In this document: in pieces, positions 1 through 64,000 of the stretch
How positions within the stretch are numbered: the first letter of the stretch is position 1
Layout: each line of letters opens with the position of its first letter
Assembly: GCF_002162315.1 (NCBI RefSeq)
Contig: NZ_CP021416.1
Location: 1,810,207-1,874,206 of the forward strand
Direction: 5' to 3'
DNA from: Sulfurospirillum diekertiae
Lineage (GTDB): Bacteria; Campylobacterota; Campylobacteria; Campylobacterales; Sulfurospirillaceae
Length of the DNA stretch: 64,000 nucleotides
Translations under genes and position numbers: made by a program
Notes under the pieces: model-generated
Told to the model about the DNA's origin: nothing
Databases searched by the model: none
What the model saw: the letters and a program-made list of their open reading frames with translations, nothing else

Positions 1-888
1 GAGATGGTTGATAGCTTTAATTCATTGGTTGAAACTCTTGAAAGCACTATTGTTGATGCCAAAGCATCCTCCAGCGAAAATGCTTCGGTTTCCCATGAAC
101 TGAGTACCACCAGTATGCAAATTGGACGAAATGCTGAACAAAGTTCTACGATTGTTGAGAGTACAATCCAAGAAATCCAAACCATTAAAACCTTCGTTCA
201 AGAAACTGCTGCACTTTCTGAGACAATGAAACAAAATATTGCGACTGCAGGACATAGATTGGACAATGCTAAAAATGAAGTTATTACGCTTCGCAATGAA
301 GTCGAATCTGCAAGTGATGCTGAAACTGCCCTCGCTCAAAAATTAGAGCAAATGAGCCATGATGCGGAACAAGTGAAACAAATCTTAACGGTCATTTCTG
401 ATATTGCCGATCAAACCAATCTTCTAGCCCTTAATGCTGCCATTGAAGCTGCCAGGGCGGGAGAACATGGTCGTGGATTTGCAGTTGTTGCCGATGAAGT
501 ACGAAAACTCGCTGAACGCACCCAAAGTTCACTCACGGAGATTAACGCAACTATTAATGTGATTGTGCAATCTATCATAGACTCTTCTGAACAGATGGGA
601 AGGAATGCTAAAAACATTCAAAGACTATCGACGGTTTCCAGTGGTGTTGAAACGACAATTTTGGGAACAACACAAGTGATGAAAGAGAGCGTTGATTCCG
701 TAACAACCAGTGCCCAAAACTCACAAAAGATTTCACAGGACACCGATAAAATCGTCAGTATGGTGAGCAACATCAATACGTTGACAAGTCAAAATGCAAG
801 AAGCGTAGAAGAAATCGCTGCAGCAGCGGACCATCTCTCACGTTTAGCTGAAAATCTCAACAACAAACTCAATCAGTTCAGATCATAA
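1..888 (+). CDS. Methyl-accepting chemotaxis protein, C-terminal part (cut by window edge)
   Basis: Cytoplasmic signalling half of a chemoreceptor that transmits ligand or redox state to the CheA/CheW complex. The frame is open to the left edge, so the sensor and membrane segments lie outside the window; the methionine at base 4 is unlikely to be the true start. The conserved hairpin tip is clear ([19 protein letters not shown] followed by [19 protein letters not shown]), flanked by long helical heptad-rich arms typical of methylation helices. A very similar tip occurs in the chemoreceptor at 2947-4536. What it senses cannot be told from this part. A hairpin follows the stop. Confidence 0.93.
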
Positions 889-898
889 CCAACTTTTA

Positions 899-921
899 GG
901 GTAAAGTCCAAAGCTTTATCC
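899..921 (+). terminator. Probable terminator after the chemoreceptor gene
   Basis: An eight-pair stem (GGGTAAAG with CTTTATCC, one G-U pair) and a seven-base loop, followed by a pyrimidine-rich TCTTCTTCC stretch. It begins 10 bases after the stop. The T tract is imperfect, so termination may be partial. Confidence 0.5.
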
Positions 922-942
922 TCTTCTTCCTTCTCATGTTAA

Positions 943-951
943 TGGTATAAT
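943..951 (+). promoter_or_regulatory. Extended -10 promoter for the ABC-F gene
   Basis: TGGTATAAT is a perfect -10 hexamer with the TGN extension. No good -35 is visible, as is common in Campylobacterota. Transcription would begin near base 958, giving a leader of about 18 bases that contains GGAG at 967-970 ahead of the TTG start at 976. Confidence 0.6.
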
Positions 952-975
952 ACGCGCAAAAACAACGGAGTACAT

Positions 976-2934
976 TTGGCACTTTTAGATTTAATCGGCA
1001 TTAGCAAAGCATATGAAACTCAGAAAATTTTAATAGACGTTGACTTTTCCTTGCATGAAGGTGAGCGTGTTGCAATCATTGGCAAAAATGGCGGTGGAAA
1101 ATCTACACTGATGAAAATCGTTTTTGGCACATTGGAAACCGATGATGGAAGACGTATTCTTCAAAAAAATATTAAAGTTGGTATGTTAGATCAAACCCCT
1201 CGCTTTAAAGAAGGGATGAATGTTAAAGAAGCGATTGAAGAAGAACTCAAAGAGCTCAAAATGGCAAGGGTTCGTTATGAAGAGGTCATTAAGATACTTG
1301 AATCTGACTACCATAATGAAGCGCTACTTGCAGAGCAGAGCCAACTCGTCACTTTTTTGGATTTGCATGATGCGTGGAGTTTAGATGAAAAGATTGAGCA
1401 AGTTTTACAAGAATTTGATCTCAAACAGTTTGAACAAAGTGATGTCAATCTCTTAAGTGGCGGCGAGCAACGACGTGTGACACTCGCTGGTCTCATCCTT
1501 CAAAAACCTGACATTTTACTACTGGATGAGCCAACGAACCATTTAGATGTTTATATGGTCGAGTTTTTAGAGCAGATGCTTTTAAAATCAAAATTTACCC
1601 TTCTCTTTATCTCCCATGATCGTTATTTTATCGACCATTTAGCAACACGAACGATTGAAATTGATGATGGAAAAATGAGGAGTTTTGAAGGTGGTTATGA
1701 AAACTATCTTACATGTAAAGAGTTATTGATCTTATCTTTACAAAAACAGCATGAAAATCTCCTCAAATACCTCAAAGGGGAAGAAGAGTGGTTAAAACGT
1801 GGTGTCAAAGCGAGGCTCAAACGTAATGAAGGGCGAAAACAGAGAGTTTTTGAACTACGTGAGTCTGCCAAAAAAAATCCTTCTTTGGTCCGAAAACTTA
1901 AACTGGAATTAGAGAGAGAAAAGCACAATTTCAATGGTGAGAAGATTATCAATAAGCAAAAAATGCTTTTTGAGATATATAACATCCATAAAAAATTGGG
2001 CGATAAACTTCTCATTAAAGATTTTAGTACCCGTATTTTACAAAAAGATCGTATTGCCATTGTTGGAAAAAATGGAGCAGGAAAATCAACACTTTTAAAA
2101 ATTTTACTCGGTGATCTCAACGTTGATAGTGGAAATTTTGATAAAGGCGAATTTAAAATAGGCTATTTTGATCAACAACGAGCTATGCTCGATGATACGA
2201 AAAACCTTATAGAAACTTTTTGTCCTAATGGAGGCGATAGGGTTGATGTTAAAGGGAAAAATCTTCATGTCTATGGCTATCTTAAAGACTTTCTCTTTCC
2301 AAAAGAAGATCTAAACAAAAAGATCGGCATCCTCAGTGGCGGTGAAAAAAATCGTGTTGCACTTGCCCTACTCTTTTCTCAAGAAGTAGATTGCCTTATT
2401 CTCGATGAACCAACCAATGATCTGGATATTCCAACCATCAATATTTTAGAAGAGTACATCCAAAGTTTTGCTGGCGCAGTCATTTTTGTCAGCCATGATC
2501 GTTACTTTGTGGATAAAATTGCAGCTAAGCTCTATGTCTTTAAGGGCGAAGGCATCATTGAGGAGAGTTATCAAAGCTACAGTGAATATTTAGAGATTGA
2601 AAAAGAGATTAAAGAGCTTGACGCAATGGAATCAGCTCAAGAAGCACCCTGGATTGAAAAAGAAGAACCAAAAGTGCAAAAAGCAAAAGAGAGTGTGCCT
2701 ACAAAACTGAGCTACAAAGAGCAGCGTGCACTTGAAACACTACCGTTACAAATTCAAGCACTTGAAGACGAAATTGCCGCCACAAAAAAATGTCTTGAAA
2801 ATCCTGAATGCTATCAGCAAATAGGACTAAGTACACTGAGTCAAAGATTAGAAGAGAAAGAGGCACTCTTAGAGCCGATGATTGAAGAGCTATTGGAGAT
2901 AGAAGAAAAAGCAGAGATGTTGCAAAGAGATTAA
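976..2934 (+). CDS. uup: ABC-F family ATPase, Uup-like
   Basis: Soluble duplicated ABC ATPase without membrane segments; ABC-F proteins act on ribosomes or on DNA transactions rather than transport. Two nucleotide-binding domains are visible. The first has GKNGGGKST (about residue 37), LSGGEQRRV and LLLDEPTNHLD. The second has GKNGAGKST (about residue 363), LSGGEKNRV and LILDEPTNDLD. The linker is rich in basic residues and E/K helices. A charged coiled coil (about residues 585-650) resembles the C-terminal arm that separates Uup from other ABC-F members. Length 652 aa is normal for Uup. TTG is chosen as start because GGAG lies five bases upstream and the protein begins with the usual beta strand. 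Confidence 0.9.
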   Translation: MALLDLIGISKAYETQKILIDVDFSLHEGERVAIIGKNGGGKSTLMKIVFGTLETDDGRRILQKNIKVGMLDQTPRFKEGMNVKEAIEEELKELKMARVRYEEVIKILESDYHNEALLAEQSQLVTFLDLHDAWSLDEKIEQVLQEFDLKQFEQSDVNLLSGGEQRRVTLAGLILQKPDILLLDEPTNHLDVYMVEFLEQMLLKSKFTLLFISHDRYFIDHLATRTIEIDDGKMRSFEGGYENYLTCKELLILSLQKQHENLLKYLKGEEEWLKRGVKARLKRNEGRKQRVFELRESAKKNPSLVRKLKLELEREKHNFNGEKIINKQKMLFEIYNIHKKLGDKLLIKDFSTRILQKDRIAIVGKNGAGKSTLLKILLGDLNVDSGNFDKGEFKIGYFDQQRAMLDDTKNLIETFCPNGGDRVDVKGKNLHVYGYLKDFLFPKEDLNKKIGILSGGEKNRVALALLFSQEVDCLILDEPTNDLDIPTINILEEYIQSFAGAVIFVSHDRYFVDKIAAKLYVFKGEGIIEESYQSYSEYLEIEKEIKELDAMESAQEAPWIEKEEPKVQKAKESVPTKLSYKEQRALETLPLQIQALEDEIAATKKCLENPECYQQIGLSTLSQRLEEKEALLEPMIEELLEIEEKAEMLQRD

Positions 2935-2946
2935 ACCTCTTTGCCT

Positions 2947-4536
2947 TTAAGCTTTAAACGTTGAAAGTGTAGAATCTAGATTTTGAGAAGAGTCAAGCAT
3001 TCGCTGAGAAATATGTGAAAGTTCTTCTGCAATTTTTTCATTGTTGTTGGATAAACTTAGCGTGCGCTTCATCTGCTCCATCATTTGATTTGTTAAGTGT
3101 GAAATCTCAACAACTTTTTTAGAAGCTTTTTTGGAAACTTCGATAGATTCTAATGTACGATTTTTTGTCTCTTCAGTTGCATTTTGAACATCAAATGCAC
3201 TTTGTGAAATGAGATTAATATTTTCAGCATTCACTTCCATATTACTGCTAAGTTGTGTGACCCCTTGAACAATGACACTAATTGTAGCATCAATCTCTGC
3301 GAGCGATTTTTGTGTACGTTCTGCAAGCTTTCGTACTTCATCAGCAACAACCGCAAATCCACGACCATGTTCTCCTGCACGAGCCGCTTCAATGGCAGCA
3401 TTGAGCGCAAGTAAATTGGTCTGATCCGCAATATCTTTGATCATCGCCAAAACACCTTTAATTTGATCGGTTTGCGAAACTACATTTTGAATTTGGTGTG
3501 CCATCTCTTGCTCGGAATCACTTGCTCCGTTGATATTTTGAACAACATCATTCAAAGCAATGCTCATCTTTTCAAGGACATTAAAGGACGAAGTGTTATC
3601 TTCCACGGTATGAATTGCAAGCTCTTCTGAGAGATCAAGATCTGTTTCAATATCTTTCATGAGATCAAACGACATCTTAATTTGATGCGCTTGGTCTACG
3701 ACACCTTTGGAAAATTCAACGGCATTGGTATTGAGTGTTTCTCCTGTATGTTCAACATTTTGAGAAATTTTTTGAGATGAAAGAATAATAGATTGAATTT
3801 TTTCGATGAAAATATTAATATATTGAGCAATATCACCCATCTCATCTTGACTATTAATCTGTACCCGAGCTGTTAAATCACCGTTTCCGCTTGATAAATC
3901 TTTAATTCTTTCCAATAAAATTCCCAATGGATTTCCCACAACACGTTTTAACACCAACATAATGAGCACGGAAGTAATGAGCAATGAAAGTATAAAGATA
4001 CTAATAAGTTTCCAACTGATCGCACCAATATATTCATCAATTTCTGCAAATGAAAACGTCATATCCATCACACCAAGCACATCGCCTTTTTGAGAGGTAG
4101 CATGACACGCTAAACAATCTTGTTCAGCAATTAGAGGTTTTAAAAGTCTTAAACGATGCCCTTTTGCATCATCAAGAGTCACGCTATGCTGTACAGGATT
4201 TTTAAAGATACCAATGACAGCTTCATCCGTAGAAGGTTTTGCATTAATACCAAAAGTATCGATCACCACTTGTGATTGGTGGATTTTAAGCTCTTGTATC
4301 CCTTTCATTTCCCCAGCATCTTTCAATGACTTTTCAATCAAAGCACGATCCCCTAAATTCATTGCCGCACGTACGGTTTGGAAAACAGACTGACTAAACA
4401 AATTAAGATTATTTTCACTTTGGATCTGAGATGATTTTTTAAACTCATTGACAATAAAAAATTGCAAAATAATAAAACTTGTCAAAAGCAAAGGAATGAG
4501 AGTTAACCCTATTTTTAAACCTATACCTTTTTTCAT
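2947..4536 (-). CDS. Methyl-accepting chemotaxis protein with periplasmic CxxCH heme-type motif
   Basis: Complete 529-aa chemoreceptor. Membrane segments lie at about residues 9-27 and 172-194, enclosing a periplasmic domain of about 145 residues. That domain carries CLACH at residues 141-145, the sequence used for covalent attachment of heme c, so the receptor may sense redox state or a heme ligand such as oxygen or NO (inference). A HAMP domain follows (about 195-250), then the signalling hairpin with [19 protein letters not shown]. Its start overlaps the end of the small STAS-like gene upstream by 4 bases, so the two are translationally coupled. It converges on uup with 12 bases between stops. 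Confidence 0.92.
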
Positions 4537-4844
4537 CCTTGCACCCTTCCAACATTCATGATTTCAATCAAATTCATATCATCTAACATCTCATACAGCT
4601 CTTCACTACCTACTTTTACATGTAAATTCATTTTGTCCATTTTAATGGACTTGATTAAAAAACCTATTACCGATGACGTAATGATAAAAGAGTCTTGAAT
4701 CATGAGGTTAATGCTAATATGGGGATGCTGCTCATGCGCTTGGCGAATTGCATCTTTGATCGCTTGTGCATTTCCAATTGTCTTAATCGTGCCTGTGATA
4801 AGAATATTCACATGCTCACTGTGCACTTTGGTCACTAAATCCAT
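4533..4844 (-). CDS. Small STAS-like protein coupled to a chemoreceptor
   Basis: A 103-aa soluble protein with the alternating beta/alpha pattern of a STAS (anti-sigma-factor-antagonist-like) domain: a beta-strand start ([10 protein letters not shown]), a helix ([14 protein letters not shown]), a strand ([12 protein letters not shown]), then [13 protein letters not shown], which resembles the STAS phosphorylation-loop region, and a terminal [11 protein letters not shown] helix. First gene of a two-gene unit with the heme-motif chemoreceptor, overlapping it by 4 bases. A GGAG ribosome site precedes the ATG. The partner is unknown; fusion-like coupling suggests it modulates receptor signalling. 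The fold call rests on pattern only. Confidence 0.65.
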
Positions 4845-4874
4845 TGCGTCTCCAAATACAAAAAATTAACTTTT

Positions 4875-4880
4875 ATTATA
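4875..4880 (-). promoter_or_regulatory. -10 element of the STAS/chemoreceptor operon
   Basis: Perfect TATAAT on the minus strand in an A+T-rich spacer, about 31 bases before the ATG at 4844, with GGAG between. No convincing -35 hexamer; surrounding A/T tracts are typical of epsilonproteobacterial promoters. Confidence 0.55.
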
Positions 4881-4930
4881 GTATATATTTGTCTATTTGA
4901 GGAATTAATGTATTATTAAAATGACACAAT

Positions 4931-5230
4931 TTAGCCACACAGTTCCTTTTTGACACGTTCACTCGCCATTGTAATATTCCAAGCAGGTTCCCATACGATT
5001 TCAATCATACAATCTTGTACCCCATCGACTTTTAAGACCGCATCTTTTGTCCATTGTTGAATCAGTTCATGCAAAGGGCATCCTTTCGTAGAGAGCGTCA
5101 TGGTAATGTTCACTTTAGCATCTTTAATTTTGACACCATAAATAAGTCCTAACGAAACGATATCAAAGCCAACTTCTGGGTCAATTACGGTTGAAATAGC
5201 ATTGTAAATATCTTCTTCTGTAATAATCAA
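4931..5230 (-). CDS. DUF59 / MIP18-family iron-sulfur assembly-like protein
   Basis: A 99-aa DUF59 protein of the kind that helps mature Fe-S or other metal centres (SufT, PaaD and MIP18 relatives). Family hallmarks are IDPEVGFDIVSLGLIYGV near the N-terminus, the MTLSTKGCPLHELI segment with its conserved cysteine, and a WEPAWNITMASERVK terminus. Last gene of a three-gene unit after the 12-TM membrane protein, whose stop it overlaps by 4 bases. The unit's promoter carries an FNR-type box, pointing to anaerobic or nitrosative control and to a repair or assembly role for an Fe-S or heme target (inference). Confidence 0.85.
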   Translation of the reverse strand: MIITEEDIYNAISTVIDPEVGFDIVSLGLIYGVKIKDAKVNITMTLSTKGCPLHELIQQWTKDAVLKVDGVQDCMIEIVWEPAWNITMASERVKKELCG

Positions 5231-6495
5231 TCATTCTCCTTAATTTTATAATTAAACACATACACTGTATTAAAAGCTACCAATATCAAAGATATAAGGA
5301 GCAACACACTCCCTATGAAAAAAAGTTTTTCAAACTGCATTAAAACACCACTACTAAGAACAACAACGGAAACAAACAGTATCCATGTTTGTGTATCGGC
5401 TACTTTCGTGTGAATCATCTGGTGTAAAAGTGGTACTTTTTGTTTGCCCACCAATGGTGCAAATCTCTCATACCAGACCAAAAAAGGCAAAATTTTATAG
5501 ATATGCCCAACAATAAATGAGAGCAAAAAACCAAAAAAGAAAAGTACCCCAGCTAATATACCTATTGTACTATTCGCTAAAATCATATAGAACATAGAAC
5601 TTATCACTGCTGCAAATAAACAGACCAGTCCAAAAACAACATTTTTAACCCAATAATCATTTTGCTTGCGTGCTCTTTGATGAAAAATAATTCCTATTTG
5701 CACCATGAAACACAAAATTCCCAATACTATCAACACCATAGCAATCGCTTGAATAAAAAAAGGAAGTTTAACAATCAAGGCAATCATACATAGCGCTATT
5801 CCAAAACTGTGTAAATACAATGTTGCATTGATCCACTTCTCTTCATAATCATGAGAAAGGGAAAACATCGGTATCAATACCATTGAAACACCCATAACAA
5901 TCATCATCACAAAGCCGCCAAGAGTACCCAACATATGTGCTTTTACCCATGCGTCAATATCAATTGCTAAAAGACCATGTCCTAAGCTAAGGCCTATCAA
6001 TAAACCTAAGGTTATGGAAATAAACAAAAATATCGTACCTATAAGCAAAAACTTACTTACGAGTGTGATCTTTTTTAAACGATTAAATGTTAAAAAAACA
6101 TTGAAGCAGAAAATGAGCATCGAAAGATAAGTGATAACTGCACCATAGGGAATCAGCAAATGAAGTTCCCCAAAAGTAAACCCACTCACCATCAGTAAGA
6201 ATCCAACAACGTACATATAAAATTGCACATAAGCAAAATCTTTAGAAAAGATAGGTACTTCAAGCACAACAGGGAGAAGCTGATACATGGCCCCAAAAAT
6301 AACCATCATCACAAAACCCAATAAGTATAAGTGAGAAAAAGCGGCTAAGGAGGAAGAGATAATGTAGCCTGAGATGTCAACACTCATAAACAGTAGTGCA
6401 ATACTACTTAAAAACAAAAAAATAATTCCTGCAATAAAGAAATGCGCAACCAATACAAAAGGTGGTGCCATCTCTGTGGCTAAAGAGACTTTCAT
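5227..6495 (-). CDS. 12-TM membrane protein resembling heme-copper oxidase subunit I / NO-related proteins
   Basis: A 422-aa polytopic membrane protein with about twelve hydrophobic helices and almost no soluble domain. Histidines sit inside helices in positions recalling heme ligands of oxidase subunit I or NorB-like proteins: SHLYLLGFVMM (about residue 55), AHMLGTLGGFVMM (about 187) and VGHIYKILPFLVWYERF (about 330). The cluster of catalytic metal ligands of true oxidases is not evident, so it is more likely a divergent heme-binding or NnrS-like protein than a terminal oxidase. It lies one base after a DUF2249 gene and overlaps a DUF59 gene by 4 bases. Exact function unknown. Confidence 0.6.
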   Translation of the reverse strand: MKVSLATEMAPPFVLVAHFFIAGIIFLFLSSIALLFMSVDISGYIISSSLAAFSHLYLLGFVMMVIFGAMYQLLPVVLEVPIFSKDFAYVQFYMYVVGFLLMVSGFTFGELHLLIPYGAVITYLSMLIFCFNVFLTFNRLKKITLVSKFLLIGTIFLFISITLGLLIGLSLGHGLLAIDIDAWVKAHMLGTLGGFVMMIVMGVSMVLIPMFSLSHDYEEKWINATLYLHSFGIALCMIALIVKLPFFIQAIAMVLIVLGILCFMVQIGIIFHQRARKQNDYWVKNVVFGLVCLFAAVISSMFYMILANSTIGILAGVLFFFGFLLSFIVGHIYKILPFLVWYERFAPLVGKQKVPLLHQMIHTKVADTQTWILFVSVVVLSSGVLMQFEKLFFIGSVLLLISLILVAFNTVYVFNYKIKEND

Positions 6496-6496
6496 A

Positions 6497-6856
6497 TTAA
6501 CCGTTGCACTGTTTTTGACTTAAATCAACTTTATCACTCATTCCCTCTTTATAGGAAAAAACAAGTTGAAGTTTTCCACCCTCAATTTCAGTGACATCAA
6601 TGTCATAAAAAGGTTGTACTTTAGCAAGTAAACCAATAGGGGAACGATGGTTAATCATCACTATTTTTTTATATGCGTTATCTAAAAGTTCAAGCGCAAT
6701 CATCGCATTGATCATTGGCTCTGGTGGCGTGCATAAAGAGGTATCAAAGCTAATGTATTCTATGCCTTCTCGTACATACGTGAAAAACGGAACCGTTGCA
6801 TTGTCTACATGTAAAAGTTTTGCTTCATGGGGATAATTGTCTGGAGTCATCATCAT
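6497..6856 (-). CDS. DUF2249 domain protein
   Basis: A soluble protein of about 119 aa with the DUF2249 signature: CTPPEPMINAMIALELL, then a strand-turn ending IVMINHRSPIGLL, and a final beta strand. DUF2249 is a small fold related to TusA/SirA and often sits beside hemerythrin, NnrS or denitrification genes. The frame extends 11 codons upstream, but AAGGA lies just before the run of three ATG codons beginning at 6856, so that start is preferred. First gene of the unit with the 12-TM and DUF59 genes, 50 bases downstream of an FNR-type box. Confidence 0.8.
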   Translation of the reverse strand: MMMTPDNYPHEAKLLHVDNATVPFFTYVREGIEYISFDTSLCTPPEPMINAMIALELLDNAYKKIVMINHRSPIGLLAKVQPFYDIDVTEIEGGKLQLVFSYKEGMSDKVDLSQKQCNG

Positions 6857-6905
6857 TTCATCCTTGTTTTTGATGAAACTATAATGCAAAGTAAAGTTAA
6901 TTTCC

Positions 6906-6919
6906 TTAATCTACATCAA
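6906..6919 (-). promoter_or_regulatory. FNR/CRP-family binding site upstream of the DUF2249 operon
   Basis: TTGATGTAGATTAA on the minus strand matches the FNR consensus TTGAT-N4-ATCAA at 9 of 10 positions. A TATAGT -10 candidate lies at about 6881-6886, which places the box near -39 to -41, the usual class II activator position. This suggests induction under oxygen limitation or by an NO-responsive FNR relative. Confidence 0.55.
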
Positions 6920-6961
6920 GAAAAAGAGAGTTATTGTCTTAATTAGCAAGATTGATAATAA

Positions 6962-6983
6962 GAGAGCCCTAAAAAAGGCTCTC
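6962..6983 (-). terminator. Terminator after purH
   Basis: Perfect seven-pair stem GAGAGCC / GGCTCTC with an eight-base A-rich loop, starting 10 bases after the purH stop on the minus strand and followed by TTATTAT. Confidence 0.65.
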
Positions 6984-6993
6984 ATTGTATATT

Positions 6994-8526
6994 TTAGTGT
7001 AAGAAGTGTCTAACGCCTGTGAAGTAAAGTGCCATACCATGCTCATTGGCAGCTGCGATAACATCGTCATCACGAATACTGCCACCTGGTTCAATGATCG
7101 CTTTAACACCCGCTGCAGCGGCTGCATCAATGCTATCACGGAAGGGGAAAAATGCTTCACTTGCAAGTGCTGCACCACTCACATCAATACCCATATCTTC
7201 CGCTTTGCGAAGTGCTGCTTTGGCAGCATCCACACGACTGGTCATACCCATACCAATCGCTACCATGGCGCTCTCTTTGACATACACCACACAGTTTGAT
7301 TTGGTCAAACTTGCGACTTTATAGGCAATTTCAAGATCGCTCAGCTCTTGTTTAGAAGCGGTTCTGCTTGTCAAACATTTGGCATTTTTGATCTCATCAT
7401 CGTTGACCATGTCGCTCTCTTGGAAGACAAAACCGCCATCAACGTGTTTAAAGTCGTACGCATCTTCACTGAGCACTAAATATTTACTCTCTTGGGTAAA
7501 GATTTTGATGCGTTTTTTCGCATCAAACACATGCAACGCATCTTCATCGACATTCGCCGCAATGATGACTTCCACAAAAATTTCATTGATTTTCTCAGCC
7601 AAGGCTTTATTCAAGGTTCCATTAATCGCCACAACACCACCGTACGCAGAGACAGGATCACATTTCAGCGCTTTAACGTAACTGTCTAGCAAATCGCCAC
7701 CGATGGCAAAACCACAGGGATTGGCATGTTTGATGATACATACCGCTGGAGCGTCACCAAAGGATGCAGCAATTTTAACCGCACCGTTAATGTCCGTCAT
7801 ATTGTTAAAGCTAGCTTCGCCTTTGAGCGTTTTAAAATTGTTCGTAAAGAAGTAGTCAAACTCGTACAAAGAGCCTTTTTGATGTGGATTCTCGCCATAA
7901 CGAGTATCAAATGCTTTGGTGCCTACGATAAACTGTTTCTCACCAAAACCGTTGTTAAAGCGTTTGTTCATGTAATTGGCAATCATGCTATCATAAGCAC
8001 CCGTGTGCTCGAACGCCTTAATCATTAAATCTCTTCTAAATTCTAAAGTATTTTTACCAGACTTAAGCGCTTCAATCACGTTATCATAATCTAGAACATC
8101 GGTAACAATCAGAACATCATTAAAGTTTTTGGCGGCACTTCTTACCATCGCAGGGCCACCGATGTCGATATTTTCGATAATTTCATCAAAATCATCGGTC
8201 TTAGCAATCGTCTCTTTAAACGGATAGAGATTGACACACACAAGATCAATTCCTTCGATGCCATGCTCTTTCGCAACTTTTACATGTAAAGGTAAATCCC
8301 TTCGGTGAAGGATGCCTCCATGAATCATTGGATTGAGTGTTTTCACACGTCCATCAAACATCTCAGGGAACTTGGTGACTTCGCTGATTTCCAGAGCTTT
8401 AATACCCTCTTCTTTTAAAAGTTTATAGGTGCCACCCGTTGAAATGATCTCAAATCCCAACGCCACCAAATCCTTAGCAAACTCCGCAATCCCCGTTTTA
8501 TCGCTGACACTAATTAACGCTCTCAC
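6994..8526 (-). CDS. purH: Bifunctional AICAR formyltransferase / IMP cyclohydrolase
   Basis: Catalyses the last two steps of de novo purine synthesis, formylation of AICAR and ring closure to IMP. Full length at 510 aa. The N-terminal cyclohydrolase domain begins [19 protein letters not shown] and has STGGTYKLL. The C-terminal transformylase part has [10 protein letters not shown] and the catalytic [11 protein letters not shown] (about residue 263). The start is GTG at 8524-8526 preceded by AAGGA. purL lies about 7 kb away on the same strand but not in an operon. A strong hairpin ends the transcript. Confidence 0.97.
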
Positions 8527-8574
8527 ACTCGTCCTTTTTATCGTATTAATAATTTATTGATGATTTTATTTTAC

Positions 8575-8598
8575 AATACGTTCCTTTTAGGACGTATT
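8575..8598. promoter_or_regulatory. Inverted repeat in the purH/dsbB divergent region
   Basis: Arms AATACGT (8575-8581) and ACGTATT (8592-8598) flank a ten-base spacer with an inner CCT-TTT-AGG. It sits between divergent genes and could be an operator or a hairpin in the dsbB leader. No known consensus was recognised. Confidence 0.3.
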
Positions 8599-8629
8599 AA
8601 ATACAATTGGCAAAATATTGGGAGTTTTA

Positions 8630-9067
8630 ATGAATCAAACACAAAAGTCGTCAAACACACTTTTTACACTGCTGTTTTTTGCATGGATCGTTTCGATGGT
8701 CTCAATGCTAGGAAGTCTCTTTTTCAGTGAGATTATGATGTTTCCTCCCTGCGTCATGTGTTGGTATCAACGCATTTGCATGTATCCATTAACCGTTATT
8801 TTCCTCGTCGCACTTTTTAGCAACGATCAAAATGTTTTCAAATATGCCATGCCGCTTGTGATTCTAGGGCTTTTTTTTGCGATTTATCACAATTTGCTCT
8901 ACTATGGCATCGTACCCGAAACTCTAGCTCCGTGTTCCCAAGGGGTTTCATGCACGAGTGACTACATCAACTGGTTTGGATTTATCACGATTCAACTCCT
9001 CTCATTGGTAGGATTTGCGCTTATTTTTATTACTTTAATTTTCATTAGACGTCTTGCAAAATTGTAA
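8630..9067 (+). CDS. dsbB: DsbB-family quinone-linked disulfide oxidoreductase
   Basis: Four-helix inner-membrane protein of 145 aa that re-oxidises DsbA and passes electrons to quinone. Both catalytic cysteine pairs are present: CVMC in the first periplasmic loop (FPPCVMCWYQR) and C-x5-C in the second (APCSQGVSC). The ATG at 8630 is chosen because GGGAG lies six bases upstream; an in-frame TTG at 8618 has no ribosome site. A thioredoxin-fold DsbA-like gene follows 130 bases downstream on the same strand, making a self-contained oxidation pair. The last codons form part of an inverted repeat. Confidence 0.88.
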   Translation: MNQTQKSSNTLFTLLFFAWIVSMVSMLGSLFFSEIMMFPPCVMCWYQRICMYPLTVIFLVALFSNDQNVFKYAMPLVILGLFFAIYHNLLYYGIVPETLAPCSQGVSCTSDYINWFGFITIQLLSLVGFALIFITLIFIRRLAKL

Positions 9068-9173
9068 GACGTCTTCTGCCTCAGTAGAGGCAAGCTTTAG
9101 TGCCACAGCGGCGTAGCGTAGATTTTTGGGCTTTGCCTAAAAACCGTCATAAAAAGAGTTCTGTAAGAACTCT
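9048..9173 (+). other. Hairpin-rich spacer between dsbB and dsbA-like genes
   Basis: Four consecutive inverted repeats: GACGTCTTGCAA with TTGTAAGACGTC spanning the dsbB stop (9048-9073); GCCTC/GAGGC (9078-9091); TTTTTGGGC/GCCTAAAAA (9123-9143); and AGAGTTCT/AGAACTCT (9155-9173). Only the third looks partly like a terminator. They may set the relative expression of the two genes or protect the mRNA. Confidence 0.45.
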
Positions 9174-9197
9174 ATCAAATAAAAAGGCTTCATAACC

Positions 9198-9824
9198 ATG
9201 AAAAAACAGACTCTTATTATCGCTTCTCTCTTTGTGCTTGTACTTCTTTTTGTGGGAGGAAGTTATCTGTATAAAAACGCTAACCACAGTGTCTCCGCAG
9301 AAAAGAGTGCTGCGCTTGTGCGTCCATACGCTTATGTTCTTGGTAATCCCAATGCCAAAACAACCATTGTTGAATTTTTTGACCCTGCGTGCGGCACATG
9401 TAAAAGCTTTTATCCGTTTGTCAAAAACATTCTCAAACAAAACCCTGACACACTCAAACTGGTATTGCGCTATGCTCCGTTTCATACCGATTCTTATTAT
9501 ATAGTTGCGATGATTGAAGCGGCACGCTTGCAAGGTAAGTACATCGAAGCACTCGAAGTCATTTATAAATACCAAGATAAATGGGCAAGCCATGGTACAC
9601 CAAACATTGGTCTTATTTGGGGATTTTTACCTGAAGCTGGGATTGATATTGATCAGTTAAAAGAGGATTTGAAAAAACCTGAGATCGATGCACTGATTAA
9701 ACAAGATATTTCCGACACTAAAACCCTTGGCGTCAATGCGACCCCAGAGTTTTTTGTCAATGGCAAACCACTCATTAAATTTGGGAAACAAGAGTTAGAA
9801 GATCTTATAAAATCAGAACTCTAA
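9198..9824 (+). CDS. DsbA/DsbG-like periplasmic thiol-disulfide oxidoreductase
   Basis: A 208-aa thioredoxin-fold protein exported by an uncleaved or cleaved N-terminal hydrophobic segment (residues 5-24). The active site CGTC lies in FFDPACGTCKSFYPF (about residue 65). The helical insert of DsbA-type proteins follows, and the cis-proline loop is NATPEFFVNG near residue 185. Partner of the DsbB-like protein directly upstream. DsbA-type oxidase is the likely role, but the CGTC active site differs from the CPHC of classical DsbA, so substrate range or direction may differ. Ends in a hairpin shared with the convergent thioesterase gene. Confidence 0.87.
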   Translation: MKKQTLIIASLFVLVLLFVGGSYLYKNANHSVSAEKSAALVRPYAYVLGNPNAKTTIVEFFDPACGTCKSFYPFVKNILKQNPDTLKLVLRYAPFHTDSYYIVAMIEAARLQGKYIEALEVIYKYQDKWASHGTPNIGLIWGFLPEAGIDIDQLKEDLKKPEIDALIKQDISDTKTLGVNATPEFFVNGKPLIKFGKQELEDLIKSEL

Positions 9825-9830
9825 AACACA

Positions 9831-9849
9831 CACCCCTAATTTTGGGGTG
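9831..9849. terminator. Bidirectional hairpin between convergent genes
   Basis: Stem CACCCC / GGGGTG with an A/T loop, overlapping the thioesterase stop and lying 7 bases after the dsbA-like stop. Confidence 0.45.
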
Positions 9850-10318
9850 AAATCTCATTGTAACCGTGAAGTCTGATGTCACGGCGACGCTTTCCATCGT
9901 GAAAACGTCTCTTTTCAACATCTGTTTCTGGGACTAAGGGAGGCACAGGCGTAGGTCTCCCCTTTTCATCGACAGCTACCATCGTGAAAAAACAGCTATT
10001 CGTATGGGTTGCGATCCCTTTTTGAATATTCTCCGCAATCACTTTAATGCCGACTTCCATTGATGTTTTACCCGTAAAATTGACACTGGCTAAAAAGGTT
10101 ACCAACGTTCCAACAGGAATGGCTTGTTTAAAAATAACTTGATCAACCGACATCGTTACAACGTAGCCACCACAATAGCGTGATGCACACGCATAAGCGA
10201 CTTGATCTAGCAGTTTTAAGAGATCACCTCCATGTACATTACCAGAGAAATTGGCTTTATCGGGTGTCATTAAAACGGACATACTGAGGGTGTGTTTTTC
10301 AAATGGGGTCGATAGCAT
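9836..10318 (-). CDS. Acyl-CoA thioesterase, YciA-like hotdog fold
   Basis: A 160-aa hotdog-fold thioesterase expected to hydrolyse acyl-CoA in the cytoplasm. It shows the BFIT/YciA pattern: MTPDKANFSGNVHGGDLLKLLDQVAYACASRY with the conserved G-x-VHGG-x2-L-x2-LD, then the TMSVDQVIFKQAIPVG strand and a terminal PVPPLVPET. The ATG abuts the stop of the preceding DnaJ-like gene with no gap, so the two are co-transcribed. No obvious functional link joins them. Confidence 0.88.
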   Translation of the reverse strand: MLSTPFEKHTLSMSVLMTPDKANFSGNVHGGDLLKLLDQVAYACASRYCGGYVVTMSVDQVIFKQAIPVGTLVTFLASVNFTGKTSMEVGIKVIAENIQKGIATHTNSCFFTMVAVDEKGRPTPVPPLVPETDVEKRRFHDGKRRRDIRLHGYNEISPQN

Positions 10319-11071
10319 CTAACTTTTTTCCTTTTTAATCATCTCATACGCTTCATTAATTTCTTGTAGTTTTGTCGTTGCAGCATCGATAATGCTTTGA
10401 TCTTTTCCTTGCCCCATTAATATATCGGGGTGATGTTCTTTGACTAAAGCGCGATATTTTTTCTTGATACTCTCCATATCTTCGCTCTCATCTGCACCTA
10501 AAATAGTATATGCTTTTTTTATTCCAAACTGTGTTTGTGCTGTTTTATTTGCATAAAATTGTTCAAAAGAGGCAATCAGTTTTTCAAAATCAGCATGCCT
10601 AATTTCTAACGCATTGGCAATATCTTCGGTGATCATAAATTCCGCTTGAGAAAACTCATTGTCAATAAAGGCGAGATTGAGCAGATATTCCATGACTTTG
10701 AGACGTTTTACGTAGTTATTTTGAGTCAGTTTAAGGTATTTTTGTGAGACAATCAGGGTATTATCAAAACTTTGCATCTCTTTTTGATAAATCACTTTTA
10801 GCGCTTCACGGACATTTTCACTGTTTTCAAACACACGAGCAATATCATTAAATGTCAAACTCAAAAGTTCTGCTTCAAGCTCGTTGACTCTGCCATCTGC
10901 TTTGGCTACTTTTGCCATCAATGCGACTAAAAGTCCCGCTTCATGCTCCGCCAAATCTCCTTTAAGCGTCTGCTTCACATCGACATTAATATGCTGGTAT
11001 GCCTCTGTTTGATAATTCTTTGTCAAGAGATAAAAGACAACAATTACAATTACAATAATGACATAGGTCAT
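10319..11071 (-). CDS. DjlA-like membrane-anchored J-domain protein
   Basis: A 250-aa protein with one N-terminal membrane helix (about residues 3-20), a central TerB-like helical domain (about 45-165: GLLVALMAKVAKADGRVNELE) and a C-terminal J domain (from AYTILGADESEDMESIKK) with the HPD tripeptide needed to stimulate DnaK ATPase. This order matches DjlA, a membrane co-chaperone. The ATG at 11071 is preferred to an upstream in-frame GTG because AAGGTGA forms the ribosome site. A TTTACATGTAAA palindrome lies 10 bases upstream, between this gene and the divergent aminotransferase gene. Confidence 0.82.
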   Translation of the reverse strand: MTYVIIVIVIVVFYLLTKNYQTEAYQHINVDVKQTLKGDLAEHEAGLLVALMAKVAKADGRVNELEAELLSLTFNDIARVFENSENVREALKVIYQKEMQSFDNTLIVSQKYLKLTQNNYVKRLKVMEYLLNLAFIDNEFSQAEFMITEDIANALEIRHADFEKLIASFEQFYANKTAQTQFGIKKAYTILGADESEDMESIKKKYRALVKEHHPDILMGQGKDQSIIDAATTKLQEINEAYEMIKKEKS

Positions 11072-11148
11072 TTTTTTCACCTTTACATGTAAAACTTGGT
11101 TTATAAAAATATGTTACAATCATTACACTAAAAAAAAGGACAATTTTG

Positions 11149-12282
11149 ATGGGTAGTTTTGATGAGATTGTAGATAGAACAAAGACACCTAGCGAAAAAT
11201 GGGACAAGTACAAAGGGACTGATGTCATCCCCGCATGGGTTGCCGATATGGATTTCAAATCACCTCCATGTGTGATAGATGCCCTTCAAAAAAGAGTGCA
11301 TGAGGGTGTTTTTGGTTATACCGCCATCGATGATGAAACCTATGATGCGATTATTGCATTTCTCAAACGTCACTATAACTGGGAAATTAAAAAAGAGTGG
11401 TTGCTCTTTACTCATGGTGTTGTGAGTAGTATGAATATTACGTGTCTGAGCGTGGATGGCAAAAGTGTGATGACAACTACTCCGATTTATCCGCATTTTA
11501 TTAAAGCACCCAAATACGCGAATAAAGAAGTTTTAGCCATTGCGATGAAAGAGGAAAACAACCGTTGGGTTCTGGATTATGAGGCGATGGAGAGAGCGAT
11601 TACGCCTACATGTAAACTCTTTATGCTGTGCAATCCCTACAATCCAGCAGGAACAGTGTTTACATGTAAAGAACTTGAAAGGCTAGGAGAATTTTGTTTA
11701 AAACATGATCTTACCATCTGCTCCGATGAAATTCATGCGGATCTTTTATTAAATCCCATGGCAAAACATATTCCTATCGCTTCACTGAACGACACATTGG
11801 CGCAAAGAAGCATTACCCTCATGGCGCCAAGTAAAACTTTTAACATTGCAGGGCTTCAAGCCTCTTTTGCCATTATCCCCAATGCTGAGCTTCGCAAAAA
11901 CTTTAAAAAGACAATGGGCAGTATGGTCGGAGGTATCAACCTTTTGGGCATTACCGCACTTAAAGCGGCTTACCTTGAAGGTGATGCGTGGCTTAGTGAA
12001 CTTCGTGTCTATTTGGCAGAAAATCTTAAAATGGTACAAGACTTTGTCAGCAAAAATCCAAAACTCAAACTTTTAGATCAAGAAGCGACATTTCTTGCGT
12101 GGATCGATGCATCTGCTTTACATGTAAAGAGTCCTTACGCGTTTTTCTTAGACCATGGTGTTGGGCTGAGCGATGGGGAACCCTTTGGTGATAAAAATTG
12201 TGTACGACTCAATTTTGGAACCCAAAAAAGTGTTTTAAAAGAGATATTAAACCGTATGCAAAAGGCAATGGATAGCCTATGA
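11149..12282 (+). CDS. PLP-dependent aminotransferase of the PatB/MalY family (cystathionine beta-lyase-like)
   Basis: Fold-type I PLP enzyme of 377 aa. Family marks are the N-terminal KWDKYKGTDVIPAWVADMDF, CNPYNPAGTVF for cofactor binding (about residue 160), SDEIHADLL (aspartate pairing the pyridine nitrogen), and the Schiff-base lysine in APSKTFNIAGLQ (about residue 228). PatB/MalY proteins cleave cystathionine or cysteine C-S bonds; the exact substrate is not predictable. AAAGGA precedes the ATG at 11149. The next gene starts within its stop (ATGA). Two exact TTTACATGTAAA palindromes lie inside the gene (11659 and 12117), encoding FTCK and LHVK. Confidence 0.9.
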   Translation: MGSFDEIVDRTKTPSEKWDKYKGTDVIPAWVADMDFKSPPCVIDALQKRVHEGVFGYTAIDDETYDAIIAFLKRHYNWEIKKEWLLFTHGVVSSMNITCLSVDGKSVMTTTPIYPHFIKAPKYANKEVLAIAMKEENNRWVLDYEAMERAITPTCKLFMLCNPYNPAGTVFTCKELERLGEFCLKHDLTICSDEIHADLLLNPMAKHIPIASLNDTLAQRSITLMAPSKTFNIAGLQASFAIIPNAELRKNFKKTMGSMVGGINLLGITALKAAYLEGDAWLSELRVYLAENLKMVQDFVSKNPKLKLLDQEATFLAWIDASALHVKSPYAFFLDHGVGLSDGEPFGDKNCVRLNFGTQKSVLKEILNRMQKAMDSL

Positions 12283-13160
12283 TAAAACTCTTTCTTTCGC
12301 TGGCTTTTGCGCTTTGTCTTTATGCGGCACCGCTCAGTCATATTGTGGTCTTAGGTGATCCACATCTGCCTGGTAAAAATGTACCCATGAAAGAGCATGT
12401 CATAGAGCAGATTAACCAGTGGAATGATGTCGATATGGTCGTGGCAGTGGGAGACATCTGCTCCAAAACCGGAACACAAGAGGAATATGACTTTGCTAAA
12501 AAGTACTTTTCAAACCTAACGAAACCTCTGCATGTTATTACAGGCAATCACGATTTTGTTTATGCAGATGCGCTCGATAGCAATGGAAAATTCCAACATG
12601 CGACTCGTGAAATTCAAGACGAAAAACTGAAGCGTTTTCAGAGCACTTTTGGGCTTTCAAAGCTCTACTATAGCATTGAAAAACCACCGTATTTACTCAT
12701 TTTCCTTTCTGCCGATGATCCAAAATATTTAACAAAACTCTCAGACGAACAGCTCAGTTGGTTTGAAAATGAGCTCAAAAACCATCCTAAAACACCCACT
12801 ATCGTCTTTTTTCATGCACCATTGGATCATACATTGGAAAATTATAACCATTGGGCGAATACTCCCAATTTTATCGCTCAGCCTAAGGATAAAATTCAAA
12901 CTTTGCTTCATGATAATCCACAACTTTTCTTATGGGTTAGTGGACATACGCACACATCAGCAAAAGAGCCTAGTTTTGCTTCGACAATCAACCAAGTCGA
13001 ACATGTCACGAACATCCACAATGCAGATATGAATAAAGAGGTTATCTGGACAAACTCTTTGTTTTTATATGACAATCATGTTACCATTAAGACGTACGAC
13101 CATATGGAAGAAAAATGGTTAGATACCTTAGAACGTACAGTTTTTGTACCAAAAATTTAG
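12279..13160 (+). CDS. Exported calcineurin-like metallophosphoesterase
   Basis: A 293-aa protein with a Sec signal peptide (residues 1-17, IKLFLSLAFALCLYAA) and the metallophosphoesterase metal-ligand series in order: GDPHL (D-x-H), VAVGDICS, TGNHDF, FFHAPLD and SGHTHTS. It should act in the periplasm on a phosphoester of unknown identity. It overlaps the upstream aminotransferase by 4 bases and is followed closely by two lipoprotein genes, suggesting a cell-envelope transcription unit. Confidence 0.85.
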   Translation: MIKLFLSLAFALCLYAAPLSHIVVLGDPHLPGKNVPMKEHVIEQINQWNDVDMVVAVGDICSKTGTQEEYDFAKKYFSNLTKPLHVITGNHDFVYADALDSNGKFQHATREIQDEKLKRFQSTFGLSKLYYSIEKPPYLLIFLSADDPKYLTKLSDEQLSWFENELKNHPKTPTIVFFHAPLDHTLENYNHWANTPNFIAQPKDKIQTLLHDNPQLFLWVSGHTHTSAKEPSFASTINQVEHVTNIHNADMNKEVIWTNSLFLYDNHVTIKTYDHMEEKWLDTLERTVFVPKI

Positions 13161-13205
13161 GTAAAAATAGCTAATATGCCTGCCGCACTTTTTATGAGGA
13201 TTTGA

Positions 13206-13824
13206 ATGAAACAGTACCTATTTGCACTTTGTTCCTGCTTGTTTTTACTAAGTGGTTGTGCCCAAAAAGAGTTTACACAGAATGCTCCTGAACTTCCACA
13301 AGCTAAAGATGATGCACCCAAACGTCAAGAGATCGTTACAAATGCTCTTAAACATCAAGGGAAAAAAGATGGCTTAGATTGTTCTGGGTTTGTAAGCTTG
13401 GTCAACAAAGAGAGTACCGAGCCTTTTTTCACACCAGCAGAGCTCAATGGCTATTTTGAAGACACAAGACGCTCATTAGCTATTTACAATCTTCTTGAAA
13501 CTCAAAAACGTACTTACCAAGACAAACCTAGGGTTGGTGATCTTATCTTCTTTGCCAACACTGTTAAAAAATATTCTAAATCCAAAAGTGATGATAACAT
13601 CACACACATTGGGATTGTCACACAAATTGATCCCGATGAAACTGTCTATTTTATACACCACACCAAAGGAAAAAATTTGATTAGCCAAATGAATCTTAAC
13701 TATCCAACCGTTGCGATGTACAACAATAAAGTTGTCAACTCTTATATGGAAAAATGCTCTAAAGATGAAAACCATAAAATGCTTAGCACCTGCATATTTT
13801 AGCGCGTATGGGAGAATCAAATGA
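13206..13824 (+). CDS. NlpC/P60-like lipoprotein 1 (C-terminus probably frameshifted)
   Basis: Lipoprotein with the lipobox LLSGC and a compact NlpC/P60-like peptidase core: DGLDCSGFVSLV (candidate nucleophile cysteine), THIGIVTQI and YFIHHTKGKN (histidine). As read, it stops at 13802 after LSTCIF. If the T4 run at 13797-13800 were T3, the frame would read on as FSAYGRIK and end at 13822-13824, overlapping the next ATG as ATGA. The neighbouring paralogue ends FFVAYGTF, which supports the longer form. Likely acts on peptidoglycan. Tandem duplicate of the next gene. Confidence 0.78.
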
Positions 13825-14585
13825 AAAAATGGCTTACATTGAGCATGGCTGCTCTTTTTGTCATAGGCTGCGCACCAAAAGCAACTGTGGAAACACCTAC
13901 AGTACCAATAGCAGAGAACACTCAACCTGAGAAGAAAATGTATCTTGGGGAACAACCATCTAACGAGTTTTATCTACAACAAGAACATGAGAGTTACGAC
14001 TTACGTCCTGTTCAAGAGCTCTCTTTACGTGAATCTATCGTTCAAAATGCATTGATGTATTTAGGGAAACGCGATGGTGGCGACTGTTCAGGCTTTGTGA
14101 GTCTCATTAACTATAAAACTGGAGCTCCTTTTTATAAGGAAAAAGAGTTAAGCCAGAGTTTTGATAATGCTCGAAAATCGCGTGCCATGTTCAATCTTAT
14201 GTCGCAAAAAGGGAATGCATATGAAACAAGACTTCCCCATCTTGGCGACCTTGTCTTTTTTGAAAATACTGAGCACAAAGCAGCTGTAAAAACCAAAGGT
14301 AAAGGTAAAAATAAAGTTGCTGTCAAAAAACCTTCTGTTCAAGTGGCTGAAAATATCACGCATGTGGGAATTGTCACAAAAGTTGAATCTGATGGTACGG
14401 TTGAGTTTATTCACCATTCAAATGGCAAAAATATCTTGGATTATATGAATTTTAATTATCCGATGCTCACCAACAAAGATGGCAAAGTCATTAACACCTA
14501 CATGAAACGCTGCCCATCCAAAGGTGGTGCCGCACAACCTCAATGTATGAATATTGCCTTTTTTGTGGCATACGGAACGTTTTAA
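13821..14585 (+). CDS. NlpC/P60-like lipoprotein 2
   Basis: A 254-aa lipoprotein (lipobox FVIGC) paralogous to the preceding gene and sharing the order DGGDCSGFVSLIN, RLPHLGDLVFFENT, THVGIVTKV and EFIHHSNGKN. It carries a longer N-terminal linker (PTVPIAENTQPEKK) and a lysine-rich insert between the cysteine and histidine blocks. NlpC/P60 enzymes cleave peptide stems of murein; catalytic Cys and His candidates are present. A terminator follows. Confidence 0.82.
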   Translation: MKKWLTLSMAALFVIGCAPKATVETPTVPIAENTQPEKKMYLGEQPSNEFYLQQEHESYDLRPVQELSLRESIVQNALMYLGKRDGGDCSGFVSLINYKTGAPFYKEKELSQSFDNARKSRAMFNLMSQKGNAYETRLPHLGDLVFFENTEHKAAVKTKGKGKNKVAVKKPSVQVAENITHVGIVTKVESDGTVEFIHHSNGKNILDYMNFNYPMLTNKDGKVINTYMKRCPSKGGAAQPQCMNIAFFVAYGTF

Positions 14586-14594
14586 CTTTTACAT

Positions 14595-14619
14595 GTAACA
14601 CAAGCCAAGCTTGTGTTAC
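14595..14619. terminator. Bidirectional terminator between lipoprotein 2 and the LOG gene
   Basis: Perfect ten-pair stem GTAACACAAG / CTTGTGTTAC with loop CCAAG. Its left arm shares GTAAC with a near-match (11 of 12) of the TTTACATGTAAA palindrome at 14588-14599. It serves two convergent genes. Confidence 0.65.
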
Positions 14620-14651
14620 TCAAACATAAATTTTCTATTTTTTAATGCCCA

Positions 14652-15218
14652 TTAATGATATGTTTTAATAGCAGGTGGTGTATACGCATTCATTTGATTC
14701 AATAAGCTCTCATAGTTGTCATCAACATAAAATACATTGCGTGCGCGTTCTTGTAAAAATTTTTCTTCAACCATATGATCAAAGAGTTCAATGAGGCTGT
14801 TGTAATAACCATTGATATTGAGGATCCCACAAGGCTTTTGCAACAAACCTATTTGATTCCATGTAAAAACTTCAAAAAATTCTTCAAGCGTTCCAGGACC
14901 TCCTGGCAGAGCAATAAAACCATCCGCCAATGCCATCATTTTAGCTTTACGTTCATGCATCGTATCCACACAAATCAGTTCTGTCAAATCTTTATGTGCA
15001 ATTTCTTTTTGTTCAAGAAATGATGGAATAACGCCAATAACAGAACCACCCTCAGCAAGAACTGCATCTGCTATAGTTCCCATAATACCAACACTCGCTC
15101 CGCCATAAATTAACGCAATATTATTTTTTGCTAAAAATTTGCCTAGTAAAATCGCTTGCTCTTTATAGATTTCACGTGCACCAAGACTTGAACCACAATA
15201 AACTGCAATGCTTTTCAT
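14652..15218 (-). CDS. LOG-family nucleoside 5'-monophosphate phosphoribohydrolase
   Basis: A 188-aa Rossmann-like enzyme of the TIGR00730/LOG family, which removes ribose 5-phosphate from nucleotide monophosphates (AMP or cytokinin nucleotides). Diagnostic motif PGGPGTLEEFFEVFTWNQIG lies at about residues 104-123; YGGASVGIMG and the arginine-bearing MHERKAKM are also present. Monocistronic and convergent with the lipoprotein genes. The bacterial role is probably nucleotide salvage. Confidence 0.88.
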   Translation of the reverse strand: MKSIAVYCGSSLGAREIYKEQAILLGKFLAKNNIALIYGGASVGIMGTIADAVLAEGGSVIGVIPSFLEQKEIAHKDLTELICVDTMHERKAKMMALADGFIALPGGPGTLEEFFEVFTWNQIGLLQKPCGILNINGYYNSLIELFDHMVEEKFLQERARNVFYVDDNYESLLNQMNAYTPPAIKTYH

Positions 15219-15281
15219 TCATGCCCTTTTCATTATCAAATTTGAGCTAGAATAATATTCTTTTTCCAATTAAAAGAATTT

Positions 15282-15611
15282 ATGATCATGGATGTAGCAA
15301 TGGATTTAAATCAATTTCAAAAATTTGTGGAAGCTTATTATGCGAAAAAAGGGTGGTTGGATTTAAATATCTTTATTCGTATTGGTTTTTTATCGGAAGA
15401 AACAGGAGAAGTTGCTCGTGCTATTCGAGCCCTAGAGATTGGACGTGATAGAGCAGATGAAACTGTCAAAAGTTACGATGAAAATATACAAAACCTTACC
15501 GAAGAGTTAGGAGATGTGCTTGGAAATATTGTAGTCATTGCTAATAAATACAATATTGCACTTGAAGATATTTTTACGGCACATCAACAAAAGCTAGAAA
15601 ATCGCATGTAA
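15282..15611 (+). CDS. MazG-like nucleotide pyrophosphohydrolase
   Basis: A 109-aa protein with a single MazG fold: helix, LSEETGEVARAIRALE carrying the E-x2-E metal ligands, and EELGDVLGNIVVIANKYN carrying the E-x2-D pair. Such enzymes hydrolyse NTPs or dNTPs to monophosphates for pool sanitation. Three in-frame ATGs (15282, 15288, 15300) are possible starts and none has a strong ribosome site. Ends in a terminator shared with purL. Confidence 0.82.
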   Translation: MIMDVAMDLNQFQKFVEAYYAKKGWLDLNIFIRIGFLSEETGEVARAIRALEIGRDRADETVKSYDENIQNLTEELGDVLGNIVVIANKYNIALEDIFTAHQQKLENRM

Positions 15612-15627
15612 AAATTTAAGATGAAGA

Positions 15628-15656
15628 AAGAGGTGCTTTCACACCTCTTGGAGTTT
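15628..15656. terminator. Terminator between mazG-like gene and purL
   Basis: Perfect eight-pair stem AAGAGGTG / CACCTCTT with a six-base loop, then GGAGTTTTT; placed exactly between convergent stop codons. Confidence 0.65.
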
Positions 15657-17859
15657 TTAGATATCTTGCTCAATCACTTCAGCAAAACGGTTAAAGTAAC
15701 GCTCACAAATCGCTTCGACCGATTTTGAAACATCGTTACATGTAAAGGTATTTCCACCCACGGTTCCAATTTTAACAGCGCTTAAACCAATCGTTTTCGC
15801 CATCGCTACAAAGCCAGCGTCATCGTTCACTTCAACAAGTGCGCGAGAAAAACTCTCTGCAAAAATGTCTCGTGCATCATTACATGTAAATTTACATATA
15901 ACGCCTTTTTTACTCTTCGCAACCATCTTCGCCAACGCGATAGCGATACCGCCCACATTGACATCTTTTGCCGCGTTCAAATAACCTTTTTTGTTCGCTT
16001 CAATGACCAGTTCCCATAGTTTTAGCTCTTTGTCGTAATCAAGCTCAGCCAATGTTCCTTCAACTTTGCCATACAACTCTTTCATATACAAGCTAGCGCC
16101 AAAGTCACTTTTGGTATCGCCAAGAAGATAAATGGAAGCGCCCTCTTTTTGGAAGCTAGACGGAAGCGTTTTGTTCGCATTATCATTCAAACCTACCATC
16201 ACAATCGCTGGCGTTGGGAAAACACCCACACCATTGGTTTCGTTGTACAAAGAGACGTTACCGCTGACAACGGGTGTGTTTAGCTTTGCACACGCCTCTT
16301 TAATGCCGTAACAGCCTTGTGCAAACTGCCACATGACTTCAGGGTTTTCTGGGTTTCCGTAGTTCAAACAATCGGTAATCGCTAAAGGACGTGCGCCACT
16401 CATCGCAACGTTTCTTCCACTCTCAGCCACTGCCGCAGCAGCGCCCATTTTTGGGTCGATGTAGTTATAACGTGGATTACAGTCGCTGCTCATGGAGAGG
16501 GCTTTGCCGTTTTCTTTGATGCGAATAACACTCGCATCAAGGCTTCCGGGAGCTTTAATCGTATTGGTTTGAACGGTTGAGTCGTATTGGTTGAAAATCC
16601 ATGTTTTATCAGAAACTTCAACGGAGTTCAAAAGCGCATCGAACGCTTTTTGGTTCTCAACGTTTGCAAAGTCATGGATCGTTGTGTTTTTAATAGAAGC
16701 TAAATACGCTGGCTCTTTGGTTGGTCGATCGTAAATCGGCGCTTGCTCGCTCACCGGTTGGACTGGCATATTCGCCACTCTCTCGCCATGCCAGAAGAGC
16801 TCCATATTGCCCGTAGCGGTGACTTCACCGATGATTTCAGCGTTGAGATCCCATTTTCTAAAGATGTCAACGACTTTATCTTCATACCCTTTTTTCGCAC
16901 AGATAAGCATACGCTCTTGCGATTCAGAGAGCATAAATTCAAACGGCTGCATCCCCTCTTCGCGCGCTGGAACTTTATCAAGGTGCATGATCATACCGCT
17001 ACCGCTTCGCCCTGCCATCTCGAATGAGCTAGAAGTCAAGCCCGCCGCGCCCATATCTTGGATACCCACGATGTAGTCGGTTTTAAAGAGTTCTAAACAT
17101 GCTTCCAAAAGAAGTTTCTCGGCAAACGGATCACCGACTTGTACGGTTGGACGTAGGCTTTTGTTCGCTTCGGTAAAGCTATCGCTCGCCATAACAGCCA
17201 CCACCCAGACCATCACGCCCTGTTTTAGAGCCAACATACACAACAGGATTGCCAATGCCTTCAGCTCTGCCGTAGAAAATTTCATCACTTTTTGCAAGTC
17301 CAAGGGTAAACGCGTTCACCAAGATATTACCGTTGTAACTCTCATCAAAAAAGGTCTCACCACCAATGGTTGGAACACCCATGCAGTTACCGTATCCGCC
17401 GATGCCCGCAACGACACCACGGACAAGAAAACGTTGGTGACGTGAGATATCATCGTTGTTCGTTACATTACCAAAACGAAGCGAGTTCATGTTCGCCACT
17501 GGACGAGCACCCATCGTGAAAACGTCTCTTAAAATGCCGCCAACACCCGTTGCTGCACCTTGGTACGGTTCAATAAAACTTGGGTGATTGTGAGATTCCA
17601 TTTTAAAGACGGCTGCCATGCCATCGCCGACGTCGATAACACCCGCATTTTCACCCGGACCTTGAATGACCCAAGGTGCTTTGGTAGGAAAGCCGTTAAG
17701 GTATTTTTTACTGGATTTGTAAGAGCAGTGTTCGCTCCACATGGATGAGAAGATGCCAATCTCCAAAAGATTTGGCTCACGTCCTAAAATGTTCAAAATA
17801 TTTTCATATTCGTCTTTGGTTAACTTATGTTTTTTTAATACTGCGTCTAAATTTTCCAT
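15657..17859 (-). pseudogene. purL: Phosphoribosylformylglycinamidine synthase II, frameshifted
   Basis: PurL makes FGAM from FGAR, ATP and glutamine-derived ammonia in purine synthesis. The span matches a normal small-type PurL (733 aa after correction): [34 protein letters not shown] and [17 protein letters not shown] lie in the first frame; GIQDMGAAGLTSSSFEMA and SGNVSLYNETNG in the second. The frame breaks at 17197-17205, where GGTGGTGGC appears in place of an expected GGTGGTGC, one extra G. Both sides are intact and conserved, so a one-base sequencing or assembly error is the simplest reading; a recent mutation would make the strain a purine auxotroph. TTACATGTAA-type palindromes lie in the 3' part (15735, 15879). 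Confidence 0.9.
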
Positions 17860-17920
17860 GGATTGTTGCCCTATGTGATGTAATTAAAATAGGCTTATTG
17901 TACAAAAAAGGAGCTAAAAG

Positions 17921-19856
17921 TTAGTTTTGATCTAAAAAGGCCACCAGCGCTTCAGCAGTCATAGGTTTTGCAAAAAGATAGCCTTGCATACTATCACACC
18001 CATTTTCAATAAGAAAGGCTTTTTGCGCTTCCGTTTCAACTCCTTCTGCCAATACTTCAAGTTCAAGTGTTTTACCCAAAGCAATAATCGCTTTAGCAAT
18101 AGCTTGATCATCCGTGTCCTCTGGCAAATCTTTGATAAAGGAACGATCAATTTTAAGTTTGTGCAACGGTAATTGTTTAAGATAACTCAGAGACGAATAC
18201 CCTGTACCAAAATCATCAATTGAAATTTTGTAGCCCAAATTTTCAAGTTTTTGTAACGTTGTAGCAAATTGTTTTGGATTACTCATAAAACAACTCTCTG
18301 TCACTTCCAACTCTATACATAGAGCACTGATATCAACATTTTCACGTATGGCTTCAATTTTCTCAACAAAATCGTCCTCTTCAATTTGTACACTGGAAAT
18401 ATTGATGGCAACAATGACACCATCAAACAGATTTTGTTGATACCATCTGTTCATCTGCTCTAACACTTTTTTAAAAATCAATAATCCAAGGGGAATGATC
18501 AGCCTTGTCTCTTCTGCCCTTGAAATAAAACTATCTGGCATCATCAAGCCATTAATAGGATGTTGCCATCTGACAAGTGCTTCGAGACCTGTAATGTGAT
18601 TGGTATAAAGATTGACTTCAGGTTGAAAACAAATGATTAATTCGTCATTATCAATCGCAACTTTAAGGTCATTATCTAACTTAGAAACATTTAAAAGATG
18701 TTCTGTCATGGAAGCCGTATAAAAAGCATAACACTTTTTACTACTAATTTTTTTAGCTTCGTACATCGCTGTATCTGCATTTTTCAAGAGGGACTCAAAA
18801 CTCTTACCATCTTGTGGACAACACGCTACTCCCATGCTTGTAGTCACTTTGAAATGTTCTATAGCAACATCAAGGGGAACAGCTAAACTACTTGCTAATT
18901 TTTCACACAATGCTTCTACATGAAAATGGCCATTCGTCAAAATAACAAATTCATCGCCACCTACACGAGAAATAAAATCAGTTTCAGATAAACACGACAA
19001 AAAGCGTTCAGCAACTAATTGAATAACTTTATCACCTAACGTGTGACCATACATATCATTAATCGTTTTAAAACGAATCCAAATCTAGAAATATAAAAGA
19101 TAATGCAGGCTCATTCACTAAACGTTTTTCAAGTTCTTGTTTCAGATAAACACGATTTGGCAGTTTTGTCAAAGGATCATTTAGCGCTAAAAAAAGTACC
19201 TCTTGTTGTGCATTTTTACGATCACTAATGTCTCTATGCGTTCCAGCAAGTCTTAATGCAGCACCCATTTTATCGCGTTCTACGACAGCGCCTGAGCCTT
19301 CTATCCAAACCCAATGACCATTTTGATGACGCATACGGAACTCTATAACATAAGGCTTATTATTTCGAATTGTATTTTCAATAGCGTTGTGCGCAATCAT
19401 TTGGTCATCAGGATGAATTCTCTTCGACCAATCCGTATCCATATCATCAATATCTTCTCGTTTTAAGCCTAAAAAAGAGAGCCATATATCATTGACAACA
19501 TGGGTATGATGGACATAATCCCAATCCCAATACCCCAAATTGGCACCTTGAATAACATGCTCTAAACGTTGTTCATTTTCTTTAAGTTTTTTTTGCATGG
19601 ATTCAATTTGAAGAATTTTTGTTTTAATCAAACTATAAAGCAACACTGATGTGATGAAAACAAAAAAGAAACCTTTATAAGTTGAGAGTGTTGCGAAGAG
19701 AGTGGTATTAGTGACAAAATACTCCACGGCATGATCTGAAAAATAGATCCACAGCACAGAAAAAAGAGCATAAATAATCACAATACGTAAAGGGTTCATG
19801 TTAAACAACATAGGTTCGCTCGCTCTTTCTGAAATTTCTCTTGATCTATTATACAA
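17921..19856 (-). pseudogene. PAS-GGDEF-EAL cyclic-di-GMP protein, frameshifted
   Basis: Membrane-bound protein of about 644 aa after correction: two N-terminal helices (about residues 24-42 and 57-81), a PAS/PAC sensor (about 95-215), GGDEF with an intact RVGGDEFVIL, and EAL with LEALVRWQHP and DDFGTGYSSLSYLK. Both synthase and phosphodiesterase motifs look complete. The first frame ends in FIFLDLDSF and the second resumes at RFKTINDMYGHTLGDK; removing one T at 19076-19077 (GATTCG to GATCG) joins them perfectly. The break is therefore a single-base insertion inside the GGDEF domain. Real or artefactual, both halves are otherwise undamaged. Confidence 0.88.
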
Positions 19857-19938
19857 TAGGATAATAGATATTTATGGTATTTTGATATAAATTCAGATAA
19901 AATCCAAGCTTCAAATTAACTGTGAGGCGGTACCTTTC

Positions 19939-20367
19939 ATGTTCGGTATGGGTATAGGAGAAATCCTTGTTATTGTAATTATTGCGATTATATTTTTAGG
20001 TCCAGAAAAACTTCCAGAAGCAATGGTCAAAGGTGCAAAAATGTTTAAAACACTTAAAACCAGCATCAATGACGTCAAAAGCACCTTTGAACAAGAGATG
20101 AAAATTCAAGAGCTTAAAGATGAAGCAATCACCTACAAGAAAAAACTAGATGAAGCGACAGCAAGTGCACGCAAAGTCATCACATTTGATGAACTTGAAG
20201 AAATTAAAAAAACGACACAAGGTGTCAATGACTCTTTAAAAGAGCTTGAAAACAGTGTTAAAGAGAGTGCTTCACTTGACTCTCCTACCACGCCTATTGT
20301 CATACCACAACAACCTACGATCGTTGAAGAGATTCCTAAAGAGATGAAAAAAGAGGTAAATGCATAA
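19939..20367 (+). CDS. tatB: Sec-independent protein translocase subunit TatB
   Basis: A 142-aa protein with the TatA/B layout: short N-terminal membrane helix (FGMGIGEILVIVIIAIIFLG), the hinge GPEKLPEA, an amphipathic helix, and a long charged tail. The glutamate after the N-terminal FGMGIG is the TatB-type feature, and the extended tail favours TatB over TatA. With TatC it forms the receptor for twin-arginine signal peptides. The tatC ATG shares the last base of its TAA stop. Confidence 0.92.
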   Translation: MFGMGIGEILVIVIIAIIFLGPEKLPEAMVKGAKMFKTLKTSINDVKSTFEQEMKIQELKDEAITYKKKLDEATASARKVITFDELEEIKKTTQGVNDSLKELENSVKESASLDSPTTPIVIPQQPTIVEEIPKEMKKEVNA

Positions 20368-21128
20368 TGTTTGATGAGTTAAAACCCCATTTAGCTGAAC
20401 TTCGTAAAAGACTTACTATCTCCTTACTTGTTATTTTCGTGATGTTTATTGTCTGTTTTGCCTTTTGGCAACCGATTCTCGCATGGATGATTGCTCCCCT
20501 GAAAGCCGTTTTACCAGAAGGAAGCAATGTGATCTTCACAGGTGTACAAGAGCCTTTCTTCACTGCAATGAAAGTTGCTTTTTTTGCAGGGTTTATTCTC
20601 TCATTGCCTGTCATTTTTTGGCAGTTTTGGCTTTTTGTCGCTCCTGGGCTTTATGATAATGAAAAAAAATTGGTGATTCCTTTTGTGCTTGCGGCAACGT
20701 TGATGTTTGCACTAGGCGCCTCTTTTTGTTACTACGTCGTAGTTCCTATAGCCTTTGGCTTTTTAATCGCTTTTGGTAGTGCCTTGTTTACAGCACTTCC
20801 TAGCATTGGCGAATATGTTGGTTTTTTTACAAAATTTCTAGTTGGATTTGGGCTCTCTTTTGAGATGCCTGTTGTCATTTTTTTCTTTGCTAAATTGGGG
20901 CTTGTCGATGATAAAGGACTCAAAGAGTTCTTCCGCTATGCCATTGTCATTATCTTTGTCGTTGCAGGTATTTTAACCCCTCCCGATATTCTGTCACAAT
21001 TTTTAATGGCAGGACCTCTACTTATGCTTTATGGCATTTCTATTTTGGTTGCAAAAGCGGTGAATCCGTACATCCCACCAGAAGTTGATGAAACTGAAGA
21101 TACTGAAGAAACAAAAAGCAAGGAATAG
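20367..21128 (+). CDS. tatC: Sec-independent protein translocase subunit TatC
   Basis: A 253-aa membrane protein with six helices. TatC marks include MFDELKPHLAELRKRL at the cytoplasmic N-terminus, VQEPFFTAMKVAFFAGF, and FGLSFEMPVVIFFF before LTPPDILSQFLMAGPLLMLYG. An acidic tail ends in TEETKSKE. Export of cofactor-bearing periplasmic redox enzymes would depend on it. The last codons supply the AAGGA ribosome site of queA, which follows after three bases. Confidence 0.95.
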   Translation: MFDELKPHLAELRKRLTISLLVIFVMFIVCFAFWQPILAWMIAPLKAVLPEGSNVIFTGVQEPFFTAMKVAFFAGFILSLPVIFWQFWLFVAPGLYDNEKKLVIPFVLAATLMFALGASFCYYVVVPIAFGFLIAFGSALFTALPSIGEYVGFFTKFLVGFGLSFEMPVVIFFFAKLGLVDDKGLKEFFRYAIVIIFVVAGILTPPDILSQFLMAGPLLMLYGISILVAKAVNPYIPPEVDETEDTEETKSKE

Positions 21129-21131
21129 ACC

Positions 21132-22151
21132 ATAGACCCGCTTTTAAAATCGACCTACGACTACACGCTTCCACCAGAGCTTATCGCCACACATCCGGTT
21201 GAACCCAGAGATGAGGCGAGGCTTTTGGTGTTTGATCGCAAAAGTGGTCATATCACTCACACGCTTTTCAAACATCTTTTTGACTTTTTACCCGCAGATA
21301 TTGCTGTCCTACTCAATGACACAAAGGTCATTAAAGCACGTATTTTTGGTAAAAAAGAGAGTGGTGGCGAAGTCGAAGTGCTTCTCAATGCCCCACTGCA
21401 AGAAAATTGCTACTCTGTTTACATCAGAGGTCGTGTTAAAGCGGGAACTGAACTCTTTTTTGATGAAAAGATGCATGCAAAAATCATCGAACTCAAAGAG
21501 GATGGTACGCGTGTTGTTGCTTTCTTCCAAGAAGGCAAAGCTCTACATACCAAAGCGCTCTTTGACGTGCTAGAAAAAATTGGGCATATTCCACTGCCTC
21601 CGTACATCAAACGTGAAGACACCAATGAAGACAGTGTGGATTATCAAACCGTTTTTGCCAAAGAGCAAGGTGCAGTTGCTGCACCCACAGCATCATTGCA
21701 CTTTACTGATGCAATGTTTGAAGCACTCAAAAAACGTTATGAAACTCACTTTTTAACCTTACATGTAGGAGCAGGAACATTTAAACCCGTTGAAGCGGAA
21801 CACATCAAAGATCATGTCATGCATTCCGAAATTTACGCCATTCCTTCTCTTACATGTAAACTCATTGAAAGCCCAAAAAACATCTTAGCTGTTGGGACAA
21901 CCGTCACACGAACGGTAGAGTATTTTGCCAGAATTAAAGTGCCTGTGGGAAAATGCGACCTCTTTTTACATCCGCAAAATCCCCCTATTCGCGTCAATCA
22001 CCTTCTAACCAATTTTCATCTTCCCAAATCAACATTGATTATGCTCGTAGCGTCCTTTGTGGGGATTGAAAAAACACTGGAACTCTATAAAGAAGCTGTC
22101 GGGGAGAAGTATCGCTTTTTCTCTTACGGCGATGCTATGTTGATTTTATAA
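21132..22151 (+). CDS. queA: S-adenosylmethionine:tRNA ribosyltransferase-isomerase, apparent AUA start
   Basis: QueA transfers the ribosyl moiety of SAM to the queuosine precursor in tRNA. The family N-terminus is encoded upstream of any ATG, GTG or TTG: DPLLKSTYDYTLPPELIATHP followed by RDEARLLVFD. In this frame the tatC stop lies at 21126-21128 and the next standard start is TTG at 21225, 31 codons too late. ATA at 21132 sits seven bases after AAGGA, the ideal spacing, and gives 339 aa, the usual length. Further marks are LLNDTKVIKAR, PPYIKRE, VAAPTASLHFT, HVGAGTFKPV and NHLLTNFHLPKSTL. An ATG-to-ATA read error is the alternative. Confidence 0.9.
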   Translation: MDPLLKSTYDYTLPPELIATHPVEPRDEARLLVFDRKSGHITHTLFKHLFDFLPADIAVLLNDTKVIKARIFGKKESGGEVEVLLNAPLQENCYSVYIRGRVKAGTELFFDEKMHAKIIELKEDGTRVVAFFQEGKALHTKALFDVLEKIGHIPLPPYIKREDTNEDSVDYQTVFAKEQGAVAAPTASLHFTDAMFEALKKRYETHFLTLHVGAGTFKPVEAEHIKDHVMHSEIYAIPSLTCKLIESPKNILAVGTTVTRTVEYFARIKVPVGKCDLFLHPQNPPIRVNHLLTNFHLPKSTLIMLVASFVGIEKTLELYKEAVGEKYRFFSYGDAMLIL

Positions 22152-22216
22152 TACCAATCTTTCTTAATATAAATAGTCTTTCTCGTTATAACCTTTAAGG
22201 GTACAATGACTAAAAT

Positions 22217-23023
22217 ATGACTTCCCTAGACAATCTTATCTGTTCATATAACTCAAAAGTTGTACTAAAAGAGGTCATAGTGTTCACTCAAATAGAAATA
22301 ACAACGGCATGTAATGCCCACTGTTTTTACTGCCCTCAAGATACACTACCTCATAGTCATATGTCAGAGGAGTGTTTTAAGAAGATTGTCCAATCCGAGA
22401 AAACACCTACCTTACTCTTACTTCAAGGCACTGGTGAACCACTGATGCACCCTTCTTTTTGGAAAATGGTTGTCTTTGCTAAAGAGATGGGTCACCATAT
22501 CGGTATTATCACCAATGGTAGCATAGACATAGACCCTAAGCATCTCTTTTTATTAGATACTATTGGTTTTTCTATGGATACCCTAGATGAAGAGATCGCC
22601 AAACGAAGTGGTAGGACTTCTCCTTCTAAAACGCTCAAACATCTTTTAGCGTGCCATAGCTTAACCCCTAAAAAGATCAAACTTTATGCCGTAAATTATG
22701 GGCAAAACCTAGAACCTCTTAAAGCCTTTGCCAAAGAGCAGAACATTCCTCTTTTGATACAAAGAATACAACCAAAAAAGAGTTACCAAGCGCATTACAC
22801 CACAGAACCTTTACCTTATACAACCTACCAATGTACCTACTTAGAAAATAAAAAGATGCATTACTATTTTGTAGATGGAACCAAAGCTCCTTGTTGCTTT
22901 ATGATTGATGCTACAAAAGTTTTACCAATTAAACAGATATGGCAACACCTAGAACAAAAGAATGTTCCCCCATGTTGCACACAATGTGGTGAACTGACTG
23001 GTGTTAAACGGCTTTACATGTAA
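22217..23023 (+). CDS. Radical SAM protein, SPASM-like C-terminus
   Basis: A 268-aa protein with the radical SAM 4Fe-4S motif CNAHCFYC (C-x3-C-x2-C), the LLQGTGEPLMHPSF segment (GGE-like), and a late cysteine set (APCCFMIDATK, PPCCTQCGEL) that may bind a second cluster as in SPASM proteins. Function unknown. The ATG at 22217 has no ribosome site; a GTG at 22280 preceded by GAGG would begin at FTQIEITTACNA and is a credible true start. An exact TTTACATGTAAA palindrome supplies the last codons and the stop. Confidence 0.75.
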   Translation: MTSLDNLICSYNSKVVLKEVIVFTQIEITTACNAHCFYCPQDTLPHSHMSEECFKKIVQSEKTPTLLLLQGTGEPLMHPSFWKMVVFAKEMGHHIGIITNGSIDIDPKHLFLLDTIGFSMDTLDEEIAKRSGRTSPSKTLKHLLACHSLTPKKIKLYAVNYGQNLEPLKAFAKEQNIPLLIQRIQPKKSYQAHYTTEPLPYTTYQCTYLENKKMHYYFVDGTKAPCCFMIDATKVLPIKQIWQHLEQKNVPPCCTQCGELTGVKRLYM

Positions 23024-23163
23024 AGATATAAATTCAACACAAAGGGGCACAAAGTGGTGAAGAAAACAAGGTCGCGTGAGCTAGAAGATGGTATGTTGAA
23101 ACGGTGGAGAAAAGAGCAAGAAATATCTTTACATGTAAAGATTAAAAATGGAGGAAAAATCCA

Positions 23164-24105
23164 ATGCCAATGATTTTAGGCGCAGCCTTGCTTATTTATG
23201 TTTTTGTGGCGATAGGTATCTATAAATTTGTTAAACAAAAAACAGATAACAAGTGGATAAAAAGAGGTGCATTGGCTTTTTTTATACTATTGCCAACCTA
23301 TGACATCATCATCACCAATACATTGGGAGCTTATTATTGTCTTACGACACCATCGACTTATGTCAATAAAAAAGTGGAATATCCAATAAGCATCTACTGG
23401 GAAGACAATGTTTATCCAGAATTTGACAAGAAAGATAGAGAGTTGATGGTTAAAAACTATCTTAATGATATTCGTCTAAAGGTTATGGCACTGGGTGCAC
23501 CTGATGGTAAGGTTTATGTGTACCAATACAAAGATGTATCGCAAGAGTATTATCAATTAGCAGAAGAGTACGCCACCTTTTCCAAAGAACTTCAGAAACT
23601 ACGCCAAGAGTTCAAAAAAGCTACCGACTCATACCCTCCAAACTGGAAAGAGACGAGAGACAAATATCTTAGCATGGACAAAGAAAATGATGTTTTGAGA
23701 AATAAATTAAGTGCTCTTTTAAATAGCTTTGAACTCCAAGAAACCATCTATGATGACAAAAACGCTATGCCTCAGATGAACTACACGGTCACTTTCAATG
23801 AAGTTAGGCTGAACCCTTTTTCAAGGAAGTTCCTCTACTCAGATGAGACAAAAATCATAGAGAATCAAACGGGTAATACTATTGCTTATAATAGATCAGA
23901 TTCCCCATTTTTTTACAATATCGCACCTGATTTTGCATTGGGGAATAGATATTATAGTTCATGGGGCTGGGAAATATGTGAAAGTCAGAGTTATCTCTAT
24001 TACAATGGAGATGGCTTTAAATATATTGCATCCTACGGTTCAGCAAAACACGCAGTTAATTTAAACATAAAACTTTACAACAAATATATAAAAGGAGAAA
24101 AATAA
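23164..24105 (+). CDS. Hypothetical membrane-anchored protein next to a lipase gene
   Basis: No family recognised. The 313-aa product has two N-terminal hydrophobic helices (about residues 3-20 and 36-53), then a mostly hydrophilic region with a helical stretch (about 120-185: EEYATFSKELQKLRQEFKK) and an aromatic-rich C-terminal half (YYSSWGWEICESQSYLYYNGDG). A GGAGG ribosome site precedes the ATG. The lipase-like gene starts one base after its stop, so the two form an operon. Envelope-located accessory or immunity-type function is possible but unsupported. Confidence 0.6.
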   Translation: MPMILGAALLIYVFVAIGIYKFVKQKTDNKWIKRGALAFFILLPTYDIIITNTLGAYYCLTTPSTYVNKKVEYPISIYWEDNVYPEFDKKDRELMVKNYLNDIRLKVMALGAPDGKVYVYQYKDVSQEYYQLAEEYATFSKELQKLRQEFKKATDSYPPNWKETRDKYLSMDKENDVLRNKLSALLNSFELQETIYDDKNAMPQMNYTVTFNEVRLNPFSRKFLYSDETKIIENQTGNTIAYNRSDSPFFYNIAPDFALGNRYYSSWGWEICESQSYLYYNGDGFKYIASYGSAKHAVNLNIKLYNKYIKGEK

Positions 24106-24106
24106 G

Positions 24107-24613
24107 ATGGATACAAGTGCAAATATAATCACAATAATGGGGATTATATCATCAGAGGTTTATAATGATAATAAAACAATAATTGATTATTTTACTGATG
24201 AGCTTAATGATGATGGAAGCAAAAAAGAAAAAGTAATTGAAGGCACTACCTACAAAGTCATCAACCACACACCCAACTCAGCCCTAAGCGGTTTTAACGC
24301 TCTTTTGCTTCAAGACACCACCACAGGCAACTACACCATCGCATTTCGTGGCACTGAACCATTAAGCCCAATGGATTGGATTACAGACATACTAGCAGGA
24401 GCCAGCAATGTCAATCTTCAATACAATGCCGCCGTTTCTTTTGTAAACAAAATGATGAGTGAGTATGGTATTTCAGCTTCACAATTAACGCTTACAGGAC
24501 ATAGTTTAGGCGGTATCTTGACCCAACAAGTCGGGGCGACACTAGGCATAAAAGGCTATGCTTACAATCCATGGGGAGCAGATGCCTTAGAAGATTTAAG
24601 GGGTCAGGGCTAA
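24107..24613 (+). CDS. Class 3 lipase-like protein, apparently truncated
   Basis: A 168-aa alpha/beta-hydrolase fragment. It has the oxyanion-type YTIAFRGTEP strand and the nucleophile elbow GHSLGG (about residue 143), as in lipase class 3 and phospholipase A1-like proteins. It stops 25 residues after the elbow (ending DLRGQG), before the Asp and His of the catalytic triad would be reached, whereas homologues run on for a hundred or more residues. It is probably a remnant or a disrupted larger lipase. Removing or adding one base near the end did not restore a long frame. A terminator follows. Confidence 0.65.
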   Translation: MDTSANIITIMGIISSEVYNDNKTIIDYFTDELNDDGSKKEKVIEGTTYKVINHTPNSALSGFNALLLQDTTTGNYTIAFRGTEPLSPMDWITDILAGASNVNLQYNAAVSFVNKMMSEYGISASQLTLTGHSLGGILTQQVGATLGIKGYAYNPWGADALEDLRGQG

Positions 24614-24647
24614 ACTTTAAACTTTTGAGCCATTGAAGCAAAAGACT

Positions 24648-24671
24648 CTCTCATTGTGAGAGGAAATTTTT
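24648..24671 (+). terminator. Terminator after the lipase fragment
   Basis: Stem CTCTCA / TGAGAG with loop TTG, followed by GAAATTTTT. The T run merges into an exact TTTACATGTAAA palindrome at 24669-24680, which lies between convergent genes. Confidence 0.6.
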
Positions 24672-24703
24672 ACATGTAAAAAATGCAAGAGTATTTTTGA
24701 AGA

Positions 24704-24985
24704 TTATGCTTTCATATCGAGAAGGCTTCCTAACATCTCATTTTGAGTTTTAATCGTTTCGACATTCGCTTTAAAACTTTTATCAATAGCGATTTGATCG
24801 GTAAATTCTGTTGTTAAATCAGTGCCATTAGTTGATTTACTGCTTTGTGCGACAATGGCATCATTTTGATTGGTAATCGTTGTTTGTGTTGCATTATAAT
24901 TGTCGGTGTTCACATTAGCAACATTTTGTGCACTGTTGTTCATCCAGTTTGACATCGCTGTCATGGCGGTAGCATTAATTTGCAT
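24704..24985 (-). CDS. Small flagellar rod/hook-like protein
   Basis: A 93-aa protein joining the two ends typical of flagellar axial proteins. The N-terminal NSAQNVANVNTDNYNATQTTI resembles the rod-protein motif (ANxxTxGY), and the C-terminal IDKSFKANVETIKTQNEMLGSLLDMKA resembles the FlgC/FlgG terminal helix with its heptad repeat. The domain normally found between them is absent. No other flagellar gene is nearby. AAGGAG precedes the ATG. It may be a short axial adaptor or an orphan relative. Confidence 0.6.
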   Translation of the reverse strand: MQINATAMTAMSNWMNNSAQNVANVNTDNYNATQTTITNQNDAIVAQSSKSTNGTDLTTEFTDQIAIDKSFKANVETIKTQNEMLGSLLDMKA

Positions 24986-25055
24986 GATGTCTCCTTTGTT
25001 CTTTTTAAAACTATACTCTACTTCGCTTGAAGGGAAAATAAAGAAAATAATTGAT

Positions 25056-25743
25056 CTATTTTAGCTGGGTTTTGAGTGTCTCATTCAGCTCTGCGATCAA
25101 TTTTGCATTGGTTTCTTTTGAAAACGCAAAATATAAATCTCTCTCTTTGAGCACATAAATAACTTCATATTCGGAAAGATCACTTTCCATTTCTTGAAGA
25201 AGTTGCCACACTGCCTCAACACTGAAAGCAATGGCATCAACACGGTTTTCCTTAAGCTTTTTTAGTTGAGAAGAGAGATTAGCAAAACGATCCAATTCTT
25301 CAGCACGAAAACCAATATCAAACAAAGCTTTTTCAGTTGAAGTACCTGGAATGGTAGCAATTTTATAATTATGTAATGCATCAGGTGTTGAGATGATCAT
25401 ATGTCTGCTTTTTTTGGCTATAACTCCCAATGTCATTTTTCCTATAGGTCCAACCCATCGAAACAAAGCTTCACGCTCAGGGAGACGAGCCATACTGTAG
25501 ATGATCGTATTTTTTTTTATTTAATACTTCATGATAACCAATCGTCCAAGGTAATAGATAAATGTTATTTTCAAAAATTGTATGACCACTCTTTTGAAAC
25601 AACTGTTCTAACAAAAGAGTTGCTTTACCCTTAACCTTTCCATTTTCCAAAAAATTATAAGGGGGATTTTGTTCTGTATAGACTTTAAAAACCTCGCCAG
25701 ATAGGGAAAAACATAAAAAGAGTAAGAGGAAAAAAGATTTCAT
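25056..25743 (-). pseudogene. Periplasmic solute-binding protein (family 3), frameshifted
   Basis: Corrected length about 228 aa. It begins with a signal peptide (MKSFFLLLFLCFSLSGEV) and FKVYTEQNPPYNF, the usual start of family 3 binding proteins, and continues with ALFRWVGPIGKMTLGVIAKK and NYKIATIPGTSTEKAL. The frame breaks at a run of nine T on the plus strand (25510-25518); eight would give NKKNTIIYSMARLPEREALF and join the halves exactly. It lies three bases after an HD-GYP regulator in the same transcript, so it may serve as a periplasmic ligand detector for the kinase rather than for transport. Confidence 0.85.
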
Positions 25744-25746
25744 TAC

Positions 25747-26760
25747 TTAATCTTTGGGTCGGTTAAGTGATTTCCACGTATAAATAAACATATCAAAATT
25801 TTCAAGCAAAAGGTTGGCAATAGTAGGGTCAAACTGAGAACCTGACATCGTCATAAAATAGTCTTTAACCACCTTCTCTTCCCAAGGCTCTTTATAGACA
25901 CGTCTATCCAAAAGGGAATCAAAGACATCCGCCACCGCACAAATACGCCCTACTAAAGAGATTTCTTCACCTTTTTTACCATAAGGATAACCCTTCCCAT
26001 CCCAACGCTCATGGTGTTCAAGCGCAATGGTTGCCGCCAATTGCATCAGTGCAAATTCAGAGTCAACTAACATCGTATAACCCAATAAAGAGTGGCTTTG
26101 CATCATTTTCCATTCTGTAGCATCAAGTTTTGAAGGCTTATTAAGAATTTCATCACTGATGCCAACTTTACCAATATCATGCAGTACGGATGCCATTTTA
26201 ATCTTTTCACACTCGGCTTCATCGTGACCTAAGAATTTGCATAAAAGATAACAAAACTCTGCTACACGCCTCAAATGTTGACCTGTCTCTTTCGATTTTA
26301 GCTCTGCGATAGAAGCCGCAAGATATGTCATTTCATGGTTGAGTTTACGTACTTCTTCCGTTTTATCATTGACTTCTTCCTGCAAATGAGATTGGAGCTG
26401 ATACAATGCTATATGCGTCTTAACTCTTGCTTTTAAGACCTTTGCATGAAAAGGCTTTGAAATAAAATCAACAGCACCTAAATTAAACCCAATCTCTTCA
26501 AAATCACTCCCATCATTGGCAGTAAGAAAAATGACAGGAATGGCATGTGCTTTTTCATTGAGCTTCAATCTGCGACACACTTCATACCCTGTCATCAAAG
26601 GCATATTAATATCCAATAAAATCAAATCAGGCAGGACAGTTTCTGCTAGTAAAATCCCTTTTTTCCCCTCTTTTGCTGCATAGACTTCATATTCATTTAG
26701 TAAAGAACTCAGCATTTCAATATATTCAGGAGTATCTTCAATCACCAAAATTTTAGCCAT
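25747..26760 (-). CDS. Response regulator with HD-GYP cyclic-di-GMP phosphodiesterase domain
   Basis: A 337-aa RpfG-type protein. The receiver domain (residues 1-120) has the phosphoacceptor in LILLDINMPLMTG and a late lysine in DFISKPF. A short coiled coil (about 125-155) leads to HD-GYP with HDIGKVGI and HHERWDGKGYPYG. It should hydrolyse cyclic di-GMP when phosphorylated. It overlaps the hybrid kinase upstream by 8 bases, making that kinase the likely phosphodonor. Confidence 0.93.
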   Translation of the reverse strand: MAKILVIEDTPEYIEMLSSLLNEYEVYAAKEGKKGILLAETVLPDLILLDINMPLMTGYEVCRRLKLNEKAHAIPVIFLTANDGSDFEEIGFNLGAVDFISKPFHAKVLKARVKTHIALYQLQSHLQEEVNDKTEEVRKLNHEMTYLAASIAELKSKETGQHLRRVAEFCYLLCKFLGHDEAECEKIKMASVLHDIGKVGISDEILNKPSKLDATEWKMMQSHSLLGYTMLVDSEFALMQLAATIALEHHERWDGKGYPYGKKGEEISLVGRICAVADVFDSLLDRRVYKEPWEEKVVKDYFMTMSGSQFDPTIANLLLENFDMFIYTWKSLNRPKD

Positions 26761-29659
26761 ACGCTATCTCCTCGCTCAAACGTGCTAAATGCTCCAAAGC
26801 TGCTTCAAAATCAAAAGATTTACACGCCAGAAGTAACGTCTTAAAGACTTCATGTTCGCGCAGTATCTCGACTGAAGACAATTGCTCTACTAGAAGATTT
26901 ATTTTTGAGACATTGGATATTTCAAGGGCGTCTTTAAGCTCCTTGAGTGATCCTTCTAAAGAATATTCAGAAGATTGTGCATGTAACGTTTGATACATTG
27001 CAGGATCGATCCTATTATACGCATCACGCAGTGTCGTTAACAACGAGTGATGCTCGTTTAAAACCGCTTCAAGTAGACTATCTTGAATACTTTTGTCCTC
27101 TTTTAAAGATTTTTCAAAGAGACACAATGTCTCTTCAAGAAGAGACACACCTATCGTACCACTAAGTCCTTTGACCGTGTGTACATAATCAAGAAGTGTT
27201 GCTAATTCTTCTTTTTTGATGAATTCATGAAGCTTCGCAGGAAGAAGAAGATAGGTCTCATAAAAACTGCAAAAAAGCTTTTGCCATAGTGCTTCATTAC
27301 CACCTAATTTTTTGATGGCTTCTTTTTTATTAAAATGTAATTTAACATGTTTTTGAGTATTGACTTGCTGTTTAGGAGCTATGGAAAGGCTTACATGTAA
27401 AACCTCTAGCAGCGTGCCATAAAAGTCTTCAATATCAAAAGGTTTACCAATGTGTGCATCCATACCAGATTGAATGCATTTTTCAATATCTTGTACCATT
27501 ACATTAGCCGTCATTGCCACAATAGGCGTTAAAATATTAAGTTCTTTTCGAATAATGCGTGTAGCTTCATACCCATCCATCAAAGGCATCTGAACATCCA
27601 TCAAGATAAGATCAAATGGATGCGCCTGTTCTTGAATGATTTCAACAGCTTCTAACCCATTGCGTGCAATTTCAACTTTAGCATGGGTTTCTTTGAGCAG
27701 ATAGGTTGCAACTTCAAGGTTAATATCATTATCTTCTACAACCAAAATACGCTTTTGAGAAAGATCAATCTTTGAAGGATCGAACAGTGATGTTTGAGAA
27801 CTTCCTGCCGATAATGCAACAAGTTCATCATAAAGCATTGAAGGGTTGATCGGTTTTTTCAAACAAGATTTGATTCCAGCACCGTAAATACGGTTTTTAA
27901 TCTCAGCATCATCATTGGTTGCAAGCATCAAAACAGGAGGCATATCAACTAAAGCGACCTGTTGGAGCAACTGTTCATAAAAAGAGACCCCATTCATACC
28001 TTTTGATAGTTCATAATCAAGGATGATGAGCTGATGCGGTTTATCGATGGTTTTAATCTGCGAAGCAACATCATCACTACTTTTTTGAACAGTGACAAAA
28101 AAACCAAATGAACGAATAAAATCACACAGCATATCACTCTCTTTTTTCTGATCAATGATCAGTAAAATGCGCAGTGGATCATAGGCATTGGCTGCATTAT
28201 TTTCATGCTGTAAATCAAGCCCTTTTGCAAGAGGCAGGCTAATAATAAAACTAAAAAGGCTTCCTCTTCCTTCTTCACTTTCCAGTGTGATATGTCCATG
28301 CATCATTGAAGCAAGCTGAGTGCAGATGTAAAGCCCTAGTCCTGTCCCTCCATGTTTGCGTGTGACTGAAGCATCCAGTTGCCCGAAGGCTTTAAAAAGG
28401 AGTGACTGTTTCTCTTTTGGAATGCCAAGGCCACTATCTTTGACATGAAAAGTCAAGGTTGAAGTAGTATCGTCATTGACCTTTTCATCTACGCTTAAAA
28501 TAACAGCGCCCTCTTTCGTAAACTTGATGGCATTGCTTAAAAAATTATTGACAATTTGCATGATTTTGCATGGATCACCTTTAAAAAAGCGATTGCTCTC
28601 CACAAAATCACATTGAAAACCAATTCCCTTTTCTTTAGCAAGAACGGAGAAAATTGAGCAGCTTTTTTTAAGTTCTTTATGCAAATCAAATGCAACTGAT
28701 TCAACTTCCATCTTGCCTGCTTCGATTTTCGAAAAATCCAAAACATCATTGATGATGCGAAGCAACACAGAAGAGGCTTCTTTGATCTTATTGACATAGC
28801 TTAATTGCGTGCTATTCATGGCTGTTTTACGCATAAGATGTGACATACCCATAATGGCATTCATAGGTGTTCGAATCTCATGACTCATATTGGCTAAGAA
28901 TTCAGATTTGTACCGACTGGCATCTTCAAGTTCTTTCGTTCGTTGTTTGACCTTCTCATCGAGTATTTCATTCTCATGTTTTAAAGAGTCAAACAAGCTT
29001 TTAAGCTGAATTCTTGTCTTGTCGAGCGCAAAACCAAGCGTTCCTATTTCGTCATTTTCATCCCAACGAAAAGGCTCATCAAGTTTTTGATGGGCTAAAA
29101 GAGTGGAGTGCTCGACTAAGCGCCTAATCGGTTTAATAATTTTATAGTAGTAAATCCAAGAGATCAGCACGACTAAAAAGAAGATTTGTAAAAAAAGGAT
29201 GTAGCCAAAGAGTGACATATCCGCCATAATAGAAGCAATGAGATCTTCACGAATAAAGCCCATTTCTAAACTTCCTACGACAATATTATCTTTTTCCAGT
29301 TTTTTTCGTAAAAGAAGAATGTTGTCGTCATTTCCACTCTTATTCTTATTTTCCCAACCTAAAAAAAGTTTGCCATCGCTATCATCAACATGAACAAATT
29401 GTAACTTTGGATCAAGAAGGAGTTGATCAAGCATTTTTTGCCCAAGTTCGGGATAAAAATTCCATAAAGACTCAACAAAAATAGCAGAAGAAAGATTAAA
29501 TTTTTTGGTATTGAGTGTTGTAAACTCTTCTTGTTTATGTTTGTAAGTGCTGTTGGCATATGTTAGCATCAAAAGCGGTAGAGGCAATAGCAGCGAGATA
29601 ACAATCATCACCGCTAATGCCTGCAATAAGGAGACACGATACAACATTGCTCTAATCAT
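26753..29659 (-). CDS. Hybrid sensor histidine kinase with two receivers and Hpt domain
   Basis: A 968-aa BarA/EvgS-type phosphorelay kinase. Order: membrane helix (about 10-33), periplasmic sensor of about 115 residues, second helix (about 150-170), HAMP, coiled coil, HisKA with SHEIRTPMNAIMGMSH, HATPase with FLSNAIKF, GLGIPKEK and HGGTGLGLYI, a first receiver (IILDYELSKGMNG), a second receiver (LILMDVQMPLMDGYEA) and a C-terminal Hpt domain around HTVKGLSGTIG. Its operon adds an HD-GYP regulator and a solute-binding protein. The signal is unknown. Confidence 0.94.
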   Translation of the reverse strand: MIRAMLYRVSLLQALAVMIVISLLLPLPLLMLTYANSTYKHKQEEFTTLNTKKFNLSSAIFVESLWNFYPELGQKMLDQLLLDPKLQFVHVDDSDGKLFLGWENKNKSGNDDNILLLRKKLEKDNIVVGSLEMGFIREDLIASIMADMSLFGYILFLQIFFLVVLISWIYYYKIIKPIRRLVEHSTLLAHQKLDEPFRWDENDEIGTLGFALDKTRIQLKSLFDSLKHENEILDEKVKQRTKELEDASRYKSEFLANMSHEIRTPMNAIMGMSHLMRKTAMNSTQLSYVNKIKEASSVLLRIINDVLDFSKIEAGKMEVESVAFDLHKELKKSCSIFSVLAKEKGIGFQCDFVESNRFFKGDPCKIMQIVNNFLSNAIKFTKEGAVILSVDEKVNDDTTSTLTFHVKDSGLGIPKEKQSLLFKAFGQLDASVTRKHGGTGLGLYICTQLASMMHGHITLESEEGRGSLFSFIISLPLAKGLDLQHENNAANAYDPLRILLIIDQKKESDMLCDFIRSFGFFVTVQKSSDDVASQIKTIDKPHQLIILDYELSKGMNGVSFYEQLLQQVALVDMPPVLMLATNDDAEIKNRIYGAGIKSCLKKPINPSMLYDELVALSAGSSQTSLFDPSKIDLSQKRILVVEDNDINLEVATYLLKETHAKVEIARNGLEAVEIIQEQAHPFDLILMDVQMPLMDGYEATRIIRKELNILTPIVAMTANVMVQDIEKCIQSGMDAHIGKPFDIEDFYGTLLEVLHVSLSIAPKQQVNTQKHVKLHFNKKEAIKKLGGNEALWQKLFCSFYETYLLLPAKLHEFIKKEELATLLDYVHTVKGLSGTIGVSLLEETLCLFEKSLKEDKSIQDSLLEAVLNEHHSLLTTLRDAYNRIDPAMYQTLHAQSSEYSLEGSLKELKDALEISNVSKINLLVEQLSSVEILREHEVFKTLLLACKSFDFEAALEHLARLSEEIAYG

Positions 29660-29751
29660 ACGTCAAGACTCTTTTCATAAGACTTTTATAACAAGCCAAA
29701 ATAGCACTAAAGAACAGAAGAAGGCTCTGAGCAATAAACTATATTGGGCAA

Positions 29752-29776
29752 ACTATAGCATTTTAAAAGCTATAGT
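29752..29776 (-). terminator. Hairpin after the beta-CASP hydrolase gene
   Basis: Perfect eight-pair inverted repeat ACTATAGC / GCTATAGT around a TTTTAAAA loop, 9 bases after the stop at 29785. It is A/T-rich with a short T tract, so it is a weak terminator at best; it could also be an operator for the downstream kinase operon. Confidence 0.4.
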
Positions 29777-29784
29777 GTCAATTC

Positions 29785-31179
29785 TCAAAGATGAATACGC
29801 TCTTCTTTTTTAACAATATGTACTTTAGTGTCAATATTTTCGTGCAAATAGGCTTTAAAAAGCTCTTGTTTATCGGTTTCACCATGGATTAAATAGATCA
29901 GATTGAGACCTGAAATTTGTTTGATCCAGGCCAATATATCCACACGGTCTGCGTGCGCAGAAAATCCATTAATCGTGTAAACTTTTGCACGCACTTTGAT
30001 ATCTTCACCATAAATGCGAACAAACTCCTCCCCATCAACAATATTACGTCCCAATGTCCCATGAACTTGAAATCCTACAAAAATAATGGCATTTTTTGGA
30101 TTCCAGATGCGTTGTTTAAGATGGTGTACAACCCTTCCACCATTGCACATACCGCTTCCTGCAATAATAATAGCGCGTTTTTCAACATCATTAATTTCCA
30201 TCGAATCTTTTTTACGTAACGTATATTGAAGCTCTGGAAAATCAAAAGGGTCATCCCCCAAACTGACGCGTAAGCCTAATGTTTTATTCAGTTCTGCAGG
30301 ATATTTTTTATATATTTTTGTTGCTTCAATGGCAAGAGGACTGTCTAAAAAAACGTGGCAGTTATGCAATGATCCCTCTTGGTGCATCTGATGCAATAAC
30401 CATAAAATCTCTTGTGTTCGCTCCAACGCAAAAGAAGGGATGACGACATTTCCACCTGCATCAATCGTCTGAATGATCGCTTCTTTAAACTCTTTGATAC
30501 TCTCTTCTAACATTTTATGCTCTCTATCACCATACGTTGATTCAACAAAAAGTGCATCTGCATGTTTAATAGGGCTGAGATTATTGAGAAGTAGGCGGTT
30601 TTTGCTTCCCAAATCGCCTGAGAAAACAACACTTTTATGTAAAGTGTCTTCTTCATAATTGACCTCAACAAAGGCACTTCCCATAATATGACCTGCATTA
30701 TGAAGGCAAAGCTTTACCGAAGGGGTGAGTTTAATGGTTTCATCGTATAAAACCCGACGAAGTTTTTTTGTAAAGACTTGCTCCACATGTTCTTTCGTAT
30801 AAAGCGGCTCTTGCACACTGTTTTCATCGCCTCGTCGAAGTGCCTTTCTCAGTAATGTTTGATACTCTTCTTCAAGTAAACCTGCACTATCTAAAAGCAT
30901 AATATAGGCAATATCGAGCGTTGCATCGGTTGCGATAATCTCGCCATGGAACCCTTCCTTAACCAGTTTTGGTACACGTCCAATATGATCAATATGCGCA
31001 TGCGTTAAAACCAAATAATCAATCAACGTAGGATCAAACGGAAAAAGCTCATAATTGTCATGCCAATTTTCGCCCTGAATCATTCCACAATCTATCAAAA
31101 TCTTTAGTGAATCAACTTCCAATAAGTGACATGAACCTGTAACCATTGCTGCTGCACCATACGATGTGACATTTGCCAT
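29785..31179 (-). CDS. Metallo-beta-lactamase / beta-CASP hydrolase (RNA-processing type)
   Basis: A 464-aa protein of the family including bacterial RNases and CPSF73-like nucleases. Metal motifs: THAHIDHIGRVP (H-x-H-x-DH), HNAGHIMGSAF, SGDLGSKNR, then beta-CASP elements ESTYGDREH and GFSAHADRVDIL, with a final HGETDK. Endo- or exonucleolytic RNA processing is likely; some relatives have other roles. AAAGGA precedes the ATG, 11 bases after the corrected stop of the upstream acyl-CoA ligase. Confidence 0.85.
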   Translation of the reverse strand: MANVTSYGAAAMVTGSCHLLEVDSLKILIDCGMIQGENWHDNYELFPFDPTLIDYLVLTHAHIDHIGRVPKLVKEGFHGEIIATDATLDIAYIMLLDSAGLLEEEYQTLLRKALRRGDENSVQEPLYTKEHVEQVFTKKLRRVLYDETIKLTPSVKLCLHNAGHIMGSAFVEVNYEEDTLHKSVVFSGDLGSKNRLLLNNLSPIKHADALFVESTYGDREHKMLEESIKEFKEAIIQTIDAGGNVVIPSFALERTQEILWLLHQMHQEGSLHNCHVFLDSPLAIEATKIYKKYPAELNKTLGLRVSLGDDPFDFPELQYTLRKKDSMEINDVEKRAIIIAGSGMCNGGRVVHHLKQRIWNPKNAIIFVGFQVHGTLGRNIVDGEEFVRIYGEDIKVRAKVYTINGFSAHADRVDILAWIKQISGLNLIYLIHGETDKQELFKAYLHENIDTKVHIVKKEERIHL

Positions 31180-31189
31180 AATAATTCCT

Positions 31190-33083
31190 TTAATGTATAA
31201 ATTTGTCGATAATCTCTTTGTATTTTTTTTTCTATAACGTGACGTTTCTTTTTGAAAGTATTCGTCAACTCTTCACCTACTTTGAACTCTTGGTCTAAGA
31301 AATGAATATTTTGGAGCTTTTCGAAAGGTTTAAATCCTTGTCCTTGATGCAAGAGATCGTTCATCTCACTTTTGATTTTAGCCACAATCTGTTTATCTTC
31401 CATGACCTGTTCAATATTATAGACCACTTTATCAAAATGAGATGCAATATACTCTTTTAATTTTTCAAAATCAGGCACAATAAGCGCACCTAACCCTTTT
31501 TTTGTATGACCTACTAAAATAGCATCCGTAATAAAAGGCAGCATGGCTATCGTTGATTCAATTCGGCTAGGATCGACATTTTCACCACTTGCAAGCACGA
31601 TCATCTCTTTAGATCGACCAGTGATGACCAGCTCACCTTTGATGGTCAATTTTCCAAGATCACCTGTTTTAAAAAAGCCATCTTCACTAAAACTTTTAGC
31701 ATTCTCTTCAGGGTTATGGTAATAGCCTTGCATGACTTGCGCACCTTTGACCCAAATTTCCCCGATTTCACCAGAACCTAATTGATCACCTTCTTTGTCA
31801 ACAACCACAAGCGTTGTACCGCGAACAGGTAAGCCCAATGTTGAAAAAGTATTGCACTGCAACGCACGTCCTGCAATGGTTGGCGCACACTCTGTCATAC
31901 CATAGGCATTGACAATACGAATACCAATTGCATCAATCCATGTATCTAAAAAATCGGGAAGCGCACCGCCACCACTCACGGCCAAACGAAGTCTTCCACC
32001 AAATTTTTCCTGCACGAGCGCTAATTTTTTCTGAGCAATTGCATTGAATGGGCTTAGGAATAAACGTTTAAAAAAAGCAATGGTTTTATCTTTACATGTA
32101 AAGAGTATAGACCGCTTGTTAAAACAGGGTAATTCATCTTTTAAAACACGATCTGCACGCTTATAAGCAGCCGAAATAGCAACCAGTTTGTTAAAAAGTT
32201 TTGCTTTCTTAGGATCTTTTTTTTCCAAGGCTGTATTAATCTTTGTGTACATAGATTCCCATAGCCTTGGCACGGTAGCCACAATCGTTGGTTTATACTG
32301 TTCTAAATCAGCCGCAAATGTTTTAATGGTCGAATAGACCGTGCAACTGCCTTTTGCGATCGAAAGATATTCAGCGGCTCGTTCAAAAATATGCCACGAT
32401 GGAAGAATAGAAACCCAAACATCATCACACTCAAGAGCAATAAGTGGGGGCAATTCTTCTACATTATACATAATGTTTTTATGGGTTAAAATAACCCCTT
32501 TGGGAATACCTGTTGTTCCAGATGTATAGATCAACGTCACAACATCTTCTTCATCCAAAAGTGCTTTTCTCGCACAGAAAGCTTCAATTTCATCCGCATG
32601 AATTGTTCGATCTTTTAATAGATCGTGGTAAGAATAAAGATTGGTTAATAAAGAGTGAACTTTAGGTGCTTCAAGAATAAAAATCGCTTTTAGCTTTAAA
32701 GTATTGAGCATCGTTTCATGTCTCGTGTAGACCTGCTCATTTTCAATAATCAAAAACTCGGCACCCGAATGCGTAAGAATAAACTCTAACTCTTGTGTTG
32801 GAGTATCGCATCCTCTTGGAATACTAATCGCACCCAAAGAGATGAGCGCAAAGTCAGTGACCATCCACTCATAGCGATTATCACAGACAAACATGACTTT
32901 AGAGCCCTTCTCAATCTTTTTGCTTTTAAAAGCACGAGAAAGGACTAAAACATCCTCAAATAATTTTTCATAGGTGACTTCAAACTCTTTATCTACAACC
33001 TTGTAAATAAAGGCTTTTCTCTTTTTATACTGTTCATAGGTCTTAACAAACATATGAAACAACGTGTTCTCTTCACGATGCAA
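31190..33083 (-). CDS. Long-chain acyl-CoA ligase (AMP-forming), C-terminal frameshift
   Basis: Activates fatty acids to acyl-CoA through an acyl-adenylate. Motifs: TLIYTSGTTGIPKGV (A3), NAYGMTECAPTIAG (A5), KTGDLGKLTIKGELVITGR (A7/A8) and a C-terminal catalytic-lysine region. As read, the frame ends at 31104 and overlaps the next gene by 76 bases with an unusual tail. A nine-T run at 31223-31231 (plus strand) probably has one base too many; with eight, the protein ends EKKYKEIIDKFIH at 31190, typical of the family, with normal spacing to the next gene. An exact TTTACATGTAAA lies inside at 32091, encoding FTCK. Confidence 0.88.
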
Positions 33084-33143
33084 GCACGATCCTTAACAAT
33101 TCAAATTAACTTTTATTGTAATCATTATTCCTGAAAGAGAAGC

Positions 33144-33704
33144 TTATCTGGTGCGAAAAGATCTGAAAACATACCAAAGAATTACAATTTGAACAACCAA
33201 AAGCAACGCATGCAAATAATAGACTTGAGTTTCCTTGTTCACAATGCCAAAAAATTCAACCACCTTATAAAAAAGGTAAGAGATGACCATTCCAGCAAGA
33301 TAGCCTTTTTGCTTAATGACATCGGCAAAGGAGAGTAAGAGTGTACGCTTAAGGGCAAGGGTTTCCATACGCATGAGATAATTACCAAAAACAAAGGTTA
33401 CTTGGTATGCAATATAGATCAACAGCACATCACTATAGTTGTATTGAAAAACAAGGAAACTGACAATCATAAGGAATGTCAACACTTCCACGAAAAGGGT
33501 AATGCGGTAAAAGACGAGAAGATTCATCATCTTCTCGTACCCTTTCGCCACTATGAGCAAACCAATGGCAAGCCCAATGCCCCCTAGTGAAAACACAGAA
33601 GGCTCAAGCGGTGTGTAAAGCACAAAAACACTTCCTACCGCAAGCCCAAAAAAAAGAGAATTGAGCAGTTTATACCATAGGTAAGGACGTAGGGCTAGTT
33701 TCAT
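33144..33704 (-). CDS. Hypothetical membrane protein coupled to a TonB receptor gene
   Basis: A 186-aa hydrophobic protein with about five membrane helices (first at residues 12-30, last at about 163-182, ending YVFRSFRTR). No family recognised. Its ATG overlaps the stop of the TonB-dependent receptor by one base (TAATG), so it is translated from the same message and may take part in uptake of the same substrate. No ATP-binding or transporter motif is visible. Confidence 0.55.
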   Translation of the reverse strand: MKLALRPYLWYKLLNSLFFGLAVGSVFVLYTPLEPSVFSLGGIGLAIGLLIVAKGYEKMMNLLVFYRITLFVEVLTFLMIVSFLVFQYNYSDVLLIYIAYQVTFVFGNYLMRMETLALKRTLLLSFADVIKQKGYLAGMVISYLFYKVVEFFGIVNKETQVYYLHALLLVVQIVILWYVFRSFRTR

Positions 33705-35710
33705 TAAAATCTCGCTTCCGCACCGGCATAAACACTACGCCCTGCTGAGGCATACCCATAAACCGTTTGATAGTAACGATCAAAGAGATTATTGGCTTTT
33801 AGATAAACATTCCATGTTTTATCAATCTGATAGCTCGCTTTGGCACTCGCTACAAAATAATTACCAGTCTCTTCATCTTTTTGAGCGTATGTTATTGGGT
33901 CAAAAGAGACATCAGCTCGTGAGCCAATATACGTACCGTTAACATTAAAGGTCAATTTGTTTGTCGGCATATAGGTTGCATACAAACTACTTTGATAACG
34001 AGGACGTTTTTTAAGTCTCTCACCATCTTCCCCTTTGGCATCGACATAGGTGTAGTTTGCGCCTATCAATAACGATTGCAGGAGTTGTTGTTCATACGAT
34101 AACTCGATTCCTTTCATAACCGATGTTCCATTGAGATTCACATATTGGTATTTATACGTTGATGCATCATACTGTGCATCAATCATATCTTCAATTTCGT
34201 TTCTAAAAATATTCATATTGAATCCTGCATATTGCAGACCGATGTTAAAGCTTTTAATGTTTTCTGGTTTGAGATCAAAATTACTCATACCATAACTTGC
34301 CCAAGGATAAATCATTTCAAACATCGAAGGGGATTTATAGGCGGTACCATAATTTGTATAGATATTGAATTGATCGCTAAAGAGGTATTTTGCACCGATT
34401 TTACCCGTAACTTTATCATCAAACGCACTAAAACTATCGTAACGTAAGGCTTCTGTGAGGATGACGTTACCAACTTTGTTGGTGTTGTTCATATACAGTG
34501 CTTTGGAGTGTTCATTATGCTCTTTTTCACTATCGCCAATAGCTGTATATGTCAACTCCCGTTTTTCATAGGAAGTTCCAAACACTAAAGCGCTATTGTC
34601 ATAGTATTTCCATGTATCTTTAAGCTCAAGAGAAGGTACTTTCCCTTGATAATCATTTAAATCGCCTGTATAGGAAGCATTGAGCTCTTTTCTATGAAAG
34701 GAGCTTTGTGAAAGAGTGGTTTCTATGGCATGATTGGATGTAAAATATTTATAGGTTAAATAGCCAGATTGGATATGAGCATCACTGTGTTGAGAACTAT
34801 TGGGAAAACCAAAATCATCGTAACTACTGAGTGAATTAATATCGTGGTATCCAGCCTCAATGCGATTATACGCATCGATCCAATACCCCGCTTTAAGGTT
34901 CACCGTGGTATTGCGATAACCATCATCTTCGTATTGGTCTATATTCTCGCCTCTAGGGGCATAAGCCGTAAAGCCATCTTCTGTGACACGTTGCACAGAG
35001 AGCATGACATCAAATTTATCCGTTTTATGAGAAATCGACGTGTTGGCACTTCTACGACCGTAACTTCCAAATTCCACACCTGCGGTACCATGAATTCCAA
35101 CTTGTGGATTTTTAGTAATAATATTAATGACACCTGCCGCTGCATCAGCTCCCCAAACGCCACTTTGCGCGCCTTTAATCACTTCGATACGCTCAATATC
35201 GCCTACCAATAAATGACTCAAATCGGCATCGCCTAAAAGTGCACTAGGATCATTGTAGCGTACACCATCAACCATTACGAGCGTATATTGGTTAGACATC
35301 CCTTGCATCATAACAGCCGTTGATTTCCCAAGTCCACCATTGGAGGCAAAGCTGACACCAGGAATAGTATTTAACGCGTCAATAACAGAAGTAATGCCTT
35401 TGAGAGAGAGTTCTTCGGAGGTGATAATGCTGACATTATCGGTAACATTGGTCGCACTGACCAAGGATTTGGAAGCAGTATAAACTTCAGACTTTTTTTC
35501 TTTGATCTTCTTTGAGATCACCACAACAGGCGCGCTACTTTCTTCAAGCACTTCTGTTGTTTCAGAGGAGGCTTCCGCTTTTGGCGTATACAGTTGCTTT
35601 TCAGTATCTACAACACTTTGAACATCACTTGCCAAAGAGAGTGTAGCATTTAAAGCAAGTATTGCCGCAAGGCTAAAATACTTTCCTCTAAATCCTTTGG
35701 GATTTTTCAT
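33704..35710 (-). CDS. TonB-dependent outer-membrane receptor (BtuB/FepA-like)
   Basis: A 668-aa outer-membrane receptor. It has a signal peptide (about residues 1-27), a linker, and a plug domain (about 75-200) with DNVSIITSEELSLKGITSVIDAL, the IPGVSF motif and VDGVRYNDPS. The plug ends ERIEVIKGAQSGVWGADAAAGVINIITK. A 22-strand barrel follows, with a terminal aromatic strand (AGAEARF). The plug and short loops resemble BtuB, but no cobalamin riboswitch was found upstream and no transporter genes follow, so iron-chelate or cobalamin uptake remains open. Confidence 0.88.
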   Translation of the reverse strand: MKNPKGFRGKYFSLAAILALNATLSLASDVQSVVDTEKQLYTPKAEASSETTEVLEESSAPVVVISKKIKEKKSEVYTASKSLVSATNVTDNVSIITSEELSLKGITSVIDALNTIPGVSFASNGGLGKSTAVMMQGMSNQYTLVMVDGVRYNDPSALLGDADLSHLLVGDIERIEVIKGAQSGVWGADAAAGVINIITKNPQVGIHGTAGVEFGSYGRRSANTSISHKTDKFDVMLSVQRVTEDGFTAYAPRGENIDQYEDDGYRNTTVNLKAGYWIDAYNRIEAGYHDINSLSSYDDFGFPNSSQHSDAHIQSGYLTYKYFTSNHAIETTLSQSSFHRKELNASYTGDLNDYQGKVPSLELKDTWKYYDNSALVFGTSYEKRELTYTAIGDSEKEHNEHSKALYMNNTNKVGNVILTEALRYDSFSAFDDKVTGKIGAKYLFSDQFNIYTNYGTAYKSPSMFEMIYPWASYGMSNFDLKPENIKSFNIGLQYAGFNMNIFRNEIEDMIDAQYDASTYKYQYVNLNGTSVMKGIELSYEQQLLQSLLIGANYTYVDAKGEDGERLKKRPRYQSSLYATYMPTNKLTFNVNGTYIGSRADVSFDPITYAQKDEETGNYFVASAKASYQIDKTWNVYLKANNLFDRYYQTVYGYASAGRSVYAGAEARF

Positions 35711-35905
35711 TCATTCTCCTTAAAATTTGGAAAAACAATTTTATCTAAAAAGTCTCTCTTTTGGTAATTTTCACCTTTTGTCTTGCACACTTTTTTACAT
35801 GTAAACCATGAAATTTTATCAACTTGTGCATAAATTTGATACAATAGTTTGTTGTAAATGCTTGTAAAGTTTCTCACTTTAGAAGCATCGTCTCAAAGGA
35901 AATGA

Positions 35906-37237
35906 ATGAATCAAAAGACCTTACGGATTATCTTTTTTAGTTATCTTACGGTTATTTTTATCGGTGCTATTTTATTAATGTTGCCTTTTGCCCATGTAGG
36001 AAAATTACAGTTTATTGATGCATTATTTACCTCAACATCGGCAACGTGTGTGACAGGTCTTATCGTCAAAAGCACCCCCGAAGCATTTACTTTTTTTGGA
36101 CAATTTGTCATTTTAATCCTGATGCAAGTTGGCGGCGTTGGGTACATGAGTATTGTTACCCTCTTCTTCTTATTTATGAAGCGAAATCTTACCATCCATG
36201 AAAAAAATATGGCGAAAGATTCCCTAAACTACTCAACAAATCTCGACATTCAAAATTTTCTTCAAAAAGTCTTTCTCTTTACACTGATTATTGAATCCAT
36301 TGGTGCTTTTATCTTAACCCTTCGTTTTGCAACACATATGCCCATGCATAGAGCAGTTTGGCAAGGGGTCTTTCATGCTGTTGCAGCCTTTAATAATGCT
36401 GGTTTTTCAATGTTTAGAGACAATCTTATGGGGTACAAAACAGACTTAACTGTTCTTATGACCATAGGACTTTTAGTCATTTTTGGCGGTATTGGATACT
36501 TAGTGTTGGTTGAACTCCATGCCAAAGCAACCCATAAGCGCTTCATGCTCTCAGCTCATACAAAAATAACCCTTGTAGGTACACTCATTCTCATCGTTTC
36601 AGGTACACTGCTCTTTTTAGCGATTGAATGGGACAATAAAGGTATTTTTGGACATATGTCGCTCTATCATAGCATTCTTAACAGCTTTTTTCTCTCTGTC
36701 AACTTTAGAACGTCTGGCTTTAATAGCCTAGACCTTTCTCAACTGAGTGACGCCTCACTCTTTTGTTCCACCATCTATATGATGATCGGTGGCGGGGCAG
36801 GCAGTACGGCGGGTGGTATCAAAATCACCACAGTTGCAGTCTTGATCATCGCAACACTGCACACGATTAAGATCAGTAACCAACAACCCAATGCCTTTAA
36901 ACGTACCATTCCTCAAGAAGTTATTAACCGCTCTTCCGCCATCATTTTAGTCGCCTCCTTTATCACCATTACCGCCACCGTCATCTTAACAGAAACACAG
37001 CATTCAAACTTTATGGCAACCCTTTTTGAAGTGGTTTCGGCCTTTTGTACGGTAGGTGTTTCCGTTGGAAATGGTGATGTACTGAGCCTTTCAGACAAAT
37101 TTAGTACATTTGGTAAGTCGATGATTATAGCGCTAATGCTCATAGGACGAATGGGTATTTTTGCCTTTGGATTTCTCATCATAGGAAAAGAAAAAATTAA
37201 ACACATACAGTACCCAGAAGGAAGGATTTTATTATGA
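35906..37237 (+). CDS. TrkH/KtrB-family potassium uptake channel subunit
   Basis: A 443-aa membrane protein with four M1-P-M2 repeats. Selectivity-loop glycines are visible in SATCVTGLIV, FNNAGFSMF, NFRTSGFNSL and FCTVGVSVGNG. It forms the ion path of a Ktr/Trk K+ importer. The next gene, a RCK-domain regulatory subunit, overlaps its stop by 4 bases. Length and single-RCK partner favour the Ktr type. AAAGGA precedes the ATG. Confidence 0.9.
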   Translation: MNQKTLRIIFFSYLTVIFIGAILLMLPFAHVGKLQFIDALFTSTSATCVTGLIVKSTPEAFTFFGQFVILILMQVGGVGYMSIVTLFFLFMKRNLTIHEKNMAKDSLNYSTNLDIQNFLQKVFLFTLIIESIGAFILTLRFATHMPMHRAVWQGVFHAVAAFNNAGFSMFRDNLMGYKTDLTVLMTIGLLVIFGGIGYLVLVELHAKATHKRFMLSAHTKITLVGTLILIVSGTLLFLAIEWDNKGIFGHMSLYHSILNSFFLSVNFRTSGFNSLDLSQLSDASLFCSTIYMMIGGGAGSTAGGIKITTVAVLIIATLHTIKISNQQPNAFKRTIPQEVINRSSAIILVASFITITATVILTETQHSNFMATLFEVVSAFCTVGVSVGNGDVLSLSDKFSTFGKSMIIALMLIGRMGIFAFGFLIIGKEKIKHIQYPEGRILL

Positions 37238-37899
37238 AAACTTACGCCGTTATAGGTCTTGGCAAATTTGGCTTTCACATCGCTAAAGGACTGGCTGAGC
37301 AAGGCATGGACATCATTGCTATCGACAACGATCCCCATAAAATTCAAGTGATTAGTGACTACATTCAAGATGCACTTATTTTAGACAGTACCGATACCAA
37401 AGCCCTTCAAGAAGCGGGTGTTGTGGGACTTGATACAGTTATTATCAGTATTGGTGAAAATATTGAAGCGAGCATTTTAACGCTCATGGCACTGAAAGAG
37501 TTGGACAATAAAAATATTATTGCCAAAGCCATCACACTGACGCATGGTGAAATTTTAGCGCGACTTGGGGCTTTTAAAGTTATTTATCCTGAGAGAGAAT
37601 CCGCTAAAAAACTCGTTGAAAACCTTGTAGGTAACGTTGTTATCGACCAAGTTGATTTTAGTAGCACCATCAAAATTGCAAAGTTTCTCGTCACAAAATC
37701 ACTGATTGGTAAACAAGTGAGTGACGTTGAAGCCATGTTTGAAAATGAGATCCATCTCATTGCCTGCAAAACCAGAGACAACTGGACATTTGATGTTGAG
37801 AAATCTTATAAAATTCGCGAAAACGATATGCTCTCTTTTATCGGTAAAAAATCTTTTATTGAAAAACTAAGACATTTGACCAAATCCGAAAGTGAATAG
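37234..37899 (+). CDS. TrkA/KtrA-family RCK regulatory subunit
   Basis: A 221-aa cytoplasmic subunit with an RCK_N Rossmann domain (GLGKFGFHIAKGLAEQGMDIIAIDNDP, binds ATP/ADP or NAD) and an RCK_C domain (about residues 135-215). It gates the upstream TrkH/KtrB-like channel, with which it is translationally coupled. It ends before a 150-base spacer holding two copies of the TTTACATGTAAA palindrome. Confidence 0.92.
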   Translation: MKTYAVIGLGKFGFHIAKGLAEQGMDIIAIDNDPHKIQVISDYIQDALILDSTDTKALQEAGVVGLDTVIISIGENIEASILTLMALKELDNKNIIAKAITLTHGEILARLGAFKVIYPERESAKKLVENLVGNVVIDQVDFSSTIKIAKFLVTKSLIGKQVSDVEAMFENEIHLIACKTRDNWTFDVEKSYKIRENDMLSFIGKKSFIEKLRHLTKSESE

Positions 37900-37930
37900 A
37901 CTTTTAAATAACCTATAACCAACCGTCTAA

Positions 37931-37985
37931 TCTTTACATGTAAAGACATTCTTACACAAATATAGTTATAACTTTTACATGTAAA
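37931..37985. repeat. Two TTTACATGTAAA palindromes in tandem
   Basis: Exact copies at 37933-37944 (within the 16-base palindrome 37931-37946) and 37974-37985, 41 bases apart (about four helical turns), in the spacer between trkA and msrB. The second is followed by GAGGTTTTTT. They may act as weak terminators or as protein sites. Confidence 0.7.
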
Positions 37986-38049
37986 GAGGTTTTTTGCTCT
38001 TTTAAAAACCCTTGTGCATAATTTTTCATCATTTGATAAAGGATTTTTT

Positions 38050-38415
38050 ATGACACACCATTCTCTGACGCCCGAAGAAGAACGCGTCATCCTTCACAAA
38101 GGTACAGAAATGCCATTTTCTGGGCAATACAACGACTTTTATGCCCAAGGAATCTACCACTGCAAACAGTGCAATGCCCCGCTTTATAGCTCATCTGACA
38201 AGTTTCATTCAGGATGCGGTTGGCCAAGCTTTGATGATGAACTACCAGGTGCGATAAGGCGCGAAACGGACCGTGATGGCAGACGCACTGAAATCCTCTG
38301 TAATGCCTGTGGTGCGCACTTGGGGCATGTTTTTGAAGGCGAAAAAATTACACAAAAAAATACCCGCCATTGTGTCAATTCTATCTCGCTTACATTTGAG
38401 CCTGTAATAAAGTAG
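38050..38415 (+). CDS. msrB: Peptide-methionine (R)-S-oxide reductase
   Basis: Repairs methionine-R-sulfoxide in proteins. About 121 aa from the ATG at 38050, which has AAAGGA upstream; the frame stays open 12 codons further but lacks a ribosome site there. Zinc-binding CKQC and CNAC pairs, [10 protein letters not shown] and the catalytic cysteine in RHCVNSISL are all present. Downstream lie a small leader-like ORF and a CNNM transporter gene. Confidence 0.95.
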
Positions 38416-38465
38416 TATTTTGTTTATGCTATAATAACGCACAAAATATTTTAAAGGAATTCTGT

Positions 38466-38531
38466 ATGACCCAAAGCGAACCGGACTCGGTTAGTTTTCA
38501 TTTCGTTAATCTCAGGGGAGTTATTCTATGA
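38466..38531 (+). CDS. Possible 21-codon leader peptide upstream of the CNNM gene
   Basis: A short frame with a good ribosome site (AAAGGAA at 38453-38459) encodes MTQSEPDSVSFHFVNLRGVI plus one leucine. Its TGA overlaps the next ATG as ATGA, and it contains the GGGGAG ribosome site of that gene. The arrangement is that of a regulatory leader peptide or coupling ORF for a metal transporter gene. No homologue was recognised. Confidence 0.5.
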   Translation: MTQSEPDSVSFHFVNLRGVIL

Positions 38532-39605
38532 CACTTCTGATCGTCTATCTTTCTCTTGCTATCTGTGTATCTTTTCTCTGCTCCATGATGGAAGCCATCT
38601 TACTCTCAAGCACAAACTCTTATATCGAATCACTTCCAAAAGAGGTGAATGAAGACAATGTAGCTATGCTCAAAGGGTTAAAGTCCAACATTGACAAACC
38701 TATCTCCTCTATCTTGACAATCAACACGTTTGCCAATACAATGGGAGCCGCAGGTGTCGGTGCTCAGGCACAAATCTTATTTGGACAAGAGTGGCAAACA
38801 GCTGTGGCTTTTGGTATTACCCTCCTAATCTTGTATTTCTCTGAGATTATCCCTAAAACCATTGGTGCGATTTATTGGAAAAAACTTTTAATCCCAGCAG
38901 GGCATATTATTACGTTTTTTGTTACAATCACAATTCCCTTTACATGGCTATCATCGCATTTAACCAATTACATCTCAAAAAACAAAAAACACCATTCTAA
39001 TTTTTCACGTGATGAAATTATGGCAGTCGTTGCAATGGGAGAAAAAGAGGGATCAATCCTTAGCAAAGAAAGTGACCTGATTGAAAATCTTTTAAAACTT
39101 AAAAATATCAAAGCCAAAGATATTATGACGCCTCGAAGCGTTGTGTTTGCCTTGCCAGCGACTACCACCATCGAAGATGCCATTGAAGATGATCGTATGT
39201 ATATTCACTCACGTATTCCTGTCTTTGGTGAGACCTTAGATGATGTTGTGGGCATTGCTTTTAATCAACGCATCTTAGAAGAGAGTGTGGAAGATCACGA
39301 TAAAACAACACTCGCAGATATTGCACATGAAGTCCATATGGTTTCTGAGTATTTGCCTGTTCCAAACTTGATTGACCAATTTATTAAACGTAAAACTCAT
39401 CTTTTTGTGGTATTTGATAGCTACGGTCAAACCGCAGGTGTTGTGACACTTGAAGATGCTATTGAGACGCTTTTAGGTGTTGAGATTGTGGATGAAATGG
39501 ACGAAGTAGAAGACATGCAACTCTTTGCGAAAGACCGCAGTAAAAAAATTTCAAGATCGTATGAAAGTCGAACGTAAAAAGCTCGAAAAAGCAAAAGTTA
39601 ATTAA
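38528..39605 (+). CDS. CNNM/CorC-type transporter (DUF21 plus CBS pair), C-terminal frameshift
   Basis: Inner-membrane protein of the hemolysin-like CNNM/CorB group, linked to Mg2+ or other divalent cation efflux. DUF21 (residues 1-165) has about four helices, starting ICVSFLCSMMEAILLSS. A CBS pair follows (about 190-315: KDIMTPRSVVFALP, HLFVVFDSYGQTAGVVTLEDAIETLLG). As read, it ends at 39577 with ISRSYESRT. If the A7 run at 39542-39548 were A6, it would continue FQDRMKVERKKLEKAKVN and stop at 39603-39605, just before the terminator, which is more natural. Confidence 0.87.
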
Positions 39606-39617
39606 GCGAATTCAATC

Positions 39618-39649
39618 ATAAAGAGGCTTTACATGTAAAGCCTCTTTAT
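39618..39649. terminator. 32-base perfect palindrome with TTTACATGTAAA at its centre
   Basis: Every base from 39618 to 39649 pairs with its mirror partner; the outer arms are ATAAAGAGGC and GCCTCTTTAT and the centre is the repeated dodecamer. It lies between convergent genes and overlaps the phosphatase stop. As RNA it forms a G+C-containing stem topped by the dodecamer and ending in an A/T tract on both sides, so it probably terminates both transcripts. Confidence 0.75.
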
Positions 39650-40239
39650 AAAACTCTTTGATAATTCCACTGCATACATTGTTGATTCCACGTTAATTCA
39701 TTCACACATGCGTAAGGTTGTTCTATTGTAAACATATCCCTAATTTCTATACCTAGAATATAGGAGAGTATCATGCGATTAACACCTGCATGAGCGACGA
39801 TGAGAAGAGTACCCGTTGCGTGGTGAGTAATGGCATCAAAGGCATCTCTGACACGTTTTGCCATGTCATGAAAGCTCTCGCCATTGGGTGGGGTAAAGTA
39901 TTCTAAATCTCCACCTCTTTGAGCATATAGTTCTGGATTGTGTGACGCGATATATGACATTTCCACATTTTCCCAATCGCCCATATCAATCTCTGCAAAT
40001 GCTTCTACAATATGATAAGTAATAGGTTTATCAACACAAAGAATACGTGCAGTTTGTAAACAGCGTTTGAGTGGACTCGTAAAAATCATATCAATAGGAA
40101 TTGCTTTAAAATAGTCATGTAAGATGTGAGCTTGCTCTTTTCCTTGTCTATTAAGGGGAATATTCGTCCGACCAAGATACCTTTTTTCACTCCCATTATC
40201 AATGTGCCCATGTCGAAGCAAATAGACTTTGTCAACCAT
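39646..40239 (-). CDS. Histidine phosphatase family protein
   Basis: A 197-aa phosphoglycerate mutase-like enzyme. Phosphohistidine motif LLRHGHIDNG near the N-terminus, FTSPLKRCLQTA, the acidic EIDMGDWEN and the second catalytic histidine in LLIVAHAGVNRMIL. Relatives include CobC-type phosphatases. It overlaps the MobA-like/HD gene upstream by 8 bases and is the last gene of the molybdenum hydroxylase operon, so its substrate may be a cofactor or nucleotide intermediate of that system (inference). Confidence 0.85.
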   Translation of the reverse strand: MVDKVYLLRHGHIDNGSEKRYLGRTNIPLNRQGKEQAHILHDYFKAIPIDMIFTSPLKRCLQTARILCVDKPITYHIVEAFAEIDMGDWENVEMSYIASHNPELYAQRGGDLEYFTPPNGESFHDMAKRVRDAFDAITHHATGTLLIVAHAGVNRMILSYILGIEIRDMFTIEQPYACVNELTWNQQCMQWNYQRVL

Positions 40240-41338
40240 CGTTGAAAACTTTACCCGTTAGATTTTCTATTTTTGAAATAATCGCTTTTGTAGCATTTAA
40301 GCGTCTTGTGATGTTTCGCTGTGCTTCATCATTGCCTTCACATTTTTTAAGCGCCTTTTCAAAGCGTTTTTCAAAACCACACACCTCATCTTCACACACT
40401 AATTTATCGGCTAAAAAGAGTAGCTCATTGGCATTTAAAGGAGTATGGTCTTTGACATCAATGTCCATGTGCGTTTCAATGATATTACCGATGGCTTCAT
40501 AACCCATCGCGCGTAGTCTTTGGGCACCAATAAAGGCATGATTTTTCTCTTGACGAGCAATATCATGTAACAATGCCGCAGCACTTAAAGTTTGTTTATT
40601 TATATTGAGCCCAAAAGAAGTAATGCCCTCATACACTTTACTGACCATGCCCTCCACTGCTTCACAATGTCTAATGATAGGTTCAGGTACCTCATTTTCT
40701 AACATGATCGCCAAACACTCCTCTTTAGTGGGAGTATTCATCACTTCATAGACGACAAGGTTAATGTAATCATCCAGTATATCCATATCCATTAAAACCG
40801 ATTGATCAGACACGTTTACATGTAAAGCATCTTCCTTAAACGCTTCCAATACTTTTTTAAGTCCACCTTTTCCATCACTAGCTAAAATCTTCTCTTTATA
40901 CTTCATATCAATAAGCGGAGGATGACCTTTTTTCCCAAGAAAGGTAGGATAAAGAACGCCCTTATGCTCATGGATATACGCTTCGTATAAGCTTTCAAGG
41001 GTTTTCACTTTAATGAGTGGAATGTCCACTGGCTGCATATAAAACGCCACCACTGTTTCATCTATGGCACTCAGCCCTTTTTGAATAGAGCTAAACATAC
41101 CTTTTGCATAATCCTCATTATAAACGATATGAACCTTATACCCTTGAAGTGCCTCAATAATATCATCCTGCCTATGCCCCGTGACAACATATATATGTTC
41201 TATCCCATAAGTTTGGTAGGTCTGAATCAATCTCTCCACAGCAGTTATTTGCCCAAAGGGCAAAAGGGGTTTAAAATCGTGCATTCGAGAAGAATACCCA
41301 GCGGCAATAATAAGAACAGCGATGTTGCTCTTTTCCAT
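40232..41338 (-). CDS. MobA-like nucleotidyltransferase fused to an HD domain
   Basis: A 368-aa two-domain protein. The N-terminal half (1-200) is a MocA/MobA-type NTP transferase: LIIAAGYSSRMHDFKPLLPFG, YVVTGHRQDDI, MQPVDIPLIK and KKGHPPLI. It is expected to attach CMP to molybdopterin for a xanthine-oxidase-type enzyme. The C-terminal half (about 225-345) is an HD domain with HCEAVEGM and LLHDIARQEKNHAFIGA. The fusion matches, to my recollection, the DVU_1551-type NTP transferase group found beside aldehyde oxidoreductases. The XdhC gene ends three bases before its start. Confidence 0.85.
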   Translation of the reverse strand: MEKSNIAVLIIAAGYSSRMHDFKPLLPFGQITAVERLIQTYQTYGIEHIYVVTGHRQDDIIEALQGYKVHIVYNEDYAKGMFSSIQKGLSAIDETVVAFYMQPVDIPLIKVKTLESLYEAYIHEHKGVLYPTFLGKKGHPPLIDMKYKEKILASDGKGGLKKVLEAFKEDALHVNVSDQSVLMDMDILDDYINLVVYEVMNTPTKEECLAIMLENEVPEPIIRHCEAVEGMVSKVYEGITSFGLNINKQTLSAAALLHDIARQEKNHAFIGAQRLRAMGYEAIGNIIETHMDIDVKDHTPLNANELLFLADKLVCEDEVCGFEKRFEKALKKCEGNDEAQRNITRRLNATKAIISKIENLTGKVFNDG

Positions 41339-41341
41339 AAG

Positions 41342-42377
41342 TTAGCTTCTTCTAACTTTTATAAGTTCTGCAACGATACTAATAGCGATCTCCTCAGGCG
41401 TTTGAGCATTGATAGAAACACCAACAGGACAACAGACATCATCCAAATCTTTTGCGCAAAACCCTCTTGTAGAAGTTGAGAATAAACGTAATTTTTTTTT
41501 CGTTTTACTTCCGATCATACCGATATATTTTGCCTTTGCCTGAAGCGCTTGCTCTAGGACCACTTTATCAACACCTCTGGTAACAATAACAATATAACTG
41601 TTTTTAGCAATATGCACATCTTGAAGTAACCCCTCATAGGTTGAAGGAACAACATGCACTTCATCTGCCGTAGGAAAACGCTCTTTGTTGGCAAATGCTT
41701 CCCTATCATCCAAAATAGCTGTGTAAAAACCAAGTGTTTTAGTAAGGGCTGCAATTTGTTGAGAAATATGTCCTGCTCCAACGATATAAAGCTTATCTGT
41801 CGTATAAAAAGGCTCAATCATATACCTATTGTTTCCAACATAAAGATGAAATTTGATATGGTTAAAATTTTCTCGAAGCTCTTTTACAATGTTCTGAACC
41901 TCTTTATCTTCTTCACCAAAGAGATCCGTTTCAGTACATATCCATTTATTTTTACCGGAAAGGTGTCTTTTTGACTGTGAAATCTTTGTAATCATCACAA
42001 AATCTGTGTCTGAAACTTTGAGCTCTTTTGCTTTATGATAGATATTGAGTTGTGAAATATCAAGTGCGTCTATGTACTCCAAAAGAACACTGACTTCACC
42101 ACCACATACCATACCAGCAGCTCTTGCGTCATCATCGGTTAATTCAATGTCTTCAACAGAACACTGTTTCGTCTTAAATACTTCAGGCGCTAATTGTATT
42201 GCCATAGCTTCTAGTGTGCCTCCACCAATCGTTCCTTCAATAGAGGCATCTTTACGAATCAGCATTTTAGCTCCAGCTTCTCTAGGTGCTGAACCACTTT
42301 TTTTGCAATATCGTTGCGGTAACAACTTCGTGTTCTTCATTTAAACTATCCACAATATGTTCAATTATGGTTTTCAT
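41342..42377 (-). CDS. XdhC-family molybdenum hydroxylase maturation protein, N-terminal frameshift
   Basis: XdhC proteins bind the molybdenum cofactor and promote its sulfuration and insertion. Conserved parts: SGSAPREAGAKMLI, TIGGGTLEA, ARAAGMVCGGEVSVLLE, a Rossmann segment LYIVGAGHISQQIA, and IGMIGSKTKK. As read, the frame starts at 42340 with an unrelated N-terminus. If the T7 run at 42298-42304 (plus strand) were T6, it would begin at an ATG at 42377 behind AAAGGATGACGG, reading KTIIEHIVDSLNEEHEVVTA then TILQKSGSAPREA. This gives 344 aa and tight spacing to the upstream ligase gene. Confidence 0.87.
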
Positions 42378-42380
42378 CCG

Positions 42381-43679
42381 TCATCCTTTGTTTCTTATGT
42401 TGTTGTCTATCTTTCTTTTGATCATGCTGTTGGTCATTTTGGGTGAGTGATCGTCTTCTTCTACATGAAGTCTAAAATTAAATTCAAACGGAAAACAGTC
42501 TCGAATACGACGGATTACCTCTTCTTTTAACGCTACACAACGCTCTTTGTTGGCAAGGATAAGCTTTACATGTAAACTGTTTTTCTCACATACCGTAAGC
42601 TTATAATCCAAAATACGAGGAAAGCGTAAAAGAATTTCATCGAACTCTCTTAAATGAATTGCATGCCCATTAATGTCTATTTTATTTTCCATGCGACCCA
42701 ACACTTTTTCCATAGTTCGCAAAAAAGTGCCACACGCACACGGTTTGGTAGAAAAGCGTGCCATATCGCCTGTTCTATAACGAATAAGTGGCATTGCTTG
42801 ACGATGGAGCGTTGTAAAAACAACTTCGCCATACACGCCATCTTCCACAGGCTGACCCGTAATGGGGTCTATGATTTCAAAATAGAGATCATTTTCCCGT
42901 AAATGATAGCCATTGAGGCATTCACACTCAACACCTCCACCGTATCCCATCTCTGTCATGCCGTAATGGTTAAAAACGTGACACTCTCCATTATCGTTAA
43001 GCGCCTCGACGAGTACATCAGGGACATAATCTGTACTTAAAAGAACTTTTTTAATATGCTTTGCAAACACCTCAGATTTGGCTTTACTCAAATACAACAC
43101 TTGCATCGGTATACCCACAATACATGTAATGTTGTTTTCTTCAATACACAAAGCCGTTTTTTCAACATCATTCAGTATCCCATGAACGATACACTCAATT
43201 TTCGAAAGCGCTAATGCTTTTTTCAGTAAATCCCCAATGCTTCCATAAGCAGAACCGGGAAGTAAAACCAATACTTTGTCGCTTTCATCAACCAAACAGC
43301 GCATCCCGTGACTAAAAAAGTCAATGGTCAACTCCAAATCTTGCTGCGTGAACAAGATGCGCTTCTCATCTCCTGTCGTACCCGAAGTATTTAAGGTCAC
43401 AATGCGTTCAATTTCATTACTCGGGACACAGGCAAAATTATACGCATTGCGTTTAATGTCATCAGAGGTTGTAAACGCAATTTGTTCGAAATCTTCAAAA
43501 GATACGATAGAGTTTAGGTCAATATCTTTCAACATTGTTTGATAAAATCGGCTCTTCTCTTTTGCATAAGCTAATGTTTTAATCAGTTCGTCAAGCTGGT
43601 ATGCACGCATGGCTTCTTGGCTTTTGTGTGCAATGTGAGTACGCTCTATGATCCAATGCTCTAAGGGTGTTACGTTCAT
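42381..43679 (-). CDS. AMP-dependent ligase, PaaK-like, of the molybdenum hydroxylase cluster
   Basis: A 432-aa adenylate-forming enzyme related to phenylacetate-CoA ligase: VTLNTSGTTGDEKRILFT, FNHYGMTEMGYGGGVEC, YRTGDMARFSTKPCACG and a C-terminal KMTNSMIKRKI with the catalytic lysine. A cysteine-containing insert (ECECLNG; CACG) resembles zinc-binding loops of PaaK relatives. It overlaps the radical SAM gene by 4 bases. Position suggests it works with the aldehyde oxidoreductase, perhaps activating the acid product, as in the DVU_1553-type group (recollection). Confidence 0.82.
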   Translation of the reverse strand: MNVTPLEHWIIERTHIAHKSQEAMRAYQLDELIKTLAYAKEKSRFYQTMLKDIDLNSIVSFEDFEQIAFTTSDDIKRNAYNFACVPSNEIERIVTLNTSGTTGDEKRILFTQQDLELTIDFFSHGMRCLVDESDKVLVLLPGSAYGSIGDLLKKALALSKIECIVHGILNDVEKTALCIEENNITCIVGIPMQVLYLSKAKSEVFAKHIKKVLLSTDYVPDVLVEALNDNGECHVFNHYGMTEMGYGGGVECECLNGYHLRENDLYFEIIDPITGQPVEDGVYGEVVFTTLHRQAMPLIRYRTGDMARFSTKPCACGTFLRTMEKVLGRMENKIDINGHAIHLREFDEILLRFPRILDYKLTVCEKNSLHVKLILANKERCVALKEEVIRRIRDCFPFEFNFRLHVEEDDHSPKMTNSMIKRKIDNNIRNKG

Positions 43680-45019
43680 CGTATCCTCTTTGCGCCTCGA
43701 TAAAGGGACTCTCCATCCCTGTTGGTAATGTTATACATACAAAAAGGGATGAGCCTACCATCCACAGTCGATACATGAATACAACAATCTCTAATACGTT
43801 CTAAATTCACATTCCACGCATCTTGAAACGCCATTCCTGAAATGCTAAAAGCGTTGTTTGCAATTGCACTGAGAATTTTGTCCCAATCAGAGAGTTTTTC
43901 TTCTTGAACGTGTTGTTTTTGATACGACCAATTACGTGCCACAAAAGCTTTGGCTTTAGTCGCACCCACTTCTGCTTTTTCGCTTTCCCCTGAACAACAT
44001 GACCTCTTCGTCACAGGCTTTAAAACACCCTCTTCTATCAGATAATTGCTATTAAAAGAACAGAGCGCATTTTCACATCCAGGAGGTTGCATACTTTGCA
44101 GTGAAATCATCTGATTGGTTTGTTCGCAAATATGTTCCATCACTTCGGGTAAAGTGATTCTATCTGCATCTTTTGGCGTTTCAGGAATGCGCCCAAAATA
44201 GCTTACGGGCTGAAAATGTACGCCTCTAACCGCAGGAGATCGACTTACACCAAAACGTATGATTTCACCAATGCTATCCACATTAATGTTAGGTACGATG
44301 GTAGGAACCAGCACAACACCAATGCCGAATTTTCGGCAATTCTCAATCGCTTGGCATTTAACATCAAACAGAGCCTTTCCGCGCAGTTTTTCATAAATTG
44401 CATCATCAAGTCCATCAAATTGCAAGAAGATAGAATTAAGTCCTGCTTCTTTTAAAGCTTTCACATAGGCTTCATCATTCGCCATACGAATACCATTGGT
44501 ATTGACTTGAATGAAAGGAAAACCCAGTTCAACGCCTAGACGAACAATATCTGCTAAATCATCTCTTACCGTTGGTTCACCACCAGAGAGTTGAATATTG
44601 CATTTACCAGAAGCTTTTAAAATACTCTCAAACTGAAAACGTAACTGTTTTAACGATGGATCTTTACTTATGGAATCAAGAGCATCCGCAAAACAAAAAC
44701 GGCAACTAAGATTACAACGCGTGGTTACTTCAATGAGCGCCGTGCACGTGTGTTGTCTGTGTGAACTACACAATCCACAGTCATAGGGACACCCTTGATC
44801 TACCTGTGTGATAGGGCTTTTGATGTAAGCCTTCTCTTTAGTGCGAGACCACTCGCGCATGGGCATATTACCTCGCCATACAACGGTTTTAAACGCTCCA
44901 TGTTCTGAGCATACTTTGTGTATGTAGGTGGTAGTACCCTCATCGTACATGTAAGCATCCAGCTTACGCAAACAAATCGGGCACAAACTTTCAATGTGCG
45001 TTGAAGAGGTCATTGTCAT
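43676..45019 (-). CDS. Radical SAM protein, TrsS-like (Cys form)
   Basis: A 447-aa radical SAM enzyme. N-terminal CPICLRKL and a CPYDCGLCSSHRQHTC set precede the SAM cluster motif CNLSCRFC, then QLSGGEPTVRDDL. A later KRSCCSGESEKAE matches the place where, as I recall, relatives called TrsS carry selenocysteine; here both residues are cysteine (no in-frame TGA). A small trans-acting peptide or cofactor modification role in Mo-hydroxylase maturation is inferred from the conserved neighbourhood. Confidence 0.82.
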   Translation of the reverse strand: MTMTSSTHIESLCPICLRKLDAYMYDEGTTTYIHKVCSEHGAFKTVVWRGNMPMREWSRTKEKAYIKSPITQVDQGCPYDCGLCSSHRQHTCTALIEVTTRCNLSCRFCFADALDSISKDPSLKQLRFQFESILKASGKCNIQLSGGEPTVRDDLADIVRLGVELGFPFIQVNTNGIRMANDEAYVKALKEAGLNSIFLQFDGLDDAIYEKLRGKALFDVKCQAIENCRKFGIGVVLVPTIVPNINVDSIGEIIRFGVSRSPAVRGVHFQPVSYFGRIPETPKDADRITLPEVMEHICEQTNQMISLQSMQPPGCENALCSFNSNYLIEEGVLKPVTKRSCCSGESEKAEVGATKAKAFVARNWSYQKQHVQEEKLSDWDKILSAIANNAFSISGMAFQDAWNVNLERIRDCCIHVSTVDGRLIPFCMYNITNRDGESLYRGAKRIR

Positions 45020-45024
45020 CTTAT

Positions 45025-45471
45025 CTACCTTCTATTCCCGTATTCATAGCCGTGTTCCAACAAAATTTCATAGACTTTGACATATGCCTTTTTGATCATC
45101 TCCGCACAGGTCAGCTTATAACTCTGGTCTGCACCATGAAAATCAGTAACGCCTATCAGATTAACACATTTAGTAGCGCCAAATTCCACATTGAACCACT
45201 CATGAAATTCAGTAACCATCTGTGTAAAATCTTCTTTGGCACTCTCTTCTTCTTTTGCTTTAGCAGCATAAAGACCTAAAACACCAATGCCACCACTCAA
45301 AACGCCACACGTTTGTTGTGTATCGGCGATACCTCGGCATAGACCTTGAGCAGCTCGGATTAGATCATCGTTCTGTATCCCTTCATCTTCAAGAGCAAGT
45401 TTATACATAATCTGAGCACAGCAAAATCCAGCTGATGAGAGTTTAAATAAACGTAGTGATAATTCATCCAT
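45025..45471 (-). CDS. C-GCAxxG-C-C family redox protein
   Basis: A 148-aa protein of the C_GCAxxG_C_C group: SSAGFCCAQIMYKLA, GLCRGIADTQQTCGVLSGGIGVLGLYAAK and a late KCVNLIG cysteine. These spaced cysteines probably bind a metal or carry electrons. It overlaps the methyltransferase gene by 8 bases within the aldehyde oxidoreductase operon. Corresponds to the DVU_1555-type family (recollection). Exact role unknown. Confidence 0.78.
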   Translation of the reverse strand: MDELSLRLFKLSSAGFCCAQIMYKLALEDEGIQNDDLIRAAQGLCRGIADTQQTCGVLSGGIGVLGLYAAKAKEEESAKEDFTQMVTEFHEWFNVEFGATKCVNLIGVTDFHGADQSYKLTCAEMIKKAYVKVYEILLEHGYEYGNRR

Positions 45472-46195
45472 TGTTTTTTCCTTTTTTTGCGATTAAGATA
45501 AAATAACCTGGCTTGCATTGTTTAATATTCTGTTCAAAATGACAACATGTTTGAGTTTCTTCTCCTTCAATGGTTTTACTCCAAAAAGAGCCCATAGATC
45601 CGTGAGAGAAGATAATTTTGACCATAAGCTCTTTTAAGAGTTGAGAACAATCTTCCAAAAGCATGATCTCAAATCCTATTGTTTCCAATGCCTCTTTTAA
45701 TGAAGGCAGATCATGCATGCCCCGCATGCACGAAGTGATAGAAAAATTGTCCATTTCTCTTAGTGTTTCAGAATTTTTGGCATAGACATCGTTGATGACA
45801 AACCAACCCTCATTGCTCAAAACTCTATACACCTCGTGCAAGGTTACATGTAAATCATGCATCAGTGACAAGGTGCACTCTGCCAAAACACACTCAAAAC
45901 TCTCCTGCTCAAAAGGGAGAGCATCACCCGACCCTAAGACAAAGGTTGCAAAAGGATTTTTTGCTTTTGCGATAGTCAATAACTTTTCAGAAGGGTCAAT
46001 GCCAACCAATTTCATTCCATGATTTTGATAAAGGTACGAAGCCGTTGCTCCCATACCACAGCCTAAATCAAGCACTCTCATCTGCTTATTCAAAGCACAA
46101 AAGCTAACAGCTTTATCGGTCAGTATAAACCCTCCAGGACGTAAGGTTTCTCCTGTAGCTTCTTGCATAGAGCTGCTTTCATAGACATTCATCAC
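45464..46195 (-). CDS. SAM-dependent methyltransferase of the molybdenum hydroxylase cluster
   Basis: A 243-aa class I methyltransferase: motif I VLDLGCGMGATASYL, motif II region VGIDPSEKLLTIA, GSGDALPFEQESFECVLAECTLSL and a post-motif NDVYAK. The substrate is unknown, but it sits between a CxxC protein and a C-GCAxxG-C-C protein in the same operon, matching the DVU_1556-type family (recollection). Starts one base before the small CxxC gene ends. Confidence 0.83.
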   Translation of the reverse strand: MMNVYESSSMQEATGETLRPGGFILTDKAVSFCALNKQMRVLDLGCGMGATASYLYQNHGMKLVGIDPSEKLLTIAKAKNPFATFVLGSGDALPFEQESFECVLAECTLSLMHDLHVTLHEVYRVLSNEGWFVINDVYAKNSETLREMDNFSITSCMRGMHDLPSLKEALETIGFEIMLLEDCSQLLKELMVKIIFSHGSMGSFWSKTIEGEETQTCCHFEQNIKQCKPGYFILIAKKGKNNG

Positions 46196-46196
46196 G

Positions 46197-46403
46197 TTAC
46201 TTGTCCTCTAAGCTTTTTTCAACTTCAAGTATCTTGCCTAATGCCAAATCTTCGCTAATAAACACCATATTGCAAGTAGGACACTTTAAAAGTTCTACTT
46301 CAAAATTTCCATCAAGATAGCGCACTTTGACCTTTTGTGATACCAATGCTTTCTGGCATTTATCGCACATCCATGGTATTTGTGTATCGATTTTATTTTC
46401 CAT
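46197..46403 (-). CDS. Small CxxC redox/zinc-ribbon protein
   Basis: A 68-aa protein starting at ATG 46403, chosen because GGAG lies about nine bases upstream; the frame remains open 24 codons further with no ribosome site and would intrude into the preceding gene. Two pairs, CDKC and CPTC, suggest a rubredoxin-like or zinc-ribbon fold. It lies between the FAD oxidoreductase and the methyltransferase genes and corresponds to the DVU_1557-type redox protein (recollection). Confidence 0.75.
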   Translation of the reverse strand: MENKIDTQIPWMCDKCQKALVSQKVKVRYLDGNFEVELLKCPTCNMVFISEDLALGKILEVEKSLEDK

Positions 46404-46404
46404 C

Positions 46405-48768
46405 TTAGGACTCCACCACTTCCATTCTATGGCTGTAAACATCTTTAATCGTGATGTCACTGCCATTTTCTTCATACTTCACCCAATACGTCACATTTTG
46501 AACCCTCAATCGTGCGAGAAAATCTGATGTTTCAGGGTTAAAAAACCGCTCTTTATGTATAAGAGAATTATCGATCACCTTTTCAACATCACTCAACAAA
46601 ATAAATCGCTTTTCCATCATTGCGGTGATTTCATCTGAAATATGCAGTGTAAAATCATACGTTGTGTCCATGGCACTCTCCTCTTCGTTCCATATCTCTT
46701 TAAGAAGTTGATGTTTGAGTCGTTTTCGATTGTTTTGTCGCTCAGAAAGTGTTGGCATTTTTTGAGGAGCATCTTCATCTTTCTCAATGCCATAAATAAG
46801 GTCTAAAATATGATATGCTCTTTTATTGCCTTTGACAATGGCATCTTTACACATCGCACAATACACCAAAATATCTTGTTTGCTCTCGTTAATACGGTCC
46901 TTCACAAAATCATCGGCTTGTTCAGGATTCGCATTTGAAACCAAACCACCATAGCCACAACATTTTGCTTTCTCTTTGGAATATTCAAGCTCTTCGATGG
47001 TATAGCCTAAGGTCTTAACGATGCTTCTGATACTATCATGTACTGCTGTATTATGTCTGCTCGCACACGCATCATGAATGCTCAAAACTCGCTTACCTTT
47101 TTTAATATCTGTCGTAGGCAAACCATATTTATCTAAAACTTCCCATAAAGAGATCGTCTTGATCATCGGTAGATATTTTTCAAAGGTAGAAGCGCAACTG
47201 GAACAGGCTAAGATAAACGTAGGCTCACCCATTTCTGTCCACACCTTGTGGATTTTTTCCACACTTTCTGGCATGAGATCAAGCCTTCCTGCCCAATCCG
47301 CAGGGGCACCACAACACCCTAAATAAAGACCAACATCGTTATCCGCATCTTTTGCTTTGATAATACCCACCACATGTTTATAAATCTCGCCAATCGTGTC
47401 TGTATGGGTTGCGCTTAGTTGACATCCTGGATAAAAGAGATAGCCCGTTTTTCCTGATCCCTTATACAAGCCTCTCGCATAGCCAGAAAAGGCAATTACA
47501 GGATAGTAAAAGAGATCTTTGGATTGTTCTTTACTGGGCTGTTTTCGAACCATTGAGAAGGAATCACTTTGGCTAAATTGCATATCTTTCAGTGCAAAAT
47601 CATGCGCTGAAAGTGGCATTTTCCCACGTTCTACCATGCTCAGTCTTGTGGCATGAATAATATCAGCCATCCCAATTCCGATGGGGCAGACTTCTTTACA
47701 CAAACCACACTCCGTACAAGAATTAATCATCGCATTGGCACTTCTGTTTCCTAGAACAATCCGTTCATTATGATTGATGCTTCTAATATATCTATCCGGT
47801 GTGATATTAAATCGTTGCATATGCGCACATGCCTTGATACACTCATCGCATTGGCATTTAAGGCATCTCTTGGCCTCTTCTATCGCTTCATGATCGGAGT
47901 AAATAAGCGATGTTTTCACTACTGTTTCAGCGGGTTTTACGGTATCGATTTTATATTTTAATTTCGTTTCAAAAACTCCTTCACGCTCACGAGAAGCGGT
48001 CATAGAGGTTTTTGAAATATAACGATCTATTGAGATAGCGGCACGTTTACCAGAACTTACAGAGCCGATAACCGAACGGGTATGAGCTTGAATTTTCCCG
48101 CCTATAAACAAGGGAAGCTCACCTACTTGAAGTGTATCAGGATGGATCGCGTATGCTTTATTCCAACACCCTGTTCCCAAATAAACAGCATCATATTTTT
48201 CAATATAATTTTGGAGATTTTCTTCTAATACTTCAGTATCATAGTAAACAGTAATACCTTTTTGTTGCATCACCAAAAGTTCTTCTTCTATGATGGCGGT
48301 TTCTAAACCTTTACCTTCATAATCCCAAAGGCATCCGCCTAAGCAGTTTGATTTTTCATAAATGCTGACTTTGTACCCTTTTTTATCCAGCTCAACCGCT
48401 GCAACACACCCACTTAACCCTCCACCAATGATGGCAACAGTACCTTTTGTCTTGGGTAAGATGAAAGTTTTTTTGGGTTTGATATACCCTAACTCAATGA
48501 CAGTTTTTTCAAGTTCGCTGATGCGTATGCTTCCTCCAACGTCTTTTCTGACACACGTTGCTTCACAAGGATGGTCACATATTTTTCCAATCAAACGGCT
48601 AAAAGGGATTTTAGCTTCCATGATTGTGTAAGCCCCAGCAAAATTACCTTTTTCAATTTCAGACACAAATGCAATCACATCCATATGAACCGGACACGAT
48701 GCAACGCATACGGGGGGTTCTGAATGAATACATTGATTGCTAATTTCCAATAATTTATCTAAATCCAT
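46405..48768 (-). CDS. FAD/NAD oxidoreductase with ferredoxin-like and CCG (HdrB-like) domains
   Basis: A 787-aa electron-transfer protein. N-terminal cysteines (CVASCPVHMDV, CDHPCEATCVRKDVGG) resemble the GltD-type cluster region; AIIGGGLSGCVAAVELDKKGY binds FAD. A middle block CLKCQCDECIKAC and CTECGLCKEVCPIG holds clusters. The C-terminal part has FYPGCQLSATHTD, YLGCCGAPADW, ACASRHN and KCCGYGG, the CCG pattern of heterodisulfide-reductase subunit B. ATG 48768 is preferred (AGGA upstream) over 48801. It probably carries electrons from the aldehyde oxidoreductase encoded just upstream. Confidence 0.87.
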   Translation of the reverse strand: MDLDKLLEISNQCIHSEPPVCVASCPVHMDVIAFVSEIEKGNFAGAYTIMEAKIPFSRLIGKICDHPCEATCVRKDVGGSIRISELEKTVIELGYIKPKKTFILPKTKGTVAIIGGGLSGCVAAVELDKKGYKVSIYEKSNCLGGCLWDYEGKGLETAIIEEELLVMQQKGITVYYDTEVLEENLQNYIEKYDAVYLGTGCWNKAYAIHPDTLQVGELPLFIGGKIQAHTRSVIGSVSSGKRAAISIDRYISKTSMTASREREGVFETKLKYKIDTVKPAETVVKTSLIYSDHEAIEEAKRCLKCQCDECIKACAHMQRFNITPDRYIRSINHNERIVLGNRSANAMINSCTECGLCKEVCPIGIGMADIIHATRLSMVERGKMPLSAHDFALKDMQFSQSDSFSMVRKQPSKEQSKDLFYYPVIAFSGYARGLYKGSGKTGYLFYPGCQLSATHTDTIGEIYKHVVGIIKAKDADNDVGLYLGCCGAPADWAGRLDLMPESVEKIHKVWTEMGEPTFILACSSCASTFEKYLPMIKTISLWEVLDKYGLPTTDIKKGKRVLSIHDACASRHNTAVHDSIRSIVKTLGYTIEELEYSKEKAKCCGYGGLVSNANPEQADDFVKDRINESKQDILVYCAMCKDAIVKGNKRAYHILDLIYGIEKDEDAPQKMPTLSERQNNRKRLKHQLLKEIWNEEESAMDTTYDFTLHISDEITAMMEKRFILLSDVEKVIDNSLIHKERFFNPETSDFLARLRVQNVTYWVKYEENGSDITIKDVYSHRMEVVES

Positions 48769-48806
48769 TCTTATATCCTCATAGTATCGCGTTAAAGGCA
48801 AATGAA

Positions 48807-48835
48807 TGTGTGAGATACAAAGAGTATCTCACACA
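48807..48835 (-). promoter_or_regulatory. Strong intercistronic hairpin between mop and its partner operon
   Basis: Perfect twelve-pair stem TGTGTGAGATAC / GTATCTCACACA with a five-base loop and no T run. It lies in the 94-base spacer after the aldehyde oxidoreductase stop. It could stabilise the upstream mRNA or reduce read-through so that the catalytic subunit exceeds its accessory proteins. Confidence 0.6.
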
Positions 48836-48862
48836 TCTTCTAATAAGCTTTTTCTAAAAAGA

Positions 48863-51586
48863 CTAATTAGCTAAAGCTTCCAACACTTTTTCTGGACGAG
48901 CTGGTAAGTGCGTAATTCTTGCACCACACGCATTGTAAATAGCATTAATAATGGCCGCATGTGGAGCTGCAAGAGGCATTTCACCTGCACCTGCAGAACC
49001 TAGTAAGCCGTTTGGTCTTTGGTATTCAGTATAGATAAGATCAAGATTATCGGGAACATCTTTGATTTTTGGAATACCACAGCCTGTTAGAGTTGTATGT
49101 TTTTTAAGATCATCAAAATCTTCGCTCAATGCAAGACCGATACCTTGAACGAGACCACCGTACATCTGTCCATCAACAACAAGTTTATTAATGATGGTTC
49201 CAACATCTGACGCTAACGTCATTTTCTCAACATTCGTTTTACCAGTTTTTGTATCGACCTCAACTTCAGCGATACAAACACCATACATATACGCTGCGAA
49301 TGGATTTCCTTGACCATCTGTTGGAGGTGTATCGGTACATGGTGCTGTCCATTTACCCATGTATTTAACCTCGCGACCCTCAGCGATCATCTCAGCATAA
49401 GTGCGATACGTTCCATCTGCTTTTTTCAATGCTTCAAGTAAATTTCTACATGCAACAACTGTAGCATTACCCGTTAAAACATTCGAACGACTTCCGCCAG
49501 CTGGTCCACTGTTTGGTGTTTTAGTCATATCGTTCAAAACCAAATCAATTTGGCTTGGTTTAAGATTCAAAGGTTTTAATGTTTCATGCGCAAAGGTTAA
49601 AGTCGCAACATCGGCACCTTGACCATGATCTTCCCATGAATTTCCTACTGTAACACCTTTTGCAGTAATCTCTGCCCATGCTTCAGAAGAGTCTGGGCCA
49701 TCTAAGCCACAACCATAAATGTTAGTAGAAACACCCACTCCGTATTTTTTACCAGCAACTGCGTTTGCATTCTTAGCAGCCGCTGTCTTTTTCGCTAATT
49801 CGTAAACAGGACGACTTTTATCAAAGAGTTCTTCTAAACAATAGACATCTGGCTGACAACTGGTTGGCGTTGTATCACCTGGTCTGTAAATATTTTTATA
49901 GCGGAATTCAAACGGATCCATACCAATTTTTTCAGCCAATTCGTCAATGAGCACCTCAGATGGGAACATAATCTCAGGAGAGCCATACCCACGGAATGCT
50001 GAACCCCAACCATGGTTGGTACAAACAGTGCGTCCATTACCACGAATGTTAGGAATCATATAACCCGCACAACCAAATTGGAAACCACGTTGTGTTAACA
50101 AGTCACCAAATTCTGAGTAAGGACCATGATCAACACTCCAATCAGATTCCAATGCTAAGAGTTTGCCTTCTTTGTTAGCAGCCAATTTCATTGTTGTCCA
50201 GAATGGAGAACGTTTACCTGTGTAGGTAATTTGTTGTTTCATATTGAACTCAAGGTAAACTGGTCTACCTGTAGCCATCGTTGCAACGCCCAATAATCCT
50301 TCCATTGTTGGACTAAATTTATAACCAAAAGTAGCCCCTGTATTGTTTTGGACGATATAAACATCTTCTGCTTTCATACCGACACCCTCAGCAATCATAA
50401 GTGCATGGAAGTGAAGTGCGATACTTTTTGAGTGAATAATGAGTTTTCCATCATCATCCACATAGGCAAAACCAACATCTGGCTCAAGAGGTAAGTGAGG
50501 TTGGCGTTGTGTATAGAAACTGTCTTCTACAACATAAGCAGCCTCTTTCATAATAGGCGCAGTTTCTGCCCCTTTACTAATGTGATTCGTAAAGTAAACA
50601 TTTGGAGTGCCTGGGTGAATCTCGATAGCATCACTTGCCATGGCATCAGGTGCATTCATGTAAGCAGGCAACACTTCGAGTTCTACTTTAACTTTATCAA
50701 CACCTTCGTGAGCCGCTTTTTCATTTTCAGCGAGAACAATAGCGATTGCGTCACCGTATTGGAAGATTTTGGTATCGTTTAAGATAGGACGATCTAGACC
50801 ATCACCTTTATTTGTAGGGAAAGCCAAACCGTTAATTCTGTTCGTTCCTTTAACATCTTTATAGGTTAAAACAGCAACAACACCAGGGACTTTTTTAGCT
50901 TCTTCAGTATCAATTGAGATAATATTTGCATGAGAAACTTCGGCTTGCACAATTTTTGCATGAAGGGTATTAACGGGAAGTTTTAAGCCTAAATCTGCTC
51001 CAAAGTCCCATGTTCCCGTAACTTTTGCCATAGCAGAAGGACGAATATAAGATGAGCCAACCAATGACGCACCTTCTGGTATTTTTTTCCAGAAATCTTT
51101 AATATCCAATTCGCCTCTCATGATTTTTGCTGCATCCATAACCGCATCAACAAGAGGTTTGTATCCTGTACAACGGCAGAGGTTTTTATTTTTTTGGAAC
51201 CAATCTCTGACTTCTTCACGTGTTGGGTTGTTGTTTTGCTCTAGAAGAACTTTAGCGGAGACGATGAAACCTGGTGTACAATAACCACATTGTGCTGCAC
51301 CATAGACCATCCAAGCAATTTGAAGTGGGTGAAGCTTGTCTTTAGTACCGACACCTTCAATGGTAATAATTTCATCATTGTCTTCAATCTTTTTCATCTT
51401 CGTAATACATGATCTAACAAGTTTACCATTAAGAATAACAGTACATGTACCACATTCACCACTGTTACAGCCTACTTTTGTACCTGTGAGCCCTAGTTGT
51501 TTTCGAAGCACATCAGATAATTTATCTTCTACGTCCGCAACCAAAGTCGTTTTCACGCCATTGATGATTAACATTTTCTTTAACAT
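48863..51586 (-). CDS. Aldehyde oxidoreductase / xanthine dehydrogenase-family molybdenum hydroxylase (Mop-like)
   Basis: Single-chain molybdenum hydroxylase of 907 aa, the same size as Desulfovibrio Mop. The plant-type 2Fe-2S domain has CNSGECGTCTVILNG, then CGYCTPGF and CRCTGYKP for the second cluster. The Moco-binding part includes GATFGYKFSPTMEG, a region resembling QxxxFG, and terminal GSAGAGEMPLAAPHAAIINA with the catalytic glutamate candidate. There is no FAD domain. ATG 51586 has AAGGGG upstream; the frame is open 21 codons further. Oxidises aldehydes or related substrates in the cytoplasm and is followed by its maturation genes. Confidence 0.93.
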   Translation of the reverse strand: MLKKMLIINGVKTTLVADVEDKLSDVLRKQLGLTGTKVGCNSGECGTCTVILNGKLVRSCITKMKKIEDNDEIITIEGVGTKDKLHPLQIAWMVYGAAQCGYCTPGFIVSAKVLLEQNNNPTREEVRDWFQKNKNLCRCTGYKPLVDAVMDAAKIMRGELDIKDFWKKIPEGASLVGSSYIRPSAMAKVTGTWDFGADLGLKLPVNTLHAKIVQAEVSHANIISIDTEEAKKVPGVVAVLTYKDVKGTNRINGLAFPTNKGDGLDRPILNDTKIFQYGDAIAIVLAENEKAAHEGVDKVKVELEVLPAYMNAPDAMASDAIEIHPGTPNVYFTNHISKGAETAPIMKEAAYVVEDSFYTQRQPHLPLEPDVGFAYVDDDGKLIIHSKSIALHFHALMIAEGVGMKAEDVYIVQNNTGATFGYKFSPTMEGLLGVATMATGRPVYLEFNMKQQITYTGKRSPFWTTMKLAANKEGKLLALESDWSVDHGPYSEFGDLLTQRGFQFGCAGYMIPNIRGNGRTVCTNHGWGSAFRGYGSPEIMFPSEVLIDELAEKIGMDPFEFRYKNIYRPGDTTPTSCQPDVYCLEELFDKSRPVYELAKKTAAAKNANAVAGKKYGVGVSTNIYGCGLDGPDSSEAWAEITAKGVTVGNSWEDHGQGADVATLTFAHETLKPLNLKPSQIDLVLNDMTKTPNSGPAGGSRSNVLTGNATVVACRNLLEALKKADGTYRTYAEMIAEGREVKYMGKWTAPCTDTPPTDGQGNPFAAYMYGVCIAEVEVDTKTGKTNVEKMTLASDVGTIINKLVVDGQMYGGLVQGIGLALSEDFDDLKKHTTLTGCGIPKIKDVPDNLDLIYTEYQRPNGLLGSAGAGEMPLAAPHAAIINAIYNACGARITHLPARPEKVLEALAN

Positions 51587-52059
51587 CTTTTTACCCCTTA
51601 AAATTAGTGTTACTCTATTACTAAATGCAACAATATGCGAAAAAAGCATATTGATATCTATAAGCTTTTTGAAAATCTCATTTAAATACCTATAATATGT
51701 ATTTTTTGCATATTACTAGATATGAACCGTCAAAAAACTCACCAATTTAAATTCACTATGAAGCACGTACATACACTGTATTACTCATGTTTTATAGAAT
51801 ATTTTTTTGGCCTCCCATAACCTACGTATTTTTTGTTGTCTTAACTATCACTGAAGATTATATACTAGTAATCTAGCATGAATATAGCAACAGTATCGAT
51901 TGCAAATATGCCTTATTGCAAACAGAAATTTGTGAGTAAATACGTAATCTCTTTACATGTAAAGCTTTTTTTTTGCAACTTCATCGCTTAAAGCAACTTT
52001 TTGAAAGCTACTATTGGGTATCTTTATTTTAAGGTCAAAACGGTGAAAGGAGACATTTT
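51587..52059. promoter_or_regulatory. Divergent control region between the mop operon and a two-component system
   Basis: This 473-base gene-free stretch is strongly A+T-rich. It holds two 21-base inverted repeats (51632-51652 and 51694-51714), direct repeats ATTGCAAA at 51899-51906 and 51915-51922 (16 bases apart), and an exact TTTACATGTAAA at 51952-51963 followed by a nine-T run. AAAGGAG lies before the kinase ATG at 52060. It probably contains promoters for both directions and sites for the OmpR-type regulator. Confidence 0.6.
51632..51714. repeat. Pair of 21-base AATATG/CATATT inverted repeats
   Basis: Both units have arms AATATG and CATATT with a nine-base middle (51632-51652 and 51694-51714); centres are 62 bases apart, close to six helical turns. 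The first begins 46 bases upstream of the mop ATG. Symmetry, shared arms and phased spacing suggest binding of a dimeric regulator. Confidence 0.5.
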
Positions 52060-53958
52060 ATGAAAACCTATAATTTTTGTTATGAAACAGGTTCTCTGCC
52101 AAGTATTATAGATTTTTCATTATTTGTCAATGAAAAAAATGTTTTAGTACAAATATTTTGTGGCCACGGTAAAGAAGTGTTAAAGTATACCAGTGACGTT
52201 ATCCTAAGTCATCTTCCAAACGCTATTTGTATAGGAACGACCACGGATGGAGAGATATACGGCGAGTCCATCACAACATTCAGAACCATTATCTCTATTA
52301 GTATTTTTGAGCATACCTTTATCAAGACAGCCTATGCACAAAATGATGATTCGTTTCAATGCGGTATGAAATTAGCATCGGATTTGATAACACCCAATAC
52401 AAAATTACTGATTCTTTTTTCTGACGGTACTCATATGAATGCCGAAGAGTTTTTGCAAGGTGTTGAAACCTTCGATTCAACCGTTCCTGTTTGTGGTGGT
52501 ATGGCAGGAGACAATGGAAAATTTGAACAAACCTATATTTCATCTCAACATACGCTCATAGGGGAAGGTGTGGTGGGAGTCTCTTTAAATTCTGATATTC
52601 TTCAAGTCGCAACGAATTATAAATTTGATTGGAAACCCATCGGACTAACACATATACTTACCAAGGTTCAAAATAATAGAGTTTACATGATCGATGATAT
52701 GAGAGCGACTGATTTTTATGATAAATACCTCGGCGGTAATTTTTCACAAACAGAATTTCCCCTTATCCTTGAAAAAAATAGCGTTACGATGGTAAGAGCT
52801 GTCATTGCAAAACATGAAGATGGAAGCCTTAGTTACAGTGGAAATCTCAATGAAGGAGATCAAGTCAGAATTGGTTTTGGCGATGCTGAATCTTTGATGC
52901 AAGACCCTATAGAATCCTTAGAAAATTTACAATCGATCAACACAGAAACATTTTTTATTTTCTCCTGTATGGCACGACGAAGATTTATGCCATTTCTTAT
53001 CAAACTGGGGATTGGATCTTTTGCACGAACGGCCACCACTTCAGGATTTTACACCTACTCTGAATTTTATCATCATGATGGTCACAATAAACTCCTGAAT
53101 CAAACACTGACCGTTGTTGCTTTAAGCGAATCAGAAGAAAGTCCTCTTCCTGCTAAACATACAAATACGGATATGAATAAAAAAGATACTTCTTATTTTA
53201 GAACTTTTAAAACGATTGAATCATTGACCCACTTAATTGAACAAAGTGCTCGTGATTATGAAGAGCAGTCCAAACGTTTAGAAAAGCAGATGAATTATTC
53301 TGAAAATCTTTTGGCATCCCATAGGCAATTTTTGCGTTATACCGTCCACGAAATGAATTCACCACTCAGTGTTATTATGGGCAATATCGAACTGCACGAG
53401 ATGGAATTTGGGAAAAGTGTTTACTTGGAAAATATCGAAGTTGCCGCTAAAAGTATTTTTTCAATGTATGATGATTTGAGTTATTTGGTTAAAAAAGACC
53501 ATATTCACTATATGAAGCAAAGGATTGATTTAGTTGACTATGTCCGCAGTCGCATTGATTTTTTTGCTCAAGTTGCAGACAAAGCAAAATCAATGTTTCT
53601 CTTTGAATCCAATTTGAGTCAGATATATATCTTTTTAAATGAGACAAAATTACAACGTATCATCGATAACAACCTCACCAATGCTATTAAATATACCTTT
53701 GAAAATGAACAGATTATTGTTTCATTGCATCAAGAGCATGATAATTGTCATTTTTTCATTGCATCACACTCACGAAAAATCCAAGAACCTGAAAAAATTT
53801 TTGAAGAATACTACAGGGAAGAACAATCACAAGAAGGCTTTGGATTGGGGCTCAATCTCGTCAGAAGAATTTGTAAGGAAGAAAATGTAAAAATAACACT
53901 GCATTCAAGTGAAAATATAACATCCTTTTCATATCAATTTAAAGTGCTAAACACATGA
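52060..53958 (+). CDS. FIST-domain sensor histidine kinase
   Basis: A 632-aa kinase with no membrane segment. The N-terminal half is a FIST plus FIST_C sensor (about residues 25-370: CIGTTTDGEIYGE, VCGGMAGDNGKF, SCMARRRFM), a family thought to bind small ligands such as amino acids. A coiled coil leads to HisKA with His430 in RYTVHEMNSPLSVIMGN, and HATPase with NNLTNAIKYTFE and GFGLGLNLVRRI. Its 3' end overlaps the regulator gene by 4 bases. It is divergent from the aldehyde oxidoreductase operon, its likely target. Confidence 0.9.
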   Translation: MKTYNFCYETGSLPSIIDFSLFVNEKNVLVQIFCGHGKEVLKYTSDVILSHLPNAICIGTTTDGEIYGESITTFRTIISISIFEHTFIKTAYAQNDDSFQCGMKLASDLITPNTKLLILFSDGTHMNAEEFLQGVETFDSTVPVCGGMAGDNGKFEQTYISSQHTLIGEGVVGVSLNSDILQVATNYKFDWKPIGLTHILTKVQNNRVYMIDDMRATDFYDKYLGGNFSQTEFPLILEKNSVTMVRAVIAKHEDGSLSYSGNLNEGDQVRIGFGDAESLMQDPIESLENLQSINTETFFIFSCMARRRFMPFLIKLGIGSFARTATTSGFYTYSEFYHHDGHNKLLNQTLTVVALSESEESPLPAKHTNTDMNKKDTSYFRTFKTIESLTHLIEQSARDYEEQSKRLEKQMNYSENLLASHRQFLRYTVHEMNSPLSVIMGNIELHEMEFGKSVYLENIEVAAKSIFSMYDDLSYLVKKDHIHYMKQRIDLVDYVRSRIDFFAQVADKAKSMFLFESNLSQIYIFLNETKLQRIIDNNLTNAIKYTFENEQIIVSLHQEHDNCHFFIASHSRKIQEPEKIFEEYYREEQSQEGFGLGLNLVRRICKEENVKITLHSSENITSFSYQFKVLNT

Positions 53959-54623
53959 AAATTTTACTCTTAGAAGATGATATTCTCTTAAATGAATCTA
54001 TCACAAAGTACCTTACAACCATTGGTCATGTCATCACTTCCGTAAGAGATGGCAATATCTGTCTTCAAATTTTAGAAAATGAAAAATTTGACTTGCTTGT
54101 TTTTGATATCAACGTACCCAATGTTGATGGATTAACAATCTTAGAAACACTGCATGCACACAAAAAAATAATGCCTGTTATTTTTATCTCAACGCTCATT
54201 GACATCGAAGATATATCACGAGCATTTGAACTTGGGTGTTACGATTATTTGAAAAAACCCTTTCATTTAAAAGAACTCAATCTAAGAATTGATAGAATTT
54301 CCAAAACCGCTAAAAAAGATATGCATCACAAAAGACTTTCCGCTTCTTACAGTTTTAATTGTGACACGATGACACTTTATTTTCACGAAGAACCACAAGT
54401 TCTATCCAAACGACAACTTCAAATTATCGAATTTTTAACTCGGAACCGTGGATTTGTTTGTGGCTTTGATATGTTTCGAGAAAATGTGTGGAATGATTTT
54501 GATATGGATGTCGATGATGCCACCATACGAACAGAAATCAACCGCCTAAAAAATAATTTGAAAGAAGATTTTATCATCAATATTAGAGGTATTGGTTACA
54601 TGATCAAAGTTCCTCCAGCGTAA
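53955..54623 (+). CDS. OmpR-family response regulator
   Basis: A 222-aa two-domain regulator. The receiver has LLLEDDILLNESI, phosphoacceptor in LLVFDINVPNVDG and lysine in DYLKKPFHL; the winged-helix DNA-binding domain (about 130-222) has LSKRQLQIIEFLTRN, VDDATIRTEINRLKNNL and IRGIGYMIK. Partner of the FIST kinase. OmpR-type proteins bind direct repeats, and repeats exist in the shared divergent region upstream of the mop operon. Confidence 0.93.
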   Translation: MKILLLEDDILLNESITKYLTTIGHVITSVRDGNICLQILENEKFDLLVFDINVPNVDGLTILETLHAHKKIMPVIFISTLIDIEDISRAFELGCYDYLKKPFHLKELNLRIDRISKTAKKDMHHKRLSASYSFNCDTMTLYFHEEPQVLSKRQLQIIEFLTRNRGFVCGFDMFRENVWNDFDMDVDDATIRTEINRLKNNLKEDFIINIRGIGYMIKVPPA

Positions 54624-54634
54624 AACATTCACCA

Positions 54635-54659
54635 AAGGGATTTACATGTAAAGCCTTTG
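54635..54659. terminator. Terminator-like hairpin centred on TTTACATGTAAA
   Basis: Imperfect palindrome with CAAAGG and CCTTTG outer arms around the exact dodecamer at 54641-54652, between the convergent regulator and MscS genes. Same construction as the 32-base palindrome at 39618-39649, with mismatches. Confidence 0.55.
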
Positions 54660-54678
54660 TCTCATAAAAAATCCAAAA

Positions 54679-55740
54679 TTACTCTGTGTTTTTATGAATA
54701 AAAAGTGTTTGAGTCGGGTAAGCAAATTCGATCCCTTCTTTGTCAAAGGCTTCAAATATCGCAAGATTGATTGACTGTTGAATATCCATATAAGTATTAT
54801 AATCCCCACCATTAACGAAGTAAACAAATTCAAACTTCAAACTTGAATCTCCATACGTTGAAAAATGTCCCCGATCATACGTTGTATTATCGATCATTGT
54901 AATGATCTCTTTGACGATGGTCGTTATTTTTTGAGCAACTCTGGCGCAATCTGATACGTCACACTCAATGCAAAAAACGACCCTTCGACTTTCCATTCTT
55001 TTATAATTATGCACACGTGAATTGGTCAAATCGGTATTAGAAAAAACCAGTTGTTCGCCACTGAGTGCGCGCATGCGTGTTGTTTTGATGCCGATGTGTT
55101 CGACAATACCTGACTTATCACCCACCATAATAAAATCACCCGTTTCAAAAGGTTTATCAAAAAAGATGACAAAATAACTAAAAAGATCCCCCAGCACTGC
55201 TTGAGCAGCTAAGGCAACGGCAATACCACCAATCCCAAGACCTGCGACGACGGCGGTTATTTTTACTCCAAGGTTATCCAAAAGAAACATGATGGCAATA
55301 ATCCAAATCGCAAAACTCACCAGCCCGCTAATTCCTTTGAGCTGATCTTTCTTTTGAATCGAATCATCGGACTTTTGTAAATAGCGTTGCAAACTATAAT
55401 GCGCGATGGCAATCACAATACGCACGGAAAACATCGTTAATAAAACGATCATCATCACATCAAGGATATGCTCTATTTTCGAGGACAATGTCAGGAATTT
55501 GAGTGACACATAAAAGATGGAAAAGTAAAAAATAGGAATAAAATAGCTTTCTATGACACGAATAAGTAAACCACTCACTTGTGTTGGAATCGCATTGATC
55601 CATATTTTAAGCTTTGCCAAAATGTAATGTTTCAAAATAAAAACAGACAACGTACCTAAAGTATAACCCCCTAATGCGAGGCAATAGTCCAAAAGGGTGT
55701 TTCCCATAAAGGTATAGTCTAAAAATGAATTGATCGTCAT
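54679..55740 (-). CDS. MscS-family mechanosensitive channel
   Basis: A 353-aa channel with about four to five helices. The pore helix and following beta domain are visible in VVAGLGIGGIAVALAAQAVLGDLFSYFVIFFDKPFETGDFI. The cytoplasmic domain includes FSNTDLTNSRVHNYKR and ends FAYPTQTLFI, as in MscS. It releases solutes on hypo-osmotic shock. ATG 55740 is taken as start; the frame is open further upstream but that part overlaps the preceding gene. It follows a glucosylglycerol-phosphate synthase-like gene after one base, a logical osmoadaptation pair. Confidence 0.88.
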   Translation of the reverse strand: MTINSFLDYTFMGNTLLDYCLALGGYTLGTLSVFILKHYILAKLKIWINAIPTQVSGLLIRVIESYFIPIFYFSIFYVSLKFLTLSSKIEHILDVMMIVLLTMFSVRIVIAIAHYSLQRYLQKSDDSIQKKDQLKGISGLVSFAIWIIAIMFLLDNLGVKITAVVAGLGIGGIAVALAAQAVLGDLFSYFVIFFDKPFETGDFIMVGDKSGIVEHIGIKTTRMRALSGEQLVFSNTDLTNSRVHNYKRMESRRVVFCIECDVSDCARVAQKITTIVKEIITMIDNTTYDRGHFSTYGDSSLKFEFVYFVNGGDYNTYMDIQQSINLAIFEAFDKEGIEFAYPTQTLFIHKNTE

Positions 55741-55741
55741 T

Positions 55742-58003
55742 TTATTTGCTTTTGTGCATGACTGCGTCCATAAAGCCCTCTCCCCACGTATGCACATCGT
55801 TACTTCGCACAATCGCATTCATCCTTGACATTCGATACGCTCGATCATCTTCGCCTAATGTGAGAGCAAGATAGAGTGTCTCTTCCATACTTTTAGCATC
55901 ATACGGATTAGTGAGCAGTGCGCCATGCAGTTCCACCGCAGCCCCTGCAAATTCGGAGAGGACGAGTACGCCTTTGCCACCAAGATTGCCTTGTGTTGCG
56001 ACATACTCTTTGGCAACTAAATTCAGTCCATCACGAAGGGGAGTGATCCACGCCACATCTGCCACACCATAATACGCGATGACATCTTCATACGCAAGAG
56101 AGCGGTAAAAGTAACGCACAGGCGTCCAATCCAGTGTCGAAAAACGACCATTGATGCGTCCAACCATCGTATCAACATCGACTCGCAGGGCTTCGTACAC
56201 TTCCATACCTGGAGCAGCAGGCGTTACAAAGTTGAGTAACACCAAGTTTCCGATAAACTCAGGATGATTTTCAAGGAGTGTTTCAAAGGCTAAGAGTTTT
56301 TCGAGTGAGCCTTTGACATAATCAAGTCTTTCTAAAGAGAGAATGGCACGTTTGCCTACAAATTCATTGCGAATACTCTCGATTTTATGGCGAACAGCTA
56401 ATTTTTTGAGCAAAAGGTCTATTTGGGCACAGTCAATGCCAACAGGATGCGCCCCAAGGTGAACTTCTTTTCCTCCCACACGAATGCTATTGGTCACTCT
56501 ATCGACCCCAAGCGCACAGCCATAGGTCATAAAGCGTGGTGCGCATGGTGTTTGAGAGAGTATCGTGGTAGGTGCAAAACTTTGCACAACATCCACAAAA
56601 TTTTCCACATAACGAGGTATATGAAAGCCTATATAATCACATTGCAACAAACTTCCGATGATCTCACGACGCCACGGGATAATGTTGAAAATAGTAGCAG
56701 GCGGAAAGGTGGTATGGTGAAAAAAAGCAATTTTAAGATCGGGTCTTAGCATACGCAAAAAGGCAGGCACCATCCATAGATTATAATCATGAATCCAAAC
56801 AAGTGCCCCTTTGGCGGCTTCTAGCGCCGTTTGTTTAGCAAAAATCTCGTTGATTTCAAGGTAATGTTCCCAATGATCTTGCTTAAACTCCACCTTATCG
56901 GGAAATGAAAAAATGATGGGCCAAAACGCTTCTTTGGAAAATTTCTTGTAAAACAGATCAACATCTTTGGCTAAAAGAGGAATGCGCGCGGCTTGTAAAT
57001 GGGGGTATTTGGTAACATCAACATCCACTTGTACCTCAAAATTTGCAGGCGTTCTAGAAGCTTGCAATGACCAAGCGACCCATGAACCTTTGATGCCTGT
57101 CGTGAAAAAATTCAACAATGTGGGAATGATGCCATTGGGGCTTTTTGGTTTATGTCGTTTGCCATTTGCCATTTCATCAAACGGCAAGCGATGATAGACC
57201 ATCACCAAATCTGATTTTCCTGCTTTATGAATGAGAGAAGGCTTTTCACTTTTTAAAAATTCATAATGCGCAAGCCCTTCGATAATACCTGCACACCCCT
57301 CCCCAGAAGAGAGATAAACCTCTTTGCAATCACGCACCGCATGAATTAAAGCTGGCTCAGAACCACCCACAACAATACTCGAAAAACCCTCTTTAAACAT
57401 CGAAAGATCATTGAGTGTATCACCCGCGGTTACAATTTGTTCAGGAGCAAATTCAAGTTGTGCACAGAGCTTCCGCAAGGTTGCACCTTTCCCCGTTCCT
57501 TTGGGCAAAATATCGAGATACTTATGTGCTGAAAAAAGAAGCTCACAACCCAAGGCTTCCACAACAGCTCTTAGACCATCATCGATCAATCCTTCGCGCA
57601 CAAAAAACGAACAACGTCGCTCTTGGGGTACACTTTGGCGCTCCAAATACCCAAAAGGTTCAAGAGCGTCAAGAACCTGTTGTGTGCCTGGCCATACATC
57701 GGAAATACTCTGTTGCAAGGGAAAAACAGGCAGCAACGTGTCGCCATGCACGACCGTAGCGCCCACATCCGCGATAATATAATCAGGCCTTGGAACCATT
57801 GGATCGTTTAAAAGTGGCAAGATGGACTCTAAGCCTCGACCTGACACAAAAATAAGCTTAGCATGTGGAATGTTACCACTGAAAAGTTCACGTAAATGAC
57901 GACGGGCAGGCAATGGACTTGCGAGTAGCGTACCATCTAAATCGGTGGCAAGAACCACACTTGAGTTTGAGTCTAATGAAGAAGAAAGTAATTTTTTAAG
58001 CAT
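55742..58003 (-). CDS. Bifunctional glucosylglycerol-phosphate synthase/phosphatase-like protein (GT20 plus HAD)
   Basis: A 753-aa fusion. The N-terminal HAD phosphatase (1-250) has VLATDLDGTLLASP, FVSGRG and TAGDTLNDLSMF. The C-terminal GT20 domain has WIHDYNLWMVPAFLR, FFHHTTFPP, LSLERLDYVKGS and PLRDGLNLVAKEYVA. Phosphatase-first order and this length match the GgpPS proteins reported from some Pseudomonas and Azotobacter; a trehalose-phosphate synthase is the alternative. It would make the compatible solute glucosylglycerol from ADP-glucose and glycerol 3-phosphate. A strong GGAGG precedes the ATG. By eye it is richer in G+C than its neighbours, so it may be acquired. Confidence 0.8.
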   Translation of the reverse strand: MLKKLLSSSLDSNSSVVLATDLDGTLLASPLPARRHLRELFSGNIPHAKLIFVSGRGLESILPLLNDPMVPRPDYIIADVGATVVHGDTLLPVFPLQQSISDVWPGTQQVLDALEPFGYLERQSVPQERRCSFFVREGLIDDGLRAVVEALGCELLFSAHKYLDILPKGTGKGATLRKLCAQLEFAPEQIVTAGDTLNDLSMFKEGFSSIVVGGSEPALIHAVRDCKEVYLSSGEGCAGIIEGLAHYEFLKSEKPSLIHKAGKSDLVMVYHRLPFDEMANGKRHKPKSPNGIIPTLLNFFTTGIKGSWVAWSLQASRTPANFEVQVDVDVTKYPHLQAARIPLLAKDVDLFYKKFSKEAFWPIIFSFPDKVEFKQDHWEHYLEINEIFAKQTALEAAKGALVWIHDYNLWMVPAFLRMLRPDLKIAFFHHTTFPPATIFNIIPWRREIIGSLLQCDYIGFHIPRYVENFVDVVQSFAPTTILSQTPCAPRFMTYGCALGVDRVTNSIRVGGKEVHLGAHPVGIDCAQIDLLLKKLAVRHKIESIRNEFVGKRAILSLERLDYVKGSLEKLLAFETLLENHPEFIGNLVLLNFVTPAAPGMEVYEALRVDVDTMVGRINGRFSTLDWTPVRYFYRSLAYEDVIAYYGVADVAWITPLRDGLNLVAKEYVATQGNLGGKGVLVLSEFAGAAVELHGALLTNPYDAKSMEETLYLALTLGEDDRAYRMSRMNAIVRSNDVHTWGEGFMDAVMHKSK

Positions 58004-58129
58004 TGGTGCCTCCAGTGTATTTTGTCGAACAAAACCCTTTGGCTGGGCAACATTTATAAGAGAATTCCTCGTAAAAGTGAATTAAGAATCATGTAGAGTG
58101 TTGTATATCAATTTATTGTAGCTGAAACT

Positions 58130-58245
58130 TTCGTATCGGAGCTTAGGGGAAGTGGGGTAAATTCTTGTGGTGAAGCTTTACATGTAAAGATTTTATTGAT
58201 TGTAAAAGTTATAAGTTTAGTTCTGATTTCTTTTTATACACCAAT
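58130..58245. repeat. Imperfect inverted repeat centred on TTTACATGTAAA, unit 1
   Basis: The dodecamer at 58177-58188 is flanked by diverged arms (ATCGGAGCTTA on the left; AGTTTAGTTCTGAT on the right). A related structure lies at 58735-58825, on the other side of the cytosine deaminase gene, and the right arms of the two units are alignable. The spacer 58004-58233 holds no gene. Confidence 0.45.
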
Positions 58246-58674
58246 ATCTTCATTCCAAAGTTCAGGATTATTGTGTATAAAAGATTCCATCAGGTGACGA
58301 CATTTTTGGTTGTTGAGCACTTCAACTTCAACACCTCTTGACCTTACATACGCTTCTGGTCCACAAAAAGTTTGGTTTTCACCAATAACAACTTTGGGTA
58401 TGCCATAAAGCAAAATCGCACCACTGCACATATCACAAGGAGATAACGTAGAGTAGAGAGTTGCTCTACGATAATCAGCGGCACTAAGACGTCCAGCATT
58501 TTCCAAACAGTCCATTTCAGCATGCAGCACAGCACTTCCTTTTTGAACTCTTTGGTTGTGACCACGCCCTACGATTTTACCATCTATAACAAGAACAGCA
58601 CCAATAATAGGTATGCCACCCTCATCCAACCCTTTTTGGGCTTCTTCTATGGCTGCTTCTAAAAATTTATCCAT
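58234..58674 (-). CDS. Cytosine deaminase, yeast Fcy1-type (CDA fold)
   Basis: A 146-aa zinc deaminase. HAEMDCLENAGRL carries the histidine ligand and catalytic glutamate; TLYSTLSPCDMCSGAIL carries the two cysteine ligands (PC-x2-C). YGIPKVVIGENQTF, the terminal ELWNEDIG and the length match yeast-type cytosine deaminase closely and differ from TadA. It would convert cytosine to uracil for pyrimidine salvage. It stands alone, flanked by two related inverted-repeat structures, which suggests separate acquisition. Confidence 0.82.
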   Translation of the reverse strand: MDKFLEAAIEEAQKGLDEGGIPIIGAVLVIDGKIVGRGHNQRVQKGSAVLHAEMDCLENAGRLSAADYRRATLYSTLSPCDMCSGAILLYGIPKVVIGENQTFCGPEAYVRSRGVEVEVLNNQKCRHLMESFIHNNPELWNEDIGV

Positions 58675-58734
58675 AATTTTTCCCTTTTAGTTATCCTAGA
58701 TTGTTTTGTATTATAGCTTTTTTGCGATGTTGTA

Positions 58735-58825
58735 TGATACGGAAGCTAAACTTTGAAAAGTTGACTTTTTTATGTCTTTACATGTAAAAAAATGAAATTT
58801 TAGAAAGTTAAAAGTTTAGCTCCGA
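58735..58825. repeat. Imperfect inverted repeat centred on TTTACATGTAAA, unit 2
   Basis: Left arm CGGAAGCTAAACTTT near 58740 and right arm AAAGTTTAGCTCCG near 58808 are nearly complementary, with the exact dodecamer at 58777-58788 near the middle. The rest of the 58681-58904 spacer shows no gene. It resembles unit 1 at 58130-58245. Confidence 0.5.
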
Positions 58826-58904
58826 CCTTTTTATAATTTCGGCTCTCGTTTATATCTCTTTTGTGAAGAGAAATAAGAAAATCAATGTTTCTCTTCTCTT
58901 ATAT

Positions 58905-61499
58905 TTAGAAAAAATCAGCGTTTTTGTCTACCCATTTAAAATACTCAATAATATCTGTAATCTCTTGGTCATTCATATTTTGGTTTGGCATTTTAAGGTT
59001 AAAAAATTCAATGAGCTTTTTCATATAAGGCTCTTGAAATTTACTTTCAGGATTTTTAACATATTCTACAATCCATTGCTCAGCATTTTTATGGCGTTTA
59101 AGCACACCCGTTAAATCTGGACCGGAACTAACTCTGCCAATGACATGGCATCCAGAACAACCGCCTTCTTTAAAAGCCCCCTCTCCTCTCTTAACAGCTT
59201 CAGATTTTGGAGAAGCCAACACACTTGCTAACAAATCTTTAGCCCTAATAGCCGAATCAGCCGTTTTGATGATGTATTGCCATGCCATATTTTCAAACAG
59301 AATAGCATTTTCCAAATTATTTTCATTGTACGCTTTGAAAGCTTTCTCTTTCTCTGGAAGAATCTTCGCATATTGGTCTTTAGCATCTTCTACCAAGTTA
59401 TTAACAGTTGGATACTTCGAAGCTTGATTCTCTTTTAAAAATGTAAAAAGATCATCAACAACGTTTTTAGATGCTTCATTATTGGCTGTAATTTTTTTAT
59501 ACTCTTCTTGAAGCTCTGAAGGAGAGAGATTTTTGATTTTTGATTTCTGACTCCAGTCATAATCTTTTTTCGGATCTTTAACCAAAAAATATCCCATCAT
59601 TTCCAGATGTAATGCCGAACAAAATTCCGTGCAATAGTAAGGGAAAACACCTTCGATATCTGCGACAAAATCGATCTGTGCCGTTTCCCCTGGTTCGACG
59701 GAGACATGAATATCGTGATGATCAATCGTAAAACCGTGCGTTTCGTCTTCTGCACGTTCGACATTCGTAATATACATCGTTACTTTGTCCCCTTTATTGA
59801 CGGTAATATGCTCTGGATTGATATGTGAACGCACCATCGTCGCATAAATATAAACATGATCTCCTTTTCGAACAATACGTTCTTCTCCCGCAAGCGTTTT
59901 ACCTATATGCGGCTGACCCGTTTTCGGGTTTGTTCCCATAGGATATCTGACTTCGGGGTGTATTTTACTTGCGCGAATGGATGCAGCCTGATGAGGCTCG
60001 CCTAAAGGTATCGGTAAGTCGTATAACAGTTCCATCTTTTTTTCGCCAATATCAATGAGTTGATTATTTTGTGGATGCAATGGTCCGACAGGTAAAAATC
60101 TATCAATAGCTAATTTATTCAAAGCGATAAGATATTTCCCTTGAGGATCGGCAGATTTACCTTCCATCGCTTCAAGATGGCCAACATTATAGTGAATATT
60201 AACTCTGTCAAGTAGCTTCAAATTTTTATAGTCCCATTTTACAATTTGAGAATCTACATACAAAGAGCTGTAAACAATCCCATCCTCTTTTCCAAAGCTA
60301 TTATGTAGATGTCCAAGTCCCAATTCAAGTTGACCATGCAATGATTTTTTTAAATCGAGGATTGGTATACCATAAGAATCCTTGCCGATAAACTCTTTAT
60401 TCTCTATTTGTTTAATGATTTTTTTAAAGTCATAGACAGAGGCATGTGTATCTAGCTTTCCAGAAACGATAATATATTGACCGTCAGGATTCACGTCAAC
60501 TCCATGCGGAGATTTATTTTCCGGAATCAAAAAAAGTGCATTATTTTTAACTGCCACATCAATAGGAATTACTTTGTGATTATTAATGATTTTTACATTT
60601 TTTGCATCTTTTGCAAGCTCAGCTAATTTTTTCCAATTGTAAACATGTAAATAATCTGTATCGCTACGACTGCATCCCGCTTCGAAGGGAGGGAGCCCTT
60701 TTTCAATTCCTCCCGTATAAAGTTCGGAATTAAAAGAATTAGTAAATCCCCATCCATCTGAGATACCTTTTCCAGCATCTGTCAAATCTTGCATATAAGG
60801 AGGAAGTTCTAACGTAAAAGATTCTTCTGGCAAAATTCTTCCTTTTTCTTTGTCAAATTTCCAAAAAGTTACTCCCCCTCTATAAGTATCTTGGTAAGCT
60901 TCCATAGGATAATAATCGTTTGTTAAAGGTGCAGCATATTGACATGATTCAAGAATATAATCAGTATTTGGCGTCACAAAAGCGCCGCCATGATCTGATT
61001 TAAAAAGAGGGTTCACAACGATTTGAGAAGTTTCAAAATATTTTAAATTAATAACGGCAATTCTAGCATTCGCTTTATCATTAATAAAAAGGTATTTCCC
61101 ATCATAGATACCATTCGTTTCAGAAAGTGCAGGATGATGCGTGTCTCCCCAATTAATTTCTCGACCTCTTACATTGCCTTCTCTTAAAATTTCTTTTGAA
61201 TCTGTATCAAAACCATATCCTTGCCACGGTTCAGGGGTAAAAACGCTGATATATTTCAATATCCGCATAGAGGGGACACCGTAAACTAATACTTGCCCTG
61301 ATTGTCCGCCACTGGCAAACACATAATATTCATCATGTTTACCGCTAGGTTGATAGACTTTTAATGCAGCAATAGCGTCTTGCTCAGTGAGTCCGCGCTG
61401 TTGCATAATATCTTGAAATTTTGATTGAGCATACATGGATTGCACAGAAAACGTCAATCCTAGTATTATGCTATAGATAATCAATAAATATTTTTTCAT
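58905..61499 (-). CDS. nosZ: Nitrous oxide reductase with C-terminal cytochrome c domain (cNosZ, clade II)
   Basis: Reduces N2O to N2 in the periplasm. 864 aa, full length. It starts with a Sec-type signal peptide (KYLLIIYSIILGLTFSVQSMYA, no twin arginine), typical of clade II. CuZ histidine regions: DTHHPALSETNG, DHGGAFVTPN, SPHGVDVNPDG and GLGHLHNSFGKEDG. CuA site: YCTEFCSALHLEMMGY. A monoheme cytochrome c domain (about 765-864) has CSGCH and the axial-ligand region MPNQNM, as in Wolinella cNosZ. AGGAG precedes the ATG. Upstream on the same strand are a broken cytochrome c gene and a NosB-like gene; no nosDFYL genes lie downstream. Confidence 0.95.
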   Translation of the reverse strand: MKKYLLIIYSIILGLTFSVQSMYAQSKFQDIMQQRGLTEQDAIAALKVYQPSGKHDEYYVFASGGQSGQVLVYGVPSMRILKYISVFTPEPWQGYGFDTDSKEILREGNVRGREINWGDTHHPALSETNGIYDGKYLFINDKANARIAVINLKYFETSQIVVNPLFKSDHGGAFVTPNTDYILESCQYAAPLTNDYYPMEAYQDTYRGGVTFWKFDKEKGRILPEESFTLELPPYMQDLTDAGKGISDGWGFTNSFNSELYTGGIEKGLPPFEAGCSRSDTDYLHVYNWKKLAELAKDAKNVKIINNHKVIPIDVAVKNNALFLIPENKSPHGVDVNPDGQYIIVSGKLDTHASVYDFKKIIKQIENKEFIGKDSYGIPILDLKKSLHGQLELGLGHLHNSFGKEDGIVYSSLYVDSQIVKWDYKNLKLLDRVNIHYNVGHLEAMEGKSADPQGKYLIALNKLAIDRFLPVGPLHPQNNQLIDIGEKKMELLYDLPIPLGEPHQAASIRASKIHPEVRYPMGTNPKTGQPHIGKTLAGEERIVRKGDHVYIYATMVRSHINPEHITVNKGDKVTMYITNVERAEDETHGFTIDHHDIHVSVEPGETAQIDFVADIEGVFPYYCTEFCSALHLEMMGYFLVKDPKKDYDWSQKSKIKNLSPSELQEEYKKITANNEASKNVVDDLFTFLKENQASKYPTVNNLVEDAKDQYAKILPEKEKAFKAYNENNLENAILFENMAWQYIIKTADSAIRAKDLLASVLASPKSEAVKRGEGAFKEGGCSGCHVIGRVSSGPDLTGVLKRHKNAEQWIVEYVKNPESKFQEPYMKKLIEFFNLKMPNQNMNDQEITDIIEYFKWVDKNADFF

Positions 61500-61549
61500 T
61501 TTTTTCTCCTATTGATATCGCTTATTGAGCTCCAAATCTACTAATCTCG

Positions 61550-62080
61550 TCAATAACGTTTTTGAACCTCTTCTTCCGACATATGTTCCAGAATTTCACT
61601 GTGCATTTCTTCTTGTTGTTGTTTATATTCTAGTAATTTTTTGATACATTCCTTCTTTTTTTTAAGCCTATCAATTTCGTTCCCATAGCTCCTTCTCCAT
61701 TTACGCCATGGCATGGAGCACAATTGCTTTTATAGAGTTGACTGACTTTAAATTTACCTACAGATCCTGCTCGTTCTTCTAAGGCTTTAACTTTTAATGC
61801 TTGCTTTTGTCTTTCAGCTTCTCTTTCTCTTTTCTTTTTCCATCTCTTCGTTTGCATTAACTATTGGCGTTTGCACGATAACCTCAGTTATAGGTTTTGG
61901 CTTAGTGCTACTGACAATGGCAGAAATTTTTTTCCAATGTATTGACTCTCATATCGGTTATAACCATGTGTATACTCGCCGATATACCTCCTACTAAAAC
62001 AAGAATCATGAAAAAATGTTGAAGAAAAGTTGTTTTTTTGTGCTATCTGATATTTTAATGCCTTTATTTTTAATCTCCAT
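61550..62080 (-). pseudogene. Membrane-anchored monoheme cytochrome c, multiply frameshifted
   Basis: Reading across frames gives a plausible 176-aa protein. N-terminus MEIKNKGIKISDSTKKQ; a membrane helix (MILVLVGGISASIHMV); a Glu/Lys/Arg-rich coiled coil (ALKVKALEERAGS); a heme site CAPCHGVNGEGAMGTKLIG; and a helical tail rich in Gln and Glu ending VQKRY. At least four indels are needed, at plus-strand runs 62011-62016 (one base short), 61927-61933, 61830-61833 and 61651-61663. The summed length is a multiple of three. It lies between a NosB-like gene and nosZ and would have been an electron donor or assembly protein for N2O respiration. Confidence 0.7.
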
Positions 62081-62817
62081 GCGAATAAAGATAATATACT
62101 AATTGATAACAATGCCCAAAAACCAATAACAGGATAAGCATGTGTTGTAAATTGAGCAACTTTCCCGTCACCAAGAAGAATAGGCATAAATGGTTCAATC
62201 TTAATGGCACCGTCTTGCAGAGTATGTCCAAACCAATAAAGCCAATACCCGTAAATTCCTATAAACAAAAAAGGTAGGAGTACGGGAATGAGCATAAATG
62301 TGTCAATCCATTTAATGTCATAAATAATGAATAACGCAAGTAACATTGCAAGCATAATGAGAGAATAAGGAGCAAGTGCCCGCTCGTAAATTCCTCCTCT
62401 TTCCATATGAGCCATTCCAACATAATGATTAATGGTATTCATTTCATGTACCTCTCCACTTAATCCATCAAAATGAATAAATACGGGAAGGCCATAAGGA
62501 AAAGCTTCTTTAGGATAATTCGGAGCTTCAAGAGAAAATTTCCATATAGGCATTGAGGGGACACCGATTTCTTCAGAAATCTCTATCATTCCTCTTAAGT
62601 TGCCCCTGGTTTTTTGGGGCGTATTAATACTAATATACCTATCTTTTTGATAAAAATTCCACAGAGGATACACATATGATGGAATATCGCCTATTCTACC
62701 ATCTTTGATACGTTCCAAAGTTCCATGAAAACCTACCGACGGAATTACGAATCCATACAATATAATGGTTAAAGCAAATACTGCAAGTATTTTTGATATG
62801 AAATAAGTAACTTTCAT
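61888..62817 (-). CDS. NosB-like membrane protein
   Basis: A 309-aa protein as read, with one N-terminal helix (about 9-28), a periplasmic region of about 110 residues (MPIWKFSLEAPNYPKEAFPYGLP) and about four helices between residues 150 and 262 (YSLIMLAMLLALFIIYDI, FLFIGIYGYWLYWFGH, YPVIGFWALLSISILSLFAW). The last 45 residues overlap the cytochrome c pseudogene in another frame and look non-native, so the true end is probably near 62060. Position beside a clade II nosZ suggests NosB; homology is a judgement from layout only. AAGGAG precedes the ATG. Confidence 0.5.
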   Translation of the reverse strand: MKVTYFISKILAVFALTIILYGFVIPSVGFHGTLERIKDGRIGDIPSYVYPLWNFYQKDRYISINTPQKTRGNLRGMIEISEEIGVPSMPIWKFSLEAPNYPKEAFPYGLPVFIHFDGLSGEVHEMNTINHYVGMAHMERGGIYERALAPYSLIMLAMLLALFIIYDIKWIDTFMLIPVLLPFLFIGIYGYWLYWFGHTLQDGAIKIEPFMPILLGDGKVAQFTTHAYPVIGFWALLSISILSLFAWRLKIKALKYQIAQKNNFSSTFFHDSCFSRRYIGEYTHGYNRYESQYIGKKFLPLSVALSQNL

Positions 62818-63125
62818 AACCAGCTCCTTATAACTTATTATAAAAAATAACTAATCTTATTTTTTTATTTTATAACTTCATTAGTTTCTTTTTGGTCGCT
62901 AATAAGAAAAAATATAGAAAATTATTTTAATTATTTATAGTGATGGAGTGAAAACTATCTTTAAGAAATATTGATATGTATGAATCAAAGCCAAGACACT
63001 TATTAATATCGAATGCTTGCTATTATCGAGGAAGGAAATAAGAAAAATAAGAAGGGGGTCAGTTACCACCTTAAAACACCCTAAAAATATTAATAAATCA
63101 TAACCATTATTTTGTATTTTTTCCT
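62818..63125. other. Gene-free A+T-rich spacer between NosB-like gene and IS element
   Basis: This 308-base stretch shows no credible gene. It contains the AAGGAG site of the NosB-like gene, extended A/T tracts near 62835-62880 that could carry its promoter, and a GGGGGTCAGTTACCACC segment near 63054 that may belong to the end of the IS element. No FNR-type box was seen. Confidence 0.5.
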
Positions 63126-64000
63126 TTAAGCAACATTGGAATTTTGAGCCACCATCCCACAATGAGCCTGATAGATTTCACTTGAATAACCTTGGTTGGA
63201 ATGAAAGAGTGCTCTAGCAATAATAATCAATTTTTTCATAACAGCAATTTGTATCAAAGTCGTATGTTTACCTTTTTCTTTAAGTCTGTCATAGAAACAT
63301 TTCATCTCTTCATTAAAACGAATCGTTACCATTGTCCCCATAAATAATGACCTTCGATACAGTTTATTACCCGCTTTTGAAATGCGTGTTTTTCCTCTAA
63401 CCGAAGTACCTGAGGTTTTTTCAATTGGGTCAAGTCCTGCTAAAGAGATAATCTGTTTTTGATTGGCATTGGGATATTTTAGAAAAAGATGGATTAACGC
63501 AATCGTTGCAATATCGCCAAGTCCTTTAATGGTTTGGATACTTTGGTATTTCAACGCTAATTTACTATCTTTGGTGATGAGTCTTTTTATTTCATCGATC
63601 GTATGCTGTTCTTTTTGTTTAAAGGCTTTTTTTTAAAGTTGCAGTACTCTCTTTATGCTGCAGTTTTTCTAAGTGATTGCTTGTTTGGACTCTTTGTTTT
63701 ACTAATAGTTGGTAATAGCTCATCAAGTCATTTATTTGCTCTACAATCACATCAATCACAGGAATATGAATCTCTTCTTCTTTTGCCAGCATTCCTGCAT
63801 GACAGAGCATCCTTGCATCTACTTTATCGGTTTTATTACGAATCGATAGCGCTTTAGCAAAGTTATGCGAAGCTTTTGGATTGATCTTAAAGACTCGAAT
63901 GTGTTTATTGGCACAAAAGAGTTCTAGGGTACTGCTATAACTTGATGTTGGTTCGTAAACAAAAACGAGGGAATCGTGTTCTTTTTTATAAAGTTTTTTG
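63126..64000 (-). mobile_element. IS110-family insertion sequence, partial (runs off the right edge)
   Basis: Identified by its transposase, which has the DEDD-type N-terminal and Transposase_20 C-terminal parts of IS110/IS1111 elements. Such elements usually lack long terminal inverted repeats, and none were seen. The left end lies somewhere between 62818 and 63126. It sits upstream of the NosB/nosZ genes and may have cut them off from the rest of a nos cluster. Confidence 0.75.
63126..64000 (-). pseudogene. IS110-family transposase, frameshifted and cut by window edge
   Basis: The first part (64000 to 63619) reads EHDSLVFVYEPTSSYSSTLE, INPKASHNFAKALSIRNKTDKVDARML, then a coiled coil. The second (from 63554) has TIKGLGDIATIALIHLF, SLAGLDPIEKTSGTSVRGK and ISKAGNKLYRRSLFMG. 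The frames are joined if the T8 run at 63627-63634 (plus strand) is T7, giving LKKAFKQKEQHTIDEIKRLI between them. A programmed -1 slip on the A tract does not connect the frames. Start lies beyond the window. Confidence 0.8.

Follow-up and report, generated by a model that had tools for sequence, protein, structure and literature searches.

The self-complementary dodecamer TTTACATGTAAA, found at the apex of a probable terminator hairpin in the 64-kb stretch of Sulfurospirillum diekertiae DNA analysed here (hereafter the window), represents a hyperabundant genomic palindrome whose occurrence is associated, albeit with exceptions, with an orphan DNA methyltransferase. The interpretation that we favor, and to which a probability of roughly 0.6 is assigned, is that of a HIP1-like, methyltransferase-linked palindrome in Campylobacterota, namely a putatively methylated, CATG-centred 10-12-mer that would act as a mark of self DNA and would also lodge in terminator loops. 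The hyperabundance, the rigid palindromic core, the conservation, the point-mutational turnover, the second CATG palindrome in the order and the association with the enzyme are established by observation. An earlier note on this DNA, in which the dodecamer was considered an element of terminator design, had overlooked the genus-wide hyperabundance, the conservation at the DNA level and the link with the orphan methyltransferase.

Abundance, form and placement of the dodecamer

The dodecamer is present in the window in 19 copies (Table 1) vis-à-vis 0.03 expected from shuffled sequences, and the 2.88-Mb genome G000 contains 792 exact copies, i.e., one every 3.6 kb, and not a single copy of the reversed control. 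Form and placement were analysed in 1.23 Mb of G000 (L031-L090), sampled as three blocks and annotated with our own gene finder. In this sample the core TTACATGTAA occurs 496 times against approximately one expected occurrence, other palindromes having the same half-site composition occur at most once each, and the spacing between the half-sites is fixed, TTAC-N2-GTAA being found 516 times and the other spacings 15-36 times. The preferred context is C-TTTACATGTAAA-G and, beyond the core, there is a preference for G at +1 and for A/T at positions +3 to +7; cores with one mismatch, 156 compared to the 47 expected, deviate mainly at the outermost position.

Table 1. Positions of the features discussed in the text (window coordinates, except for the methyltransferase gene)
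Feature	Position	Strand	Remarks
32-base perfect palindrome/hairpin between convergent genes	39618-39649	.	probable bidirectional terminator, dodecamer at apex
Upstream convergent gene, CBS/CNNM-type protein by appearance	38528-39577	+	frameshifted near 3' end with respect to orthologues
Downstream convergent gene, 197 codons	39646-40239	-	stop overlaps end of palindrome
Dodecamer	4615-4626	.	within ORF
Dodecamer	8279-8290	.	within ORF
Dodecamer	11082-11093	.	divergent gap
Dodecamer	11659-11670	.	within ORF
Dodecamer	12117-12128	.	within ORF
Dodecamer	23013-23024	.	overlaps stop codon of gene 22217-23023
Dodecamer, 3-bp palindromic extension	23128-23139	.	tandem-gene gap, shortly before start codon
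Dodecamer, 2-bp extension	24669-24680	.	past gene end
Dodecamer	32091-32102	.	within ORF; core intact in 7/10 aligned relatives
Dodecamer	35794-35805	.	intergenic, divergent
Dodecamer	37933-37944	.	intergenic; close pair, first member
Dodecamer	37974-37985	.	intergenic; close pair, second member
Dodecamer TTTACATGTAAA	39628-39639	.	hairpin apex; core TTACATGTAA at 39629-39638
Dodecamer	40815-40826	.	within ORF; core intact in 6/9 aligned relatives
Dodecamer	42565-42576	.	within ORF; core intact in 7/9 aligned relatives
Dodecamer	51952-51963	.	intergenic, divergent
Dodecamer	54641-54652	.	17 bp past stop codon; weak imperfect stem, unconvincing as hairpin
Dodecamer	58177-58188	.	intergenic
Dodecamer	58777-58788	.	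intergenic
Core TTACATGTAA	1709-1718	.	one outer dodecamer base altered
Core TTACATGTAA	14589-14598	.	one outer dodecamer base altered
Core TTACATGTAA	15736-15745	.	one outer dodecamer base altered
Core TTACATGTAA	15880-15889	.	one outer dodecamer base altered
Core TTACATGTAA	21850-21859	.	one outer dodecamer base altered
Core TTACATGTAA	27391-27400	.	one outer dodecamer base altered
Core TTACATGTAA	45844-45853	.	one outer dodecamer base altered
METHYLTRANSFERASE, D12 adenine methyltransferase, ~325 aa	G000:C1:2607453-2608424	minus	outside window

The 306 exact dodecamers of the sample are distributed among genes (180, i.e., 59%), tandem gaps (61), convergent gaps (43) and divergent gaps (22), which corresponds to densities of 3.56/kb in convergent gaps, ~0.7/kb in the other gaps and 0.16/kb in genes; the excess in convergent gaps over the other intergenic DNA is highly significant (Fisher p 1e-14). 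The density of the motif is alike in the three sampled blocks (0.36-0.45/kb) and its spacing is near random, with a slight genome-wide excess of close pairs. One such pair, whose members are 41 bp apart, occupies a single short intergenic stretch of the window (37933-37985) and is intact in L133, L137 and L141.

The rigidity of a palindrome consisting of two half-sites at fixed spacing, together with its graded flanks, is suggestive of a dimeric DNA-binding protein, so that the dodecamer could be recognised by an abundant protein of the nucleoid or of gene regulation, whose binding might depend on CATG methylation. This explanation is nevertheless quite improbable, since 59% of the copies are genic, the divergent (promoter) gaps are not preferred, the density varies little from one sampled block to another and the strong constraint acting on ~1,150 cores would require selection at each of them. 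Neither a motif excluded from the terminus (SlmA/Noc-type) nor a strand-biased one (Chi/KOPS-type) finds backing in the sampled densities, and the motif is a perfect palindrome. A general enrichment or avoidance of CATG was also rejected as the cause, the frequency of this tetranucleotide outside the motif being 0.76 of expectation in G000 and 0.73 in the motif-poor G010; this mild under-representation, where an enrichment might have been looked for, does speak against our preferred explanation.

The hairpin between the convergent genes

The sequence ATAAAGAGGC-TTTACATGTAAA-GCCTCTTTAT (10 + 12 + 10 bases) bears out the earlier description of a 32-base perfect palindrome, with the dodecamer at its center, located between convergent genes, and its final four bases are shared with the 3' end of the minus-strand gene. 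The RNA of either strand can form a hairpin of 14-16 bp whose loop is CAUG, the folding energies being -17.5 (plus) and -19.8 (minus) kcal/mol, with z ~ -6. The U-tract consists only of short U-runs, located in part inside the stem, and the site was not listed by a scan for the terminator consensus.

When the position 3' of the orthologous CBS/CNNM-type gene was compared among Sulfurospirillum relatives, the dodecamer was found at the apex of the stem in the window and in L133, L138-L141, L144 and L163, with arms that vary among these loci: AAAGAGGC/GCCTCTTT in most of them, AAAAAGAGC/GCTCTTTTT in S. diekertiae JPD-1 (L133) and TAAGGC/GCCTTA in L144. An almost identical stem lacking the dodecamer is present in L135 (AAAGAGGC TTTAGTTATAAA GCCTCTTT) and in L137, a different stem, also lacking it, is present in L134 (S. 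cavolei) and L136, and in L142 the loop is shortened. Thus, the stem-loop has been kept through changes affecting both sides of the arms whereas the dodecamer is variable, which provides good comparative support for a terminator and indicates that the dodecamer is separate from it. The terminator function proposed earlier for the palindrome is therefore probable, and the hairpin is probably a predicted intrinsic-type terminator of an ordinary kind. Since it occurs in the relatives with or without the dodecamer, it is the palindrome, and not the hairpin, that constitutes the surprise, and the best explanation is that two things are superimposed at this site, an ordinary terminator hairpin and an iterated palindrome situated in its loop.

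The plus-strand CBS/CNNM-type gene carries, within 39520-39606, a homopolymer having an extra base (CAGTAAAAAAATTTC compared with CAGTAAAAAATTCC in L133), as a result of which it ends at 39577 while the orthologous frame ends at ~39606; the shortened gene reflects either a true frameshift or an assembly error.

Three near-copies of this design had been pointed out elsewhere in the window, but none of them folds as an extended hairpin with the dodecamer at the apex. At 54635-54659 the palindrome is imperfect and its fold is no better than that of shuffled sequences (z -0.9 and +0.4); at 23125-23142 the dodecamer with its 3-bp extension lies in a tandem-gene gap, 24 bp ahead of a start codon, and has a z of -1.3; at 24667-24682 the best plus-strand fold pairs the bases otherwise and does not have the dodecamer as its apex.

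The earlier note had asked for a genome-wide test of the position of the dodecamer, and the 1.23-Mb sample gave a mixed answer: the anticipated excess downstream of genes and in convergent gaps is indeed there, but most copies lie outside hairpins and some six out of ten are genic. The core is present in 46 and a hairpin in 48 of the 105 convergent gaps, yet only 11 of these 48 hairpins contain the core, with paired dodecamers in some cases and a single one in others. At least five perfectly paired flanking bases accompany just 12 of the 306 dodecamers, and more than half of the convergent-gap copies have no palindromic extension whatsoever. The view that the dodecamer belongs to the terminators and was recruited by virtue of being self-palindromic is consistent with the fivefold excess in convergent gaps, with the core-containing convergent hairpins and with the conservation of the 39618-39649 hairpin through arm changes on both sides, but is most improbable, considering that the majority of the copies reside in genes, that most intergenic copies are devoid of arms, that the dodecamer alone yields a stem of just 4 bp and that four relatives (L134, L135, L136 and L137) have a hairpin without the dodecamer at this site.

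Conservation and turnover

G000 and G001 are 82.4% identical over 332 kb, and within this alignment 115 of 124 cores (93%; 95% inside genes) are unchanged, as compared to 82 of 476 control 10-mers located near the cores and to 18% (genic) and 28% (intergenic) of control 10-mers taken genome-wide. The same constraint is seen in codons that keep their amino acid: within the motif TTA (60/60), CAT (60/60), GTA (59/60), ACA (21/21) and TGT (21/21) are unchanged in 221 of 222 cases, whereas outside the motif the corresponding values are 57, 77, 43, 53 and 78%. In the neighbourhood of the window, every aligned site is intact in L133, L138, L139, L140, L141 and L163 (73-92% identity), while none of seven is intact in L135 and none of five in L134. 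What is maintained is the DNA sequence of the palindrome, apparently to the disadvantage of the host proteins. A mobile repeat of the REP or MITE type was discarded because conservation is limited to the 10-12-mer, the flanks differ and the gains and losses at orthologous positions are mostly substitutions, a few indels being found among the core gains and losses distinguishing G000 from G001.

A different picture is offered by the motif-poor G010, in which none of the 19 sites is intact within the 54 kb aligned to G000 (L111-L115), the ancestral presence of these sites being judged from G000, G001 and window loci only. The lost sites have accumulated 4.2 mismatches per 10 bases as opposed to ~2.3 in their immediate flanks (p 2e-8), i.e., ~1.8 times the flank rate, and the amino acids specified by the motif have been exchanged in proteins whose local identity is 90-96% (e.g., SLHVII → SLAVII and ALTCKG → ALSPKG), the new residues being sometimes nearer to those of the out-group proteins. 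The simplest interpretation is that residues not needed by the protein are dictated by the palindrome and are overwritten once the maintaining force is gone. A loss faster than that of the flanks exceeds, however, what simple relaxation predicts and is not fully explained.

Distribution of the palindromes and the orphan methyltransferase

The dodecamer is found in all 24 Sulfurospirillum genomes, in 14 to 792 copies, and is abundant in most of the genus. Outside the genus it is common, among 299 genomes sampled across the order, only in the sister genera of the same family (up to 346 copies) and in a few genomes of another family, f17 (up to 86). No dodecamers occur in the sister genome G059, which possesses another CATG-centred palindrome, TATCATGATA, present in 166 copies; this palindrome reaches 1,549 copies in G064 and 1,009 in G159 (genus g35, family f7), amounts to 88 in G218 and is represented by 0 to 30 copies in most other genomes of the order. 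Like G059, G064 and G159 are devoid of dodecamers, and in G064 a G is preferred after the core of TATCATGATA, as is the case with the dodecamer. An orphan relative of the Sulfurospirillum D12 methyltransferase described below is present in both G064 and G159 (L231, L232).

The assignment of this methyltransferase to the D12 class is based on matches to PF02086 (2.5e-47) and to PADLOC MTase_II (2.8e-113); no convincing relative emerged from the PDB. In the 11 motif-rich genomes that were mapped, the gene is conserved, mostly syntenic and has no adjacent restriction gene. It is present in all 14 Sulfurospirillum genomes having at least 549 dodecamers, the match in G012 being in two pieces. Searches for it came out negative in G010 (14 copies, a single contig), G022 (62), G017 (112), G021 (124) and G013 (271), as they did in G019 (293) and G018 (412), two incomplete genomes for which the absence is uncertain. 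G011 (144) and G014 (235) have a more divergent methyltransferase at another locus. On the other hand, G023 has the enzyme but only 258 dodecamers, and moderate counts occur without a detectable relative of the methyltransferase in G110 (283), G013 (271) and G144 (86), exceptions that might be explained by a loss of recent date, by a different enzyme or by a flaw in the model.

The association between methyltransferase and motif abundance has a Mann-Whitney p of 4e-5, uncorrected for phylogeny. In the gyrB tree the poor lineages are scattered among the rich ones: G010 and G017 pair (support 0.99) beside the G000 and G001 groups, their exact placement having a support of 0.19, G013 and G018 lie beside G015/G016/G020, and G011 and G014 beside G003, the deep nodes being weakly supported. 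This interspersion suggests at least three parallel changes. Of five disjoint pairs drawn from the tree, four go in the expected direction and one (G023/G019, G019 being incomplete) goes against it. The presence of the enzyme is not sufficient, since its family is widespread in the order, often in genomes in which neither palindrome is abundant.

As to the specificity, IceA1 of H. pylori (NlaIII-type) and NlaIII cut CATG and each is paired with a CATG methyltransferase. Close homologues of the orphan enzyme adjoin ICEA (PF05315) in G218 and G027 and, by coordinates, in G071, and the homologue of G290 lies, likewise by coordinates, beside an ICEA remnant. Taken together with the central CATG of both palindromes, these neighbours argue that the orphan methyltransferase probably methylates CATG. 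The motif-rich genomes all lack a detectable ICEA, and the methyltransferase is for this reason regarded as an orphan there. In the motif-poor G022, in which the A1-type methyltransferase was not found, an ICEA (NlaIII-type) gene is present (G022:C17:1430-1981, L305).

Relation to known systems

The closest parallel is offered by HIP1 and the alternate HIPs of cyanobacteria (GCGATCGC; Elhai 2015, PMC4390886), hyperabundant palindromes which are substituted by other palindromes in related lineages and whose deviations affect the outer positions; HIP1 abundance and HIP1 replacements go with methyltransferases for its center (PMC4390886). The dodecamer likewise occurs far above chance genome-wide and has in TATCATGATA its alternate palindrome in related lineages, and the link with a methyltransferase takes here the form of an association with exceptions, the putative CATG specificity deriving from the ICEA neighbours. 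Unlike HIP1, a cyanobacterial G/C-rich 8-mer centred on GATC, the dodecamer is an A/T-rich 10-12-mer centred on CATG and belongs to another phylum, is associated with what is probably a D12 adenine methyltransferase akin to methylases of the NlaIII type, has a lower density, prefers convergent gaps and is found in hairpin loops.

These similarities would also be compatible with a purely mutational maintenance of the HIP1 type (Elhai's model), in which methylation of the center directs mismatch repair and the motif has no signal function: palindrome and methyltransferase are configured alike and the deviations concern the outermost positions (PMC4390886). Such a maintenance is improbable, however, because the conserved unit of 10-12 bp plus flanks far exceeds in length the tetramer presumed to be methylated, there is no general enrichment of CATG, the published model depends on GmeC-dependent repair, and repair alone does not explain the preference for convergent gaps.

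With the uptake sequences of Neisseriaceae (DUS) and Pasteurellaceae (USS) the dodecamer shares the hundreds of copies, the strong consensus, the gradual origin by point mutation with turnover of the same kind, the conserved orthologous positions, the lineage specificity of the motif and the presence in terminators, as well as, in the case of USS, a core followed by A/T-rich flanks. In fact, published uptake sequences comprise more perfect than one-mismatch copies, have A/T-rich flanks, arise by point mutation and occupy long-lived sites (PMC1626085, PMC1939737), and they are present in ~55% of the terminators in Neisseria and in 17-29% of those in Pasteurellaceae (PMC1852404), so that the comparison with Neisseria and Haemophilus made in the earlier note was apt in outline. 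It is accordingly conceivable, if unlikely, that the dodecamer is an uptake signal of this type, recognised directly by a receptor at the cell surface and independent of methylation, in which case the link with the methyltransferase would be a phylogenetic coincidence or a by-product. The excess of perfect over one-mismatch copies, the consensus and the A/T-rich flanks agree with this view (PMC1626085, PMC1939737, PMC1852404), and so do the point-mutational origin, the long-term positional stability, the occurrence of another motif in another lineage and the terminator placement. Yet the known uptake sequences are not palindromes (PMC1939737) and the parallel drop of motif and methyltransferase would be left unexplained. 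Furthermore, the content of competence genes does not follow the abundance of the motif: nearly all genomes, the motif-poor ones included, have ComEC and T2SSF, and almost all of the Sulfurospirillum genomes searched yielded no stand-alone ComEA, a gene whose variation is unrelated to abundance. Competence genes were hence discarded as the discriminating factor, and they lend no support to an uptake step. To our knowledge, no methyltransferase link exists for DUS or USS.

Two further systems are pertinent. C. jejuni, a member of the same phylum, imports only DNA methylated at RAm6ATTY by CtsM (PMC10046745), an adenine methyltransferase marking a palindromic motif as self DNA; a similar role is only proposed for Sulfurospirillum, where the motif would be the CATG-centred dodecamer instead of RAm6ATTY. 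The second is represented by the NlaIII and HpyI-IceA (CATG) systems, related to the present one through the ICEA neighbours of the close homologues of the methyltransferase and through the CATG center of the dodecamer, but differing from it in that the enzyme of motif-rich genomes is an orphan, with ICEA undetected, and in that restriction usually results in avoidance of the site whereas the dodecamer is hyperabundant. In the literature searched, no paper tying TTTACATGTAAA to these bacteria was found, nor anything on the motif for Sulfurospirillum combined with uptake sequences or palindromes, and no prior description of a HIP-like, methyltransferase-linked palindrome in these bacteria was encountered.

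Proposed mechanism and implications

In the mechanism that we propose for the methyltransferase-linked palindrome, the orphan enzyme would methylate the central CATG, and the methylated 10-12-mer would constitute a mark of self DNA read by a machinery that favors recombination of marked DNA, most plausibly natural transformation. New copies would be born by point mutation and spread by recombination, would settle where they are least harmful, i.e., in convergent gaps, hairpin loops and tolerant codons, and would decay upon loss of the enzyme. What we infer in this scheme is that the enzyme is specific for CATG, that methylation takes place in vivo, that the mark has a reader and that uptake is involved.

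A broader proposition, put forward here tentatively as a possibility falling somewhat short of even odds, is that Campylobacterota carry methylation-marked, lineage-specific palindromic self-DNA signals, in which orphan CATG methyltransferases derived from NlaIII-type systems are tied, in at least two families, to TTACATGTAA or TATCATGATA, the palindromes driving at the expense of the proteins and collapsing upon loss of the enzyme. If this were true, cyanobacterial HIPs, uptake sequences and CtsM-type methylation-dependent transformation would be a single phenomenon. It has long been asked why short sequences reach extreme copy numbers in bacterial genomes, and in the case of cyanobacterial HIP1 the methyltransferase link is known but there is no agreement on the function. 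The palindrome described here represents an independent case in another phylum, with several low-copy lineages lacking the enzyme, at least one of them with a complete genome, and with culturable relatives. It also teaches some caution, in that the terminator or regulatory role ascribed to a motif of this kind can be secondary, and a motif can enter the loop of a pre-existing hairpin.

Additional observations

The one significant gap in the spacing of the motif is a 29-kb stretch (G000:C1:913567-942592, L060-L062) of 32.6% G+C from which the core is absent. It has groEL/groES at its start but is rich in genes resembling those of mobile elements, ParA-like and Xre-like ones along with many others having no obvious function, and is probably in part a recently acquired island. 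Finally, the G000 sample shows a strong avoidance, as if by restriction, of GGCC (0.29 of expectation) and of CCGG (0.43), and GATC is strongly avoided in G059 and G144.

Follow-up and report, generated by a model that had tools for sequence, protein, structure and literature searches.

Fused glucosylglycerol-phosphate synthase/phosphatases (GgpPS) are described, in passages of PMC10873239, from Stenotrophomonas rhizophila, Pseudomonas mendocina, Azotobacter vinelandii, and Marinobacter adhaerens, with the phosphatase first and the GT20 synthase second in one polypeptide. In cyanobacteria, passages of PMC6753628 and PMC6004087 describe separate genes for GgpS and GgpP and the use of ADP-glucose as donor. 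Here we analyzed a window of 64,000 nucleotides (the whole stretch of DNA under study) from Sulfurospirillum diekertiae, where positions 54679-58003 of the reverse strand hold two open reading frames, ggpPS (55742..58003, 753 aa) followed by mscS (54679..55740, 353 aa). As in the fused enzymes above and unlike in cyanobacteria, the two activities are predicted to reside in one protein, and the two-step chemistry would match that of GgpS and GgpP by family (TIGR02398). The Marinobacter loci pair ggpPS with a phosphorylase gene (GGP), according to the same passages of PMC10873239, whereas the Sulfurospirillum locus pairs it with a gene for an MscS-type channel. A Marinobacter-type GGP query had no match in the S. 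diekertiae genome, in a search run without a positive control.

Identity of the fused enzyme

The N-terminal part of the ggpPS product (residues 16-249; 57257..57958, reverse strand) matches an S6PP-type HAD phosphatase (PF05116, 169.7 bits) and carries the motifs DLDGT, SGR, K, and GDTLND, which we take to be the HAD catalytic motifs. The C-terminal part (residues 266-747; 55763..57208, reverse strand) matches the GT20 synthase family (PF00982, 425.8 bits). The phosphatase-first HAD-GT20 fusion that an earlier note had read from the DNA was thus borne out by Pfam. GT20 is common to trehalose and glucosylglycerol enzymes, and the 16 best solved relatives of GgpPS are all named trehalose-phosphate synthases, as would be expected if a trehalose-phosphate synthase/phosphatase had been taken wrongly for a glucosylglycerol enzyme. 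The curated glucosylglycerol-phosphate synthase equivalog model TIGR02398 (cut-off 569 bits) nevertheless scored the product at 649.3 bits, and both OtsA models scored it below their cut-offs (TIGR02400, 409.5 against 564.85; NF007513, 261.8 against 759). In a GT20 tree with OtsA set as the outgroup and cyanobacterial GgpS rows left aside, the Sulfurospirillum rows fell within the main Burkholderiales GgpPS clade (support 97/98), separate from OtsA.

The site residues agree with the tree. N408, H461, and A597 of GgpPS occupy the columns of E. coli OtsA H132, Q185, and R300, the last of which is presumably the acceptor-site arginine that binds glucose-6-phosphate. This column holds arginine in E. 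coli OtsA, Rahnella OtsA, and two unannotated OtsA-like rows, and alanine in 37 of the 38 fused rows (threonine in the other); the S. diekertiae enzyme has Ala597 in place of the OtsA-type arginine. With the S6PP type of its HAD domain, these results led us to reject the trehalose reading, which we regard as hardly conceivable. By sequence, the product is a GgpPS, a member of the known fused-enzyme type, and the earlier identification as a glucosylglycerol rather than a trehalose enzyme holds.

The donor and acceptor deserve separate consideration. According to passages of PMC6004087, Synechocystis GgpS requires ADP-glucose and does not use UDP-glucose. No ADP-glucose pyrophosphorylase (GlgC) was found above the cut-off in the S. 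diekertiae genome; the two best pyrophosphorylase candidates scanned were GalU (UDP-glucose) and a CDP-glucose enzyme. To our knowledge, no member of the Sulfurospirillum/Burkholderiales GgpPS clade has been assayed, so the enzyme might build another glucoside on a different acceptor, or make glucosylglycerol from UDP-glucose instead of the cyanobacterial donor. We consider this quite improbable, given the strength of the match to the curated model and site residues identical to those of the Stenotrophomonas and Marinobacter rows, genera with described fused glucosylglycerol enzymes (passages of PMC10873239).

The channel and its linkage to ggpPS

The probable start of mscS is the ATG at 55740, 1 bp past the ggpPS stop; position 55818 was set aside as a start, as the congener copies align from the methionine at 55740. 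The product contains PF21088, PF00924, and PF21082, the TM2/3, beta, and C-terminal MscS domains. With a structure model of moderate confidence (mean pLDDT 71.9, pTM 0.40), the best Foldseek matches were YnaI and MscS (E about 1e-18 to 1e-17, query TM 0.41-0.50). The channel thus shares domains and fold with these E. coli proteins, but identity in the best Foldseek alignments is only 22-25%, and the NCBIfam MscS cut-offs are missed (best 88 of 400 bits for NF047602 and 80.5 of 321 for PRK10334). In the channel tree it is separate from E. coli MscS (100/100, with a long-branch warning) and groups with a subfamily of proteobacterial channels, chiefly from Burkholderiales (100/99), away from the Campylobacterota channels sampled. 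On these sequence comparisons, it is a member of the MscS superfamily and not a canonical MscS.

The earlier proposal that the enzyme is coupled to an MscS channel found support beyond the 1-bp gap. Of 80 ggpPS loci, 24 have a subfamily MscS nearby, which takes one of four arrangements: directly downstream (15), 2.9-4.6 kb downstream (6), upstream (2), and divergent (1). Two further loci of the 80, of Azoarcus type, have a canonical-type MscS directly downstream, and 43 of the 80, each with at least 1.5 kb of sequence downstream, lack a linked MscS of either type. In a family sample of 245 genomes, 16 of the 17 with ggpPS encode a subfamily MscS on the same strand, no more than 5 kb downstream, and all nine ggpPS genomes of this sample that lie outside the 80-locus set have the linked channel (coordinates compared by reading). 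These linkage counts are phylogenetically non-independent, and the MscS search profiles (A1 and one other) were built from linked copies. Within the genus, the channel is present in four of the seven ggpPS genomes, adjacent each time (G005, G017, and G022 have ggpPS without it), and in none of the 17 ggpPS-less genomes, four of which (G001, G003, G006, and G018) fall short of 90% completeness; the probability of this distribution is 35/10626 = 0.0033 (hypergeometric by hand, kinship ignored). The evidence supports a coupling of ggpPS to an MscS-type channel that is not accidental.

Alternatively, the channel could act as a general down-shock valve, untuned to glucosylglycerol, that travels by chance with a ggpPS that still makes this solute. 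MscS channels are described as unselective in passages of PMC6753628. Subfamily copies occur in 57 of the 228 ggpPS-less genomes of the family sample, so use of the channel is not restricted to glucosylglycerol, and ggpPS-linked and unlinked copies are interspersed in the channel tree. However, the linkage recurs in several arrangements and with two MscS types, and the channel was never found without ggpPS among the 24 genomes of the genus. We find the general-valve explanation doubtful, if deserving of attention.

Origin, gain, and loss of the pair

The earlier note had held the fusion to be rare outside marine and halotolerant bacteria. As a habitat rule, this fails: relatives at 62-66% identity belong to Massilia, Rhodoferax, Janthinobacterium, and other Burkholderiales, genera known largely from soil and freshwater. 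The distribution of ggpPS is patchy (17 of 245 genomes in the family sample and 7 of 24 in the genus). Among 76 genomes of other genera, no full-length match was found, the one partial match (G044) being phosphatase-only at 28% identity. Because both trees and this absence point the same way, an origin of the pair outside Campylobacterota is supported.

The acquisition proposed previously is upheld in this respect, but not on the grounds first given for it, composition and the ribosome site. At 44.6%, the GC content of ggpPS is somewhat high and ranks at the 92nd percentile among the 276 ORFs sampled (mean 39.1, sd 4.1), but there is nothing unusual in its GC3 (38.2%, 67th percentile) or its codon use (25th percentile), and the GC content of mscS is 37.5%; recent transfer is unsupported by composition. 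The ribosome site said to be unusually strong does exist (GGAGG at 58009..58013, reverse strand, 5 nt upstream of the ggpPS ATG). It is of ordinary strength, since 78 of the 276 ORFs, taken from their first ATG, have a match of at least five bases, and it was rejected as a sign of acquisition. Around the pair, scans found scarcely more than shuffled sequence would give: 6 promoter-like sites (10.8 expected from shuffles) and 6 terminator-like sites (3.7 expected, sd 2.2).

The close relatives G016 and G023 lack precisely the block that comprises mscS, ggpPS, and their flanks (54654..58176, from blastn break and resumption points), with the breakpoints at the palindrome TTTACATGTAAA. One copy lies at each edge (54641..54652 and 58177..58188), and the empty site retains one. 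This clean absence, beside a flanking kinase that is 98% identical, is what one would expect if the pair were a mobile cassette that the studied strain alone had recently gained at the palindrome. Yet the Sulfurospirillum GgpPS enzymes form one clade, and ggpPS has the same neighbors in different genomes. In both G005 and G022 it adjoins the same response regulator, G004 and G019 have the same deaminase no more than 1.2 kb from it, and in G008 it occupies the interval downstream of the kinase where it also lies in G019 (the deaminase was not found there in G008). G008 and G022 carry broken copies, and in G017 some 36 kb separate ggpPS from the kinase. A recent gain by this strain is very unlikely on this evidence. 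Because neighbors are shared in divergent species and broken copies exist, the gain looks old and followed by losses.

The palindrome itself has 792 copies in the genome. Across a 180-kb stretch, its core is found no more than 25 bp away from 6 of the 28 block ends, compared with 3.1% of points placed at random, and for 9 of the 14 gaps every end lacks the palindrome; the excess at indel borders is only suggestive, because the intergenic placement of both confounds it. We think it rather unlikely that the two genes constitute a portable make-and-vent cassette, one that would travel and be lost as a unit, have been put together on more than one occasion with different types of MscS, and, in Sulfurospirillum, be gained or lost as a block at copies of TTTACATGTAAA serving as seams in DNA exchange.

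Proposed role in Sulfurospirillum

On balance, we consider it probable that ggpPS and mscS work as a make-and-release unit serving glucosylglycerol, and that they entered from outside Campylobacterota at an early stage of the genus, with loss or decay in many species afterward. As the enzyme's family, tree position, and site residues suggest, the GT20 domain would join glucose from a nucleotide sugar to glycerol-3-phosphate at high osmolarity, and the fused HAD domain would strip the phosphate to yield glucosylglycerol, a neutral compatible solute. The 1-bp spacing and recurrent adjacency lead us to infer that ggpPS and the YnaI-like channel are expressed from one transcript. When osmolarity drops, membrane tension would open the channel and the accumulated glucosylglycerol would leave; the channel perhaps substitutes for a degradation pathway. 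The source was probably a lineage near Burkholderiales. The salt adaptation proposed in the earlier note is likewise putative, as are glucosylglycerol as the product and its exit through this particular channel.

The enzyme is already known, and its repeated pairing with a channel is the less expected part. Our literature search found no published report linking Sulfurospirillum with glucosylglycerol, and with this locus a Campylobacterota genus is seen to carry genes for glucosylglycerol synthesis. Solute release upon down-shock is usually ascribed to unselective channels; with a channel genetically tied to the synthesis of one solute, selectivity and dosage become directly testable. The recurrence of the enzyme-channel pairing in other bacteria suggests a make-and-release unit.

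Identity of the fused enzyme and the channel

The ggpPS gene (55742-58003, minus strand, 753 codons), for a fused glucosylglycerol-phosphate phosphatase/synthase, is followed on the same strand by mscS (54679-55740, 353 codons), for an MscS-superfamily channel. We place the mscS start at the Met at 55740, 1 bp past the ggpPS stop, where congener copies align; the ORF list gives 55818. The two genes may be co-transcribed. The host genome is a single 2.88-Mb contig. Convergent with the pair are genes for a FIST-domain sensor histidine kinase and an OmpR-type regulator (52060-54623, plus strand), and the kinase has a match in all 24 genus genomes examined. On the other side, a Sec-dependent nitrous-oxide reductase with a cytochrome-like C-terminal stretch is encoded at 58905-61499 (minus strand; TIGR04246, 858 bits; weak TIGR04485 match).

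GgpPS carries Pfam S6PP (HAD; residues 16-249) and GT20 (residues 266-747) domains and passes the NCBIfam model for glucosylglycerol-phosphate synthase (TIGR02398, 649 bits, cut-off 569). Its scores against TIGR02400 and NF007513, the models for trehalose-6-phosphate synthase (OtsA), fall under their NCBIfam cut-offs. All 16 of its best solved structural relatives are named trehalose-phosphate synthases, so the fold alone is not decisive. The earlier note had proposed a GT20 phylogeny as a check, and the tree sides with glucosylglycerol: among 46 GT20 domains (38 fused, 36 of these from the 80 loci described below), the Sulfurospirillum enzymes, which include the closest named relatives of the window enzyme, form one clade (100/100), which groups with the main Burkholderiales GgpPS clade (97/98) and stands apart from the preset outgroup of E. 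coli and Rahnella OtsA.

We compared the alignment columns of OtsA H132, Q185 and R300. At the first, all 38 fused rows have N; at the second, 37 have H and 1 has Q; at the third, 37 have A and 1 has T. The unfused GgpS proteins from two Rhodobacterales show N, H and N in the same order. Both OtsA rows and a Sinorhizobium row have H, Q and R; a Nocardia row has Q, H and R, so that only the R300 column cleanly sets apart the four trehalose-type rows. A passage of PMC10873239 describes fused phosphatase-synthases in Stenotrophomonas rhizophila, Pseudomonas mendocina, Azotobacter vinelandii and Marinobacter adhaerens, and a passage of PMC6753628 also concerns the fused glucosylglycerol enzyme; the fusion is therefore not new. 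On Dinoroseobacter and Falsirhodobacter plasmids (loci L138 and L144), unfused GgpS and HAD phosphatase genes follow a gene annotated as glycerol-3-phosphate dehydrogenase, placing synthase and precursor supply on one plasmid. The ggpPS of a genome labelled Patescibacteria (G115; L027/L153) falls among Burkholderiales rows, and this genome is probably a mixed bin.

The channel has all three MscS Pfam domains and scores far under the NCBIfam cut-offs for canonical MscS. Its AlphaFold model (18 sequences, mean pLDDT 71.9, pTM 0.40) most resembles YnaI and MscS structures (E ~1e-18, query TM 0.41-0.50, rmsd 8-11 Å). In a 63-row tree, which the program flagged for long basal branches, the four Sulfurospirillum pair channels form one clade (100/100) within a proteobacterial, mostly Burkholderiales subfamily (100/99). 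They stand apart from nine Campylobacterota channels (including L093 of the same genome), from two more own-genome channels and from E. coli MscS. They are not nested among the linked Burkholderiales copies; the nearest row is a long-branch, unlinked MAG copy (92/71).

Recurrence of the synthase-channel pair

We examined the best 80 of 475 stretches with GgpPS relatives, many of them from Burkholderiales, and called subfamily MscS by profile search at 300 bits or more. Such a channel lies directly downstream of ggpPS in 15 of the 80 loci (the L028 copy is stop-interrupted), 2.9-4.6 kb downstream in 6, upstream in 2 and divergent in 1. In another 2 loci a canonical-type MscS gene comes immediately after ggpPS; its match to PRK10334 is 229 bits, short of the cut-off of 321. 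Downstream DNA is shorter than 1.5 kb in 11 of the remaining loci; the other 43 have more, yet no MscS of these types is linked, one of them (L075) having a canonical-type MscS 4.2 kb off on the opposite strand. Whole-genome searches of 50 of the 80 genomes with profile A1, built from ggpPS-linked copies, returned the same 24 pairs within 6 kb and extra unlinked subfamily channels in several genomes. In 11 genomes a channel of at least 300 bits occurs only elsewhere, in some cases on broken contigs that prevent a judgement of linkage.

Other genes also keep company with ggpPS. MFS transporter and GH13 phosphorylase-like clusters, each named from one scanned member, lie near it in 19 and 11 loci, respectively. 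None of the 11 GH13 loci has a linked subfamily MscS, against 24 linked loci overall, with gene lists that miss genes in GC-rich loci. This pattern fits release replacing breakdown; it also tracks lineage. In four loci of Comamonadaceae and relatives (L018, L022, L025, L038), ggpPS is followed by genes for a PfkB kinase, a GH4 glycosidase, a PIG-L-type protein and a SIS-domain protein, and then by mscS (PIG-L is not clustered in L018, nor PfkB in L022; proteins were scanned for L038 only). L045 has a ggpPS-PfkB-GH4-type cluster without MscS. The GH4 enzyme could be a glucosylglycerol-degrading step.

The pairing also recurs among 245 genomes drawn from one Burkholderiales family, that of G122, with up to 8 channel candidates scored in each. 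All 17 ggpPS genomes, 8 of them already among the 80 loci, encode a subfamily channel (E 1e-75 or better), as compared with 57 of the 228 genomes lacking ggpPS (Fisher p 3.5e-10, kinship ignored and profile A1 holding copies from some sampled genomes). Coordinates compared by reading put the channel on the ggpPS strand, no more than 5 kb downstream, in 16 of the 17, including all 9 new ones. One genome (G284) has no ggpPS, but its channel lies beside ORFs that by eye resemble Massilia ggpPS neighbours.

Absence, broken copies and a palindrome at the block edges

Within the genus, ggpPS occurs in 7 of 24 genomes, the window genome counted. A channel more than 80% identical adjoins it in 4 of the 7 and was found in none of the 17 ggpPS-less genomes, where best matches have ~22-31% identity. 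In G005 and G022 no channel gene separates ggpPS from the response regulator, its direct neighbour. Broken copies also occur: the G008 gene (L007/L011/L198) has a phosphatase domain broken by stops and a frame change near residue 134, with an intact channel, and the G022 gene (L008/L010/L204) is split and lacks residues 379-440. In the close relatives G016 and G023, similarity ends at 54653 and resumes at 58177, so the whole pair is absent, and the neighbouring kinase is 98% identical. Response regulator and deaminase are likewise adjacent in the ggpPS-less G009, G012, G013 and G020; the deaminase is outside the stretch compared in G010, G011, G014 and G021 and 5.4 kb away in G015.

The palindrome TTTACATGTAAA stands at both ends of the block missing from G016 and G023 (exact sites at 54641 and 58177, with 17 others in the window), and one copy is kept at their empty site. 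The pair could have been removed by recombination between the two copies, or it could have been gained by use of them. The palindrome has 132 copies in 464 kb, and none of the 59 further palindromes with its make-up occurs there more than twice; 74 of these 132 copies are intergenic, in DNA that is 85% coding by ORF calls. Genome-wide there are 792 copies. The 23 congeners examined carry 14-791 apiece; counts are 0-346 across 13 genomes from the family's other genera and 0-1 per genome in 23 taken from other families of the order. TTTACATGTAAA could serve in DNA uptake, methylation or recombination; among the literature matches listed for its literal strings, none is by title on these bacteria.

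Proposed making and release of a compatible solute

The likeliest working of the pair is that GgpPS makes glucosylglycerol, its presumed product, while osmolarity is high, and that the tension-gated channel lets this solute out when down-shock comes. Family membership, the adjacency of the genes and its recurrence are what the data show, with co-transcription, product, passage of the solute and a response to salt being inferred. The sugar donor is the weakest link of this make-and-release reading. Synechocystis GgpS is reported, in a passage of PMC6004087, to need ADP-glucose; no GlgC (ADP-glucose pyrophosphorylase) over cut-off was found in the genome (best 44.9 bits against 424.9), and the UDP-glucose enzyme GalU was found. 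In the literature searched, with most subscription journals outside its scope, no match listed reports a ggpPS-MscS or glucosylglycerol-mechanosensitive channel pair, and Sulfurospirillum and glucosylglycerol are not mentioned together; Massilia and glucosylglycerol meet in flower-microbiota work, the gene pair being unreported among the matches listed. The enzyme is ordinary and its company less so: this is a recurrent synthase-channel pair that merits experiment, not a new kind of system.
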